Origin: an uncultured Campylobacterales bacterium
Lineage (GTDB): Bacteria; Campylobacterota; Campylobacteria; Campylobacterales; Sulfurimonadaceae
DNA length: 64,000 nt
Direction of reading: 5' to 3'
NCBI GenBank assembly: GCA_903892995.1
Contig: CAITKP010000063.1
Location: 1-64,000, forward strand
The position numbers and the translations under genes were made by a program. Positions 1 to 64,000 of this stretch are shown one piece after another (within the stretch, counting starts at the first letter, position 1; each line of letters begins with the position of its first letter). A model generated the notes under the pieces. That model was not told the origin of the DNA, did no database searches, and saw only the letters and a program-made list of their open reading frames with translations.

Positions 1-9
1 CCGAAGGGT

Positions 10-103
10 AAAAAAGAGGCCCGCATCTCCTGCGTTGTATCTTCTTGGGTTAGCTACGGCTAGCCCTGTGAAGATACGCCTTGGAGCTACAGACCTCTTT
101 TTT
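10..103. terminator. Long multi-stem hairpin flanked by A-run/T-run; bidirectional terminator or structured repeat/ncRNA
   Basis: AAAAAAGAGG (10-19)/CCTCTTTTTT (94-103); GTATCTTC (37-44)/GAAGATAC (70-77); GGGTTAGC (47-54)/GCTAGCCC (59-66) closing a TACG (UNCG-class) tetraloop. Confidence 0.55.
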
Positions 104-168
104 ATTTATCGTATACTTGGTTAATCGTATTTGGTATAAGTTGGAGATGAAATATACACTGCAATCTT

Positions 169-1260
169 TTAGTCACCAAGTGCCCACTGCGAAAAGGGCA
201 ACATTTCGACTTTACTGATGGGATGACTGATTTCTCCCTCTTTACTCATAGTCACACAGGTGATTTTTTGAACTTGATTTGAAAAGATAAAGGCTTCAAT
301 GGATTCTAATTTTTTAAACATTATCCGCTCCTCTGCAAAGGGCATACATAAGATAACTTCACTTTTTTGCGGGATATAAAACTCTATTCCCTCTTCATAA
401 AAAAACTCATAATCCCCTTTTAAAAGCTCTAAAAATACAATGTTTTCAAAGACTCTTGCAAAGTTTTTTTGTATGGTCAGGGTGCTTTTAAAGATAATAT
501 CACAAAGGTAGATTTTTTTTGTCGCACTTGGAAATCCAAGTTTTGAGAGAGCAAAAAGATAGCCATCTTGAAGCATTGACTCAAAAGTTTTGTAAAGCAT
601 ATCTTTGGAGATTTTTCTTTTTGCCTTGAGCTTTTCATAGATATTGAAAGCGGAGAGTTTTTGGCCAAGTGATTTTGTTGCCGTTACCAAAATGTCAAAT
701 TCCAGTGGAGAAAGCGCATACCGAAACTTTTCTTGAATATATTTAGCACGGTTGTCACTTGAGATTTTGTGCATCGCCGCAAATCCTCCAAGCTGAAGAT
801 AATGAGAAATAGCAGTAGAATCATAACGGCTTTCAAATGCCAAAAACTCCTCAAAATCAAGTGGAGTAAGCCTTTTAGTAATAAGAAAATCTATTTCTAC
901 ATATTTGCGTGAACAAACGATAAGTTGTGAGACATTGACTGTTTTTACTTCAGGCGAGTAGTTGTCTAAAACAAGAATAGAGATTTTATTTTTCGTACAA
1001 AAATCTTGGAGATGCAAGTTGAGCTCATCGATCTCAATACGAATATCATCAAGGTCTATATAAAGATAGGAATTTTTCTTACATGTAAGCAAATAAGCCT
1101 TCACTAGTTCACTTTTACCACTTTGTGCAATTCCGACTATTTGATAACTTTGCTCATCAAGTTGGAGTTTACGTTCAACATAATGGTTACATGTAAGATC
1201 TATTTTATAAAGTTCATCGAGTAGGATTTCCATAATTTTCCAATTTTTTAGATTCCACAA
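169..1260 (-). CDS. ATP-binding protein (P-loop-like, DUF4143-type AAA ATPase)
   Basis: 363-aa ORF with GIAQSGKSE P-loop-like motif. Confidence 0.6.
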   Translation of the reverse strand: MWNLKNWKIMEILLDELYKIDLTCNHYVERKLQLDEQSYQIVGIAQSGKSELVKAYLLTCKKNSYLYIDLDDIRIEIDELNLHLQDFCTKNKISILVLDNYSPEVKTVNVSQLIVCSRKYVEIDFLITKRLTPLDFEEFLAFESRYDSTAISHYLQLGGFAAMHKISSDNRAKYIQEKFRYALSPLEFDILVTATKSLGQKLSAFNIYEKLKAKRKISKDMLYKTFESMLQDGYLFALSKLGFPSATKKIYLCDIIFKSTLTIQKNFARVFENIVFLELLKGDYEFFYEEGIEFYIPQKSEVILCMPFAEERIMFKKLESIEAFIFSNQVQKITCVTMSKEGEISHPISKVEMLPFSQWALGD

Positions 1261-1348
1261 TTATATCACTTCCTTTTAAAAAGGAAATGAATTTTATAAA
1301 AAAACAATTTTTACACCCTAAATCCTTGAATATTTGAGGCTAGTAAGA

Positions 1349-1354
1349 TATAAT
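1349..1354 (+). promoter_or_regulatory. Putative -10 box (TATAAT) of the S10 operon
   Basis: AAGATATAATTACGCT about 55 nt upstream of rpsJ. Confidence 0.55.
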
Positions 1355-1409
1355 TACGCTCCCTTAAAATAGTTAGGCTTGACCTGACGAGTTCTTTAGA
1401 AGGAAAAAC

Positions 1410-1721
1410 ATGGAAAAAATTCGTTTGAAATTGAAAGCTTATGATCATCGTGTACTCGATCGTTCTGTAGCGTCAATCGTAGAGGCTGTAAAGCGTACAG
1501 GTGCACATATTCGTGGACCAATCCCTTTGCCAACAAAGATTCGTAAATATACAGTTTTGAAATCTGTTCACATCAATAAAGATTCTCGTGAACAATTCGA
1601 GATCCGTATGCATGCACGTTTGATTGATATCGTTTCTGCTACGCCAGAGACTGTTGACTCACTCATGAAACTTGATCTTGCACCAGAAGTAGACGTAGAA
1701 GTACGTTCTATGGATAAGTAA
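1410..1721 (+). CDS. rpsJ: 30S ribosomal protein S10
   Basis: [19 protein letters not shown]...GPIPLPTKI. Confidence 0.97.
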
Positions 1722-1732
1722 GGAGATAGGGT

Positions 1733-2308
1733 ATGGAATTTATTGTTGAAAAAATCGGCATGAGCCGTACTATCACAGTACCAAGTAAACCTGTTACTTT
1801 ATTAAAAGTAAAAGAAGCAAAAGTATGTGAAGTTAATAATGGTGTTGCTATCGTTGCTTACAACAATGGCAAAAAAATGAATAAAGCTGTAGAAGGACAA
1901 CAAAAGAAATACTCTTTGTCTTCTGAGTTTAACCGTTTTGTGACAATGACTGTTGCAAATACAGAAGCTGGCGATTTAGATCTTAGCCCTCTTGCAGAAG
2001 CTAAAATTGTTAAATCATCTTTTTCTACTAAAGGTCGCGGTTTTTCTGGTGCTATGAAGCGTTGGAACTTTGCTGGTGGTCCAGGTGGTCACGGTTCACG
2101 TTTTCACAGACTAGTAGGTTCAATCGGTAATGCTGAATGGCCAGGTCGTGTACAACCAGGTAAAAAAATGCCAGGTCAATATGGTAATACAAAAGTTACT
2201 GTAAAAAATGAAATTATCTCTTATGACGCTGAAAACGGTGTACTTGTTGTTACTGGATCAATTCCAGGTGCTAACGGTGCATTAGGTCGTGTAAAGGTTG
2301 CTAAATAA
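1733..2308 (+). CDS. rplC: 50S ribosomal protein L3
   Basis: L3 sequence and operon position ([18 protein letters not shown]). Confidence 0.97.
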
Positions 2309-2922
2309 TGAGCGCTATAGTACTTAATGAAAAATTTGAAAAAGCATCTGAGGCGGCATTACCAGCGAGCTTTAGTGGGATTAACTCTCACAACTTATAC
2401 CTTTATGTAAAGTCTTACCAAGCAGGATTACGTGCTAATACTGCTGTTGCAAAGACTCGTGCAGAAGTAAGCGGTGGTGGTAAAAAACCATGGGCTCAAA
2501 AAGGTAAAGGTGGAGCGCGTGCTGGTTCAAAACGTTCACCACTATTTGTTGGTGGGGGTCAAGCTTTCGGTCCAAAAAACAACCGTAACTATGATCTTAA
2601 AATCAACAAAAAGCAAAAGAAGCTTGCTCTTAAATTTGCTTTAGATCAATTAGCAAACAATGGGAAACTATTTATAGTTGATTCTTTAGAAGTTGCTTCT
2701 GGTAAAACAAAAGACGCAATGGCGATATTTAACGCTCTTGGTCAACGTGATGCATTGTTTGTAAAATCTATTTTAGATGAAAAAACATTCTTAGCATTCC
2801 GTAACGTTCAAGCTGCTTATGTAGTTGAAGAAAATGAGTTAAATGCATTCTTGGCTGCGACTTATCGTTCAGTAGTGATCGAAAAAGCGGTTTGGGAAAA
2901 TCTTGTAAGAGAGGCTGAATAA
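2308..2922 (+). CDS. rplD: 50S ribosomal protein L4
   Basis: [25 protein letters not shown]. Confidence 0.97.
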
Positions 2923-3203
2923 TGGCAGATATTACAGATATCAAATCTATTATATATACAGAAAAGACTCTTGGTCTTCAAGAAGATGGTGTAATCGTTG
3001 TACAAACATCTCCTCGTATGACTAAAACAGGTCTTAAAGAGGTGTTTAGAGAGTATTTTGGAATTGTTCCAACTCAAATAAACTCATTAAACCAAGCGGG
3101 AAAAGTAAAACGTTTCCGTGGTATCGCTGGTAAACAAAACAACTTTAAAAAGTTCTATGTAACACTACCAGAGGGTGCACAAATAGAAAGTTTGGCGGTA
3201 TAA
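2922..3203 (+). CDS. rplW: 50S ribosomal protein L23
   Basis: Operon position and L23-like sequence. Confidence 0.95.
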
Positions 3204-3204
3204 G

Positions 3205-4044
3205 ATGGCAATTAAAACTTATAAACCAACAACACCAAGTCGTCGTTTTTATACTAACGTTGACAGCAGTGATATTACTGCAAAAGCTAGTGTTCGTTCA
3301 TTACTTGTAAAACTTCCTGCACATGCTGGACGTAACAATAATGGTCGTATCACATCTCGTCATAAAGAAGCTGGTGCGAAAAAACTTTACCGTATCATCG
3401 ATTTTAAACGTAACAAATTAAACGTACCTGGTACTGTAGCTGCGATCGAATATGATCCATACCGTAACTGTCGTATTGCACTTATCAACTATGCTGATGG
3501 TGAAAAACGTTATATCCTTCAACCAAAAGGTCTTAATGTAGGAGATGTTATCTCTTCTGCTGAATCTGGTCTTGACGTTAAAGTTGGTAACGCTATGAAA
3601 CTAATGAGTATTCCAGTGGGAACAACTGTTCACAATATCGAGCTTAAGCCTGGTAAAGGTGGTCAAATGGTTCGTTCAGCTGGAACAAGCGCACAAATCA
3701 TGGGTCGTGATGGGAAATATGTTTCTCTTCGTATGCCATCTTCTGAAATGCGTTTAGTATTAGGTGAATGTTTTGCAACTGTAGGTGTAGTAGGTAATGA
3801 AGAATATATCAACATCGTAATCGCGAAAGCTGGTCGTTCTCGTTATATGGGTGTCCGTCCTCAGACTCGTGGTTCTGCAATGAACCCAGTTGATCACCCG
3901 CATGGTGGTGGTGAAGGTAAAACGAACTCAGGTCGTCATCCAGTTACTCCGTGGGGTAAACCAACGAAGGGTGCTAAAACTCGTCGTAAAAAAGCTAGTG
4001 ATAAACTAATTATTACTCGCCGTAAATCTAATCCGAAGAGGTAG
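3205..4044 (+). CDS. rplB: 50S ribosomal protein L2
   Basis: [31 protein letters not shown]. Confidence 0.98.
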
Positions 4045-4048
4045 TTAA

Positions 4049-4327
4049 ATGGCAAGAAGTGTAAAAAAAGGTCCATTTGTTGATGACCATTTGATGAAGA
4101 AAGTTGTAACTGCAAAAGCTGCAAAAGACAACAAACCTATCAAAACTTGGTCACGTCGTAGTATGGTTCTTCCAGAGATGGTTGGTTTGACATTCAATGT
4201 TCACAACGGACGTCAATTCGTACCAGTATTTGTATCTGAAAACCATATTGGTTATAAACTTGGAGAATTCGCTCCAACTCGTACGTTCAAGGGCCATAAA
4301 GGTTCTGTTCAGAAAAAGGTAGGTTGA
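4049..4327 (+). CDS. rpsS: 30S ribosomal protein S19
   Basis: [15 protein letters not shown]. Confidence 0.98.
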
Positions 4328-4329
4328 TC

Positions 4330-4647
4330 GTGGCTAGAGCATTATTAAAATTTATCCGTGTTTCACCTATTAAATCACGTCTTATCGCTCGTGAAATTCA
4401 AGGTATGAATGCAGAGCTTGCACTTGCAGCTTTAGAATTCACTCCAAACAAAGCGGCAAAAATTATTGCTAAAGTTGTTGCATCTGCAGTAGCAAATAGT
4501 GGTAGCGAAGCAGAAGATTGTGTTATCACATCTTGCCGTGTTGATAATGGTCCAGTACTAAAACGTTTCCGTCCACGTGCTCGTGGTATGGCATCTGGTA
4601 TTCGTAAACCAACAGCACATATCTTAGTAGAAGTAGAGGGTAAATAA
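4330..4647 (+). CDS. rplV: 50S ribosomal protein L22 (GTG start preferred over upstream TTG)
   Basis: [24 protein letters not shown]. Confidence 0.95.
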
Positions 4648-4649
4648 TT

Positions 4650-5372
4650 ATGGGACAAAAAGTTAATCCTATTGGCCTTCGCCTTGGTATCAACCGTAAC
4701 TGGGAAAGCCGTTGGTTTCCTAACTTTAAAACTGCTGCGGGAAATATTGGTGAAGATCATAAAATCCGTACATATTTAAAGAAAGAGCTTTACTATTCTG
4801 GTGTTTCTAACATCGTTATAGAGCGTACTGTAAAACGTTTACGTGTTACTATTATTGCTGCTCGCCCTGGTATTATCATTGGTAAAAAAGGTTCAGATAT
4901 CGAGAAATTGAAATCTACTCTTGAAAACCTTATTGGTAAACCAGTTTCTGTAAACATCAAAGAAGAGAAAAAAGCACAAGCTTCTGCTCAACTTGTTGCA
5001 GAAAATGTAGCTACTCAACTTGAGCGTCGTGTTGCTTTCCGCCGTGCGATGAAAAAAGTTATGCAAGGTGCACAACGTTCTGGTGCAAAAGGTATTAAAG
5101 TATCTGTTGCTGGACGTCTTGGTGGTGCTGAGATGGCTCGTACTGAATGGTATTTAGAAGGACGTGTTCCACTTCATACTTTACGTGCGAAAATAGATTA
5201 CGGTTTTGCTGAAGCGCATACAACTTATGGTTGTATTGGTGTTAAGGTTTGGATCTTCAAAGGCGAAGTTCTAACTAAAGGTATTCCTGCAGAAGCAAAA
5301 GAAGAAAAAACTGAGACACGTCGTCCAAGTAAACGTGCTCCACGTCGCGAAAATAGCGGAAAGGCTGAATAA
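4650..5372 (+). CDS. rpsC: 30S ribosomal protein S3
   Basis: [22 protein letters not shown]. Confidence 0.98.
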
Positions 5373-5374
5373 TT

Positions 5375-5800
5375 ATGTTACTGCCTAAGAGAACTAAATA
5401 TCGTAAAGTAATGAAGGGTCGTAACCGTGGTTACGCTCGTAGCGGTTATACACTGACATTTGGAAGTATCGGATTTAAAGCTGTTGAAGCTGGCCGTATA
5501 AACTCTCGTCAAATTGAAGCAGCTCGTATCTCTGCAACACGTCATATTAAACGTAATGGTAAAATCTGGATCAGAGTATTCCCTGCAAAACCATTAACTG
5601 CTAAGCCTCTAGAAACTCGTATGGGTAAAGGTAAAGGTTCAGTTGATCAATGGGTAATGAATATTAAACCAGGTCGTATCATATTTGAAATGGGTGGTGT
5701 TAACCACGATTTAGCTCGCGAAGCTTTAACTCTTGCGATGCATAAATTACCATTCAAAACTAAAATAATCACTGCGGAGATGAACAATGAAATATTCTGA
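5375..5800 (+). CDS. rplP: 50S ribosomal protein L16
   Basis: [19 protein letters not shown]. Confidence 0.98.
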
Positions 5801-5972
5801 TTTAGCAGGCAAGAGTGCAGCTGAGCTTCAAGCAATGCTTAAAGAGAAAAAAACTGAGCTGTTTACTTTGAAAATAAAACAAAAAATGATGCAATTAACT
5901 AATAATAGCGAACTTCGTTTTGCTAAAAAAGATATTGCACGTATCAACACTGCGCTTAGCGCAATGAAATAA
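5787..5972 (+). CDS. rpmC: 50S ribosomal protein L29
   Basis: Short ORF at L29 position, overlaps rplP end. Confidence 0.93.
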
Positions 5973-5981
5973 GGGTTGGTA

Positions 5982-6233
5982 ATGACACATAAACGTGAAA
6001 TTCAAGGTAATGTAATTAAGATATCTGGTGATAAAACTGTATCTATTCTAGTAGAGCGCCGTGTAATGCACCCAAAATATCATAAAGTTGTTAAACGTTT
6101 TAAAAAGTACCTAGTACATGATGAGCGTAACGAACTTAAAGTTGGTGATGAGATCCTAGCGGTTGAATGTCGCCCTTTATCAAAAAGCAAATCTTATAGA
6201 TTGAAAAGCGTTATAGTAGGAGTAGAAGCATGA
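5982..6233 (+). CDS. rpsQ: 30S ribosomal protein S17
   Basis: [33 protein letters not shown]. Confidence 0.95.
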
Positions 6234-6598
6234 TTCAAAGTTTTACTCGTCTAAACGTTGCAGATAATACTGGTGCAAAAGAGATCATGTGTATCAAAGT
6301 TCTTGGCGGATCTAAAAAACGCTACGCAACTGTTGGTGATGTTATCGTTGCTTCAGTAAAAAAAGCTATTCCAACTGCTAAAGTAAAAAAAGGTGCAGTT
6401 GTGAAAGCGGTAGTTGTTAGAACTAAAAAAGAGGTACAACGTGAAAACGGTTCATTGATCCGTTTCGATGACAACGCAGCTGTTATCTTGGATGCAAAAC
6501 GTGAACCAATCGGTACACGTATATTTGGACCAATCAGCCGTGAAGTTCGTTATTCAGGTTTCATGAAAATCGTATCTCTCGCGCCGGAGGTTGTATAA
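6230..6598 (+). CDS. rplN: 50S ribosomal protein L14
   Basis: [27 protein letters not shown]. Confidence 0.98.
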
Positions 6599-6828
6599 TG
6601 GCAAAATTTAATTTCAAAAAAGGTGATACTGTAGAGATCATCGCTGGTGACGATAGAGGCACTAAAGCGGAAGTTCTAGCAGTAATGCCAAAGAAAAACA
6701 AAGTAATAGTACAGGGTTGTAAAATAGCTAAAAAGACTGTTAAACCAACTGAAGAAAATCCAAAAGGCGGCTTTGTAAACAAAGAGATGCCAATTGATGC
6801 TTCAAATGTACGCAAAGTGGAGGCATAA
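6598..6828 (+). CDS. rplX: 50S ribosomal protein L24
   Basis: KKGDTVEIIAGDDRGTKAEVL. Confidence 0.96.
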   Translation: MAKFNFKKGDTVEIIAGDDRGTKAEVLAVMPKKNKVIVQGCKIAKKTVKPTEENPKGGFVNKEMPIDASNVRKVEA

Positions 6829-6831
6829 TTC

Positions 6832-7377
6832 ATGGCACGTTTAAAAGATAAATATCTTGCAATGAAACCTGAACTTCAAAAAGAGCTTGCAATCGCAAAC
6901 ATCATGGATGTTCCAGCTGTTGATAAGATCATGATAAGTGTTGGTGCTGGTTTTGCTATGAAAGATAATAAACTTATCCAAAATATCGAAGATACAATTA
7001 CAGCAATCGCTGGTCAAAAAGCTACAACAGTTATCGCTAAGAAATCTGTTGCAGGTTTTAAAGTACGTGAAGGTATGCCTGTAGGTGTTAAAGTTACTCT
7101 ACGTGGCGAAAGCATGTACAACTTTCTTGACCGTTTGATCTCTGTAGCACTTCCACGTGTTAAAGATTTCCGTGGTGTTGCTCGTAATGGTTTTGATGGT
7201 CGTGGTAACTATAACTTTGGTTTGCAAGAGCAATTGATTTTCCCTGAGGTTAATTATGATTCTATTATGCAAATTCACGGTATGAACATTACTATCGTTA
7301 CTACTGGTTCAGACGATAAACAAGCGTTTACATTACTCGAAAAAATGGGTATGCCGTTTGCAAAAGGAAGAGAATAA
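6832..7377 (+). CDS. rplE: 50S ribosomal protein L5
   Basis: [35 protein letters not shown]. Confidence 0.98.
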
Positions 7378-7562
7378 TGGCTAAAAAGTCAATGATCGCG
7401 AAAGCGCAAAGAACTCCTAAATTTGAAGTTCGTGGTTATACACGTTGTCAGATTTGTGGTCGTCCACACTCTGTAATCCGTGATTTTGGTATCTGTCGCG
7501 TTTGCTTTAGAAAAATGGCAAATGAAGGGTTAATCCCAGGCGTTAGAAAGTCTTCTTGGTAA
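7377..7562 (+). CDS. rpsN: 30S ribosomal protein S14, zinc-type
   Basis: 61 aa with CQIC/CRVC pairs. Confidence 0.97.
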
Positions 7563-7578
7563 AATAGACTGGCAAGTT

Positions 7579-7594
7579 TCCTTACATGTAAGGA
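7579..7594. repeat. 16-bp perfect palindrome TCCTTACATGTAAGGA in the rpsN-rpsH gap
   Basis: Read directly; contains the iterated palindrome. Confidence 0.9.
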
Positions 7595-7654
7595 GATCTT
7601 GTTTAGTATTCCAAGTGGAAACTCTTAACTGCTTAATAGCAACAAGGAAAATAA

Positions 7655-8050
7655 ATGATTAATGATTTAATTGCAGATGCGTTAACACGTATTCGTAATG
7701 CTGCTATGCGTAGACTTGATGTAACTACTTTAGTTCACAACAAATCAGTTGAAGCAATAGCTAATATATTAGTAGAAAAAGGTTACATTGAGAGCTGTAA
7801 CGTTGTTGAAGACGGCGTTAAAAAAACTATCAATGTTGTATTAAAATATGATGAAAACGGTAAAACTGTAATCAATGAATTGAAACGTGTATCTAAACCA
7901 GGTCGCCGTGTTTATAAACCAGCATCTGAAATCAAACGTTTCAAAAACGGTTATGGAACAATCATTGTAAGTACATCAAAGGGCGTAATTACTAACGATA
8001 AAGCACATGAGCTTAACGTTGGTGGCGAAGTTCTTTGTACAGTATGGTAG
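7655..8050 (+). CDS. rpsH: 30S ribosomal protein S8
   Basis: [20 protein letters not shown]. Confidence 0.97.
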
Positions 8051-8060
8051 GAGGTAGAAG

Positions 8061-8597
8061 ATGAGTCGTATTGGAAAAAGTCCCGTAGTATTTTCTTCGG
8101 ATGTTAACGTAAGCGTTGACGGTTCTATCATTACTTTTGCAAAAGGCAAAGACAGTGTTGTTTTAGATACTAAAGGAAATGTTGGTATCGCTGTTGAAGG
8201 TAACTCTTTAACGTTCAGCAAAAACTCTGACGCACGCCAAGATCGTGCATTTTGGGGAACTTACCGCGCACTAGCAGCAAATATTGTAACTGGTTTAACA
8301 ACTGGATATACAAAACAATTAGAGATCAACGGTGTTGGTTATCGTGCTGCAGTAAATGGAAGTGTACTTAATTTACAACTTGGTTTTTCTCATGACATTA
8401 ATTATGAAATTCCTGCTGGAGTTGAAATTTCTGTTGATAAAAATATTATTACTGTTAAAGGTATTAATAAACAAGAGATTGGTCAAATATGTGCTGAGAT
8501 TCGTGCATTCCGTCCGCCAGAGCCTTACAAAGGTAAAGGTGTTAAATATGTTGGTGAAGTTATCGTGCGTAAAGCCGGTAAAACATCTAAGAAATAA
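8061..8597 (+). CDS. rplF: 50S ribosomal protein L6
   Basis: MSRIGKSPV...[13 protein letters not shown]. Confidence 0.97.
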
Positions 8598-8610
8598 GGG
8601 AGGTTGCTAG

Positions 8611-8967
8611 ATGAATGTTAAAGTTATGAAACAGAAATTGGCTAAACGTATTCAACGTAAACGCCGTATTCGTTCAAAAATCTCTGGTTGTGCTGCACTT
8701 CCTCGTGTTTCTGTATTCCGTTCAAACAGATATTTGAGTGCTCAAGCGATTGATGATACTGCGTCAGTAACATTGGCTGCTATCCATTCAAAAGCGAATG
8801 GTCTTCGTGCAAACAAAGATGGTGCTGCTGCATTAGGTGCTGCATTTGCAGAAACACTAAAAGCTGCTGGTATAACTGCAATCGTTTTCGATCGTAATGG
8901 TTACCAATATCACGGTGTTATCGCTGCGTTTGGTGATGCTCTTCGTGCAAACGAAATTAAGTTCTAG
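8611..8967 (+). CDS. rplR: 50S ribosomal protein L18
   Basis: [27 protein letters not shown]. Confidence 0.96.
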
Positions 8968-8972
8968 GGGTC

Positions 8973-9416
8973 ATGATGCAAATCAATAGAGAAGATTTTG
9001 AAGAATCAATCGTAAATATTGGTCGTGTGACCAAAGTTGTTAAAGGTGGTAGACGTTTCCGTTTTACTGCACTTATTGTTGTCGGTAACAAAAATGGTAC
9101 TGTTGGATATGGTGTAGGTAAAGCGAAAGAGGTACCAGATGCTATTCGTAAAGCAGTTGATAATGCATTTAAAAACTTGACTACAGTTAAGATTAAAGGT
9201 ACTACAATCGCTCACGATATCGAGTGCAAATATAACGCAAGCCGTGTTCTTTTGAAGCCAGCTTCAGCAGGTACGGGTGTTATCGCCGGTGGAGCTGCTC
9301 GTCCAGTTCTTGAGTTAGCGGGTATCAAAGATGTCTTGACTAAATCAATCGGTTCTAACAATCCAAATACTTTGGTACGTGCTACAATTGATGCACTATC
9401 AAAAATTAAAGGATAA
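8973..9416 (+). CDS. rpsE: 30S ribosomal protein S5
   Basis: [23 protein letters not shown]-like core. Confidence 0.97.
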
Positions 9417-9419
9417 GCT

Positions 9420-9818
9420 ATGGCATTAGAAAACTTAACTCCTGCAGAGGGTTCTGTAAAAAACAGAAAAAGAATCGGTCGCGGTCACGCGTCTGGTACT
9501 GGTAAAACTTCTGGTAAAGGTCACAAAGGTCAAAAAGCACGTTCAGGTTACAATGCAAAACGTAACTTCGAGGGTGGACAACAACCTCTTGCTCGTCGTT
9601 TACCAAAAATTGGTTTTACTGTACAAAATCAAAAACCATACGTAATTAATGTTGAGCGTATTTCTGCTGTTGCAGAGCTTGCAGAAATTACAATGGAAAC
9701 AATCCGTTCAGTTCATAAACTGGGCAAATCTGTTGTTAGAGTGAAACTTGTCGGTTCAACTGCTAAAGATTTAGCATCTAAAATCAAAGACGAAAACGTT
9801 TTAACTACAGGTAAATAA
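9420..9818 (+). CDS. rplO: 50S ribosomal protein L15
   Basis: [24 protein letters not shown]. Confidence 0.97.
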
Positions 9819-9820
9819 TT

Positions 9821-11083
9821 GTGAATAAAAATCTCGTAAATAAGATACTTATTACGGTTGGTTTTTTATTCATCTACCGCTTACTGGCTTATGTGCCAGT
9901 ACCCGGTGTTGATGCTTCTGTCATCGCTTCTTTCTTCAACACTCACAATAACGATGCTTTAGGACTTATGAATATGTTCAGTGGAAACGCTGTTCAACGT
10001 CTTTCTATTATTTCATTAGGGATTATGCCTTATATTACTGCTTCAATTATTATGGAGCTTTTAGCGGCTACTTTTCCTGCACTTGCTCAAATGAAAAAAG
10101 AGCGTGATGGTATGGTGAAATATATGCAGATTATTCGTTATGCAACTATTGTAATTACAGTTATTCAAGCAATTGGAGTAAGTATCGGCTTACAAAGTAT
10201 GACAGGACCAACTGGTAATAGTGCTATCTTAATAGATCACAACACTTTTATATTACTATCTGCAATCTCAATGCTTGCTGGAACAATGTTACTTATGTGG
10301 ATTGGAGAGCAGATAACTCAAAGTGGAATCGGAAATGGTATCTCTTTGATTATCTTTGCAGGTATCGTATCAGCTATACCAACAGCTATTGGACATACAT
10401 TTACTATGATCAATACAGGTGAGATGAACTTTTTGACTCTTCTTGCAGTGCTTGCACTGATACTTGGGACAATAGGTGTCATCATCTATGTTGAACTTGG
10501 TGAACGTCGTGTTCCTGTGACATACGCGAAAAAAACTATGATGTTAAATCAAAATAAACGCGTTATGAACTATATACCTATTAAAGTGAATCTTGCTGGT
10601 GTTATTCCAGTAATCTTTGCTAGTGCTATTTTGATGTTTCCTATGACTGTGCTTTCAAGCTCTCATAATCCAACAATTCAAGCAGTAGCGGATTATTTAC
10701 ATCCAGGTGGATACTTTTTTAACTTTCTAACTTTCGTATTTGTTGTATTTTTTGCGTTTTTTTACTCATCAATTACTTTCAATGCAAAAGATATTTCAGA
10801 AAATTTGAAACGTCAAGGTGGTTTTATTCCTGGTATTCGTACAGGCGAAGCGACTAAAAACTTTTTAAATACAACTGCAAGTAATCTTACTTTTACTGGT
10901 GCACTTTACCTTGGTTTGGTTGCAACTTTACCGTTTATGATTATAAAGGGTATGGGAGTGCCATTTTACTTTGGTGGAACAGCAGTTTTGATCGTCGTTC
11001 AAGTTGCACTTGATACAATGAGAAAAATAGAAGCTCAGATCTATATGAGTAAGTATCAAACACTAAGTGCGGTTGGTCTGTAA
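9821..11083 (+). CDS. secY: Preprotein translocase subunit SecY (GTG start)
   Basis: VYVPVPGVD, multiple TM segments, position after rplO. Confidence 0.97.
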   Translation: MNKNLVNKILITVGFLFIYRLLAYVPVPGVDASVIASFFNTHNNDALGLMNMFSGNAVQRLSIISLGIMPYITASIIMELLAATFPALAQMKKERDGMVKYMQIIRYATIVITVIQAIGVSIGLQSMTGPTGNSAILIDHNTFILLSAISMLAGTMLLMWIGEQITQSGIGNGISLIIFAGIVSAIPTAIGHTFTMINTGEMNFLTLLAVLALILGTIGVIIYVELGERRVPVTYAKKTMMLNQNKRVMNYIPIKVNLAGVIPVIFASAILMFPMTVLSSSHNPTIQAVADYLHPGGYFFNFLTFVFVVFFAFFYSSITFNAKDISENLKRQGGFIPGIRTGEATKNFLNTTASNLTFTGALYLGLVATLPFMIIKGMGVPFYFGGTAVLIVVQVALDTMRKIEAQIYMSKYQTLSAVGL

Positions 11084-11085
11084 AA

Positions 11086-11844
11086 ATGGCGATTGCTATT
11101 AGAAAACCTCAAGAGATTGAAAAACTTCGCGCTGCTAACAAAATTGTTGGCGGCGCTCTGCAACTATTAAGAGAAAATACTAAAATCGGGGCTTCATTAA
11201 AAGAACTTGACGCTATGGCAGAGGATTATATTCGCTCTCATGGTGCAAAACCATCTTTTAAGGGTTTATATGGATTTCCAAACTCTGTATGTACTTCACT
11301 CAATGAAGTTATTATTCATGGGATTCCAACAGATTATAAACTCCAAGAGGGTGATGTGATCGGTTTTGATATTGGGACTGAACTTAGTGGGTATTTTGGA
11401 GATGCAGCGATATCTGTAGGAGTTGGTCAAATAACTCCAGAAGATGAAGCTTTGATCGCATGTGCTAAAGATACTTTGTATCATGCAATCGAAAATATTC
11501 AAGAGGGAATGCGCTTTAAAGAGCTTTCTTACTTGATGGAACAGTTTATTTTATCAAGAGGTTTTGTACCTTTGAAAAACTTTTGTGGTCATGGAATAGG
11601 CAAAAAGCCACATGAAGAGCCTGAGATCCCAAACTATCTTGATGGAGCAAATCCAAAAGCTGGTCCAAAGATCAAAAATGGCATGGTCTTTTGTTTAGAA
11701 CCTATGATCTGTCAAAAAGAGCCAAAGCCTGTAATACTGGAAAATGGCTGGGATGTAGTTAGTACCGACGGTTTACGCGGTTCACATTATGAGCATACTG
11801 TCGCTGTGATAAACGGCAGAGCTGAAATATTATCTCTACCATAA
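11086..11844 (+). CDS. map: Methionine aminopeptidase
   Basis: [17 protein letters not shown], ...LEPMI. Confidence 0.96.
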
Positions 11845-11863
11845 GAGAAATAAGGATTTAAAG

Positions 11864-12082
11864 ATGGCAAAATCAGACGTTATCGAAGTTGATGGCAAGA
11901 TTGTTGAAGCTTTACCAAATGCAACGTTTCGTGTAGAGCTGGATAATGGTCACATTATATTGTGTCATATCGCTGGAAAAATGCGTATGCACTATATAAA
12001 GATATTACCGGGTGACCGTGTAAAACTCGAACTTACTCCATACTCTTTAGACAAAGGCCGCATTACTTATAGATATAAGTAG
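11864..12082 (+). CDS. infA: Translation initiation factor IF-1
   Basis: [26 protein letters not shown]. Confidence 0.97.
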
Positions 12083-12092
12083 GTAATTTTTA

Positions 12093-12135
12093 CTTTTATA
12101 TGTAAGGGTAAGTTTACAAACCTTACATGTAAAAG
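12093..12135. terminator. Bidirectional hairpin built from palindrome arms
   Basis: CTTTTATATGTAAGG (12093-12107)/CCTTACATGTAAAAG (12121-12135), one T:G mismatch, between convergent genes. Confidence 0.75.
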
Positions 12136-12136
12136 A

Positions 12137-13024
12137 TTATTTTGAAAACAACTCCCACTTAAAACGCTCCATCGGAGTATCGTCTTTGTTGCCCCATTCA
12201 CGCATAGAAGCATCATAAAGCTTTGTATTTTTAACTCCAAAATGTGCATAAAGAATATACCAGTTCATAGAAGCTTCAAGCCCTCCAGTACAATAAGAGA
12301 TCACTTCATCATTTTTATCTATGCCATGTCCAACTAAAAGTATCTTTTTCAATTCATCATCTGAGCGTAACATCTCATCTTTATTGAATTTATCTTTCCA
12401 AAAACTCGACATAGCGCCTTGAATATGACCATATCTTTTTACGCCAACAGAGGGTGCTGTACCATAGTAGATATCCGTAGATCTTGCATCGATCATTGGC
12501 AGTTTAGATATTTTACTTTTTACATAATCAAGATTTACTAGAATATCTGGGTTGTAGTGAGCGGTGAAGTTTCCATCTTTTGGCAGACTTATAGCCGTTG
12601 ATGAGAGAATATTACTCTCAAATGTCCAAGCAAGATATCCACCATTTAAGATACTTACATCTTTAGCACCATTGACGATGAGAATAAGCGCCATATAGCT
12701 CTCTTTGAGAAGATCTTTTGGGTTTCCGTGGCCATAGATCACAATAGAAGAGTTGTCATTGATCCCAAGATCTCTTGCAAGTTTTTGTACATTTTGAGCT
12801 TGCTTCATTATTGCGTAGGAGCCAACTTTTTCTCTAAATTTTTCGATATCTGTAAGAATGGCATTTTTAATATGCCCCTTTTTATAGGTCGCTTCATCTG
12901 AAATATCAAGAATGAGATAATGTTTATCATCAATATGTTTTTTTAATTCATCAACTGAGATAAATCCATCATTTGCAAAAAGCGAAAGATTTAAAATCAG
13001 CAAGAGAAAAAGAGATCTCATCAA
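12137..13024 (-). CDS. Sulfurtransferase (tandem rhodanese domains), exported
   Basis: Signal peptide; rhodanese loop SYCTGGLEAS, DARSTDIYYG. Confidence 0.85.
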   Translation of the reverse strand: MMRSLFLLLILNLSLFANDGFISVDELKKHIDDKHYLILDISDEATYKKGHIKNAILTDIEKFREKVGSYAIMKQAQNVQKLARDLGINDNSSIVIYGHGNPKDLLKESYMALILIVNGAKDVSILNGGYLAWTFESNILSSTAISLPKDGNFTAHYNPDILVNLDYVKSKISKLPMIDARSTDIYYGTAPSVGVKRYGHIQGAMSSFWKDKFNKDEMLRSDDELKKILLVGHGIDKNDEVISYCTGGLEASMNWYILYAHFGVKNTKLYDASMREWGNKDDTPMERFKWELFSK

Positions 13025-13320
13025 AAATTCCCGCCATTTCTAAACTCAGCAATCTCAGATTCGACCATTTCATTTATCATAATTGTATAAAGTTTAGAGA
13101 TAAGGTTTGGAGAGAGGTTATATGCAAGCGCTCTGTGGCGTACACGCTGCATAACAGCTTCCATTCTCTCTGGCGCTTTTACCTCTTCGATGCTCTCTTT
13201 GAATGCTGCTGCTTGTCTTACATAACTATTGCGCTTTGCGATGAGCTCCACGATCATATCATCGAGTTGATCAACTTCATCTCTAACTTCTTGGAGTGAT
13301 GTACACTGTTTGATTTCCAT
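13021..13320 (-). CDS. Chorismate mutase type II-like protein
   Basis: EVRDEVDQLDDMIVELIAKRNSYVRQAAAFK. Confidence 0.8.
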   Translation of the reverse strand: MEIKQCTSLQEVRDEVDQLDDMIVELIAKRNSYVRQAAAFKESIEEVKAPERMEAVMQRVRHRALAYNLSPNLISKLYTIMINEMVESEIAEFRNGGNF

Positions 13321-13492
13321 ATCATATCCTTATATTGTTTATTTAAATTGCTAAAATAGTAGCCCATAAAATCTGAAAAAGAGTGTAAGAAAAAAGAGAT
13401 AGATTCTCAATTAACACTTTTGTAACTATTATGTTATATAATACCGTTACTCCTTAAATTCAAAGCTTGATATCTAAGTAATAGCCTCCCTG

Positions 13493-14149
13493 TTACTTAG
13501 AATCTTTTAACACTTTTAACTTCTCTTCACTTCTCTTTCTCTCATCTTCATCTGTACTCTTTGATATGTAAAATTCTAGCCAACTTAGCACATTTTTTTT
13601 GTATCCATAAAATGATGCCTCATCAATTATGGCTTTTATACTGCTTACATGTAAGCTATTTTGTATCAATGATGCCATAATCATTTTACAAAGCAAGTCA
13701 TCTGTAGCTAAAAGCTCTTTTTCTGCATTAGCATAATTTCTTTGTAATACAAAAGAGGCAAAAGCTTGATATTTTTTTGGAAGATTTTCAATATCTTTGG
13801 CATCATAGTTATTGTGTAAAAAAAGATAATAACTATGAAGTTTTGCATCCTTCACAAGAGGCTCAAGGAAGAGATACTCTTGGCATTTATCCTCTTGTAA
13901 AGTGCTTACATGTAAGGCACATTCGCTTAAGTAAATGGTTGCTAAGGTTGTGAAATCTGCGCTTTGCTTTGCATATTTTATGGCACGTTTAAGATCTGTT
14001 TTTGAGAGAGCATCCTCATTTTGTAAAAAATATTTTTGATGGCTCTCATAAGCATTGACACTTTGAATCTGCCAACTGTTTTTTGGAGAAGATGAGGCAC
14101 AAGCAGAGAAAAAAACAAGGCTACATGTAAGCAAAAACGAGCGTATCAT
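13493..14149 (-). CDS. Lipoprotein of unknown function, Mla operon-associated
   Basis: Lipobox FFSAC; overlaps MlaD gene end. Confidence 0.65.
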   Translation of the reverse strand: MIRSFLLTCSLVFFSACASSSPKNSWQIQSVNAYESHQKYFLQNEDALSKTDLKRAIKYAKQSADFTTLATIYLSECALHVSTLQEDKCQEYLFLEPLVKDAKLHSYYLFLHNNYDAKDIENLPKKYQAFASFVLQRNYANAEKELLATDDLLCKMIMASLIQNSLHVSSIKAIIDEASFYGYKKNVLSWLEFYISKSTDEDERKRSEEKLKVLKDSK

Positions 14150-15081
14150 GGAAGGGTTACCTCACTTTTGTTATTATTGTTGAGTAGAGAATCCACTTTA
14201 TCCATCACTTTATTTGTTTTATCGAGTCCCACTTCTATCTGCTCTTTGATGGCTCCTAAATCTTTGTCATAAGCGCCAACAGCATTGATAGTTCCATCTA
14301 ATGCTTGGAGTTTATGTTGTACATCTTTCATAATAAGATTTATATTATTAAGCGCTTCTGTGGATGGTTTTACCATTTTAGAATCAAGACCACCAATGAG
14401 TCCGTCTAGTTTTATGCTGATCTCATGCACCTGCTTCATTGTTTTTTGCGTTTCATTAAGAGAGCCGATAAGTGCATCTGTACTGCCTTGATTGCCTGTA
14501 ATAGTTGTGAGTAATGCTTTGTTTTGAGCAAAACGTCCTGTCACAACTTCAATGTTTTTGATACTATTGTTAAATGCTCCATCCTCATTTGAAAAGGTGG
14601 AAGTGATCGTTTCGATATTGTCTATGATATTGATCATTTTCGTGATTGCGGGTTGGAGTTTTGTGATCATATCGTTAATATCATCGCTCTCTACAAGTTG
14701 CAAAGTTGAGTTAGGTTTGAGCGGCATATTGCCAACGGTGGTTAAAACCTCTATATGTGGAGAGCCGATCAGCGGTTTTACTAAAAGAAGCATAGAGTAT
14801 TCACAGATCCATTTGCTATTTTCTTTGGAGACAGAAAATTTTATATGTACATTTCCTTTGTCTGTGAGCTCGATATTATCAATAGTTCCAATATCAAAAC
14901 CTGAGTATTGCAGGGGCATCCCAACTTTAAAAAGTGCGGCTGAGGGAGTATAAAAATCATAACTATAACGTTTATCAAATGCCCCTTTCTCTTTGAGAAT
15001 CAGGAAAAAAAAGAGACCTAAAATAGTAATAAGTACAATAACAAAACTCCCAACGGCAAGTTTCATTTTACTATATGGCAT
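14146..15081 (-). CDS. mlaD: MlaD/MCE-domain substrate-binding protein
   Basis: N-terminal TM then MCE-like domain (YSGFDIGTIDNIEL). Confidence 0.85.
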   Translation of the reverse strand: MPYSKMKLAVGSFVIVLITILGLFFFLILKEKGAFDKRYSYDFYTPSAALFKVGMPLQYSGFDIGTIDNIELTDKGNVHIKFSVSKENSKWICEYSMLLLVKPLIGSPHIEVLTTVGNMPLKPNSTLQLVESDDINDMITKLQPAITKMINIIDNIETITSTFSNEDGAFNNSIKNIEVVTGRFAQNKALLTTITGNQGSTDALIGSLNETQKTMKQVHEISIKLDGLIGGLDSKMVKPSTEALNNINLIMKDVQHKLQALDGTINAVGAYDKDLGAIKEQIEVGLDKTNKVMDKVDSLLNNNNKSEVTLP

Positions 15082-15536
15082 AAATCTCCTTCGTAGTTAG
15101 TTTTGTTATTTTGCATATCAAGTATGATTATATCTTGTTTTATATCCAATTTTGAAATCACATCACTGATCTCTTTTATCTCTATAAGAGTTGAAATAAG
15201 CGTAAAAGGCGTGACAATAAAAATCTTTTTATTATCACTGAGCATTGCACGGATAAGCATCGCGCAGAAGATCTCAAATTGATTACATGTAGGCACTCTT
15301 GAACTTGCGATTGCTTCAAGTGAGATGGCTTTTAAAAGTTGTAAAACCTCCTCTTGGGCAAGATTAGGAGGTTTATAGTGGTGTACCTCTTGGATGAGTG
15401 CAATATTTTCTACAATATTGAGATTGGAGATAAGCGGAATATCCTCTTTTACAAGGACATAATCCTCGGAGTGCTCAATATAACTTTGGAGTTCTTGGTA
15501 GTGATTGAATAGTTTTACAGTGATTGCAGCAGTAAT
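15063..15536 (-). CDS. ABC-ATPase-position protein of the Mla operon, degenerate (no Walker A/LSGGQ/Walker B); possible ATT start
   Basis: Frame open from mlaE end to mlaD start; first ATG/GTG/TTG only at 15296; GAGG 7 nt before ATT at 15536. Confidence 0.5.
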   Translation of the reverse strand: MTAAITVKLFNHYQELQSYIEHSEDYVLVKEDIPLISNLNIVENIALIQEVHHYKPPNLAQEEVLQLLKAISLEAIASSRVPTCNQFEIFCAMLIRAMLSDNKKIFIVTPFTLISTLIEIKEISDVISKLDIKQDIIILDMQNNKTNYEGDLCHIVK

Positions 15537-16303
15537 GATAGCACCTCGATGGCAAAGATAGCAATAAACAGTTTCATCATCCCATTTAAGACAGAGATTG
15601 GAATTGCACTGTAGTTTTGCATAGTTTTGAGTCCGCTATAGATTGGAATGAGCATAATAACAAATCCAAAAGCGAGGCTTTTAAAGAGTAAAATAGCTAA
15701 ATCTCGAACTTGGATTGAGCTTATAAGCATTTTGATATAGGACGCAAGATCCATCCCCATATAAAAAAGAGTAAAAATATAACCACTTGCAAGCATGATA
15801 ATGGCAAAGATGAGCGAGAGGGAGGTGACACTCAGCATCCCCGCAAAGATACGAGGAATAAAGAGATAATCGATAAGATCTATTTTGAAATGCTCTAGGG
15901 TTCTAAGCTCATTATTGACTTTCATAACGGCAATCTCTGTGTTGACAGCAGTGCTTGAACGCAACGAGATCATAAGAGCGGTAAAAAATGGAGCAAACTC
16001 ATCAAGCGTGAAGTGGATGATGATCGAGCCAATCTGGTCTTGAAGAGAATAATCAAAGGCGAGTGAAACAACAAATCCAATAATCACAGAACCAAATAAA
16101 AAAGCTAAAAATGTAAAAAATGGGATTATCTGCACAGCGGTAAAATAGACCTGTCTTGTAATGACCATCATCATGGCAGGATTGTAACTGCTGGGAATGA
16201 GCATATGGACAATGCAGATGATGGCAAATTTGAGGGCTTCATAGAGTGAAGAGGTGTATTTAATGGCAGTATCACCGATCTTTTCAATGAATGATAAAAT
16301 CAT
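15515..16303 (-). CDS. mlaE: MlaE-type ABC transporter permease
   Basis: 262 aa, permease sequence FTLDEFAPFFTALMISLRSSTAVNTEIAVMKVNNE. Confidence 0.9.
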   Translation of the reverse strand: MILSFIEKIGDTAIKYTSSLYEALKFAIICIVHMLIPSSYNPAMMMVITRQVYFTAVQIIPFFTFLAFLFGSVIIGFVVSLAFDYSLQDQIGSIIIHFTLDEFAPFFTALMISLRSSTAVNTEIAVMKVNNELRTLEHFKIDLIDYLFIPRIFAGMLSVTSLSLIFAIIMLASGYIFTLFYMGMDLASYIKMLISSIQVRDLAILLFKSLAFGFVIMLIPIYSGLKTMQNYSAIPISVLNGMMKLFIAIFAIEVLSLLLQSL

Positions 16304-16323
16304 CTATCCTCTCCTATTTAAAA

Positions 16324-16635
16324 TCAAAAAAAGAGCCAAACAAGCAAAGCAAAACCTACCGCAAGGTTTGTGTAACTGATTCCATCTTCAAACATCATTA
16401 TAAGCATCTTATAGTAATACTCCATCTCAATGGCATTACTGAGCAAAAGCTGTGAGGAAGCATAGGCGGTGATATCGCTTCCATAAAAATAGGCGATGAT
16501 TTCAGGAAGGATAAAAAATAGAATTACGCCTAAAAATCCCCAAACACTCTTTTGTGGTTTCATTGAGATGAGTGTTCTTTGTGCTACAGGATTTTGGGCT
16601 ATTCTTTTTGCTTTTTCTTGTAATTTTTTTCTCAT
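16324..16635 (-). CDS. Hypothetical membrane protein
   Basis: 103-aa ORF with hydrophobic segments, upstream of mlaE. Confidence 0.6.
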   Translation of the reverse strand: MRKKLQEKAKRIAQNPVAQRTLISMKPQKSVWGFLGVILFFILPEIIAYFYGSDITAYASSQLLLSNAIEMEYYYKMLIMMFEDGISYTNLAVGFALLVWLFF

Positions 16636-16713
16636 GTTCTTTTAACTTTCAAATACTTTACATGTAAGATACCACGTATTTGCTTTAATTTTAAAGCTTT
16701 ATAGAGGGAATTT

Positions 16714-17571
16714 TTACTCTCTATAATAAAAGTTTTTTACCTTTCTTTGAAGTTTTCCAAAAAAACTGTTGTCATTATCTGTATGCTCATAAGCAGTTTT
16801 TGGAGGATGATACTGGTTTGAAGGTTTTGGTTTTGGCAATCTTGCTGCATACTCTTTTGCAGATTTACTCATCTGCGGAAAAAAAGATATTCCAGATAGC
16901 TTTTCAAGTTCTGCGATACTAATGATTTTGTATTCATATTTTGGATTATTCTCTGTTAGATATACAGCGCCTTCACCACTTGAGGGGATATAAATCGCTT
17001 TAAATACATGAGTCGGAATCCGTACTTTATTGCCGATGTAATGAGGGAATCTATCAAGAAACAAAGGACCGGTGATAACATAGATCTCTCCTTGTTTTTT
17101 TGCCAAATAGCGTGTTGTACTCTCTATATCCGACCAGATACCGGTGTTGTTTTCATGATTTTGAGGAATCATATTTGCCAAAGTAAAACATTCAGAATTA
17201 CTTTGGGGTGTGTCAAAATCACCACTAGGGCTGAGGTGACCTCTGTCATAATGTGAATGGAGATAGTCTGAGAGTTCCGCTCGCTCATCGAGACTGAGAT
17301 GCTCATCAGGATGAAAATCATTTTCACGTTTTGCTTTTTTCATAAGCATAGACCTTGTGAGATGTTCGCCACTCCACAGCGCTGTTTTATACACTCCTGA
17401 GTGCATAAGGGCAAACTGTTTATAGCAAATTTCTGTTGTTTTTGGTAACAAATTTTGGTTGATAATATTTGGAGCAGTGTCTCCAAAGTAGATGCCGCTA
17501 CAACTAGTTGGAGTAGCTTTTAATGTAAGAGAGAGTGAAAATAAAAGGAGAAATAAGTTGAAAAATCGCAC
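16714..17571 (-). CDS. Secreted DNA/RNA non-specific endonuclease (NucA family)
   Basis: Signal peptide; YDRGHLSPSGDF...NMIPQNHENN. Confidence 0.9.
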   Translation of the reverse strand: MRFFNLFLLLFSLSLTLKATPTSCSGIYFGDTAPNIINQNLLPKTTEICYKQFALMHSGVYKTALWSGEHLTRSMLMKKAKRENDFHPDEHLSLDERAELSDYLHSHYDRGHLSPSGDFDTPQSNSECFTLANMIPQNHENNTGIWSDIESTTRYLAKKQGEIYVITGPLFLDRFPHYIGNKVRIPTHVFKAIYIPSSGEGAVYLTENNPKYEYKIISIAELEKLSGISFFPQMSKSAKEYAARLPKPKPSNQYHPPKTAYEHTDNDNSFFGKLQRKVKNFYYRE

Positions 17572-17630
17572 ACAAAATCCTAAAATGATGATATAAATAG
17601 AGAAGGTTGGTCTAAAAGAGAAAGACTCTT

Positions 17631-18608
17631 TTAGATAGGAAGAACGCGAATCTTGCTTGAAAGTTTCTCTTTTAAAGTGCTTTCAATCGCGTAAAGTGTA
17701 CCAGTTGTTGAACTCGCACAGCCGTTACATGCACCAATATAGCGAATATATACATCGATATAATCTTCGCTCTCTTTAATGTCGATGACTTCCATATTTC
17801 CACCATCCATGATGAGGAATTGGCGAACGTTTTCATCGATGACACTATCGATTGCTTTGATCTTTTGAACAAGCGTCATAGTTGCAAAATCACCGCTGAT
17901 TCCAGCTTCTGCTGCTGCTTTCATCTTCTCTTCATCCATTTCACGGCGAGTATCTTTTAAGATATCTACCAAATACCATTCGCGCTCTTCGTGACCACCT
18001 GGCTTGATACAAGATTTACAAAAACCACCCGCTTTTGTATAGTCTGTGATCTGCTCGATAGTTTTAAGGTCATTAAGTTTAATGACCTCTTTGAGAGTCT
18101 TAAGAGATACACGCGCACATTCACACACGATGATCTCCTCTTCAAAACTCTCAGCATCAACGCCAAGGTAAAGACCTGCCGCTTTTTTTATGACATCATA
18201 CGCCATAACTGAGCAGTGCATCTTTTGTGGTGGAACTGCAGGGACATCTGGCGTGTCACGAAGTGCTGCTTCAACATCGATATTTGTAATCTTGACCGCT
18301 TCTTGAACAGTTTTACCGATACAAAGCTCAGTCATAACATCACTACTTGCAATGGCCGTCCCACATCCAAAACTTCTAAATTTAGAGTTTACGATCTTGT
18401 CTGTATTTGGATCGATCTCCCAGTAGAGGCGCACCGCATCGCCACAGCTCTCAGCTCCAAAATCTGCAACGATGAGCTTATTTCCACGAGAAGATGCTTC
18501 CTCTTCACTAATCTCACCTTGGTGTTGAGGATTATTCATAAGGCGAGTTACTTTATCTGAGTATGCATCCCATAAAGATTCGCCGATTAGATCATTTTTT
18601 GCCATCAT
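17631..18608 (-). CDS. nifU: NifU-type Fe-S scaffold protein
   Basis: IscU domain, (2Fe-2S) region, C-terminal CNGC Nfu domain. Confidence 0.92.
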   Translation of the reverse strand: MMAKNDLIGESLWDAYSDKVTRLMNNPQHQGEISEEEASSRGNKLIVADFGAESCGDAVRLYWEIDPNTDKIVNSKFRSFGCGTAIASSDVMTELCIGKTVQEAVKITNIDVEAALRDTPDVPAVPPQKMHCSVMAYDVIKKAAGLYLGVDAESFEEEIIVCECARVSLKTLKEVIKLNDLKTIEQITDYTKAGGFCKSCIKPGGHEEREWYLVDILKDTRREMDEEKMKAAAEAGISGDFATMTLVQKIKAIDSVIDENVRQFLIMDGGNMEVIDIKESEDYIDVYIRYIGACNGCASSTTGTLYAIESTLKEKLSSKIRVLPI

Positions 18609-18684
18609 ATTTTCCTTAATTTTATTTCATTCTTTTTCTGGCTTCGTTTAGAAGCAAGCTTCAGTAGCCTCAGCGGCCAGCGAA

Positions 18685-18709
18685 GCTAAAGGGATTTTAT
18701 TCCTTTAGC
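18685..18709. repeat. Intergenic hairpin GCTAAAGG...CCTTTAGC in nifU-nifS spacer
   Basis: 8-bp perfect stem; neighbouring AATCGCAAAGCGATT hairpin at 18736-18750. Confidence 0.6.
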
Positions 18710-18748
18710 GGACTAATTAAATAGTGGGTGCCATAAATCGCAAAGCGA

Positions 18749-19972
<1,224 letters not shown>

Positions 19973-20112
19973 TTAAATTTTTCAAATATTAAAGAAGAGT
20001 AAAATTGTCCTCTTTTTGTTAATGAGATAATAATACCTTACTCATTTAAATAAGCTTAAGCAATATTAAGCTTTGGGATTGTTTAAGGTATAATTTCGTA
20101 AAAAGGGTTTTT

Positions 20113-20598
20113 ATGTGTAATTTCAATCACTTAACACAAGATGAAAAAGATAATCTTAAACTGCAAATACAAGATATCGTAGGAAAAATGGGAGGATTGA
20201 ATTTTTTTCTCTCTTTTATTGAAAAAATGCGTCTTTTAAAGCCTCATCCACTCTCTGCAAGAAACTCAAAAGTAAGCATAGAGAGATTTGAGATTTCGTG
20301 GGACAAAGTGATTTTTTTAGATAAAGTGACTTTGCTAGAAAGCATTATCAAATCAAACAAAGATGAGAACGGCTACACAATTAAGTTTAACAAAGAGGAT
20401 AAAAAGAGTAAAAATATTGTCAATCTTATCCGTACACTTTCTGTTATCACTTTTCAATTTAAAGCTTCCAACAGCATCGCCCCAATAGAGCTAAAGATAT
20501 TTAATAAAATAGAAGAATCTAGCGCAGAGTTAAATCCACTTTTTGTGACACTATTTTTCTGTTATGTGAATTTTGTGAAGAATGTTTTGAAAGATTAA
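20113..20598 (+). CDS. Hypothetical protein
   Basis: 161-aa ORF, TATAAT at 20089-20094. Confidence 0.6.
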   Translation: MCNFNHLTQDEKDNLKLQIQDIVGKMGGLNFFLSFIEKMRLLKPHPLSARNSKVSIERFEISWDKVIFLDKVTLLESIIKSNKDENGYTIKFNKEDKKSKNIVNLIRTLSVITFQFKASNSIAPIELKIFNKIEESSAELNPLFVTLFFCYVNFVKNVLKD

Positions 20599-21062
20599 TT
20601 GTAAACTACTAATCCATAATCATCTCTAAGATTATAAAAAGTTGAATTTGCGGTGATCTCAAGGTCTTTGAGACGACCTAAGTGTATCATCGCATCTTTG
20701 TTGACTTTGATGCCAAACTCCATAAAAAATTTTTTAATATTGACAAATTTCACATCTTGAACGTACTTATATTCAAACTCTTTGTAGAGCTTCATTTTTT
20801 CATAGCTAAAGATATGTTCACTTACATGTAATTGATCGGAGGCAAAGCGAATAGGTAAATATCCCGAGAGGTCTGTTAATATAGGTTCTATAAATGTATA
20901 TTTTGGAGGCAGTTTGTTCTTTTGCACAAATATATACTTGTTGTTGAGTTTGATATGAGGTGTCTCTTTCCAATACTTATATAGAGGATTAGAAAGGTCA
21001 AGTTTTTCGCGGACTTCCCGCCAGAGCCAATAAGAGTTTAACATACTAGGTAAATGTGACAT
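20595..21062 (-). CDS. Hypothetical protein
   Basis: 155-aa ORF convergent with the previous, sharing TTAA. Confidence 0.6.
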   Translation of the reverse strand: MSHLPSMLNSYWLWREVREKLDLSNPLYKYWKETPHIKLNNKYIFVQKNKLPPKYTFIEPILTDLSGYLPIRFASDQLHVSEHIFSYEKMKLYKEFEYKYVQDVKFVNIKKFFMEFGIKVNKDAMIHLGRLKDLEITANSTFYNLRDDYGLVVYN

Positions 21063-21147
21063 AAAAGGATTTTACAAAAATAGATGTTGCATTTTGCTTA
21101 ATTTAAGAACAAAATGAGTATCATTTCAACCTTCAATATAAATAATT

Positions 21148-21223
21148 GCTCGCATAACTCAGTTGGTAGAGTGTTACCTCGACAAGGTAAAAGTCACAGG
21201 TTCGAGTCCTGTTGTGAGCACCA
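21148..21223 (+). tRNA. tRNA-Val(GAC)
   Basis: Cloverleaf GCTCGCA/TGTGAGC, anticodon loop TCGACAA, encoded CCA. Confidence 0.95.
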
Positions 21224-21515
21224 TTTAAACAACTTCATATATAACTTACAAATACCCTAGATTACAACATCCTAGGATTAAAATAATATAGCATAAAACG
21301 CCAATTCTAAAATCTGATGAAGTGCTCTTTGATACAATTACGAAATCTTATTCTATAGCTTAACCGTCTGTTACAGTTATTATTTGAATTGGCGATACTT
21401 AAAAAGGTACTGTATTTGATAAATTAGCTTCTTGGAAGTGGCACATTTCTGGCACAGTTTTGACACAATGAGTTTTAATAAGTCTTTGAAAGTGCCTAAA
21501 ATAAGGCTTTGAGAG

Positions 21516-21600
21516 TGGTGCGGACAAGAGGACTTGAACCTCCACACCTTGCGGCACCAGATCCTAAGTCTGGCGTGTCTGCCAATTTCACCATGTCCGC
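21516..21600 (-). tRNA. tRNA-Leu(UAG)
   Basis: GCGGACA...TGTCCGC-ACCA; loop CTTAGGA; long variable arm. Confidence 0.94.
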
Positions 21601-21669
21601 ATGGATATTTGGAATTTTATCCAAATATTTGTTTTTTTATTCTTAAATTTCGAAAAATTTATTTTTTAG

Positions 21670-21746
<77 letters not shown>

Positions 21747-21763
21747 ATGCTATCGACGAACTT

Positions 21764-21840
21764 TGGTGCGCCCGATAGGATTCGAACCTATAACCGCCGG
21801 ATTCGAAGTCCGATACTCTATCCAGTTGAGCCACGAGCGC
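21764..21840 (-). tRNA. tRNA-Arg(UCG)
   Basis: Stem TCGGA/TCCGG, loop CTTCGAA. Confidence 0.92.
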
Positions 21841-21886
21841 ACTGTTTAAATATCTTTTTAGTGTTATTTTTTATATTTTAAATTTA

Positions 21887-21963
21887 TGGGGTGGGATGCG
21901 GGGCTCGAACCCGTGACCCTCGGCACCACAAACCAATGCTCTAACCAACTGAGCTAATCCCAC
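21887..21963 (-). tRNA. tRNA-His(GUG)
   Basis: Loop TTGTGGT, acceptor GTGGGAT/ATCCCAC. Confidence 0.92.
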
Positions 21964-21990
21964 CATCTAATTGTTTTTAAATATAAAAAA

Positions 21991-22068
21991 TGGTCGGGGT
22001 GAAAGGACTCGAACCTTCGGCCCCTTGGTCCCAAACCAAGTACTCTAACCATACTGAGCTACACCCCG
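21991..22068 (-). tRNA. tRNA-Pro(UGG)
   Basis: Stem CTTGG/CCAAG, loop TTTGGGA. Confidence 0.94.
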
Positions 22069-22223
22069 ACCTGTTCAGCTAACTCAGGATTTTCATCGCT
22101 GATTAGTGAGGCGAAATTATAGTTAATTTGTAATCATTTGTCAATACATTTCTAAATTTTTTTCTTAAAAAGGTATAATTTTATAAATTATAGGGACTTT
22201 ATAGGTCTAGAGGAGCGAAGTAA

Positions 22224-22496
22224 ATGAATATTCAAGAGGAGTGTTTAGAGGTTCTAAAAGAGAAGGGTATCAATCCTATATCGACAATCGATTTTGATGT
22301 GAATGGAGAGCTTCATTCTCTCTCTTTTGAATGGATTATTGATGCATATACACAAGCTTCTACAGAGTCAAAGTTAGTATTTTTGACAGCTTTAAAAAAG
22401 GCTGTGATGGCTGATAATATGGGAATAGAAAAGTTTTTTGAGGGGATGGGTAAGTTACTACTTATGACCCATCTCTCTGAAAATATAGAAGTTTAA
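22224..22496 (+). CDS. Hypothetical protein
   Basis: 90-aa ORF with upstream TATAAT-like box. Confidence 0.65.
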
Positions 22497-23269
22497 AACT
22501 GTATCAACCCGTCAATCGGTGAAGAGGCTGTTGCATAAGGACGTTTTGGAATGCGTCCTGCAAGGTAGCTTATGCGTCCTGCGATAACGGCGTGCTTCAT
22601 CGCTTCAGCCATGAGCATTGGGTCGTTTGCTTGTGCGATAGCAGTGTTTGTTAAAACGCCATCAGCCCCGAGTTCCATCGCATACGCTGCGTCACTCGCA
22701 CAGCCGATGCCCGCATCTACGATTACTGGTACTTTAATGGCATCGCGGATAAAAACTATGTTGTAAGGATTTTGTATCCCAAGACCACTGCCAATAGGTG
22801 CAGCCAGAGGCATCACAGCTGCTGCTCCTGCATCTTCAAGACGTTTTGCCATGATAGGGTCATCTGAGGTGTAAGCCATGATAGTAAAGCCCTCTCTAGC
22901 AAGAATTTCACACGCTTTTATGGTCTCTAAAACATCAGGATAAAGCGTTTTTTGAGTATCGCCAATCACTTCAAGTTTTATGAGATCGATTCCTGTTGCT
23001 TCACGTGTAAGACGAAAAGTTGTGATCGCTTCTTCAGCAGTTGTGCATCCAGCAGAGTTTGGCAAAAATTTTACATTTGTTCCTCTAAAAGTATCGCGAA
23101 GATTCTCTTTTGCAGGGTCTGTGATGTTCAAGCGACGTACAGCAACAGTTATAAGTTCACTTCCTGATGCTAAAGTAGCGATTTTTGTTGTTTCAAAATC
23201 TTTATATTTTCCACTTCCGACGATTAAACGGCTATCGAGTTCATAATTTCCAATTTTTAATTTATGCAT
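22493..23269 (-). CDS. thiG: Thiazole synthase
   Basis: [40 protein letters not shown]. Confidence 0.96.
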
Positions 23270-23319
23270 AAAAATCTATTCCTTATTTTGATATATTGAA
23301 GTTTATAGCATAAGCTATC

Positions 23320-23877
23320 TTATAATTTATATAAAATTTCTGCAATAGTTTGAGGTAACAGTTGATATTCAAGCTCTTTGATCTTACATGTAAAGCTTTG
23401 TAGTGTTTCATTTTCACTTTTTTCAAAACTTGCTTGCGCGATGATTTGGCCGCCATCAAGCTCTTCGTTAACGAAGTGAACACTGATTCCGCCTATGCTG
23501 TCTTCGCTTAAAAATGAGTCTTCAATCGCATTTGCACCTTTATGTTTTGGAAGCAAAGAGGGATGCAGGTTGATCGCTTTGATGTTTGTTGTAAAAATAG
23601 GTGTCAAAATCCGCATAAATCCTGCTAAAACAACTAAATCGGGATTATAGCTTTGGATAAGTTTTACGAGTTCTGCATCATAAGTCTCTCTTGAAGAGAA
23701 GTTTGTATGCTCTAAAATTTCACTTTTAATATGCTTAGCATCTAAGCCCTCAAGCCCTTTGGCACGGGCTTTATTGGTGATTGCACAAACCACTTCGCAT
23801 TGATGAGGATGAAGGGTGTCGATGATATTGTGGAGATTTTTTCCCTCTCCGCTAAAAAGGATGACAATTTTTTTCAA
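23320..23877 (-). CDS. purN: Phosphoribosylglycinamide formyltransferase
   Basis: LAGFMRIL, NLHPSLLPKHKGANAIEDS. Confidence 0.94.
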   Translation of the reverse strand: MKKIVILFSGEGKNLHNIIDTLHPHQCEVVCAITNKARAKGLEGLDAKHIKSEILEHTNFSSRETYDAELVKLIQSYNPDLVVLAGFMRILTPIFTTNIKAINLHPSLLPKHKGANAIEDSFLSEDSIGGISVHFVNEELDGGQIIAQASFEKSENETLQSFTCKIKELEYQLLPQTIAEILYKL

Positions 23878-25265
23878 AGAGTTTTTATTCCATTTATGAG
23901 GTCATTTGGAGAGAGCGAGAAGTTAGCTCCCTCATAGTTAAGAGCGAGTTTTGTATGTGCGAGCGAACCCGAGATTGCTGCATCAAGAGGAGCATAACCT
24001 TGCGCTAAAAGTGAAGCGACAAGCCCTGCTAAAACATCTCCGCTACCCCCTTTTGCTAAAACATTTGTTCCATGAGGATTTACAAATATTTGATTGTTTT
24101 GAGCTATAAGTACATTTGCACCTTTAAGAATTAAGACACTATTTGGGTGTTTTTTTGCGAAAAGTTCTGCATATTTAAAACGATTTTTTTGTAACTCATC
24201 CACTGAAATATGGGCAATATCGCTTACATGTAAGAGTTGTGTAAACTCTTTTGGATGGGGTGTTAGGATGATGTTTTCACGCACCAAAAGAGTGTTTATA
24301 AGCGGATGATAAAAGATATCTGCATCGAGTAAAAGCGGCAGAGTATTATTTAAAAAACTATCCAGTTCACTTTGGCTAAACTCTACGCCAAGACCCATTC
24401 CAAGGGCGAGTGCTGTGGTGTTTTTTGGAAGTTGATGCGAGAGCATAAGCTCTGTTGGAATTGTAAGATTTTCATTGCTCAAAAGTGTGACTAGGGCTAC
24501 TCCAAAACGAAATGCCGCAGATGCACACAGCACACTCGCTCCAAGTTTCTCTCCGCTTATGACGCCAAGATGCCCGAAACTCCCTTTATGTGAGTTTTGA
24601 ATCTCTCTTCTTGGGAGGTTCATATCTTGTAAATCGAGTAGTTTTACATTTGAGGGTTTTTCATAAACTTCACGTGCCACACCAAGATTTAAAACTTTGA
24701 TCACGCCGACTCTGTCTTTTGCACAATCGCTAAAAAGGGATTTTTTTAAAGCCCCCATCGTGAGTGTAAAATCAGCTCTAAAACTTTGTTCATCGCAGAT
24801 TCCATTTTCATATAAACCTGTTGGAATATCACAAGCTATTTTTACGCCATTAAAGGCATTTAAAGTGCTTACATGTAAGCTTGTTTTCTCATCTAAAGCA
24901 CGACTGAGACCAGTTCCAAAAAGAGCATCTACAATGATATCTGCTTCGCAAATTTGATCAATAATGCTTACATGTAAGCGTTGAATGCGTTCATATTGGA
25001 GTTTTGCCATAGGGCTTGAGGGAGGCCTCTGAAGAAAAAGTTTTACATGAAAATCTTTGTGCAGTAAACGCGCCAAAGCCATTCCATCAGCGCCATTGTT
25101 GCCAGAGCCACAACAGATCAAAACATCTTTACATGTAGGAAAGTTTTGAGTTATAAAATCAGCCATTCCATCGGCTGCATGCTCCATCAAAATATCTTCA
25201 CAAAGCAGTAGTTCATCATAGCAACGCTGATCTAAACTACCAACTTCATCGAAAATATTTTGCAT
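23874..25265 (-). CDS. nnr: Bifunctional NAD(P)H-hydrate epimerase/dehydratase
   Basis: CGSGNNGADGMALARLL and NVLAKGGSGDVLAGLVASLLAQG. Confidence 0.93.
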   Translation of the reverse strand: MQNIFDEVGSLDQRCYDELLLCEDILMEHAADGMADFITQNFPTCKDVLICCGSGNNGADGMALARLLHKDFHVKLFLQRPPSSPMAKLQYERIQRLHVSIIDQICEADIIVDALFGTGLSRALDEKTSLHVSTLNAFNGVKIACDIPTGLYENGICDEQSFRADFTLTMGALKKSLFSDCAKDRVGVIKVLNLGVAREVYEKPSNVKLLDLQDMNLPRREIQNSHKGSFGHLGVISGEKLGASVLCASAAFRFGVALVTLLSNENLTIPTELMLSHQLPKNTTALALGMGLGVEFSQSELDSFLNNTLPLLLDADIFYHPLINTLLVRENIILTPHPKEFTQLLHVSDIAHISVDELQKNRFKYAELFAKKHPNSVLILKGANVLIAQNNQIFVNPHGTNVLAKGGSGDVLAGLVASLLAQGYAPLDAAISGSLAHTKLALNYEGANFSLSPNDLINGIKTL

Positions 25266-25267
25266 TT

Positions 25268-26002
25268 TTACTCTTCCATAAGATATTCGTTGATGGTTAC
25301 CATACTTGTTTTGATATCATTGAAAAGAAGGGTTCTGTTCGCTGTTCTTTGTTGAAATAGAAACTGATTTTTTTGTAATGTTTTTAAAACAGCCGTATTG
25401 TAGTAATCAAGATTTGAACTTTTTCCGACAAATAAAAATGTGAAAAGCAGTTTGAGTTGAGCATTTTCAAAAGTTTGGTGCGGTTGTGTTAAAAATGTAA
25501 TCCCATATTTTTTAAGATTGAAGAGACTTAACATGTAAAGTAAAAAATCCTCAAAACGTGTATAAAATCCATTGAGATTTGCGATATCGTGGAAAAAGTA
25601 GTAGTAATTTTCCAAGAGTTCTGGCAGTTGAAGTGTTTGGGTTAACTTACTTTTGATATCTTTTTTTGTTGCAAAAAAGTTTGGATTGACCGCCATATAG
25701 ATATGTTTTTTCTCTTTAATAAGCGCTTGAAACTCTTCTAAAAAACTTTCTGTTTCATCATATTGAATGTAGTTGAAATGCTCATCTTTATAACGAAGTT
25801 CTATCTCATCTGCATGAGAATTTGAAAAATCTAAATAGAGTGTAGCTACATTGTTGTCAATAGCATAATTTCTGATTCTACAAGCTAAATTGGTCTTTCC
25901 AGAGCCCTCTTCACCCAAAATAAGAGTGTTCGTTGTAAGTACTCTTGGCTTTAATTTTAATGAATCGATACTATTTTCATAAGTTCCTATTAAATCTCTC
26001 AT
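25268..26002 (-). CDS. P-loop ATP-binding protein of unknown function
   Basis: Walker A GEEGSGKT. Confidence 0.65.
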   Translation of the reverse strand: MRDLIGTYENSIDSLKLKPRVLTTNTLILGEEGSGKTNLACRIRNYAIDNNVATLYLDFSNSHADEIELRYKDEHFNYIQYDETESFLEEFQALIKEKKHIYMAVNPNFFATKKDIKSKLTQTLQLPELLENYYYFFHDIANLNGFYTRFEDFLLYMLSLFNLKKYGITFLTQPHQTFENAQLKLLFTFLFVGKSSNLDYYNTAVLKTLQKNQFLFQQRTANRTLLFNDIKTSMVTINEYLMEE

Positions 26003-26073
26003 TATCTCTCTCCGACAATTTTATTTTATAGGTGCATTATACCAAATGCAGATAAAAAAGGTATAATCACAAT

Positions 26074-27036
26074 ATGAATTATAAAGAGATCGCACAACAA
26101 ACTTTAGAGATAGAAGCGAAAGCTTTGATGGATGCTGCAAAGGGCATGGATGATGTTTTTGACAGAGCTGTCGAAATCGTACTCGCATGCCGTGGAAAGC
26201 TCGTTATTACGGGCGTAGGGAAATCTGGATTGATCGGTGCCAAGATGGCTGCAACTTTTGCATCAACTGGTACACCGAGCTTCTTTTTACATCCTACTGA
26301 AGCACTTCACGGTGACCTTGGAATGATAGGCAAAGATGATGTTGTGATCGCTATTAGTTATAGTGGAGAGAGCGAAGAATTAGGCGCAATTTTACCTCAT
26401 GTAAAGCGCTTTAACGTGCCACTTATCGGCATGACAAAAAATCCTCTTTCCACACTTGGTAGATACAGTGATTTAGTGATTCCTGTAGTTGTTGAGAAAG
26501 AAGCATGTCCCTTAGACATCGCGCCGACAAGTTCGACAACTCTGACGTTAGCACTTGGCGATGCTTTGGCAGTTTGCTTGATGAGAGCTAGAAATTTTCA
26601 AAAAAGTGATTTTGCTTCTTTTCACCCAGGTGGATCGTTGGGCAAAAAACTGTTTGTAAAAGTGGGCGATTTGATGAGAAAAGAGGATCTGCCTTTTGTG
26701 AGTCTAAATACAGCGATCAAAGAGGCAATACTCAAAATCAGCGAAGGGCGCTTAGGGACAGTTTTGATCGTAGATGATGAAAAAAAACTGCTTGGAATTT
26801 TGAGCGATGGCGATGTAAGACGTGCGCTTTTAAGAGATGATTTTTCTCTTGAAGCACCCGTTGGCGAGTATGCTACATTAAATCCATTTGTGATAGATAA
26901 CAAAGAGATGCTCGCGAGTGAAGCTTTGGGTATGATTGAAGCAAGGAAGATACAGCTTGTCGTTATAACAGACAAGACTGCGAAGGTAGAGGGCGTACTG
27001 CATATTCATACGCTTGTAGAAAAGGGTATATCGTGA
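26074..27036 (+). CDS. kdsD: KpsF/GutQ-type arabinose-5-phosphate isomerase
   Basis: SIS domain GVGKSGLIGAKMAATFASTGTPSFFLHPTEALHGDLG plus CBS pair. Confidence 0.95.
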   Translation: MNYKEIAQQTLEIEAKALMDAAKGMDDVFDRAVEIVLACRGKLVITGVGKSGLIGAKMAATFASTGTPSFFLHPTEALHGDLGMIGKDDVVIAISYSGESEELGAILPHVKRFNVPLIGMTKNPLSTLGRYSDLVIPVVVEKEACPLDIAPTSSTTLTLALGDALAVCLMRARNFQKSDFASFHPGGSLGKKLFVKVGDLMRKEDLPFVSLNTAIKEAILKISEGRLGTVLIVDDEKKLLGILSDGDVRRALLRDDFSLEAPVGEYATLNPFVIDNKEMLASEALGMIEARKIQLVVITDKTAKVEGVLHIHTLVEKGIS

Positions 27037-27977
27037 TGAGATTAAACAAGTTTATAGCACACTATTCAAGCTATTCAAGACGAGAAGCAGATAAGGCGAT
27101 AGAAGCTGGCTATGTAAGAGTTGATGGAGAAGTTGAGATAAATCCCGCAACGCAAGTGGATGAGAAATACTCAAAAGTCTCAATAAGCGGAAAAAAAGTG
27201 ACTCCAAGCGAGCAATATACTGTTATTGCCTACAACAAAGAGAAGGGTGAATTGGTCACAAAAACTGATCCAAGAGGAAGAAAAACTATCTACGATACGC
27301 TTCCAAGTAAATATAAACATTTCATTCCAATCGGGCGTTTGGATTATGCAACAGAGGGATTGCTTCTTTTAACAGATGCTTCTCGCGTGGCAACTGCTTT
27401 GATGACTTCGAGTATGGAGCGTGTGTATCGCGTCAAAGTAAAAGGTGAAATCACCGAAGCGATAGAAACCGCTATGAAAAATGGTCTTGAACTCGAAGAT
27501 GCTTCGCAGGGTGCGCATGAACTTAGTGAAATAGGTTCGATGAATTTTGCTCCTTTTTATGCATATAAAATCATCAAAAGTACACCGATGTATTCGATAC
27601 TCAAGATTGCAATCGGCGAGGGACAAAACCGTGAAGTAAGACGCTTTTTCGCACACTTTGAGCGAGAGGTTGTTGATTTAAAACGCCTTAGTTTTGGGGG
27701 AATCGAGCTTAACAACCTTCCAAACGGCAAGGTGAGATTTCTTACAAGAAGCGAGTATGGGCACTTGTATGATTTCATGAAGCACCATGATCGAGAAGAG
27801 AAAGAGAAAGCACCAAAAACAAAAACTCCAAAAACTGAGTTTAAAGAGGAAAAATCTTCCAAAAAAGAGTTTAAAAAAGATTTCAAATCCAAAGACTCAA
27901 ACAATAAAGAACCAAATAAAAAAGATAAATATGGTAAAAAAGATCTAAAAAATTCAAAAAAAGGACCAAGAAAATGA
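27033..27977 (+). CDS. rRNA pseudouridine synthase (RluB/RsuA family)
   Basis: S4 domain; GRLDYATEGLLLLT; GQNREVRR; Lys-rich tail. Confidence 0.92.
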   Translation: MMRLNKFIAHYSSYSRREADKAIEAGYVRVDGEVEINPATQVDEKYSKVSISGKKVTPSEQYTVIAYNKEKGELVTKTDPRGRKTIYDTLPSKYKHFIPIGRLDYATEGLLLLTDASRVATALMTSSMERVYRVKVKGEITEAIETAMKNGLELEDASQGAHELSEIGSMNFAPFYAYKIIKSTPMYSILKIAIGEGQNREVRRFFAHFEREVVDLKRLSFGGIELNNLPNGKVRFLTRSEYGHLYDFMKHHDREEKEKAPKTKTPKTEFKEEKSSKKEFKKDFKSKDSNNKEPNKKDKYGKKDLKNSKKGPRK

Positions 27978-28372
27978 AAAAAATGAAGTTTCCCACAAGT
28001 CATAAAACACAATTGATGGACATAAGCAAAGAGGTTGGTGAAGAGGTTATAAAATCAGGCGTTAAAGATGGTATTTGTGTAGTTTTTACTCCACATACAA
28101 CAGCAAGCATCTTTATGTTTGAAAACCAAGATCCAGCACTTCGCCGTGATCTTTTAAATGGTTTGAGCCGTGTTGCACCGATGGATATTGAGTACCAACA
28201 TACTGGTGCAAATGCCGCAGCACACCTTAAAAGTTCTCGTATGGGAAACTCAGTTACGATTCCAGTTGTGAACGCAAAACTCACACTTGGAAAATGGCAA
28301 GGTGTCTTTTTTGGAGAGTTTGATGGTCCTCGCCAAGCTCGTGAAGTTTATATCAAGATTATCGCTGGATAA
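27974..28372 (+). CDS. YjbQ/UPF0047 family protein
   Basis: FTPHTTASIFMFENQDPALRRD, HLKSSRMGNSVTIPV. Confidence 0.9.
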   Translation: MKKMKFPTSHKTQLMDISKEVGEEVIKSGVKDGICVVFTPHTTASIFMFENQDPALRRDLLNGLSRVAPMDIEYQHTGANAAAHLKSSRMGNSVTIPVVNAKLTLGKWQGVFFGEFDGPRQAREVYIKIIAG

Positions 28373-29550
28373 TGGATTTTACCCATCATTTTCGACCAAA
28401 AAATTTTGATGAGATTGTGGGACAATCCCATTTAGTCTCTCAAGATGCTCCACTTCGCCGTTTATGTGAAAATGGCTCTCTTGGGCATAGCTTTTTTTAT
28501 GGCACTCCTGGAAGTGGCAAAACTTCGCTCTCTCGTGTTATCGCAAATGTGATGCAACTTCCTTTTTATGAATTTAACGCAACCTCTCTCAAAGTAGAAC
28601 AACTTCGTAAAATCTTTGATCAATATGAAAATACTCTTCAGCGACCGCTTGTTTTTATTGATGAAGTGCATCGTCTTGCCAAAAATCAGCAGGAAGTGCT
28701 TTTGCCAGTGATGGAAAAAAACTCTATTTTACTTATTGGTGCTTCTACTGAAAATCCATTTTTCTCTCTTACTTCGGCAATGCGTTCACGCTCTATGCTT
28801 TTTGAACTTAAAAGAATATCAGCGCAAGAGATGAATATACTTTTAGATAAAGCGCTTACATGTAAAGGGCACTTTGCATGTGCCGATGATGCGCGAGAGT
28901 ATTTGATTGTGAGTTCAAATGGCGATGCACGGGCGATGTTGAAGCTTTTAGAGTTTGCCTCAGCTCTCTCAACAGAGATAACACTAGAACTTTTAAAATC
29001 GCTTCGTCCAACGGCTCAAAATGATGGAAGCAGTGATGCTACTGTGCATTATGACCTTATCAGTGCGCTTATAAAATCGATTCGTGGAAGTGATGCGGAT
29101 GCGGCGATATACTATCTTGCACGACTTATTAAAGCGGGAGAATCTGCTGATTTTATCGCACGCCGTTTAGTAATACTTGCAAGTGAAGATGTAGGAAATG
29201 CTAATCCTCAAGCGCTTACTCTTACTACTTCTGCGATGAGTTCAGTTGCAAAGATCGGCTATCCAGAAGCACGCATCATCTTGGCGCAAGCAGTCGTTTA
29301 TTTGTGTGCTTCACCCAAATCAAATAGCGCGTACAATGCTATAAATAGTGCTTTAAAAGCGGTCGAAGAGGGTGTGATTTTAGAAATCCCAAAAAATATA
29401 CAGCAGAATAATAAAGGGTATTTATATCCACACGATTTTGGCGGTTATGTAAAACAGCAATACTTAACAAAAAATTTGAAGTTTGTAGAGTTAAAAGATA
29501 TCGGTTATGAGAAAAAGATGAAAGAGTGGATGGAGATTATAAAATCTTAA
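28372..29550 (+). CDS. rarA: Replication-associated recombination AAA+ ATPase
   Basis: RPKNFDEIVGQSHL, YGTPGSGKTSL, FIDEVHR. Confidence 0.95.
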   Translation: MDFTHHFRPKNFDEIVGQSHLVSQDAPLRRLCENGSLGHSFFYGTPGSGKTSLSRVIANVMQLPFYEFNATSLKVEQLRKIFDQYENTLQRPLVFIDEVHRLAKNQQEVLLPVMEKNSILLIGASTENPFFSLTSAMRSRSMLFELKRISAQEMNILLDKALTCKGHFACADDAREYLIVSSNGDARAMLKLLEFASALSTEITLELLKSLRPTAQNDGSSDATVHYDLISALIKSIRGSDADAAIYYLARLIKAGESADFIARRLVILASEDVGNANPQALTLTTSAMSSVAKIGYPEARIILAQAVVYLCASPKSNSAYNAINSALKAVEEGVILEIPKNIQQNNKGYLYPHDFGGYVKQQYLTKNLKFVELKDIGYEKKMKEWMEIIKS

Positions 29551-29605
29551 GAGTAAATTTTTTTGAACTCTTAAAAACGAAGTTTTTATAGCTTTAGGGG
29601 GTTGT

Positions 29606-29652
29606 AGGGACAAATGTCCCTGCCACTAAAACGGACTTTGTTCGTTTTAGTG
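29606..29652. terminator. Twin hairpins between convergent rarA and rplT
   Basis: AGGGAC-AAAT-GTCCCT (29606-29621) and CACTAAAACG/CGTTTTAGTG (29624-29633/29643-29652). Confidence 0.7.
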
Positions 29653-29660
29653 TATAACTT

Positions 29661-30014
29661 TTATAGTGCCGCTTTAGCAGAAGCTGCAACTGCGCTAAAC
29701 GCTGCTGCATCATTCATCGCCATATCAGCAAGAATTTTACGGTCAAGCTCGATGCCAGCTTTTTTGAGACCATTGATGAAAGATGAATAGTTGATGTCAT
29801 TTAAACGACATGCTGCATTGATACGAACGATCCATAAACGACGGAATTCGCGTTTATTTTGTTTACGGTCACGGAAACCATAGTACAATGAACGTTCAAC
29901 TTGCTCTTTTGCTTTACGGTAGTGTTTACGACGACCACTGTAGAAACCTTTTGCAAGTTTTAATATTTTTTTGTGACGTGCTCTACGCACAGTACCAGTT
30001 TTTACTCTTGGCAT
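29661..30014 (-). CDS. rplT: 50S ribosomal protein L20
   Basis: [30 protein letters not shown]. Confidence 0.97.
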
Positions 30015-30116
30015 ATTATTTTCCTTTTCTTTACCCAATCAGCATTTTGCGATAGGTGCCACTCTTTGTTGGTGGACTTGCCCACGTTGTATGTGGAGAT
30101 GTAAGAACGCTTAAAA

Positions 30117-30308
30117 TTAAGCGATCATTGCCTTAATATTTTTTTCGTCAACTTTTGCTACCACTTTTGGTGTATTTTGTTTACGACGAGTACCTGCATC
30201 TTGTTTTGTCAAGATATGGCTTCTAAACGCTGTTCCACGTTTAACTGTACCATTTTTCTTGAATTTAAAACGCTTAACAGCGCCTTTTACCGATTTCATC
30301 TTTGGCAT
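30117..30308 (-). CDS. rpmI: 50S ribosomal protein L35
   Basis: MPKMKSVKGAVKRFKFKKNGTVKRG. Confidence 0.96.
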   Translation of the reverse strand: MPKMKSVKGAVKRFKFKKNGTVKRGTAFRSHILTKQDAGTRRKQNTPKVVAKVDEKNIKAMIA

Positions 30309-30462
30309 CTGGCTCTCCTTTTGTAAAATTCTAAAAGCTGTAAAAACAGACTTTAAGGGCGAAAGTATATCTAAAAAAAGGGAAAAAAAGAAATAGATTT
30401 TATGCCCTTTTGACAATAGTTGAAGTAAAATGTATAAAAAGATTTTAGAATTAGGATGAGAT

Positions 30463-31800
30463 ATGGAAGTTCAAAACATCATGGAAGTCGCTACAAAGGA
30501 TGTGTTGACAATTTCTGAAGATGAATTGGTCACAACAGCGATTACAAAGATGTATGAACATAACCATAGAGATATTGTAATTCTGACAAAAAATCGTAAA
30601 AAATATGGGATGCTCAGTACGGTTGATCTTATTAAGATGAAAAAAGAGGGATTTGATTTTGATTGTTCTATCTCTTCGATTCCTATACGCCATATAGAAA
30701 CTATTACAAAAAAAGCAACTGTTTTAGATGCTTTGAGTATGATAAAAAGTTTTAATTGCCCTATCTGTGTTGTTGATGAAGGCAATGATTTGTGTGGATT
30801 TGTTTCTTATCATGATATTGTTTCATCGATTGATCCGAGTGTAATGTTAGAACGCAGGATGGTTGGAGAGTTCTTAATAGCAGCAGAGCCTAAAAAAGCT
30901 TCCCAAGAGAGCTCTTTATGCGATATTTTAGGGATGTTAGATCAGCGTATTTATGATTGTGTCATTTTGACTGATGATGAGAATAGATCCGTTGGTATCA
31001 TCACGACAAAGGATGTCGTAAAGTTTTTTCAACACAATACTGACATGAAACAAAAAGCTAAAGAGTTTATGGTTCAACCACTTTTAACAATTAGCTATAG
31101 CACTTCGATTAAAGAGGCTTTGAGTTTTATAACTGATAAACATTTTAAAAGACTTATTATCGCTGATGACAATGGCAATGTCATAGGTCAAATAACTCAA
31201 GAAGATCTTTTGGCTAAGATCTATTCTCGCTGGGCAAGTATTATGAAAAGCAGTCATAATGAGCTTGAAGAGATCAATAGAATACTCAATGAAAAAGCCT
31301 CAGAATATGAGCTAATGTCTGTCACCGATTCTTTGACAAGTATCTATAATAGAGGAAAATTTGAAGTAGAACTTCACAAAGAGATCCATCGTGTGACGCG
31401 TTATAAAACAGATATGTTTTCATTGGTCTTTTTTGATATCGATAATTTTAAAAGGATCAATGATACATATGGACATATCACAGGAGACAAGGTCTTAAAA
31501 ATCATCACAGGACTACTCAAAGAGTCTTTAAGACTTACAGATGTATTTGCTCGTTGGGGTGGAGAAGAGTTCGCAATCATTATGTCGCATACTTCTTTGG
31601 AAGAAGCATCTTATGTCGCAGAAAAACTGCGTAAAAAGATTGAACAACAGCATATTGAAGAGGTTGGAACTGTTACATGTAGCTTTGGTGTAAGTGAATT
31701 TATTCATGGAGACAGTATTCAATCGCTTATGTTACGAGTAGATAACTACATGTACGAGGCTAAAAAACAGGGCAAAAATAGAGTAGTCACTTCTCTTTAA
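30463..31800 (+). CDS. Multi-CBS-domain GGDEF protein (diguanylate cyclase)
   Basis: Repeated CBS-like segments; SLTSIYNRGKFE; RWGGEEFAII. Confidence 0.9.
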   Translation: MEVQNIMEVATKDVLTISEDELVTTAITKMYEHNHRDIVILTKNRKKYGMLSTVDLIKMKKEGFDFDCSISSIPIRHIETITKKATVLDALSMIKSFNCPICVVDEGNDLCGFVSYHDIVSSIDPSVMLERRMVGEFLIAAEPKKASQESSLCDILGMLDQRIYDCVILTDDENRSVGIITTKDVVKFFQHNTDMKQKAKEFMVQPLLTISYSTSIKEALSFITDKHFKRLIIADDNGNVIGQITQEDLLAKIYSRWASIMKSSHNELEEINRILNEKASEYELMSVTDSLTSIYNRGKFEVELHKEIHRVTRYKTDMFSLVFFDIDNFKRINDTYGHITGDKVLKIITGLLKESLRLTDVFARWGGEEFAIIMSHTSLEEASYVAEKLRKKIEQQHIEEVGTVTCSFGVSEFIHGDSIQSLMLRVDNYMYEAKKQGKNRVVTSL

Positions 31801-32414
31801 TCCCTCTTGTGCAAGTCGCGTCTTTTCATCCAAAAGATTACCAAAGAAACAACTGCTCCGATTGCATCGCTGAGCATATCTTTTTGAGCATCCCAGATAT
31901 CTCCTTGAGAACCTAGAAACTCTAAGCCAGCTTCTGGGTTCATATTGACCGCGTAGATCCACTCAAATATCTCATATAATGAAGCCACACTTAAAATAAA
32001 AAATAAACCAAAAATAGTTGCTAAAAGTGGAGTTGCCCATTTTTTTCGTGTAAGGAGTTCTGCAGCAGCATAGGCGTAAAGTCCGATAGAAAAATGAGCA
32101 AGTCTATCAAAATTGTTTCTTTGAAAGTCAAAAAGATCGGTAATAAAATCAAAAGGAACATTTGCAAAAGTATAGTATCCCCCAACAGTGTGTAAAAACA
32201 TCCAAAGCGACATAAGTGTGTATGCCGTATTACTAAATCTAAATTTTTTAAAAGTAGCGATAAAAAGAGCAAATACGATCAAAATAGGGGTATCTTCAGC
32301 GATCCAGTCCACTCTGTCATGTGGATGAATACCTAAAACAATAAAAAAAGCAAGAAAGATAGCTGCGAGAAAATAGGGATAGAATCTAAAAAATGTTGTA
32401 GCTATCTCTCTCAT
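31797..32414 (-). CDS. DUF2238/YjdF family membrane protein
   Basis: HFSIGLYAYAAAELLTRK; GSQGDIWDAQKDMLSDAIGA. Confidence 0.85.
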   Translation of the reverse strand: MREIATTFFRFYPYFLAAIFLAFFIVLGIHPHDRVDWIAEDTPILIVFALFIATFKKFRFSNTAYTLMSLWMFLHTVGGYYTFANVPFDFITDLFDFQRNNFDRLAHFSIGLYAYAAAELLTRKKWATPLLATIFGLFFILSVASLYEIFEWIYAVNMNPEAGLEFLGSQGDIWDAQKDMLSDAIGAVVSLVIFWMKRRDLHKRD

Positions 32415-32502
32415 GATGTTACCTTTTGTAGGATGAATTTCACTTATATTTTATCAGATATAGTAAAAATTAATAGAATTTTTATTACTATAAAAGAAAA
32501 AA

Positions 32503-32955
32503 ATGGGGAATTGCATGGAACTAAAAATTACAGATGGTGAACTTGGCGTTCGTCCTCCAGTTACAAAGCCACATCCTGGTTTTTTTGTTCAAGTAGGCGA
32601 AGAGAGATTTAGAAAGCTTGTAGATGATCATTATGAAATGATTCGTAACAGCGATATTGCCTTTTTATTCCCTGTTTTTGATGAAGAGGAGTTTTCACAA
32701 GCAAAGAAAAATGCAGCGGACTTTTTTATTCAGATTTGTGGCGGGCATGCTTATTTTGCAGAGAATCGCGGTGAACCGAGAATGGTAGGCCGTCATGCAC
32801 CGTTTCGCATTGATGAAAAAGCAAGAAGAAGATGGTTGGAATTTTACGCACAGCTTTTACCAAAACTAGAAGATGAGGGTGTAAGTGCAGAATATATCAA
32901 ATCTTTTTGGGATTATATTGATATCTTTTCTACTTGGATGATTAATACAAAATAA
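32503..32955 (+). CDS. Globin-like protein (truncated haemoglobin family)
   Basis: FFIQICGGHAYFAENRGEPRMVGRHAPFRI. Confidence 0.8.
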   Translation: MGNCMELKITDGELGVRPPVTKPHPGFFVQVGEERFRKLVDDHYEMIRNSDIAFLFPVFDEEEFSQAKKNAADFFIQICGGHAYFAENRGEPRMVGRHAPFRIDEKARRRWLEFYAQLLPKLEDEGVSAEYIKSFWDYIDIFSTWMINTK

Positions 32956-32996
32956 AGGGGTTACCCCACTCAAGGGTGCTTACGCATGTAAGCCCT

Positions 32997-33776
32997 TTAA
33001 AACTCTATGAAACTTCTTTCTCTTTTTTTAAATATTGCACATTTTGTATAGCCTATTTCATGAGCCAAAGAAACAACTGTTTCATCAAAAAGCCCTACTT
33101 GCTCAGGTTTATGCGCATCCGAACCAAAAGTAATTGGGATATCTAAAGAGAAAGCAACTTCAAGTAACTCTTTTGATGGATAGGTCTCTTCTATTGGCTT
33201 TCTAAGCCCCGACATATTGATCTCTAAGACCATATCAGCATCTTTTATGGCCCTAAGAGCATTTTGTGCAATAAGACGGATATCTTTTTTTGGCATAAAT
33301 TTAAACACTTTTATAAGATCAAGATGCCCAGCTATATCAAACTTTTTCGAGTTTGCCATCGCTTCAATCGCGTCGAAATATTTTTGCCAAATTTCATCAA
33401 TATCTTCATTCTCATAGCGACCTATAAACTCAGGATTGTCAAACCCCCACTCATCTATGAAGTGCACAGAACCGATGAGATAATCCACATCAGCATTTAA
33501 AACTCTCTCATCCATATGATTGCTGAAGTAATCTACCTCGTAACCAAGCAGAATTTCTATTTTATCTTTGTATTTTGCTTTTGTGTCATTGACCATCTTT
33601 TCATAGAGTTCCATCTCATCAAAACGCATACGATAACTTGGGTCAAAACTCATTGGAGCATGATCTGAAAACCCAAAATATTTGATCCCTTTATTTATAG
33701 CTGTTTCTATGTATTGAGATAATTCTCCCTCTGCATGATTACAAAGAGGTGTATGATTGTGCAAATCTACTAACAT
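32997..33776 (-). CDS. Histidinol-phosphatase (PHP family)
   Basis: LVDLHNHTPLCNHAEGE; FGFSDHAPM; FGSDAHKPEQVG. Confidence 0.9.
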   Translation of the reverse strand: MLVDLHNHTPLCNHAEGELSQYIETAINKGIKYFGFSDHAPMSFDPSYRMRFDEMELYEKMVNDTKAKYKDKIEILLGYEVDYFSNHMDERVLNADVDYLIGSVHFIDEWGFDNPEFIGRYENEDIDEIWQKYFDAIEAMANSKKFDIAGHLDLIKVFKFMPKKDIRLIAQNALRAIKDADMVLEINMSGLRKPIEETYPSKELLEVAFSLDIPITFGSDAHKPEQVGLFDETVVSLAHEIGYTKCAIFKKRERSFIEF

Positions 33777-33846
33777 TTTTTCAAATCTCTTTTTTTTTAA
33801 AGTTTATCTTGCTATTATAGTACAAATAAGTTTCGGAGCAGTTTTG

Positions 33847-34557
33847 ATGACACAAGAAGAGTTAGATGCTTTAATGAATGGCGATTTTAATGATGTTGAA
33901 GATGAGATTATCGAGTCCGATAGTCTTGAAGATGATGAGCCAACTGATGAAGTAGTAAAAGAGGTCAATACGCAAGCTGCTGAATCTACCTACAGAGCAA
34001 GCAGTACTGGAAGTTGGCCACCGCCGCCACCTGATGATGATCATAAAGTTGTACATCAGCTTGATGATGTGACAAAAGAGAGTGAAGAAAAAGCATCTGA
34101 GATTTTTGATATTATCGAAAGTATCAGTGATGACCTTATGGCAAAAGAGGAATCAGCTAATTTTTGTATAGATGCATTTAGTGATAATGTAAAACTTTTT
34201 ACAACTTTGACTGAAAAATTTCCTCATATTCAGACTTTTATGACTGCAAAAGAGCAAAATGAAGAGGCTCAAGAAAAGATTCAAGAGATATTAGATTCTC
34301 TTCAAGATAGTGGAAACTCTTTGATGAATGTAATGGATATTATGCAGTATCAAGATATTCACCGTCAAAAAATTGAACGCGTTATCAATGTAATGCGTGC
34401 ACTTTCAAACTATATGAATGAACTTTTTGCAGGAAAAATAGAGGATGAAAAGCGTGTTGGTTCAGCTGTACATATTCATGGCGATGACACAACAGAAGAT
34501 GTTGTAAACGCAGATGATATTGAGGCGCTTCTTGCGCAATTTGGCACAAACAGATAG
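33847..34557 (+). CDS. cheZ: CheZ-like chemotaxis phosphatase
   Basis: MQYQDIHRQKIERVINVM; C-terminal DDIEALLAQFG. Confidence 0.75.
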   Translation: MTQEELDALMNGDFNDVEDEIIESDSLEDDEPTDEVVKEVNTQAAESTYRASSTGSWPPPPPDDDHKVVHQLDDVTKESEEKASEIFDIIESISDDLMAKEESANFCIDAFSDNVKLFTTLTEKFPHIQTFMTAKEQNEEAQEKIQEILDSLQDSGNSLMNVMDIMQYQDIHRQKIERVINVMRALSNYMNELFAGKIEDEKRVGSAVHIHGDDTTEDVVNADDIEALLAQFGTNR

Positions 34558-34575
34558 AATTCGAAAAAAATTAAA

Positions 34576-34611
34576 GCCTTACATGTAAAGTGGATTTTTA
34601 TGATGTAAGGC
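34576..34611. terminator. Hairpin containing the iterated palindrome
   Basis: GCCTTACAT (34576-34584)/ATGTAAGGC (34603-34611). Confidence 0.55.
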
Positions 34612-34629
34612 CTATAAAATAGAGAAGAT

Positions 34630-35922
34630 ATGCAAAAAGTAGAATTGCTCTCCCCCGCAGGGAACTTAGAAAAACTCCGTATTGCCATCGATTTTGGTGC
34701 TGATGCTGTATATGGTGGTGTTAGTCACTTTTCTCTGCGTATTCGCTCAGGTAAAGAGTTTACATTTGAAGATTTTAAAGAGGGTATTGATTACGCTCAC
34801 TCAAAAGGCAAAAAAGTCTATGCGACCATTAATGGTTTTCCTTTTAACTCGCAGCTTTCACTCTTAAAAAAACATATCCTTGCCATGGCAGAACTTGGTC
34901 CTGATGCTATCATCGTAGCAACTCCAGGGGTTTTAAAGCTATGTCATGAACTTGCTCCTCAAATCCCTTTGCATCTTTCAACTCAAGCAAATGTCTTAAA
35001 TGTTTTGGATGCAAAAGTCTATTATGATATGGGTGCAAGACGCATTATTGCAGCTCGTGAGATATCTTTAAAAGATTTGTGTGAGATTAAAAAAGAGTTG
35101 CCTGATTTAGAGATTGAAGTATTTGTTCACGGTTCTATGTGTTTTGCGTATAGTGGAAGATGTTTGATCTCTACGCTTCAAAGTGGGCGTGTTCCAAATC
35201 GTGGAAGTTGTGCGAATGATTGCCGTTTTCCTTATGAACTCTACGCTGCAAACCCAGAAACGGGCACGCTCTTTAGGCTTGAAGAGGATCCAGGAATCGG
35301 GACTTACATTATGAATTCTAAAGATCTCAACCTCGCGTCACATATCAAAGAGATTTTAGATAGTGGCTGTGTGGATTCTCTTAAAATCGAAGGACGCACA
35401 AAAACTTCTTATTATGCAGCAACAACAGCAAGAGCGTATAGAATGGCGATTGATGATTATTACGCGGGAACTTATGACTCAGCAAAATATCAGTATGAGC
35501 TGGAATCTTTGCAAAACCGCGGATATACAGATGCATACCTTGTAAGCCGTCCATTTGAAAAACATGATGGACAAAGCCTTGATTTTACTATGCAACTAGG
35601 TACGCATCAAGTAAGTGCGATGGTAAGCGAAGATGGAGAACATTTTTTATGTAAATATAAAACTTTGCCAAATGAAGAGCTTGAGATCGTCGCTCCGCTA
35701 GATACAAAGTTTAGTGAGATAGACAATGAGATAGGCTCAGTTTATCAAAAAGATGGGAAATGGTATATGTGCTTCAAAAAACTTGTCGCTCAAAATAAAA
35801 AGATTTGGGAAGAGGTGCATAGTGGAAATCTCAATCCGATAGAACTCCCTTTAAAGTTACCTCCATTTACTTTTTTAAGAATACCAGCGACAGAAGATAT
35901 GGGAACAAACCCAAAAATTTAA
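34630..35922 (+). CDS. Peptidase U32 family protein
   Basis: ELLSPAGNLEKLRIAIDFGADAVYGG; NRGSCANDCRFPY. Confidence 0.93.
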   Translation: MQKVELLSPAGNLEKLRIAIDFGADAVYGGVSHFSLRIRSGKEFTFEDFKEGIDYAHSKGKKVYATINGFPFNSQLSLLKKHILAMAELGPDAIIVATPGVLKLCHELAPQIPLHLSTQANVLNVLDAKVYYDMGARRIIAAREISLKDLCEIKKELPDLEIEVFVHGSMCFAYSGRCLISTLQSGRVPNRGSCANDCRFPYELYAANPETGTLFRLEEDPGIGTYIMNSKDLNLASHIKEILDSGCVDSLKIEGRTKTSYYAATTARAYRMAIDDYYAGTYDSAKYQYELESLQNRGYTDAYLVSRPFEKHDGQSLDFTMQLGTHQVSAMVSEDGEHFLCKYKTLPNEELEIVAPLDTKFSEIDNEIGSVYQKDGKWYMCFKKLVAQNKKIWEEVHSGNLNPIELPLKLPPFTFLRIPATEDMGTNPKI

Positions 35923-35944
35923 CTTTACATGTAAGGAAAAAAAT

Positions 35945-36439
35945 ATGAAATTTGTCTCGATAATAATCGGTAGTAAAAGTGATTTCGATGTTATGAAATC
36001 ATGTTCGGATACGCTTGAAGCGTTTGGTGTGAGTTATGAACTTATTATTTCTTCGGCACACCGTTCTCCTGAACGTACGAAAGATTACATTATAAATGCA
36101 GAGAAAAAGGGTGCTCAAGTTTTCATCGCAGCAGCTGGGATGGCGGCGCATTTAGCGGGTGTTTTAGCTTCAAAAACTGTCAAGCCTATTATTGGTGTTC
36201 CTATGAGTGCCTCTGCATTAAGTGGGATCGATGCACTTCTTTCAACAGTTCAAATGCCAGCTGGAATGCCAGTTGCTACAGTGGCAATAGGAAAAGCAGG
36301 TGCGATCAACTCAGCTTATCTTGCGATGCAGATATTAGCGCTAGATAATGAAGATTTAAGTGCAAAACTTAAAGAGGATCGTATTGCAAAGGCAAAAAAT
36401 GTTGAGATAGATTCTATGGAGATAGAAACGATACTCTAA
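35945..36439 (+). CDS. purE: N5-carboxyaminoimidazole ribonucleotide mutase
   Basis: IIGSKSDFDVMKSC; SAHRSPERT; AAGMAAHLAGVLAS. Confidence 0.95.
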   Translation: MKFVSIIIGSKSDFDVMKSCSDTLEAFGVSYELIISSAHRSPERTKDYIINAEKKGAQVFIAAAGMAAHLAGVLASKTVKPIIGVPMSASALSGIDALLSTVQMPAGMPVATVAIGKAGAINSAYLAMQILALDNEDLSAKLKEDRIAKAKNVEIDSMEIETIL

Positions 36440-36456
36440 CGAACAAAAGGATTGTT

Positions 36457-36942
36457 ATGAATTTAAACTGGATGAGCATCGAAGAGTACGCGGATTTAAC
36501 AGGCTTAGAAGTATCAGCTATCAAAGAGTTGGTTGATCGTGATAAGCTTATTTCTAAAGTGGAGGATGGCGTTATCTATATAGATCCATCAAAAGGGGCG
36601 AGCGAGATAGTCCCCGCTTCGCTTCAAAATATCTCGATGGCAACTCATTCAGATATGATTGTTCCTGCCCAATTTGTTGAAAAAACAATAGGAACAATCA
36701 TCAACCTTCATGAAAAAGTGCTTGACGCAAAAGATGAGACCATCGTTTCTATCAAAAACGAAAATCTCTTTTTAAAAGAAGCGCTCGCTTCACTTCAAGA
36801 GCTTTATGAAGAGGATAGAAAAACTATAGCAACTCTTACAAGCCAACTCAAAATCTCTCAACAAGAGGTTGAATTTATGCGAAGAAAATATAAACTGATG
36901 TGGGGAAAAGTAGTCGATAACTACTCAGTATCTGAGTCGTAA
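36457..36942 (+). CDS. DUF3972-like protein
   Basis: 161 aa, helix-turn-helix-like N-terminus and coiled-coil C-terminus. Confidence 0.6.
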   Translation: MNLNWMSIEEYADLTGLEVSAIKELVDRDKLISKVEDGVIYIDPSKGASEIVPASLQNISMATHSDMIVPAQFVEKTIGTIINLHEKVLDAKDETIVSIKNENLFLKEALASLQELYEEDRKTIATLTSQLKISQQEVEFMRRKYKLMWGKVVDNYSVSES

Positions 36943-37799
36943 TGAATATCGATGAAGCCTGTATTGGTTGTATAATCAACCAAAGTGCAAAAGTCGCTTC
37001 TGCAATCGGGGCGGATGAAGTTTTAACGCAAAAACTCATCTCCTCCGTCACACAAAGCTCTAAAAATTTCTCTTTTTCTCATACTCCTCCAGAAGTTGCC
37101 ACCGATGTTTATGAGCTGATGGCACAAATCGCAAATAAAGCTGATCTTTATGATGAAGTCAAAATCCATTCAACACAAAAAGCACTCTCTTTTGTCCCAT
37201 TTTTAGAAGAGACAATCGCAAATTCGCAAGATAAACTCTTAAGTGCTACAAAAGTAGCAATAGCAGGAAACGTGATCGATCTTGCCGCGGAAGTGGAGTT
37301 TGATTTGGCGGATGAAGTTGAGAAGATATTTGAAACTGATTTTGGTCATGATGATTTTTTGAAGTTGAAGAAACTTTTAGAGGGTGCTAAAACTCTACTT
37401 GTCATTGGCGACAATGCAGGAGAGCATATTTTTGACTATCTTTTTATTCAAACCCTTCAAATCCTTTATCCTCAGCTTCACATATCCTATATGGTTCGAG
37501 GTAATCCAATCATCAATGATGTAACTATGAAAGAGGCAAAAGAAGCGGGGTTTGATACCTTATGCAATCTCGTCGATAGCGGTGTGAATACCCCAGGATT
37601 TGTATATGAACGGGCAAATAAGGAGTCACAACAGCTTTTTGATGAAGCGGATGTTGTCATCACAAAAGGGATGGGAAACTATGAGTGTCTCTCTCCTTCT
37701 CCCAGAATAAATCTCTGTTATCTTTTGAAAGTAAAATGTGGTGTTGTAGCATCCAGCCTTGAAAAAAGTATTGGCGATATCATTTGTAAAGTCGTTTAA
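36942..37799 (+). CDS. DUF89/ARMT1-like protein
   Basis: GDNAGEHIFDYLFI, KGMGNYE. Confidence 0.8.
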   Translation: MNIDEACIGCIINQSAKVASAIGADEVLTQKLISSVTQSSKNFSFSHTPPEVATDVYELMAQIANKADLYDEVKIHSTQKALSFVPFLEETIANSQDKLLSATKVAIAGNVIDLAAEVEFDLADEVEKIFETDFGHDDFLKLKKLLEGAKTLLVIGDNAGEHIFDYLFIQTLQILYPQLHISYMVRGNPIINDVTMKEAKEAGFDTLCNLVDSGVNTPGFVYERANKESQQLFDEADVVITKGMGNYECLSPSPRINLCYLLKVKCGVVASSLEKSIGDIICKVV

Positions 37800-37850
37800 A
37801 TGAGTTTTATAAGACGAAAATGTATAATCATTTAAATTGAAAAAAAAGGG

Positions 37851-39134
37851 TTGCGTATGAAAAAATTATCACTTGCTGCGATTGTGGTACTTTGTGCAGT
37901 ATCTGCATCAGCTATGGAGTTTCAAACTCTAGGATATCAGTCTGTTTCTATGGGTGGTGCAGGAGTGGCTTCCTCAAGTGGTTCATACGCAACATATAAC
38001 AATCCAGCGCTCCTAGCAAAGAGCAAATATGATGCAGAGATCGCACTCAGTGCAGGTATCGGTGCGCATGACCATGGCGCGGGAGCTTCATTTGCCGCTT
38101 TAAATGATAGTGGGTTTATTGATACGATTGATAAAGCGAATAATAATTACACATCTCTTTCAACCCAAGATAAACAAAATCTTATTAGTGGCAAAGATAT
38201 TATTTTAAATATGGATGGAAACTCTCTAGAAATAACACCTCAAGCCGCACTTGCGATGCAATTTGGTAGTTTTGGTTTGGGCGTTTTTGCTACTTCTGAT
38301 ATTGTTGCGACAGCACATATAGACCAAACTCATAATCAACTTATTTTTAAAAATGGATCGAATTATGCCAAAATTGATGATGCTGGAGTAATGACAACCA
38401 GTGCAAGTGACACCTATGGATATAGTACAAATTCAATTGAATATGCGATGAATAACGGCTTAAGCTACGTCCAAGCCAAAGGCATAGTCGTCGGTGAAGT
38501 TCCTCTAGCATACGGTTATAACTTTGCTCTTAGTGGCGGCGATGTGATGGTCGGTGGCGCTGTGAAGTATATGCAAGGTGTTACTTACACGCAAAAAATG
38601 AAGATCGATAACTCAGGAACTGCAAGTAGCAGCGAAAAATTAGATAAGACAACTTCATCTTTTGGTGTGGATTTGGGTCTTGCATACCAACCATATTTTT
38701 CAAAAAATCTCACACTTGCTCTTGTGGCAAAAGATATCAACACGCCTGAATTTAAATTTGTCGATGGCACGAAAGTAAAACTCGATCCAATGGTAAGAGC
38801 AGGGCTTGCTTACAATATTTTTCAGTCCTTAGAAGTTGCTGCAGATATCGACCTTACTAAAAACAAAACGCTTGTGTCGGGTACAGATTCTCAGATGTTT
38901 GGAGGCGGGTTGAACTACCATCCAGTATCTTGGTTCTCAATCCGTGGCGGAGCGATGCAAAATCTTGATGCAAAAGATAAAGCAGGTATCATCTATACAG
39001 CAGGTCTTGGCTTTGGTCTTAAATGGCTTCAAGTAGATCTCTCAGGACAAATGGCTTCTAAAACCACAACGGTTGAGGGTACCTCATATCCAGAGTATGC
39101 AAAAATCAATCTTGCACTTCTCTCTCGCTGGTAA
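37851..39134 (+). CDS. TraF-like outer-membrane protein
   Basis: Signal peptide; GGAGVASSSGSYATYNNPALLA. Confidence 0.75.
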   Translation: MRMKKLSLAAIVVLCAVSASAMEFQTLGYQSVSMGGAGVASSSGSYATYNNPALLAKSKYDAEIALSAGIGAHDHGAGASFAALNDSGFIDTIDKANNNYTSLSTQDKQNLISGKDIILNMDGNSLEITPQAALAMQFGSFGLGVFATSDIVATAHIDQTHNQLIFKNGSNYAKIDDAGVMTTSASDTYGYSTNSIEYAMNNGLSYVQAKGIVVGEVPLAYGYNFALSGGDVMVGGAVKYMQGVTYTQKMKIDNSGTASSSEKLDKTTSSFGVDLGLAYQPYFSKNLTLALVAKDINTPEFKFVDGTKVKLDPMVRAGLAYNIFQSLEVAADIDLTKNKTLVSGTDSQMFGGGLNYHPVSWFSIRGGAMQNLDAKDKAGIIYTAGLGFGLKWLQVDLSGQMASKTTTVEGTSYPEYAKINLALLSRW

Positions 39135-39140
39135 GAGCAT

Positions 39141-39926
39141 ATGAAAATTTCAGTAAAACTACTTGGCATACTTGGTTTACTTCTTACATGTAATCTGTTT
39201 GCTGAAGAAAATAATGTTAAATACTCAATTGCCCTTGTGGGAATGAGTATGGATTATAAAGAGTATGACTCTGCAAATACATTTTTAGACAGTGAGACAT
39301 CTTCACTTGGTAAAATCAATGGTTATAATATGAGCCTTGGATACCTTTTTAACAGAAGCAGTGTTAGCGTTGATGAGATATATATAGATCTCATGCGTTT
39401 GGGTACTTTTACTGCATACGATGGTTTTATCCGTGGGACAACTACGCCACATAAAGGTACGACTACAAATAAGTTTATAGATGCTTCTCTTGGCTATAAA
39501 CACACTTATCGTTTTAATAATCGCTTTGACATATATTATGGCCTTGGATTTGGATACCATGCATGGGATAGAAAACTCTCTTCAATTCAAGACGAGTTGT
39601 ATGAATGGCACTCTATACGGCCAATTATCGGTACAACCCTGAGAATGCAAAAATTTAATTTGGGAATATTTACAGAATATCAATATGGCTTTAACACGAA
39701 AATGGGCGCTTCAGACACTAATGATAGCTATAAGCTGGGTGGAGCAAATATTTTCGTTGTTGGTTTTCCGCTTCGGTATGATTATAGTGATAAACTGGAA
39801 TTTTTTACTCAATACACACTCTCAACACAAACTATAAAAGCATCAAATGTTGTCAATGGACTTCTTGAACCCGACAGCACAAGCTATCAAAACTATCTCA
39901 AAATCGGTGCGACATTTAAGTTCTAA
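39141..39926 (+). CDS. Hypothetical outer-membrane beta-barrel protein
   Basis: Signal peptide; terminal aromatic YLKIGATFKF. Confidence 0.65.
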   Translation: MKISVKLLGILGLLLTCNLFAEENNVKYSIALVGMSMDYKEYDSANTFLDSETSSLGKINGYNMSLGYLFNRSSVSVDEIYIDLMRLGTFTAYDGFIRGTTTPHKGTTTNKFIDASLGYKHTYRFNNRFDIYYGLGFGYHAWDRKLSSIQDELYEWHSIRPIIGTTLRMQKFNLGIFTEYQYGFNTKMGASDTNDSYKLGGANIFVVGFPLRYDYSDKLEFFTQYTLSTQTIKASNVVNGLLEPDSTSYQNYLKIGATFKF

Positions 39927-39969
39927 ACCTTTTTAGCTATAATTACGCAATTTTTTACGCGAGGCAGTT

Positions 39970-40851
39970 ATGATCACTTTTAGCGAGATGTTACTAAAAC
40001 TACAAGAATTTTGGATGAAACAGGGCTGTAATATCGTCCAACCTTATGACATCCCTGCAGGTGCTGGAACATTTCACCCTGCTACTTTTTTACGCTCTTT
40101 AGATTCTACTCCTTGGTCTGTGGCGTATGTCGCACCCTCTCGCCGTCCCACTGATGGGCGTTATGGCGAAAATCCAAACCGTCTTGGAAGCTACTATCAG
40201 TTTCAAGTGCTTATCAAACCAAGTCCGAAAAACATCCAAGAGTTGTACCTCAAAAGTCTAGAGTTTTTAGGTCTTAATGTTGCAGATCACGATATCCGTT
40301 TTGTCGAAGACAACTGGGAATCTCCGACACTTGGTGCTTGGGGTCTTGGTTGGGAAGTTTGGTTAAACGGTATGGAAGTCACGCAGTTTACCTACTTTCA
40401 ACAAGTTGGCGGTGTCGTGTGTGATCCTGTGGCTGTTGAGATAACTTACGGAACTGAGCGTTTGGCTATGTATCTTCAAGGTGTGGATACTGTTTTTGAT
40501 ATCGTTTGGGGTGAAAACGAACATGGCAAAACTTTGTACCGCGATATCCACAAAGAGGGCGAAATAGAGTTTAGTAAATATAACTTTGAAGTAGCAGACA
40601 CGGCGATGCTTTTTGCAGAGTTTGAGTCAAAATCAGCAGAGTGTAAACGCTCTTTAGATGCGGGACTCCCACTTCCTGCGTATGATTTGTGTATGTCTGC
40701 TTCACACACTTTTAACACCCTTGATGCAAGAAAAGCGATCTCTCAAGCAGAACGTCAAAACTACATCCTCAAAATCCGCGAACTTTCCCGCGGATGTGCA
40801 CAACTTTACAAAGACCAAGAGAGTGAACGTAACGTAAGAGTAAAAGCGTAA
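39970..40851 (+). CDS. glyQ: Glycyl-tRNA synthetase alpha subunit
   Basis: [27 protein letters not shown]. Confidence 0.97.
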
Positions 40852-40860
40852 CGCTTCTCA

Positions 40861-41805
40861 TTGCGTATGAAACAAGCCCAAAACTCTCTTTTAAAATGGT
40901 ATGAAAACTTTGGTCGCCATGAGCTTCCATGGCGAAATACCGATGATGTGTATCATATTTATGTGAGCGAGATAATGCTGCAACAAACGCAGGTAAAACG
41001 CGTGATGGAGGAGTATTATCCACAGTTTTTACAAAAATTTCCTACTTTAAAATCTCTTGCTTCTTCCAAAGAGGAAACAGTTTTAGCTGCATGGAGCGGG
41101 CTTGGATACTACTCACGCGCGCGAAATTTGCACGCAACTGCAAGGCTTTGTCAAAACACTTTACCAACAACTCAAAAAGAGCTTCTCAAACTTCCTGGAA
41201 TCGGGCGCTACACAGCAAGTGCAATTTGTAGTTTTGCATATCATCAAAATGTTGGCGTTGTCGATACTAATATTGAGCGAGTGATTAAGCGCTATTTTGG
41301 GCTGCTTGGAGAAAGCGTAGAGACTCTTTGGAAAAAAGCGGAGAGTTTTGTAAACCCAGCGCAGCCGACTCTACACAATCAAGCCCTGATGGATTTGGGT
41401 TCTCTTGTTTGTTTGCCAAATAATCCTAATTGCCAAACCTGTCCACTTCAGCTTACATGTAAGGGAAAAACAGAGCCAGAACTCTATACGCAAAAGAAAA
41501 AAACAGTGTATGAAGCGATGGAACTTTTTTATGGAGTCGCACTTCGTGAGGGCAAAATTGCTCTTTTACTCTCAGAAGGCCCGATGTATAAAGGACTTCT
41601 TGAGCTTCCAAGTGTTGAACCGATAGAGGAGAATTTTATAGCGCAGTTTAAACACTCTTACACAAAATATCGCTTACATGTAAGGCTTTTTCTTTTAGAA
41701 GATGCACCCCAAAATGGTTTATGGCTCTCTCTTGATGAGGCAAAAACTGCACACATCTCCTCTTTGAGCGCAAAAGCACTTGAGTGCATAAAGGATAGTA
41801 TGTGA
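40861..41805 (+). CDS. mutY: A/G-specific adenine glycosylase
   Basis: LPWRNTDDVYHIYVSEIMLQQTQV; Fe-S CX6CX2CX5C. Confidence 0.95.
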   Translation: MRMKQAQNSLLKWYENFGRHELPWRNTDDVYHIYVSEIMLQQTQVKRVMEEYYPQFLQKFPTLKSLASSKEETVLAAWSGLGYYSRARNLHATARLCQNTLPTTQKELLKLPGIGRYTASAICSFAYHQNVGVVDTNIERVIKRYFGLLGESVETLWKKAESFVNPAQPTLHNQALMDLGSLVCLPNNPNCQTCPLQLTCKGKTEPELYTQKKKTVYEAMELFYGVALREGKIALLLSEGPMYKGLLELPSVEPIEENFIAQFKHSYTKYRLHVRLFLLEDAPQNGLWLSLDEAKTAHISSLSAKALECIKDSM

Positions 41806-44027
41806 CACTTATTGGACAGATTGAGACTATTCTTTTTGAAGATGATGGATTTTTTATAGCGCGTCTAAAAACTGGCGACAAAGTAAGCGGAAGCTATTAT
41901 GAAAGTGATGTTGCAAACCTTAAAGATGCCGCAATCACACTAAAAGGCGAGTGGGAAGAGCATAAAAAATATGGCAAGACTTTTAAGTTTGAATCCCTTC
42001 GTGTCAATCAAAACGAGCTTTTTTTCTTTTTAAATCGCATCGTCAAAGGGTTTACAAAAAAACTCTCAGCCGAGCTAATAGAGAAGTTTGGCGAAAAGGG
42101 ACTTATCGAGATACTCGACAATGATATCCAGAGACTTTTAGAGTTTAGCGGTATCAAAGAAAAACGCCTCAAAAAGATTCAAGATTCATGGAAAAAGTTC
42201 CGTTCAATGCGAGAACTTGGCGAGTTTTTAAGCCCTTATGATGTGACTCCAACACTGCTTACAATGATCGCAACAGCGATGAAAGATGTGCAAGAACCCT
42301 CGAAAAAGATCAAAGAAAATCCCTATATTTTGACCAACATAAGTGGCATCGGCTTTAAGCGTGCGGATGAGTTGGCTTTAAAGATAGGGGTCGCACCAGA
42401 AGCTGACAATCGCATAAGCGCTGCGATGGATTATGCACTTTTAAACTACTGCGAACAGCAGGGAAATAGTTGTGTTGAGAAAAAAGTTCTCTTTTCTTTG
42501 CTTGATGAGCTTTTAGATTTTAGCGAGAAGCAAAATCTCTATGAAGCAGCACTTATCGAGAGAGTGAGCGAGCAGAGCATTGTTTTGATGAAAAACGATC
42601 GCGTTTCTCCTGCAAGACTTTATGATGCTGAGAAATTTTTATATGATGATTTTAAGGCACGTGCTAAAGTAGATTGTGGAGTTATCTCTACAGATTTGGA
42701 TGAGTTTTTAAAAAATAGTGATTTGAGTCTTGGAGATCAACAGCGTCAAGCCGTGGAGATCATCAACAATGGTGCGGGAATACTTTTCTTAGTCGGATAT
42801 GCGGGAACGGGAAAAAGTACCACTTCAAGAACTATTTTAAATCTTCTACATGTAAAGAATAAGGAGATTATGACTTGTGCACTTAGTGGCATTGCCTCAC
42901 AACGTATTGCCGATACAACGGGGTTTGAAAGTGCAACGATCCAATCACTTTTGGTTCGTTATGAGGACAGAGATGAGTTTCCATTTTCTGTCCTTTTGAT
43001 AGATGAAGCCTCGATGATAAACTCGACACTTTTTGCACGCCTCATCGCAAAGGTCAAAAAAGAGTGTGTGCTTATCATAGTGGGCGATGATGCGCAGCTT
43101 CCACCCATCGGGGCTGGAAATGTGCTCAGTGACTGTTTGACTTTAGAGATTGCTCCCATCATCAAACTCACTCGCATCTATCGTCAAAGTGAAGAGCAAG
43201 CGATCACGCTCATTGCCAATGATATCCGCCAAGCCATAGTGCCGCAATACCATCAAAAATATGATGACTTTGAGTTTATTGATGTCTCTATCTCCAACTA
43301 TTATGCGATGAAAAACTCCCTTTCTCAAAATGAGTTTTCAGCACTTCGTGAAGAAAATTCGGCGGATATCTTGGCGACAATCATGCATGAAGTCGTTAAA
43401 GTGATAGAAAAAGCGAGATTGCGTTTAAAAAATAGAGAGATAGCATCTTATCTAAACTATTTTCAAGTGATCACACCGATGAAAGGCGGGACTCTTGGCA
43501 CAGATAATCTCAATAAAATCCTGCAAACATATTTTAATCCTAATCCAAAAAAGTTTGTGCGTAAAGGTGGCAGTGAGTTTCGTTTAATGGACAAAGTGGT
43601 GCATACAAAAAATGAAAATATGACATCATGGAGTGCTGAGGGGTTTAAGGAGAGAGAAGATTCTAAAGAGAAAAGAGTGTTTAATGGCATGAGCGGCTTA
43701 CTCTTTCGCATAGATGAGGATGAGGAACAAGCCTATGTTTACTATCCAAATGAGGATATGGTCGTGCTTTATGAGTATGAGCAACTAAAATCCCATCTTA
43801 TGCTCTCTTATGCGCTCACAATCCATAAAGTTCAGGGAATGGAGTATGATATCGTCGTGATTCCAATGAGCTTTTCACACTACATCATGCACAACACAAA
43901 ACTTATCTATACCGCTATCACAAGGGCAAAACATCGCTGTATTTTAGTAGGAGAGAGCGGAGCATTTGAGTCCGCTTGCCGTCGAGTAGATGTCACAAAA
44001 CGCGATACTGTACTTTTGGAGTTGTAA
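41802..44027 (+). CDS. RecD-like DNA helicase
   Basis: GYAGTGKSTTSRT; LLIDEASM; LTIHKVQGMEYD. Confidence 0.9.
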   Translation: MTLIGQIETILFEDDGFFIARLKTGDKVSGSYYESDVANLKDAAITLKGEWEEHKKYGKTFKFESLRVNQNELFFFLNRIVKGFTKKLSAELIEKFGEKGLIEILDNDIQRLLEFSGIKEKRLKKIQDSWKKFRSMRELGEFLSPYDVTPTLLTMIATAMKDVQEPSKKIKENPYILTNISGIGFKRADELALKIGVAPEADNRISAAMDYALLNYCEQQGNSCVEKKVLFSLLDELLDFSEKQNLYEAALIERVSEQSIVLMKNDRVSPARLYDAEKFLYDDFKARAKVDCGVISTDLDEFLKNSDLSLGDQQRQAVEIINNGAGILFLVGYAGTGKSTTSRTILNLLHVKNKEIMTCALSGIASQRIADTTGFESATIQSLLVRYEDRDEFPFSVLLIDEASMINSTLFARLIAKVKKECVLIIVGDDAQLPPIGAGNVLSDCLTLEIAPIIKLTRIYRQSEEQAITLIANDIRQAIVPQYHQKYDDFEFIDVSISNYYAMKNSLSQNEFSALREENSADILATIMHEVVKVIEKARLRLKNREIASYLNYFQVITPMKGGTLGTDNLNKILQTYFNPNPKKFVRKGGSEFRLMDKVVHTKNENMTSWSAEGFKEREDSKEKRVFNGMSGLLFRIDEDEEQAYVYYPNEDMVVLYEYEQLKSHLMLSYALTIHKVQGMEYDIVVIPMSFSHYIMHNTKLIYTAITRAKHRCILVGESGAFESACRRVDVTKRDTVLLEL

Positions 44028-44053
44028 ATGGTGAGCTTGAGTAAGCTCACCAT
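44028..44053. terminator. Perfect hairpin terminator
   Basis: ATGGTGAGCTT-GAGT-AAGCTCACCAT directly after helicase stop. Confidence 0.8.
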
Positions 44054-44110
44054 ATAAGAATATCGCTCAACATACCATGTTGCGAATAGAGCTTAGACAA
44101 TATAGGCTAC

Positions 44111-44599
44111 TTAGTCCTTGAACTTTTGCTTACTGCAAGTTCCTTTCTTCGCCATGTCCAGCTGGGAAATCGATTTTTTCGCTTCAGCTTCCTCTATTAA
44201 CTCTAAATTAGCACCATTAATGAGAACGCCTATCTTGATATATTGTCTAATAAAGTAATTTTTCCCACTCTCTGTTTTTATAAAGAGATTGTTAGGTGAA
44301 AACTCTGACTCAGTCGAAATTGTATGCCACGTATCTCCTTTTATATCTTCATAAAAGAAAATATGAGGTGCAGACTCACCAATACATTTATCATCAACCC
44401 ATATATCTTTCTTTAAACCGAGTCCTGACATTGAATCTCTATAAATATACAAACCTGCATTTCCTCTGGAAGGCAAGTTGAAAGACTTGGCTTTTATAGA
44501 AATTTCTTTACTTTCCATCGGAATAGTGGTACATCCATTAAGCAACAAAAGACCAACTATGGATAAGCCTAATTGTGTGTTCATTGATAATAATTTCAT
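44111..44599 (-). CDS. DUF2846-like lipoprotein
   Basis: Lipobox LLLNGC; GNAGLYIYRDS. Confidence 0.7.
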   Translation of the reverse strand: MKLLSMNTQLGLSIVGLLLLNGCTTIPMESKEISIKAKSFNLPSRGNAGLYIYRDSMSGLGLKKDIWVDDKCIGESAPHIFFYEDIKGDTWHTISTESEFSPNNLFIKTESGKNYFIRQYIKIGVLINGANLELIEEAEAKKSISQLDMAKKGTCSKQKFKD

Positions 44600-44602
44600 T
44601 TT

Positions 44603-44950
44603 CTACTTTTTAGGATATGCTGTAGCCGTAATAGTGGTTGTATATACAGTACCAACAAGGGCATATGTCCAAGATTCCTCAATTTTAATATCGGTAATAT
44701 AATCATCATGAGCTTGTGCCAATAATTGATTGTAGGCTCTTACATGGCGAGTATTGATATCGATAGGAATAAATAAAAGTAATTGAAATCCACTTTCTGA
44801 AGCGGTAATTGTTCGTCCTTTATCTTTTACATCGGCGTAATTTTTTGGATCAATACTCTTGAATGAGATAGGCTTACCTGCACATCCAATGAACCAAACA
44901 GCAAAAATTGCAACTAGCGCAATACTCAAAAGTTTTTTAAAAAAATTCAT
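44603..44950 (-). CDS. Lipoprotein, paralogue of the next gene
   Basis: WFIGCAG lipobox; FIPIDINTRHVRAYNQLL. Confidence 0.65.
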   Translation of the reverse strand: MNFFKKLLSIALVAIFAVWFIGCAGKPISFKSIDPKNYADVKDKGRTITASESGFQLLLFIPIDINTRHVRAYNQLLAQAHDDYITDIKIEESWTYALVGTVYTTTITATAYPKK

Positions 44951-45303
44951 TCTTTTATCTCCTTAATTGCTTCACCTGTGATTGTAACTGTTCTTCCTGT
45001 GCCAAGGACCCACCAAAACCAATCTTCTTGATAGGTAACATTCACAAGTCCTGTTGCATCAGGAACACTCTTTACTGCGTTTTGATACGCTCTCTCACTT
45101 CTTGAATTCAGTCCTATTGGAACAAAGTAATAGGCTGTACCAAGCAAGCCAAGTGAACCAGTCCCTTCGCCTTTTGTTTGACCAAGTGTCTGATATTTTG
45201 TAGGTGGTGTTTGTTCGATCTTTACTTGATGAGATGAACATCCAGAGAGTAAAAAAAGAGCTATTGCAGGAACAATAATCTGTGATCGTAGCATTGGTTT
45301 CAT
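44947..45303 (-). CDS. Lipoprotein (TRL-like), paralogue of the preceding
   Basis: LFLLSGCSS lipobox; FVPIGLNSRSERAYQNAV. Confidence 0.65.
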   Translation of the reverse strand: MKPMLRSQIIVPAIALFLLSGCSSHQVKIEQTPPTKYQTLGQTKGEGTGSLGLLGTAYYFVPIGLNSRSERAYQNAVKSVPDATGLVNVTYQEDWFWWVLGTGRTVTITGEAIKEIKE

Positions 45304-45449
45304 ACCGAGTCTCCTTAATATTTTAAACTTTAGAATCCATTTCAGGGAACGCATTTTTTAATATATGCTAAATCTAACTTTTTTCTATCATATTTAGCTT
45401 TTGACACTATATATATGGTTGCATTAAAATCATCTGAATTCATATAATC

Positions 45450-45469
45450 CAACACTATATAAGGTGTTG
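45450..45469. promoter_or_regulatory. Operator-like inverted repeat upstream of the XRE regulator
   Basis: CAACAC-TATATAAG-GTGTTG ending 7 nt before the ATG. Confidence 0.5.
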
Positions 45470-45476
45470 AAATAGC

Positions 45477-45764
45477 ATGTATGAACAATTGGATATCGAA
45501 GCGAATGAGCTCTTAGACTTAATCTCATCCAATGTTGTTAAATTTAGAAAAGCTAAAGGGTATAGTCAACTCAAATTAGCAACAGAGATGGGTTATAGCA
45601 GCGCATCCTATTTTGGGTGTATAGAAATTAGAAAAAATGGTCAGCATTTCAACATTGTTCAGCTTTATAAAATCAGTAAGATACTCGACATCCCAATATA
45701 TAAGTTTTTTGAACCAGTTGATCAATCCACGAAACAAAGTACAGAATTAGCTAGCTTAAGTTGA
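45477..45764 (+). CDS. XRE-family HTH transcriptional regulator
   Basis: RKAKGYSQLKLATEMGYSSASYFGCIEIRKNGQ. Confidence 0.85.
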   Translation: MYEQLDIEANELLDLISSNVVKFRKAKGYSQLKLATEMGYSSASYFGCIEIRKNGQHFNIVQLYKISKILDIPIYKFFEPVDQSTKQSTELASLS

Positions 45765-45908
45765 GCAATGACACATAAAGGTCACATATATTTTTTTGTA
45801 CCTTGTGTTAAAAAAGCAGTTTTAATCAATAGTTAGGTAAAATGCTTAGCCTTGAATATGTAGGTACTTAGTGACTTTGAAAGTGATTTACTACATGGTA
45901 AAATTTTT

Positions 45909-45984
45909 CTCTCCATCGCTTAACAGGATAAAGCAGTCCCCTCCTAAGGGATAGCTCCAGGTTCGATTCCTGGTGGGGAGACCA
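45909..45984 (+). tRNA. tRNA-Arg(CCU)
   Basis: CTCTCCA/TGGGGAG acceptor, loop CTCCTAA, encoded CCA. Confidence 0.93.
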
Positions 45985-45993
45985 GCTATTATT

Positions 45994-46335
45994 CTATATG
46001 GTTTTTAGTAACTTCTCAATATCATTTTTAAGCGGTAGTAGTTTTGTATTTATGATATCCCATATCTCATCAGCATCTATACCAAAATAATCATGAGCGA
46101 TAATATTTCTAAAGTCTTTGACTTTTTGCCATGGTATTTCATTATGAGTTGCTTTAAACTTTTCATCAAGTCTTGAAATAATTTCGCCAATTACTACAAA
46201 CTGCATCATGGATGCATCAAAACTTTTTTGATCGTGGTAGAAGTCATTAGCATCTGTAAACTCTTTTGAATACAATTCAATCTTCTCGATAGATTCAATA
46301 AGTGCTTTGAGATTAAAGCTAATATTATGAGACAT
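45994..46335 (-). CDS. hepT: HepT-like HEPN toxin (DUF86)
   Basis: DFRNIIAHDYFGID (RX4HXY). Confidence 0.88.
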   Translation of the reverse strand: MSHNISFNLKALIESIEKIELYSKEFTDANDFYHDQKSFDASMMQFVVIGEIISRLDEKFKATHNEIPWQKVKDFRNIIAHDYFGIDADEIWDIINTKLLPLKNDIEKLLKTI

Positions 46336-46627
46336 ATAATGTATCTTTTAAAATCTGTTCTTTTGCGTAAGGCTTGAGATATTTTTCACGAGCGATATCT
46401 ACACTGCGTTCAAATGATGTAGATAAAAATTGTCGAAGTGCATTTTTAAGTTCATAAACGTTTTGAGTGTTCTCTTCAAGTTCAATAACAAGATCGACGT
46501 CACTGTTTTCATTTTGTTCATTACGTGCAAATGAGCCAAAAAGACCTATCTTGCTGACATGGTACTGTTGTGACAATAGTGATCGATTTTCTTGTAAGAA
46601 ATTTAATATTTCATCCCGCGTCTTCAT
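46325..46627 (-). CDS. mntA: MntA-like nucleotidyltransferase antitoxin
   Basis: IGLFGSFARNEQNENSDVDLVIEL (GSF-X10-DVD). Confidence 0.88.
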   Translation of the reverse strand: MKTRDEILNFLQENRSLLSQQYHVSKIGLFGSFARNEQNENSDVDLVIELEENTQNVYELKNALRQFLSTSFERSVDIAREKYLKPYAKEQILKDTLYVS

Positions 46628-46643
46628 GAGGAGAATTGTATCA

Positions 46644-46679
46644 TATTCACTAAATTATAAAATACATTATTAGTGAATA
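46644..46679. promoter_or_regulatory. Inverted repeat upstream of mntA-hepT
   Basis: TATTCACTAA (46644-46653)/TTAGTGAATA (46670-46679). Confidence 0.55.
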
Positions 46680-46779
46680 AACAAATATTTGCATATGATA
46701 GCTCCAGGTTCGATTCCTGGTGGGGAGACCATTTTTTAGGTACTCACCACAAGATGTTATGTTTTAAAACGAGCTGTTT

Positions 46780-48132
46780 TTAGGCATGAAACATATCTGC
46801 GTATAAACGTTTTGCCCATGCGTCAAGCAGCTTACCATTTTCAAGACCTACTTTGCCTTTCCACTGCTCAGACATCTCAACATTTGTGAATCCTGCAAGT
46901 GTTTTGCCTTCAAATTTATATTGCGCTCTGATTGAAATTGCACGTTCAGGTTTTGCGGATACTGATGAATAGCACACAGTCAGTGGAGATACCCAAGGAA
47001 TGTCATTTCCATCTTTTATTCTTTGTGCTATCAATTGACCAAGATAGCGCCCCTCAGTATTGGAAGTATTTCCAGATTTAGAGTAACCCATAGGACGAGC
47101 ATCACCTGAGACAAAGATATTTTTGTTTTCTACCCCGATTGCTTCATAGGTAAATGGGTCGATATTTCCCTCCATTTTGTTAAATGCAGTATCTTGTGCT
47201 ACACCACAAACTTCAAGAAGTTTTCCACCACGGACATGCGGATAAAATGCTCCATCAGCAAATGTATAACTCTCTTCCATTTCGCCAATAACAACTGTTT
47301 TTTTATCGAGATCGATACTTATGATTTTGGCATTTGGTACATATTGGATGTAATCTTTGTACATCTCGTTAAAGGCTGATTGGAATCCCTCTTTTTTGAT
47401 GGTGATCTCTGCATTCTCATCGAGTAGAAGCACTTTTCCTTTTATTTTGTGTTTTTTGAAATAATCAGCAATGAGACAAGCTCTTTCATAAGGAGCAGGA
47501 AGACATCTGTAGTTGCCACCTGGTACTGTGAGGATGAAGTTTCCACCTTTGAAGTTTTGTACCTTGTTTTTGAGTGTCATATGTTCACTGCCTGGAATAA
47601 ACGCAGCTGGATATTCCGTACGCAATCTTTGCTCTGTCACAAGATCGATTCCCCACGGAGCATAATCATACTCTATTCCAGGAGCAAGCACTAAGTAATC
47701 ATATTTAATGTCCCCATTGCTAGTTTTGAGAATTTTATTTGTTTTATCTACGCCTACTGCTGTTGCATTGAAAAAATTATATTGATTTTCACGAGCGGCT
47801 TGTAGATAGTCATGCGTTAAAAACTCCAAATCAACTTCGCCTACTACATAAAGGTTACTAACAGGACATGAAATAAACTCAGATCTTCGCTCAACTAAAA
47901 CGACATCAGCATTTGGAGCAAACTTTTTTGTGTATTTAGCAACAGCTAAACCTGACCAACCGCCACCTACAACAACGACTCTTGGGCCTGTTGCTTCTGG
48001 AAGTGGAGCTGGTGAGCCAACACCAACGGCTAAAACAGTTGTTTCTTTTGACTCTGATGCACTCACACTCGCAGCAAAAGTTGCAGCAACGGCACTTACT
48101 AAACTATATTTAAGTATGTCTCGACGGTTCAT
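46780..48132 (-). CDS. FCSD-type flavoprotein (sulfide dehydrogenase flavoprotein subunit), Tat signal
   Basis: MNRRDILKYS Tat motif; VVVGGGWSGLAVAKY; NYRCLPAPYERACLIADYFK. Confidence 0.85.
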   Translation of the reverse strand: MNRRDILKYSLVSAVAATFAASVSASESKETTVLAVGVGSPAPLPEATGPRVVVVGGGWSGLAVAKYTKKFAPNADVVLVERRSEFISCPVSNLYVVGEVDLEFLTHDYLQAARENQYNFFNATAVGVDKTNKILKTSNGDIKYDYLVLAPGIEYDYAPWGIDLVTEQRLRTEYPAAFIPGSEHMTLKNKVQNFKGGNFILTVPGGNYRCLPAPYERACLIADYFKKHKIKGKVLLLDENAEITIKKEGFQSAFNEMYKDYIQYVPNAKIISIDLDKKTVVIGEMEESYTFADGAFYPHVRGGKLLEVCGVAQDTAFNKMEGNIDPFTYEAIGVENKNIFVSGDARPMGYSKSGNTSNTEGRYLGQLIAQRIKDGNDIPWVSPLTVCYSSVSAKPERAISIRAQYKFEGKTLAGFTNVEMSEQWKGKVGLENGKLLDAWAKRLYADMFHA

Positions 48133-48325
48133 AGTAACTCCTGATTTTTTATAAATTTTTAAAATATTACTCGACAATCTTATAACTATTACAATTAAAT
48201 GAAAGTTAGAAAATTTATCTACTCTAGGCTATCTTACAGGCAGAGAAGCATAAAGAGACTGCAATATGCTCATGAACAAAATTATCTTACATGTAATAGG
48301 ATAAATAGAAAAAATTTGCTAAAAT

Positions 48326-50047
48326 TTGTTGAATAATATTTACAAAGAAACTAAATACTTGGAGGAAAGAGTGGAACTTATGAACCATATGACTATAAAA
48401 AGTCGATTACTGCTTTTAGCAGCTATTACCGGGTTGGGTGTTATTTTTATTGTGTTTATTGGATGGCGAGGTATAGAAACCATAGCTAAAGAAAATAATG
48501 AGCTTGGCGTTGTTCGTGTACCATCGCTAGAAGGTTTGATGGAGATGCGTCTTGGTTACAATGAAGTACTCATCCAGCAATATCGGGCAAGAGGATTTAT
48601 TGGTGATCCAGATCGTGCAAAAAAATGGGCTGATTGTGTTGAAAAAACAGATAAAGGTTGGGAGAGATATAAAAAAGGATATGATCTTTATGCTTCGCTA
48701 CCTCAAACTCCAGAAGAAGCCACTGAGTGGAAGCTTTATGAAAAATCCATGGCACAGTGGAAAGATATCAGTGATAAATATGAACATGATATAGTTGGAC
48801 CTTTGGCAAAACAGACCAAACAGATGAGTGATACTGTTATATATGATGAGATGACAAAGTTTACAGAAGGAAGTCGTAAGATTCGACGCGAGATGATAGA
48901 TCATATGAGCGTGATTTCTAAGATCAATGTAGATGTCGCAGATGCTTCTGTAAAAGAGGGACAAAAAAGCGCATCGACTGCAAAAACATTGATGCTGGCA
49001 CTGGGCATTGTTATATTTGTTATGGTTGTGACCTTAGCACTTGTGATTATGAACAGTATCGTTAAATCATTAAATATGATGAGTACTACTATGGAATATA
49101 TTGCTCAAAAACGTGATTTTACAGTTGATGTAGAAGCTAAAGGGGAAAATGAGATCGCTGATACATTAAGAAGGTTTAATATCCTCATTCAAGCTGTGAG
49201 AGAGGCATTTAGTATGGCTAAGAGCGCTTCTCATGAAAATATGTCAGTGGCTGCTGAGCTCAGCTCAACTTCACTTGCTATTGGAAAACGTGCAGAACAT
49301 GAGGCTCAAGTTGTCAGCAGTACGACAAATGAAGCGCAGATCATGTCAAGAGGTATTAATGAGTCTTTGGCAGATGTTGAAGTTACAAAAAAAGAGATTT
49401 TAGAAGCAAAACAAAGTTTAGATCTTGCAAGAAAACAGCTCAACACGATGACAGAGCAACTAAATCATACAGTTGAAGTAGAAGCAGAGATCAATCAGCG
49501 TCTTAACACGCTTAGCCATGATGCAGATCAAGTAAAAATAGTTTTGACAGTGATTGGAGATATTGCTGAGCAAACAAATCTTTTAGCATTAAATGCGGCC
49601 ATAGAAGCAGCGCGCGCTGGTGAGCATGGACGCGGTTTTGCCGTTGTTGCTGATGAGGTAAGAAAACTCGCAGAACGTACTCAAAAAAGTCTTCTTGAGA
49701 GTAACGCGACGATTAATATTATCGTTCAAGGGATCAATGATATTACTGATCAAATGAATGCAAATGCACAAAATATCGAGGCTTTAAGCGAGTCATCCGA
49801 GGAAGTGAATCTTCAGATGAACACTACTGTAAGCATTGTCGATAAAACTGCGATTACTGTTGATTCACTTGCAAAAGTTTCTATGGAATCTACAAAGAAA
49901 ACAGAATCTATCATCACTCAAATCGATTCGATCAATACACTTTCATCTTCAAATGCACGTAGTGTAGAAGAGATAGCATCTGCTGCTGAACATCTTCATG
50001 CAATGACTGAAAAGCTCAGTACACAGCTTGGAACATTTCGCACTTAA
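48326..50047 (+). CDS. Methyl-accepting chemotaxis protein (start uncertain)
   Basis: TM, four-helix-bundle-like sensor, hairpin [29 protein letters not shown]. Confidence 0.93.
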
Positions 50048-50058
50048 ACTTAAATCTA

Positions 50059-50082
50059 CGCATTATCCTCTTGGATAGTGCG
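50059..50082. terminator. Hairpin between convergent MCP and cheR
   Basis: CGCATTATCC-TCTT-GGATAGTGCG. Confidence 0.7.
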
Positions 50083-50084
50083 AG

Positions 50085-50873
50085 TTAAAAAAGGTCTGCA
50101 TGACCAAAAAATATCTCTCTTGTTGGTTCCTTTAGCATACTTTGTAAAATATTTTTAGCCTTGGATTTTGTTTCTTTATCAAAATATATCAGCATATTTC
50201 TAGAAAATATAAAATCAAACTTTCCAAGATTTAAAAACTCCGCATCAAAAATATTGATCTTTTTAAACTCAGTAGAGTTTTTTGCCTCCGCTTTGAGGAT
50301 ATAGGAGGATTCCTCTTTATAAAAATATTTTTCTCTTAACTCTTGAGAAAGGTTTTGAACATTTCTTTCATTATAAACAGCATTTTTAGCTTTTTCTATA
50401 ACCTGTCCATTGATATCTATACCTAAAATAGAGAATTTTTGAGCCGAAATATTGGCTTCTAAAAAGGCTATAACAATAGAGTAAACCTCTTCACCGCTCG
50501 CACAAGGAGCACATAAAATATGAACGGGAGTCTGTACGGTTTTGATATCTTCTACAAGTTTTTCTAATTGTTTATATTCTCGATTGAAATATGTTTCATT
50601 TACTGTGAGATAATCGATGAGCTCTTGTGTTGTGAGTTTATCTTTAACAATAAACTGAAGACACTCATTGAAATTTTTGTATCCTCTTTTCATGCAAAAA
50701 GCGCTCATTTTATTTTTTAAAATAGTAAGTTGCTTATCGAAATTGACACCTGTTTGCTCTTTAAAATAGCTTGCGATAGGTGTGACATCATCAAAAGAGT
50801 AGGATTCAAGTGTTGGTTGTATCTCACACTCTTCGCTCTCTTGGACTTTTTTCTTTTTAAAAAAATTAAACAT
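50085..50873 (-). CDS. cheR: CheR-type chemotaxis methyltransferase
   Basis: FNREYKQLEKL; CAPCASGEEVYSI; FIFSRNMLIYFD. Confidence 0.9.
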   Translation of the reverse strand: MFNFFKKKKVQESEECEIQPTLESYSFDDVTPIASYFKEQTGVNFDKQLTILKNKMSAFCMKRGYKNFNECLQFIVKDKLTTQELIDYLTVNETYFNREYKQLEKLVEDIKTVQTPVHILCAPCASGEEVYSIVIAFLEANISAQKFSILGIDINGQVIEKAKNAVYNERNVQNLSQELREKYFYKEESSYILKAEAKNSTEFKKINIFDAEFLNLGKFDFIFSRNMLIYFDKETKSKAKNILQSMLKEPTREIFFGHADLF

Positions 50874-51438
50874 ATTCTGCTCCAAACTCTTTAATGGCAA
50901 CGATGATTTCATCGAGCGAGAGCACGTTTATATTTTCAACTACCTCTTTCGCTCGCATAGGCATACCATAAACGATAGCACTCTCTTGTGATTCAGCAAT
51001 GAGAGAGCTTGCACACTTAGAGAGATCTAGCATTCCGCTTGAACCATCATCACCGATCCCAGTTAAAATAATAGCCATAATTTTATAACCCCCGCATAGG
51101 ACAACGCCAGAGGAAAAAAGTTCACTGATATCTGGATTGTATTGGGAGTATTCATCCTCTTGGGCGCACAGAGTTATGGTCTCGTCGATCATCTTAAATT
51201 TACAATTTTTTTCACACACATAGATGGTTTTGTTTTTTAAATAACTTGTATCCTCTACTAAAGTGACAGTGAGTTTAGAAATCTCATTTAAACTTGCTGC
51301 AAAGCTTTTAAGATACTCTGCGCCCATGTGCTGCGCTATGACTATTGTGGCATTAAAAGTGGATGGCAGAGATGAGACTATTTTTTGAAGATGGCCAGGC
51401 CCTCCAGTTGAGGAACCAATAAGTATAATATTTTGCAA
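50866..51438 (-). CDS. cheB: CheB-type methylesterase without receiver domain
   Basis: IGSSTGGPGHLQKI; IAQHMGAEYLKS; GIGDDGSSGM; 190 aa only. Confidence 0.9.
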   Translation of the reverse strand: MQNIILIGSSTGGPGHLQKIVSSLPSTFNATIVIAQHMGAEYLKSFAASLNEISKLTVTLVEDTSYLKNKTIYVCEKNCKFKMIDETITLCAQEDEYSQYNPDISELFSSGVVLCGGYKIMAIILTGIGDDGSSGMLDLSKCASSLIAESQESAIVYGMPMRAKEVVENINVLSLDEIIVAIKEFGAEYV

Positions 51439-51544
51439 AATAGAGTTCCACGTTTAGATTTTTTAAGAGTAACAATATTTTATCCTATATATTGCGCTTA
51501 GAGAATTTATTTGTTAAAATTCTAAAAAATCAAAGGAGTACCTT

Positions 51545-51676
51545 ATGTCAGATGATTATGATTACGATGATTCAGAATATGATTATGATGAAGAAAATGA
51601 AAGCGAAGATTATGATGACTACACTGCAATTGAGGATGAAGATTCGCAAGGTTTAGATGAAGATGATGAATACTAA
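51545..51676 (+). CDS. 43-aa hyperacidic Asp/Glu/Tyr-rich microprotein
   Basis: AAAGGAG SD; MSDDYDYDDSEYDYDEENESEDYDDYTAIEDEDSQGLDEDDEY; below the ORF track size cut-off. Confidence 0.7.
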   Translation: MSDDYDYDDSEYDYDEENESEDYDDYTAIEDEDSQGLDEDDEY

Positions 51677-51706
51677 AACTTTGAGTCTCTAATCTCTTTT
51701 TTTTAA

Positions 51707-51733
51707 ATGAAACCCAGTGTCTATGGGTTTCAT
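51707..51733. terminator. Perfect hairpin after the microprotein ORF
   Basis: ATGAAACCCA-GTGTCTA-TGGGTTTCAT. Confidence 0.65.
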
Positions 51734-51858
51734 CCTCCCCCAACTTTAATTCAATTTTTTCTTTACATGTAAGCTTTAAAAGCAATTTATATTTATTCTT
51801 TTCTATAACTGGAATATAATGTGGTACAATTAACAGAATATGTTGAAAAGGGAAATAA

Positions 51859-52242
51859 ATGAATGAGTATGTGTTAAAAAGCGATGACTTTCTAGTTTCA
51901 CAAACTGATGAGAAAGGTATTATCCTTTTTGCAAATGATGATTTTTGTAAAATAGCTGGATATACGCTAGAAGAGTTGGTTGGAAAACCTCATAATATTG
52001 TAAGACATCCAGATATGCCTCACGCTGCTTTTAAAGATCTTTGGGAAACTGTTAAACAAGATAAAATTTGGAATGGGTATGTTAAAAATAGTACAAAAGA
52101 TGGCGGGTATTACTGGGTATATGCTACAGTTTATCCAATGTATGACAAAGTGCGACAAGCAAAGACATACATATCATGCAGAAGAAAGCCTTCAAAATCA
52201 GAGATAGAAGAAGCCAAAAATCTGTATAAAAATTTAAAATAG
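51859..52242 (+). CDS. PAS-domain protein (Aer/CetB-like)
   Basis: TDEKGIILFANDDFCKIAGYTLEELVGKPHNIVRHPDMP. Confidence 0.9.
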   Translation: MNEYVLKSDDFLVSQTDEKGIILFANDDFCKIAGYTLEELVGKPHNIVRHPDMPHAAFKDLWETVKQDKIWNGYVKNSTKDGGYYWVYATVYPMYDKVRQAKTYISCRRKPSKSEIEEAKNLYKNLK

Positions 52243-52253
52243 GGTATGAGTAG

Positions 52254-53369
52254 ATGAATAGATTACAAAAAAACATAGTATTAGTTGGCGTTTTTGGAGT
52301 TTTACTTTTTTCATTTTTATTTACAGAGTCTTTCTTTGTGCTTGTGAGCTTAGCTGTTGTTGCATTTGTTGTGGCAATGGTACTTCAAAATTTGGACTCT
52401 TCTTCATCAAATACTGATAATATTGAGTTACTCAAAAAAATAGATGAGATGATAGATTTTGAAAGAAACAACATAAGTCTTAACGAAAATACAAACGATT
52501 TAGTAGAAAAAGAGTTGAATATACTGTTAAAAAAATATTCTAAAACTATTTTAGATGACACAAAAGTAGCTGGAGAGATGGTTCTTTTGGCAGATAAAGT
52601 TGCAAAAGGGCACTACTCTTGCAGAATTAGTTCAGATACAAAAACTCCATATGTACATGTTCTAAAAAATAGTATGAATAATATGATTGACTCTTCAGAA
52701 AAAAATCTTGACAACGCTATAACGACGCTCAAAAATTTTTCCAATGGCAATTTTAACTCTCGAAGCAGTGTACATGTAGAAGCAAAAATGGCTGAACTTT
52801 TAAACAATATTAACGCGTTGGGTCAATCTCTTCAAAATATGGAGCAAGAGAACAAAGACTCAAACCAACATATCATGGAATCCGCAGGTGCGCTAAATGA
52901 TACTATTGAGACTATCACAAATACAACTATTGTAGATTTTAAAAATATGATCAACAACATAGTTGAGCGTATCCATTTTGTTTCTCAAAAAGAGAATGAG
53001 ATGGTTGCAAATCTCCAAACGCTTGTAACGCATGCAAATGAAACGAAAGCGATACTACAAACGATCGGAGATATCGCAGATCAAACAAATCTTTTGGCAT
53101 TAAATGCGGCCATAGAAGCAGCGCGCGCAGGTGAGCATGGACGCGGATTTGCCGTTGTTGCAGATGAGGTTAGAAAACTCGCAGAACGTACTCAAAAAAG
53201 TCTTGCAGAGACTTCAGCAACCACAAATGTACTGATTCAGTCGATCTCTGACACTTCAGAGAGTCTCAACAAAAATGCAGATGATGTCAATGAAATCTCT
53301 GATGAAGTGGGTGAAGTAAGTTATAAAATGGATGAGATTATTGTAACTTTAAAAAATCTTACGAAATAA
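52254..53369 (+). CDS. Methyl-accepting chemotaxis protein without periplasmic sensor (CetA-like)
   Basis: N-terminal TM hairpin; [29 protein letters not shown]. Confidence 0.9.
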
Positions 53370-53708
53370 ACTCTTACATGTAAGCATCTTCTTAATATTT
53401 AAAAAGTGCTTTACATGTAAACCCCTTCATTATATTTTTTTCCCACTAAAACAGCTCAACTCTTATCACATTACTATCACAAACAAAGATGAATTCATAA
53501 AAGCATAAAATTTCTTTTTCTGTTTGAAATGTGATAAATTTAAAATAGATCCCCCTGTTTTAGGGAATTAATGAGAATAAAATGTGATATTTAATGCTAG
53601 CTTATAGTTAGTATAATATTAATATTTATAATATTTAAAAACAATTAAGCTTGGTACGGTTAAACTTTTCGAGATTAAAAAATCTTATACTTAATGAAGG
53701 AGTCAATG

Positions 53709-55079
53709 ATGGCACTATCAAGAAGAGACGCAATGAAATTTACTGGCCTAGCAGCAGTTACTGCGGCAGTAAGCGGTTATGCAAAAGATAACAAAGGAGG
53801 AGCAAATACTTCGGCAAAAGCTCCAGCGACAGGAATTTTACTTTCACCAGCTCCAATTCCAGCAGCAAAAGGACCACGTGTTGTGATCGTTGGTGCAGGA
53901 GCTTCAGGTTTGACTATTGCAAAATATGTAAAAAAAACAAACCCTAAAATTGATGTTGTATTAATGGATAAACGTTCTGTATTTATGTCTGGTTTTATCA
54001 GCAACTTGGTTGCAACAGGCGTTTTACCACTTGATTTTATAACTCATGATTTCTTAGAAGGTGCTCGTAATGGTAACTATACATTTTTACAAGCAACAGC
54101 ACATGAGATCGATCGTACATCTAAAATTGTTTATACAAATGAAGGTACGGTTAAATATGACGTACTTGTATTGGCTCCAGGGATCGATTATGATTACTCT
54201 AAATGGAGTAAAGGTGATGTTGAACTTGAAACAGCACTTAAAACGAAGTTTCCAGGTGCATTTATTGCAGGTAGTGAGACATTAACTCTAAAATCAAAAA
54301 TTGAAAATTTAGAGGGCGGTGTGTTTGTTCAAACAGTGCCAGGAGGAAACTACCGTTGTTTACCTGGACCATACGAAAGAAGCTGTTTGATCGCGGATTA
54401 TATGAAACGCAACAAGATCAAAGGTAAAGTACTCGTTCTTGATGAAAATGCAGATATCACGATTAAAGCACAAGGGTTCCACTCTGCTTTTGATACACTT
54501 TATAAAGATTATATCGAGTACGTTCCAAATACAATCATTACAAAAATCGATCCAGATAAACAGATTATCAGTACTGAAATGGATGGAGACCTTCATTTTG
54601 ATGATGCAGCGCTTTATAGTCACGTTCGTGGTAATAAAATACTTGAAATCGCTGGTGTTGCAAAAGATAGCGTATTTAACAAAGCTGAGGCAAACATCGA
54701 TCCATTTACATACCAAGTTATCGGCGATAAAAATGTATTTTGTACGGGTGACGTTCGTCCGATGGGATTCTCTAAATCAGCAAATACAGCTAATACAGAG
54801 GGTAAAATCGTTGCTAAAAATATCGTTAAATATCTTGCTGGCGAAGAGCTTGGTAGAAAAACATGGAGCTCACCGCTTACTGTTTGTTACTCAGCAGTTC
54901 AAGGTAAAGAGATGCGCGCTATCTCTGTTCATGCAGAATACGCATATGATGAAGCCAAAAAATCATTTGCCTTTGCAAATGCTGGAACAAGTGAAAAATG
55001 GGATGGCAAAGAGGGGCTTGATGGCGGTAAAGGTCTCGTTGAGTGGGGCAAAGGGATGTATAGAGAGTTCTTCAACTAA
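53709..55079 (+). CDS. FCSD-type flavoprotein paralogue, Tat-like signal
   Basis: MALSRRDAMKFTG; VIVGAGASGLTIAKYVK; NYRCLPGPYERSCLIADYMK. Confidence 0.87.
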   Translation: MALSRRDAMKFTGLAAVTAAVSGYAKDNKGGANTSAKAPATGILLSPAPIPAAKGPRVVIVGAGASGLTIAKYVKKTNPKIDVVLMDKRSVFMSGFISNLVATGVLPLDFITHDFLEGARNGNYTFLQATAHEIDRTSKIVYTNEGTVKYDVLVLAPGIDYDYSKWSKGDVELETALKTKFPGAFIAGSETLTLKSKIENLEGGVFVQTVPGGNYRCLPGPYERSCLIADYMKRNKIKGKVLVLDENADITIKAQGFHSAFDTLYKDYIEYVPNTIITKIDPDKQIISTEMDGDLHFDDAALYSHVRGNKILEIAGVAKDSVFNKAEANIDPFTYQVIGDKNVFCTGDVRPMGFSKSANTANTEGKIVAKNIVKYLAGEELGRKTWSSPLTVCYSAVQGKEMRAISVHAEYAYDEAKKSFAFANAGTSEKWDGKEGLDGGKGLVEWGKGMYREFFN

Positions 55080-55088
55080 ACATCTGCA

Positions 55089-55152
55089 CTTGCATGGAGT
55101 ATTCCATGCAAGACAAATTTAAGAAATTTTGGATTCTTTAAATTTGTCTTGC
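55089..55152 (+). promoter_or_regulatory. Two overlapping perfect hairpins in the FCSD-Rieske spacer
   Basis: CTTGCATGGA-GTAT-TCCATGCAAG (55089-55112) and GCAAGACAAATTTAA (55108-55122)/TTAAATTTGTCTTGC (55138-55152). Confidence 0.75.
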
Positions 55153-55204
55153 AATCTATCTTGTATGGCAAAAGATGATGAGAAGAAAATATAGGAATTA
55201 AAGA

Positions 55205-55933
55205 ATGGAACGTAGAAGTTTTCTAAAAATTATCGCAGCAGGAGCTACCATTGTAGCGGTGAACCCTTCATTGATTGGCGGTACTCTTTATGCTGCTGAT
55301 GGACGTATGTTTAAAGCATATGAAAAAGCGCAGATCGTAGATGCTGCAGGTGTGCCTATAAAGGCCTCTTCATTAGAAAAAGAGGTTACTTATATTTTTA
55401 ACTATCCCTTTAATTCTACACCTTGTATGTTAGTCAACTTACCTGAACCAACTGAGCAAGAAGTGAGTTTAAAATCAGAAATCGGTGAAGAGTATTTATG
55501 GAAAAGTGGCGTAGGTGCTAAGAGAACGATAGTCGCATATAGTGCTATTTGCGCTCATCAATTGACACATCCTACACCTAATGATAGTTTTATCAAATAT
55601 GTTCCTAAAGCAACACCGACAATGGCATACGCAAAAAGTGGAATCATAGTTTGTTCATCACATCTTTCAGCATATGATGCGGGAGCTGGTGCTAAAGTGT
55701 TATCTGGTGCAGCACTGCAACCTCTTGCAGCAGTTGTTTTAGAAGTCGCGGCAGATGATACGATCTGGGCAGTTGGCGTACTTGGATCAGATAAATTTCA
55801 AGACTATTTCAAGGCGTTTAAACCTGAATTAAAAGAGTTTTATGGCGGAGTAGCAGAGGCAAAAACATTAGTCTCTATCTCTGCAAAAACAGTGAAATTG
55901 ACAGAGTATTCTAAAGAGATTATTCAATATTAA
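55205..55933 (+). CDS. Rieske (2Fe-2S)-like protein with Tat-like signal
   Basis: MERRSFLK; CAHQ...CSSHLSAYD. Confidence 0.82.
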   Translation: MERRSFLKIIAAGATIVAVNPSLIGGTLYAADGRMFKAYEKAQIVDAAGVPIKASSLEKEVTYIFNYPFNSTPCMLVNLPEPTEQEVSLKSEIGEEYLWKSGVGAKRTIVAYSAICAHQLTHPTPNDSFIKYVPKATPTMAYAKSGIIVCSSHLSAYDAGAGAKVLSGAALQPLAAVVLEVAADDTIWAVGVLGSDKFQDYFKAFKPELKEFYGGVAEAKTLVSISAKTVKLTEYSKEIIQY

Positions 55934-55944
55934 AAGGGAGTATT

Positions 55945-56358
55945 ATGAAAAAATTAGTTTCGGCACTTGCGCTTGTATCTATTTTAGCAGTTTCATCGCA
56001 AGCTGCAAAACAAGTAGATACTCGTTTGGAACTTATGAAAGATATGCGCACAATGATGGATGCAATGGAGCAAATTCAACGTGGCGGTTTATACAGTTCG
56101 ACAGATGATATGAAAGTAGGGGTTAAAAAACTTCAGGGAACACTCAAATCTTTAGAGAGTGAAAATGTAAAAGCTATCTTGCCTAAAGATCAGGTTTACG
56201 CTTATAAGTTTGCTCAAAAAACTGCTCAAATGCTTCGTATGTACTCAGATGATATGGTTACATCTATAGACGCAGGTAAAATGGATAATGCGCTAGATGA
56301 TTACACGCAACTACTCAAACAGTGTACGTCATGCCATATCCGCATTCGTAACTGGTAA
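55945..56358 (+). CDS. Monoheme c-type cytochrome, C-terminal heme motif
   Basis: Signal peptide; CTSCHIRIRNW. Confidence 0.82.
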   Translation: MKKLVSALALVSILAVSSQAAKQVDTRLELMKDMRTMMDAMEQIQRGGLYSSTDDMKVGVKKLQGTLKSLESENVKAILPKDQVYAYKFAQKTAQMLRMYSDDMVTSIDAGKMDNALDDYTQLLKQCTSCHIRIRNW

Positions 56359-56370
56359 ACACCTCATTTA

Positions 56371-56390
56371 CCTCCCAAATCTCTGGGAGG
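56371..56390. terminator. Hairpin between cytochrome gene and ribA
   Basis: CCTCCCA-AATCTC-TGGGAGG. Confidence 0.7.
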
Positions 56391-56413
56391 CACTCTCTTT
56401 TCTTTCTATACTT

Positions 56414-56977
56414 TTAAAGCATATGTCCCATCTCATCACGCTTTACATGTAAATAATCTTCATTATACTTATTTGGCTTGATGATGATAGGCAAACGTTC
56501 TACGATCTCTACATCTTGAAGTGATTGGATTTTGGCAGGGTTGTTTGTCAGGAGTCTAATTTTTTCAATTCCAAAATGGTTTAAAATAAAAGTTACAATC
56601 TCATAAGTCCGCTCATCTGCTGCAAATCCCAGTTGATGATTGGCTTCTATGGTATTAAACCCTTTATCTTGCAACGCATAGGCGTTTATTTTATTTAAAA
56701 GGCCGATATTTCTTCCCTCTTGACGTAGATAGATCACCATTCCATGATGCTCTTCGGCCATTTGTAGCGCTACTTCAAGTTGGTCTCGACAGTCACATTT
56801 TAAGCTTCCAATAGCATCACCCGTGAGACATTCTGAATGAACACGCACAATAGGAATCGCCTCGAGAGGTTCTTTATAAATGACAAGATGTTCTTTAATC
56901 CCCTCTTTAAACGCTTTGACTTTAAAATCTCCAAAACGAGAGGGAAGGTTTGCGATTTCAGATATAGTTATTTTCAT
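56414..56977 (-). CDS. ribA: GTP cyclohydrolase II
   Basis: VHSECLTGDAIGSLKCDCRDQLE; YLRQEGRNIGLLNKI. Confidence 0.95.
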   Translation of the reverse strand: MKITISEIANLPSRFGDFKVKAFKEGIKEHLVIYKEPLEAIPIVRVHSECLTGDAIGSLKCDCRDQLEVALQMAEEHHGMVIYLRQEGRNIGLLNKINAYALQDKGFNTIEANHQLGFAADERTYEIVTFILNHFGIEKIRLLTNNPAKIQSLQDVEIVERLPIIIKPNKYNEDYLHVKRDEMGHML

Positions 56978-57042
56978 TTGTTTAAACTTTAAATAGATAG
57001 AATAAGATAAAAATTATATCCAATAATGATAAAGGCACAATT

Positions 57043-58017
57043 ATGTTTCAACGTTTTCGCAGAACAAGACTCAATCCTCAACTTCGCAAACTTGTAAGAG
57101 AGACAACTGTAAGTGTAGATGATTTTATCTATCCTCTTTTTGCACGCTCAGGTGAGGGGATCAAAACAGAAGTCGCTTCGATGCCAGGTGTTTTTCAGAT
57201 GAGTATCGATGAGATAGTAAAAGAGTGTGAGGTGTTAAAATCTCTTGGAATTTATTCTATTATTTTATTTGGAATTCCTGATGTTAAGGACTCTATTGGT
57301 TCAGATGCACTGAGTGAAAACGGCATTATCGCTCAGGCTGTTCGTGCTGTAAAAAAAGCTCATCCCGAGATGTTTGTGGTCACTGATCTTTGTTTTTGTG
57401 AATACACAGATCATGGGCATTGCGGTATCATTGACCATGTTCACGAGACAGTAGATAATGACGCGACTTTAGAGATATCCGCTTCTCAAGTGCTTGTGCA
57501 TGCAAAAGCAGGAAGCGATATGATCGCGCCATCGGGAATGATGGATGGGATTATCGAGACACTTCGTACAACGCTCGATGCAAATGGTTATGAAAACTTG
57601 CCTATCATGAGTTACTCTACAAAATTTTCAAGTGGCTATTATGGGCCATTTCGTGATGTAGCAGAATCGACTCCATCTTTTGGAGATCGTGCAAGTTATC
57701 AGATGGATCCGGCCAACAGACGTGAAGCGATTGCCGAGAGTATTGCAGATGAGCGTCAAGGCGCAGATATCTTGATGGTTAAACCAGCGCTTGCATACTT
57801 AGACATTATCCGAGATATCAAAGAAAACACCTCTCTTCCTTTGGCTGTTTATAATGTAAGTGGCGAATATGCAATGCTAAAATTTGCAGGAATGAATAAT
57901 TTGATAGATTATGAACGTGTTGTGATGGAAACAATGATCGCTTTTAAACGAGCAGGGGCAGATATTATAATCTCTTATCATGCTAAAGAGGTTGCAAAGA
58001 TTTTGCAAAAAAAATAG
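57043..58017 (+). CDS. hemB: Delta-aminolevulinic acid dehydratase
   Basis: [31 protein letters not shown]. Confidence 0.96.
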
Positions 58018-58082
58018 ACTTATCTTTCTTAAAGTAAGTTAGCAATAGAATACATCCATTGATTTTTAAAGGAAATATTTAA

Positions 58083-59003
58083 ATGAGACATTTTTTAACG
58101 CTCAAAGATTTTACAAAAGAGGAAATTTTAGAGATTATAGATCTTGGGCTTGAAATAAAAAAAGATTTAAAAAACGGAATCCACAAGGATTATATGCCGA
58201 AAAAAACTTTGGCGATGATCTTTGAAAAAAGCTCGACTCGCACGCGTGTGAGTTTTGAAACTGGTATCTATCAGCTTGGTGGGCATGGGCTTTTTCTATC
58301 AAACCGTGATATCCATTTAGGGCGCGGAGAGCCTGTCAAAGACACTGCACGCGTTATTTCTAGTATGTGTGATATGGTTATGATTCGTACTTTTGAACAC
58401 TCTAAACTTGAAGAGTTTGCTTCATTTTCAAAAGTGCCTGTTATCAATGGTCTCACAGACTCTTACCATCCAGTGCAACTGCTTGCTGATTATATGACAA
58501 TGATAGAGTATGGTGTGGCTGAGGGCGCAAAAGTCGCGTATGTAGGCGATGGAAACAATATGACGCATTCATGGCTGATGTTGGCTGCAAAACTTGGATT
58601 TGAGCTACGCATTGCAACACCTGTAGGGTATGAAGTCGATTCTAAAATTTTAGAAGATGCCTATGCACTCGCAAAAATCAGCGGAGCAAAAATCTTTGTT
58701 TCAAACGATCCAAAAGAGGCGATCAAAGGTGCAACAGTAGTGACAACTGATACTTGGGCATCGATGGGTCAAGAGGATGAAAAAGAGGAGCGAGTAAAAG
58801 TATTTGCTGGCTATATGGTTGATGATTTGATGATGTGTTTAGCCGAAAAAAATGCAAAATTTCTCCACTGTTTACCTGCTTATAGAGGTCAAGAAGTGAG
58901 TGAATCTGTACTAGAAGGACACGCAGATATCGTTTTTGATGAAGCGGAGAACCGTTTACATGCACAAAAAGGATTGATGGTTTGGCTTGACCGCCAAAGA
59001 TAA
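58083..59003 (+). CDS. argF: Ornithine carbamoyltransferase
   Basis: [34 protein letters not shown]. Confidence 0.96.
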
Positions 59004-59029
59004 AATCTTAATTTAATCAAGGGATTTTT

Positions 59030-60217
59030 ATGAGAGTTTTGATATTTGTAGCACTGTTGATTTCATTTGTTTATTCAGCTGAGGTTGTGAAAGTTGAAGA
59101 GAAATATCAAGATTCTACAAAATGTCAGGCTTGTCATAATCACCTTGTAAAAGATTGGCAACACTCATGGCATGCACGCTCTTATGAAAAAAATGATGAG
59201 TATTTTCGTGCATCTTTAGAGTATGTCAGTAAAAAATCCCACAAAAGTCTTAATGCAGTTAAAGTTGAGTGTGCAACATGTCACAATCCCCGCATCTCAG
59301 TTACCAGCACAAGCAAAGCGTATGAAATTGACGCTGTTTTAGGGCTCGATAAAAACTCAAAAGTCAATAAAGCAGTTAATGATACGAGTATCAGCGAGGG
59401 GATCAACTGCGTTGTTTGTCACAACATAGACAAAATTCATGATAATCTTGATGCTTCAAAAAGAGGAATGGATAGGGTTACTTGGCTGAAATCTGGTGTG
59501 ATGAGCGGACCGTTTGATGATGCAACTTCACCTTACCATAAAACAGAAGCCAGAGATTTTATGGATAAAAATCCAAATAAGCTCTGTTTTGTGTGTCATG
59601 CAAATGATCATACAATCAAAGGCGATATGTTTATCAATATGGAAGCTGAGTATAAAGACAATACTCAAAAATGTGTTGTATGTCATATGAGCACTAAGAA
59701 AGAGCTTTATGCTGCTACGCTTAGAATCGATCATGGAAAACCAAAAGCACGCCAGATTAGAGAGCATGGATTTAGCGGAGCGCACACCGCATCAATGTGG
59801 AAAGATGCCTTACATGTAAGTACAAAAGTGGAGGGTGGTGATCTTGTTATTACACTAAAAAATGATCTTCCACACAATCTTCCAAGTGGATTTGGCTCAC
59901 GCGAAATTGTGCTAGATGTTGAGTACACGAGTGCAGCGAAAGTAGTTTCAAAAGAGTCTGTGTCGTTAACGAGACACTATCTCAATAAATACAAAAAACC
60001 AACAATCGCACATACATCTGAGACATCCTCAGCAGATGAATCGGTTCCAGCCAAGGGTGAAAAAACTATTAGAGTGAAGTTAAACAAAAGTGCCAATGGT
60101 GCGAATGTAGCTGTTTCTTATAGATTGGTGAACGATGAAGTGAGAGGTCTGCTTGAGTTAAAAGAGCCGATCTGGTCGCAAAAGATGGTGATTTTTAAAG
60201 GTGCTGTAAAGTTCTAA
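59030..60217 (+). CDS. Multiheme (five CXXCH) cytochrome c family protein
   Basis: CQACH, CATCH, CVVCH, CFVCH, CVVCH. Confidence 0.87.
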   Translation: MRVLIFVALLISFVYSAEVVKVEEKYQDSTKCQACHNHLVKDWQHSWHARSYEKNDEYFRASLEYVSKKSHKSLNAVKVECATCHNPRISVTSTSKAYEIDAVLGLDKNSKVNKAVNDTSISEGINCVVCHNIDKIHDNLDASKRGMDRVTWLKSGVMSGPFDDATSPYHKTEARDFMDKNPNKLCFVCHANDHTIKGDMFINMEAEYKDNTQKCVVCHMSTKKELYAATLRIDHGKPKARQIREHGFSGAHTASMWKDALHVSTKVEGGDLVITLKNDLPHNLPSGFGSREIVLDVEYTSAAKVVSKESVSLTRHYLNKYKKPTIAHTSETSSADESVPAKGEKTIRVKLNKSANGANVAVSYRLVNDEVRGLLELKEPIWSQKMVIFKGAVKF

Positions 60218-60221
60218 AGTA

Positions 60222-60259
60222 GTTTACATGTAAGCCATTTCACAGGCTTACATGTAAAC
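60222..60259. terminator. Perfect 15-bp inverted repeat with a palindrome in each arm
   Basis: GTTTACATGTAAGCC-ATTTCACA-GGCTTACATGTAAAC between convergent genes. Confidence 0.85.
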
Positions 60260-60272
60260 AAAAAAAATGTAA

Positions 60273-61238
60273 TTAGTATCTGATACCAACGGCGGAGCGT
60301 ACTTTTTCTATGACCTCTGCAGCTGCGGCGGATGCTTTTTGTGCGCCTACATGTAAGATGTCGCGCACTTCATCTTGATGAGAAGCATAATATTCTCGTC
60401 TTTGTCTGTATGGCGTGTAATACTCCCAGATCACTTCAGAGAGATAGAGTTTAAAGTGTCCATGACCCTCTCCACCCTTTTTATAGCGCTCTTGCAGGGC
60501 GATGCGTTTTTCATCCTCCAAGAAAAGTTTTGCGATGTTATAGACGTTACACCCCTCATACTCTTTTGGATCTTCCATTGGTACATTTTCAGTGACGATC
60601 TTTTTGATGACCTTTTGCTGCGCTTTCTCTTCGCCAAAGATATTGATAGTATTTCCATAGCTTTTTGACATTTTTTGTCCATCAGTTCCAGGGACTGTTG
60701 CGACATTTTCATCTACTCGGTAAGTTGGAAGTTTTAAGATGTCACCATAAGCGTTATTAAATCGAATAGCGATGTCACGTGCGATCTCTACATGCTGAAT
60801 CTGATCTTTTCCAACAGGCACGATTTGGGGAGAAAAAAGCAAAATATCTGCCGCCATCAAGACAGGATAGGAAAATAAAGAGTGGTTTGTCGCAAAACCA
60901 CGCGCCGTTTTATCTTTGTAACTATGCGCCCGCTCTAAAAGGCCTGTTGGAGTAAATGAGGAGAGAACCCAGTAGAGCTCTAGTACCTCTTTGACATCTG
61001 ACTGCACCCAAAACGTGGATTTTTCTGGATTCATACCAAGCGCTAAAAAGTCAGTTGCTGCTTGCATTGTGAGTGCTTTTAATCTTTCACCATCATTGAC
61101 AGTGGTCATCGCATGATAGTTTGCGATAAAAGCAAAGATCTCATTTGTGTTTTGCTCATCAATCATCGGTTTGATAGAGCCAAAGTAGTTGCCTATATGA
61201 AGGTCGCCAGAGGGCTGGATTCCGGTCAAAAGTCTCAT
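60273..61238 (-). CDS. trpS: Tryptophanyl-tRNA synthetase
   Basis: TGIQPSGDLHIGNYFG; KMSKSYGN. Confidence 0.97.
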   Translation of the reverse strand: MRLLTGIQPSGDLHIGNYFGSIKPMIDEQNTNEIFAFIANYHAMTTVNDGERLKALTMQAATDFLALGMNPEKSTFWVQSDVKEVLELYWVLSSFTPTGLLERAHSYKDKTARGFATNHSLFSYPVLMAADILLFSPQIVPVGKDQIQHVEIARDIAIRFNNAYGDILKLPTYRVDENVATVPGTDGQKMSKSYGNTINIFGEEKAQQKVIKKIVTENVPMEDPKEYEGCNVYNIAKLFLEDEKRIALQERYKKGGEGHGHFKLYLSEVIWEYYTPYRQRREYYASHQDEVRDILHVGAQKASAAAAEVIEKVRSAVGIRY

Positions 61239-61344
61239 AAAGTTTCCATTTTTAAATTATTTTGTCGAAATTATATCCAATTCAGTTTCGCTGTGCTATT
61301 CTTTACCCAAATAAAGGCACTTGCTGCTTCATAAAGGATTTACC

Positions 61345-61674
61345 ATGAGTGTACAAATCAGAGCAAAAGATATAACCCTAACAGATGCGACAAAAGCACA
61401 TATCAATGCTGCAATCGATACATTTAGAAAATTCAAATTAGATATAACTACTTACAATGTCAATATCGCAAAAGAGAAAAAGGGTGTAAGCGTGGAGTTT
61501 GATATTCATATCGCTCATGCTCAGCCTGTTGTGATCTCACAAACTGATAGTGATCTTGATGTCGCAATCGATCTTGCGATCGATCGTACTTCAAAAGCGC
61601 TTCGCCGTTTGCATGATAAAGTAGTCTCCCACAAAGCAACATCTCTCAAAGATGTAGAGGTTGCCGAAGTTTAA
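61345..61674 (+). CDS. hpf: Ribosome hibernation-promoting factor (HPF/RaiA family)
   Basis: MSVQIRAKDITLTDATKAHINAAIDTFRK. Confidence 0.88.
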   Translation: MSVQIRAKDITLTDATKAHINAAIDTFRKFKLDITTYNVNIAKEKKGVSVEFDIHIAHAQPVVISQTDSDLDVAIDLAIDRTSKALRRLHDKVVSHKATSLKDVEVAEV

Positions 61675-61710
61675 GTATAATACCGCCAAAATTTTAGGCG
61701 GTATTTAAGC

Positions 61711-62313
61711 ATGATAAAAACCCTTCTTTTTCTTACTATTTTCACATCACTTTTCGCTCAAAATGATTATGATCTTCGTGTTGCTTATGGACGTGCAGAT
61801 TCTCACGATTTAGCCTACATCGCAGTTGGAGATATGGCTCCTGACTCGGCTAAGGGACGTGTTTTAATGCTTGATGGTGGGTATAAGATGATTGAAAATG
61901 CTTTTAAACTTCCACTAGATATTTATGTGCAAGGCGGATTTGCGAAGTTTTTGGAAAATGGTTATGGCGCTGATGTGTATGAAAATACACTCTATGTTAA
62001 AGGGTATTATAATTTTGACTTTTGGCAAAATAAAGTTCGTTTAGGAGCTGCTGAGGGTGCTTCATATACATACGGCACGCTTTATGTTGAAAAGCTTGAA
62101 TCCCAAAAAAAGGGTGGAAATCTCTCTCATTATTTGAACTATTTAGAGCTGAGTTTAGACTGTGACCTTGGAAAACTTGTAAAATATGAGCCACTCAAAG
62201 ATCTCTATCTAGGTTTTGTTATAAAGCATAGATCGGGAGTGTTTGGGCTTATCAATAACGTAGTGCATGGTGGTTCAAACTATGAAGCTGTGTATTTAGA
62301 AAAGAAATTTTAA
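61711..62313 (+). CDS. Hypothetical exported/outer-membrane protein
   Basis: Signal peptide; ends in AVYLEKKF. Confidence 0.65.
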   Translation: MIKTLLFLTIFTSLFAQNDYDLRVAYGRADSHDLAYIAVGDMAPDSAKGRVLMLDGGYKMIENAFKLPLDIYVQGGFAKFLENGYGADVYENTLYVKGYYNFDFWQNKVRLGAAEGASYTYGTLYVEKLESQKKGGNLSHYLNYLELSLDCDLGKLVKYEPLKDLYLGFVIKHRSGVFGLINNVVHGGSNYEAVYLEKKF

Positions 62314-62328
62314 ACAAAGGTATATGGT

Positions 62329-62772
62329 ATGTATAATTGGATTATTTGGTTTCATGTAGCTTCATTTGTGTCGTGGTTCGCGGCTATTTTTTATCTTCCT
62401 CGTCTTTTTGTGTATCACAAAGAGCATGAAGAAAACGCTGGATTTTTAGAGGTTGCAAAGATCATGGAGTACAAACTCTACAAATATATCGGAGTTCCTG
62501 CAATGTGGGCGACTATTTTGAGTGGAGCGACGATGATCTATCTTTCAATGAGTCTTTATGAGGTAAACCTCTTTGCTACAGGTGGATGGTTGCATGCAAA
62601 ACTCTTATTTGTAACTCTGCTTGTTATCTATTTTATCTCTTTGGGAATGATCCGTAAAAAATTGGAAAACGGTACATGTAACAAAAGCGGAAAGTTTTTT
62701 AGATACTACAATGAAGTACCGACGGTCTTACTGCTTTTAATCGTAGCAATGGTCGTTGTAAAGCCTTTTTAA
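62329..62772 (+). CDS. hemJ: HemJ-like protoporphyrinogen oxidase (UPF0093)
   Basis: MYNWIIWFHVASFVSWFAAIFYLPRLFVYH. Confidence 0.88.
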   Translation: MYNWIIWFHVASFVSWFAAIFYLPRLFVYHKEHEENAGFLEVAKIMEYKLYKYIGVPAMWATILSGATMIYLSMSLYEVNLFATGGWLHAKLLFVTLLVIYFISLGMIRKKLENGTCNKSGKFFRYYNEVPTVLLLLIVAMVVVKPF

Positions 62773-62808
62773 ACCCTTTTTCACACTTACTAAATCATCA
62801 AAAATAAC

Positions 62809-62835
62809 TTACATGTAAGCACTTTACATGTAAGC
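62809..62835. repeat. Tandem pair of the iterated palindrome, 15-bp period
   Basis: TTACATGTAAGC-ACT-TTACATGTAAGC. Confidence 0.85.
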
Positions 62836-62961
62836 AAACTCCTTCACAAAAACAAACCCTCTTTAGCATTAAATCTTCAAGTTAACCTCTTATAAAGCCG
62901 ATTTGAGAGTATAATAAGAAACAATAACTTTTTTTTAAACCTTATTTTTGGACGGCCTATT

Positions 62962-64000
62962 ATGAAATTTACAAATATTTTTTCGAGATTTTTAACAATT
63001 TTTGGACTTCTATTGATATTGAGTGTGAGTGGATGGGGGGCTTGTGGAACTTCAAATGGATCATGGACGCCTTCTTCAACTGCAACAACTGGGAGTGTTA
63101 CAACTACTGCTGAATATTACACTATTTCAGTTGTAGCTGCAGAAAATTTAAATATTTCCGTACAAAATACCTACTCTGGGGGTAGCACAAGAACACTAAC
63201 TGCGACTCTATATCCAGATAATGGGCTGTGTACTACTACATCTCTATGGAACACTACTATTGTTAAAAATACTACACAACCATCGGGAAATATTTTTGTC
63301 ACCGCTGGAACATACACATTAAAATTAGTAAGTAGTTCATCGAATAGTACTGGGTATTCTCTAACAGGCTTATTTACTCCGCCTCCGGCAGTAACTGCAA
63401 CAACGATGTCTGTAAATGAAAACGCTGCAGTTGGAACAGTTGTCGGTACTGTCTATGCAACAAATTCTCCTACAAGTTTCATACTAACCAATACAAATGG
63501 AACCGCACAGTCTCTATTTGACATCAGTGCATCAGGGCAGATAACAGTTCATAGTGGTGCAGTCCTTGACTATGAGACCACTCCTTCTTACACACTAAAA
63601 GCTACAGCCACTAACAGTGCGGGAAGTGGTTCTGCTAATATCACGATTAATCTCAATAATATCACTGGTCCAACAATTACATCTGCGCAAACATTTAGTA
63701 TTGTAAGCGGATCAGCAAATGGAACTTTTATTGGATCATTAGCCGTAACAATTCCTACACCGTTACCTTTTGGAAACACTATAACGTCATATACATCCAG
63801 CGATTCTGCGTTTGCCATCAGCAACGCAGGGGCTATTACCGTAGCTGATAGCGCTGGATTAAGTGTTGGTACTCATACCGTAACTGTAATCACAACCAAT
63901 GCAGAGGGAACTGATAGTAAAACTATTACAATAACTGTTACTGCTCCTTCTGCCAACCTCGCCCTTACAAATACTGATAGTCCTGATCCTGTGATTACAG
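62962..64000 (+). CDS. Exported cadherin-repeat-like surface protein, continues beyond window
   Basis: No stop before window end; MKFTNIFSRFLTIFGLLLILSVSGWGAC; SVNENAAVGTVVGTVYATN...FDISASGQITVHSGAVLDYETTPSYTLKATATNSAG. Confidence 0.75.
   Translation, partial: MKFTNIFSRFLTIFGLLLILSVSGWGACGTSNGSWTPSSTATTGSVTTTAEYYTISVVAAENLNISVQNTYSGGSTRTLTATLYPDNGLCTTTSLWNTTIVKNTTQPSGNIFVTAGTYTLKLVSSSSNSTGYSLTGLFTPPPAVTATTMSVNENAAVGTVVGTVYATNSPTSFILTNTNGTAQSLFDISASGQITVHSGAVLDYETTPSYTLKATATNSAGSGSANITINLNNITGPTITSAQTFSIVSGSANGTFIGSLAVTIPTPLPFGNTITSYTSSDSAFAISNAGAITVADSAGLSVGTHTVTVITTNAEGTDSKTITITVTAPSANLALTNTDSPDPVIT

Follow-up and report, generated by a model that had tools for sequence, protein, structure and literature searches.

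The 64,000-nucleotide stretch of DNA analysed here (the window) carries, at its tRNA-Arg(CCU) gene, a 747-bp segment in which a predicted hepT-mntA toxin-antitoxin operon lies between two copies of the tRNA 3' end. On balance, we lean towards reading this segment as a non-autonomous integrative islet, put in by a recombinase acting in trans.

Structure of the 747-bp unit

A repeat search of the window paired 45950-45991 with 46697-46738 at 93% identity, the first 35 bp being without mismatch and the two copies starting 747 bp apart. These 35 bp take in the CCA end of the tRNA and, when the tRNA was compared with the window by BLAST, its positions 42-76 matched the second copy at 100% (E 1e-14). 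A 20-bp piece of the repeat, allowed up to two mismatches, occurs at exactly two sites in the source genome (a draft assembly of 107 contigs and 2.43 Mb), and the reversed control gave none. Chance origin of the repeat pair is negligible. The perfect duplication of the tRNA 3' end at this spacing, proposed in a first-pass annotation of the same DNA, was recovered by the repeat search, by BLAST and by the genome count. The features are collected in Table 1.

Table 1. Features of the tRNA-Arg(CCU) locus and of the repeat-bracketed unit beside it (window positions)
Feature	Position	Strand	Basis and remarks
tRNA-Arg(CCU)	45909..45984	+	ARAGORN call; recD2 - tRNA-Arg(CCU) synteny in the genus; intact, the insert restoring this target gene
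Direct repeat copy 1 (tRNA positions 42-76)	45950..45984	+	Repeat search, BLAST
hepT, predicted HEPN RNase toxin, 113 aa	45994..46335	-	RX4HXY = RNIIAHDY; stop codon on the side of the tRNA 3' end
mntA, predicted minimal nucleotidyltransferase antitoxin, 100 aa	46325..46627	-	GSX10DXD = GSFARNEQNENSDVD
10-bp inverted repeat TATTCACTAA-N16-TTAGTGAATA	46644..46679	.	Directly upstream of mntA
Direct repeat copy 2 (displaced tRNA 3' end)	46697..46731	+	Repeat search, BLAST, genome-wide core count
ATTTTTTAGG, putative original downstream sequence	46732..46741	+	Resembles CTATTTTAGG after the same tRNA in congeners

Between the repeats lie hepT and mntA only, both reading towards the tRNA, and no recombinase ORF was found among the ORFs of the 747-bp unit. 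The first-pass annotation had described the same content, which the ORFs and the PF01934 and PF01909 matches bear out, but it had hepT starting 10 nt after the tRNA. It is the stop codon and not the start that adjoins the tRNA, from which the hepT ORF is separated by 9 nt. Of that earlier picture of a mini-island, the inserted unit, the HepT/MntA cargo, the missing recombinase and the empty sites in relatives stand, whereas the orientation of hepT had to be reversed.

The annotation had also held that copy 1 restores an intact tRNA and that copy 2 is the displaced 3' end. The ATTTTTTAGG that follows copy 2 resembles the CTATTTTAGG that follows the tRNA in sister species, with 8 of 10 bases alike over this short stretch, which makes it plausible that copy 2 is the displaced original end. 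A restored target, a displaced 3' end and an insert bounded exactly by the repeat together give the unit the build of a site-specific tRNA-gene insertion.

The perfect 10-bp inverted repeat overlaps the presumed mntA promoter and is possibly an operator. Transcription of hepT would enter tRNA-Arg in the antisense direction, with no clear terminator in between. No third tRNA copy, as stacked islands would leave, was detected above shuffle level near 51.5 kb or upstream of the tRNA. The surroundings of the unit have features of their own. Between recD2 and the tRNA, the window holds ∼1.9 kb (44028-45908) in which small lipoprotein-like ORFs stand beside genes for a DUF2846 and an HTH protein; the same gap measures only a few dozen bases in four congeners (G001, G007, G006 and G002), and in G003 it contains a different 3-kb insertion. 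After the second repeat, positions 46780-51438 encode an FCSD-like flavoprotein, an MCP and two chemotaxis-type ORFs (apparently CheR- and CheB-like). This flavoprotein block is absent from the corresponding locus in all compared congeners, and its far end carries no tRNA fragment.

Assignment and mobility of the hepT-mntA pair

Both products score far above the Pfam gathering scores (HepT to PF01934, E 9e-23; MntA to PF01909, E 4e-15), and their genes overlap by 11 bp. A HEPN gene thus adjoins an MNT gene, as in type VII systems, and the two type VII motifs are present, RX4HXY in the toxin and GSX10DXD in the antitoxin; these motifs define adenylylation-type HepT/MntA pairs (PMC7641770). Against the NCBIfam equivalogs, the pair reaches 32.4 bits (NF047751) and 45 bits (NF047752), below the cut-off of 60, which is a naming threshold and no defining trait of the type VII class. 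On its domains and motifs, we assign the predicted pair to the HepT/MntA type VII toxin-antitoxins, outside the narrow curated equivalog. It shares with SO_3166/SO_3165 of Shewanella oneidensis (PMC7641770) the neighbouring PF01934 and PF01909 genes and both motifs. Unlike known HepT/MntA systems, it makes up the entire content of a repeat-bracketed insert and scores below the equivalog cut-offs.

Horizontal transfer of the pair is most likely. RecD2 of the window shares 91% identity with that of G001, 75–77% with those of genus g2 and 54–60% with those of genus g15, whereas the corresponding HepT values are 84% (for the decayed G001 copy), 81–86% (several g2 genomes) and 79–84%. HepT is thus less conserved than RecD2 within the genus and far more alike across genera, as transfer between lineages would predict. 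No hepT homologs were found in IMG/VR, and those on plasmids have less than 60% identity.

Occupation of the tRNA-Arg(CCU) site in relatives

The order recD2 - tRNA-Arg(CCU) is conserved in the genus. In line with the expectation of empty sites in relatives, three congeners (G006, G003 and G002) have an intact tRNA and lack a second copy of its 3' end. Because the genes beyond copy 2 differ among all congeners compared, these sites were judged empty by the tRNA end, and no allele that is empty flank for flank was found. In G001, a second copy of the tRNA end lies 1425 bp downstream (55-bp repeat, one mismatch), and the cargo is a single gene for a 362-aa HD-domain protein. Beyond that copy, G001 has decayed mntA and hepT on the plus strand, opposite in orientation to the window pair, and their products are 84–85% identical to the window proteins over the retained parts. 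The locus has therefore held hepT-mntA in two orientations. In G007, a 92-aa ORF is followed by a decayed tRNA-end copy ∼635 bp downstream, with a score of 30 against a shuffle maximum of 14. With the window included, this tRNA thus harbours a different very small unit in each of three sister species.

Two observations had been named beforehand as speaking against a mobile cassette, namely a large island between the same repeats in relatives and vertical conservation of the cassette. No large island was found at tRNA-Arg(CCU) in any congener, and the sister species hold either different genes or a decayed copy that faces the other way. When 228 genomes of the family were searched with the window sequence, a copy of the 3' end alone was found in the window genome and G001 only, a search that cannot see copies of diverged tRNAs or the decayed one in G007.

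Upstream of the second copy, G001 and G007 share a segment of ∼75–100 bp (L031:16306-16380 and L032:10381-10455) that is 75–77% identical while the cargo differs; it is possibly a shared recombination arm or a sign of common ancestry of this end. As a common recombination site the 75-bp segment was rejected, being absent from the window unit and unremarkable in its fold. The HD-domain gene of G001 was likewise discarded as a general cassette, since an 81% homolog stands elsewhere in G007 without repeats.

Two genomes from other genera of the family show that tRNA-Arg(CCU) is a true integrase target there. In G010, a tyrosine integrase of the arm-binding type (392 aa) is encoded ∼190 bp away from the tRNA, and G017 has a prophage of ∼36 kb at this tRNA with an integrase similar to that of G010. 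These elements share target and family with the window unit and differ from it in having their own integrase; at the far end of the G017 prophage the last 18 bp of the tRNA are repeated, compared with 35 bp in the window. In the source genome, the 20-bp core occurs at the two repeats alone and a search for a helper integrase with a matching core gave none; the core is absent from IMG/VR. The one source-genome integrase with notable similarity to the G010 enzyme (36% identity) is located next to ssrA. Among the other tRNA loci of the source genome that were compared, none showed a clear copy of its 3' end outside a tRNA; a 25-bp match of 84% by tRNA-Gln at a contig end was set aside as probably a neighbouring tRNA.

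Partial or multiple copies of this tRNA also occur in other arrangements. G016 has a copy of the 5' part (tRNA positions 1-60, 92%; L038:6180-6239) ∼5 kb upstream of an intact tRNA-Arg(CCU) (11221-11296), the opposite half to the usual 3' fragment. In G014, two tRNA-Arg(CCU)-like copies in inverted orientation (L037:6522-6602 and 10445-10515) surround a gene for a 1086-aa GGDEF/EAL-type protein.

The same pair between repeats at other genes

DNA similarity of the window unit to other loci stops at hepT and mntA. At 27 loci that have a close hepT homolog, we compared the 600-bp flanks in search of direct repeats, with 358 mixed flank pairs as the null (mean score 10, 99th percentile 14, highest 15 except for one pair at 24, taken to be two homologous kdsB loci). 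The window scored 35, and two further loci stood well clear of the null. In G103 (score 27), hepT-mntA is bracketed by the last 30 bp of kdsB (97%) at a spacing of 739, and at L157 (score 37) the repeat, of 52 bp (90%), comes from close to the 3' end of a peptidase-like gene (181 aa) and has a spacing of 885; neither unit contains an integrase. L152 is ambiguous (score 18, an 18-bp repeat within the 5' part of a gene). G169 has a kdsB unit with two further genes beside hepT-mntA and its second copy further out, so that the G103 unit could be a shortened form. At the remaining 22 of the 27 loci, no repeat brackets the pair within 600 bp.

In genus g2, integration is concentrated at a hot spot, the kdsB 3' end (L242, L243, L244, L094, L093 and L219). 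Displaced tails of this gene, 30 to 177 bp long, flank hepT-mntA, AAA_14/DUF4143 ATPases or an LVIVD-repeat protein; the tails duplicated over 177 bp (84–88%) surround other cargo than hepT-mntA in G157, G091 and G174. Among the ORFs examined, no integrase was found in the kdsB-site units, and in several species kdsB is directly followed by rpsO.

More distant bracketed loci are of mixed kind and serve as leads only (L165, 46 bp; L099, 32 bp; L173, 47 bp at 80%; L170, a whole-gene duplication), and the repeats at L192 and L193 were dismissed as low-complexity. At L170 (L170:4213-5718), in a Bacteroidales genome, a gene for a small membrane protein is present as two complete tandem copies with hepT-mntA between them, as would be expected after insertion by a single crossover. 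Next to tRNA-Phe and tRNA-Ser (G157, G091 and L155), hepT-mntA lies near the tRNA 3' end and no repeat was found. In G166, the pair lies in a 3.3-kb stretch between an 18-bp copy of the tRNA-Asn 3' end (L116:8355-8372) and tRNA-Asn itself (11693-11767), which also holds a D12 methyltransferase fragment and an S24 peptidase repressor-like gene.

Origin of the unit

Under the reading we favour, the hepT-mntA operon, its own upstream region and a copy of the tRNA-Arg(CCU) 3' end would have entered by site-specific recombination, the inserted copy completing the tRNA and the old 3' end being pushed to the far side. Since the unit has no recombinase, the enzyme must come from elsewhere, most likely as a tyrosine integrase of a phage or island using the same tRNA. 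Once inserted, the operon would hold itself in the chromosome by addiction, and it might serve in phage defence. Action in trans, excision or a circular form, and toxin activity are what we infer from the sequence. The islet is favoured by the perfect 35-bp tRNA-end repeat around two genes only, by the other tiny units in G001 and G007 next to empty sites in G006, G003 and G002, by the integrase-bearing elements of G010 and G017 at the same tRNA, by the integrase-less units of the same pair between 3'-end repeats at other genes (G103 and L157), by DNA similarity to other loci that stops at the two genes, and by the signs of horizontal transfer in HepT. Against it count the lack of an integrase with a matching core in the genome and of the core in IMG/VR, the differing repeat lengths and targets of the mini-units, which no single enzyme explains, the 22 of 27 close hepT-mntA loci without a bracketing repeat, and the larger version of the G103 unit in G169.

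The unit could also be what is left of a larger, integrase-bearing island that sat in the tRNA and decayed while its toxin-antitoxin pair was kept, an origin that we consider rather unlikely. Loss of such a pair poisons the cell, so that remnants would converge on hepT-mntA alone; addiction-biased retention of this kind is established for toxin-antitoxin systems in general, integrase-bearing elements do occupy this tRNA in other genera, and the G169 unit at kdsB has two genes in addition to hepT-mntA. The content of the window unit would be explained in this way, but not the tiny cassettes of G001 and G007. Two of the three sister-species units have no toxin-antitoxin pair between the repeats, and no debris such as a piece of an integrase was seen in any of the three. 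The same pair also forms small units at unrelated sites, and G001 shows that the pair can decay away. An insertion of the Campbell type, in which a small circle with hepT-mntA and a target 3' end is taken up by one RecA-dependent crossover with no site-specific enzyme, seems to us improbable. It would account for the long, imperfect repeats at protein genes, such as the 177-bp kdsB tails of G157, G091 and G174, for the wide range of the repeats (35 bp at 100%, 30 bp at 97%, 52 bp at 90%), for the tandem gene copies at L170 and for the integrase missing from every unit. It is a less natural source of a perfect 35-bp tRNA end, however, and leaves the change of target gene by the pair unexplained. 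At 35 and 30 bp, the repeats approach or fall short of what RecA usually requires for efficient recombination, and tRNA 3' ends are classic integrase sites that real integrases use here. Copying of the tRNA tail by chance or by ordinary duplication, for reasons unrelated to the genes between, has nothing in its favour beyond the absent recombinase and is exceedingly improbable; the perfect match of 35 bp to the tRNA end and nothing else speaks against it, and the comparative data already contradict it, with empty sites, parallel cassettes, independent repeat-bracketed copies elsewhere and the null test.

Beyond the favoured islet, we raise, tentatively, the idea of a class of integrase-less cassettes of 0.6–1.5 kb, each holding a gene or two (often hepT-mntA) plus a spare target 3' end, that may move among Campylobacterota and insert at the 3' ends of tRNA and protein genes, by recombination in trans or by the host.

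Comparison with known systems

Among toxin-antitoxin modules, HEPN/MNT pairs have been called the most abundant (PMC7641770), and for the most part there is no explanation of how lone chromosomal pairs spread. The 747-bp unit, cleanly delimited and with empty sites and parallel units elsewhere, offers a testable mechanism, either a borrowed integrase or a single crossover. Our literature search, incomplete in coverage, turned up no account of toxin-antitoxin islets that lack an integrase and sit in tRNA genes. Being non-autonomous and presumably dependent on an enzyme in trans, the unit resembles the hitcher elements (CALINs, MITEs and phage satellites) reviewed in PMC11389934, from which it differs in having no phage-related genes. 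With two genes only, it has none of the phage-hijacking, replication or packaging genes of phage satellites (PICI, P4-like elements, tycheposons). Unlike those of CALINs and transposons, its ends, as judged from the bracketing repeats alone, are the tRNA 3' end and not attC or transposon ends.

The unit also resembles the tRNA-targeting islands of Islander (PMC4383910), in which a restored tRNA and a displaced 3' fragment likewise mark the two ends. The window unit has the intact target, the displaced fragment in direct orientation and the empty site of such islands, but at 0.75 kb it lacks an internal integrase and is not classed as one of them. Because Islander requires an integrase gene and applies a length filter, catalogues of this design would miss the unit and have a blind spot for others like it; should the proposed cassette class be real, integrase-requiring island finders would overlook all of it.
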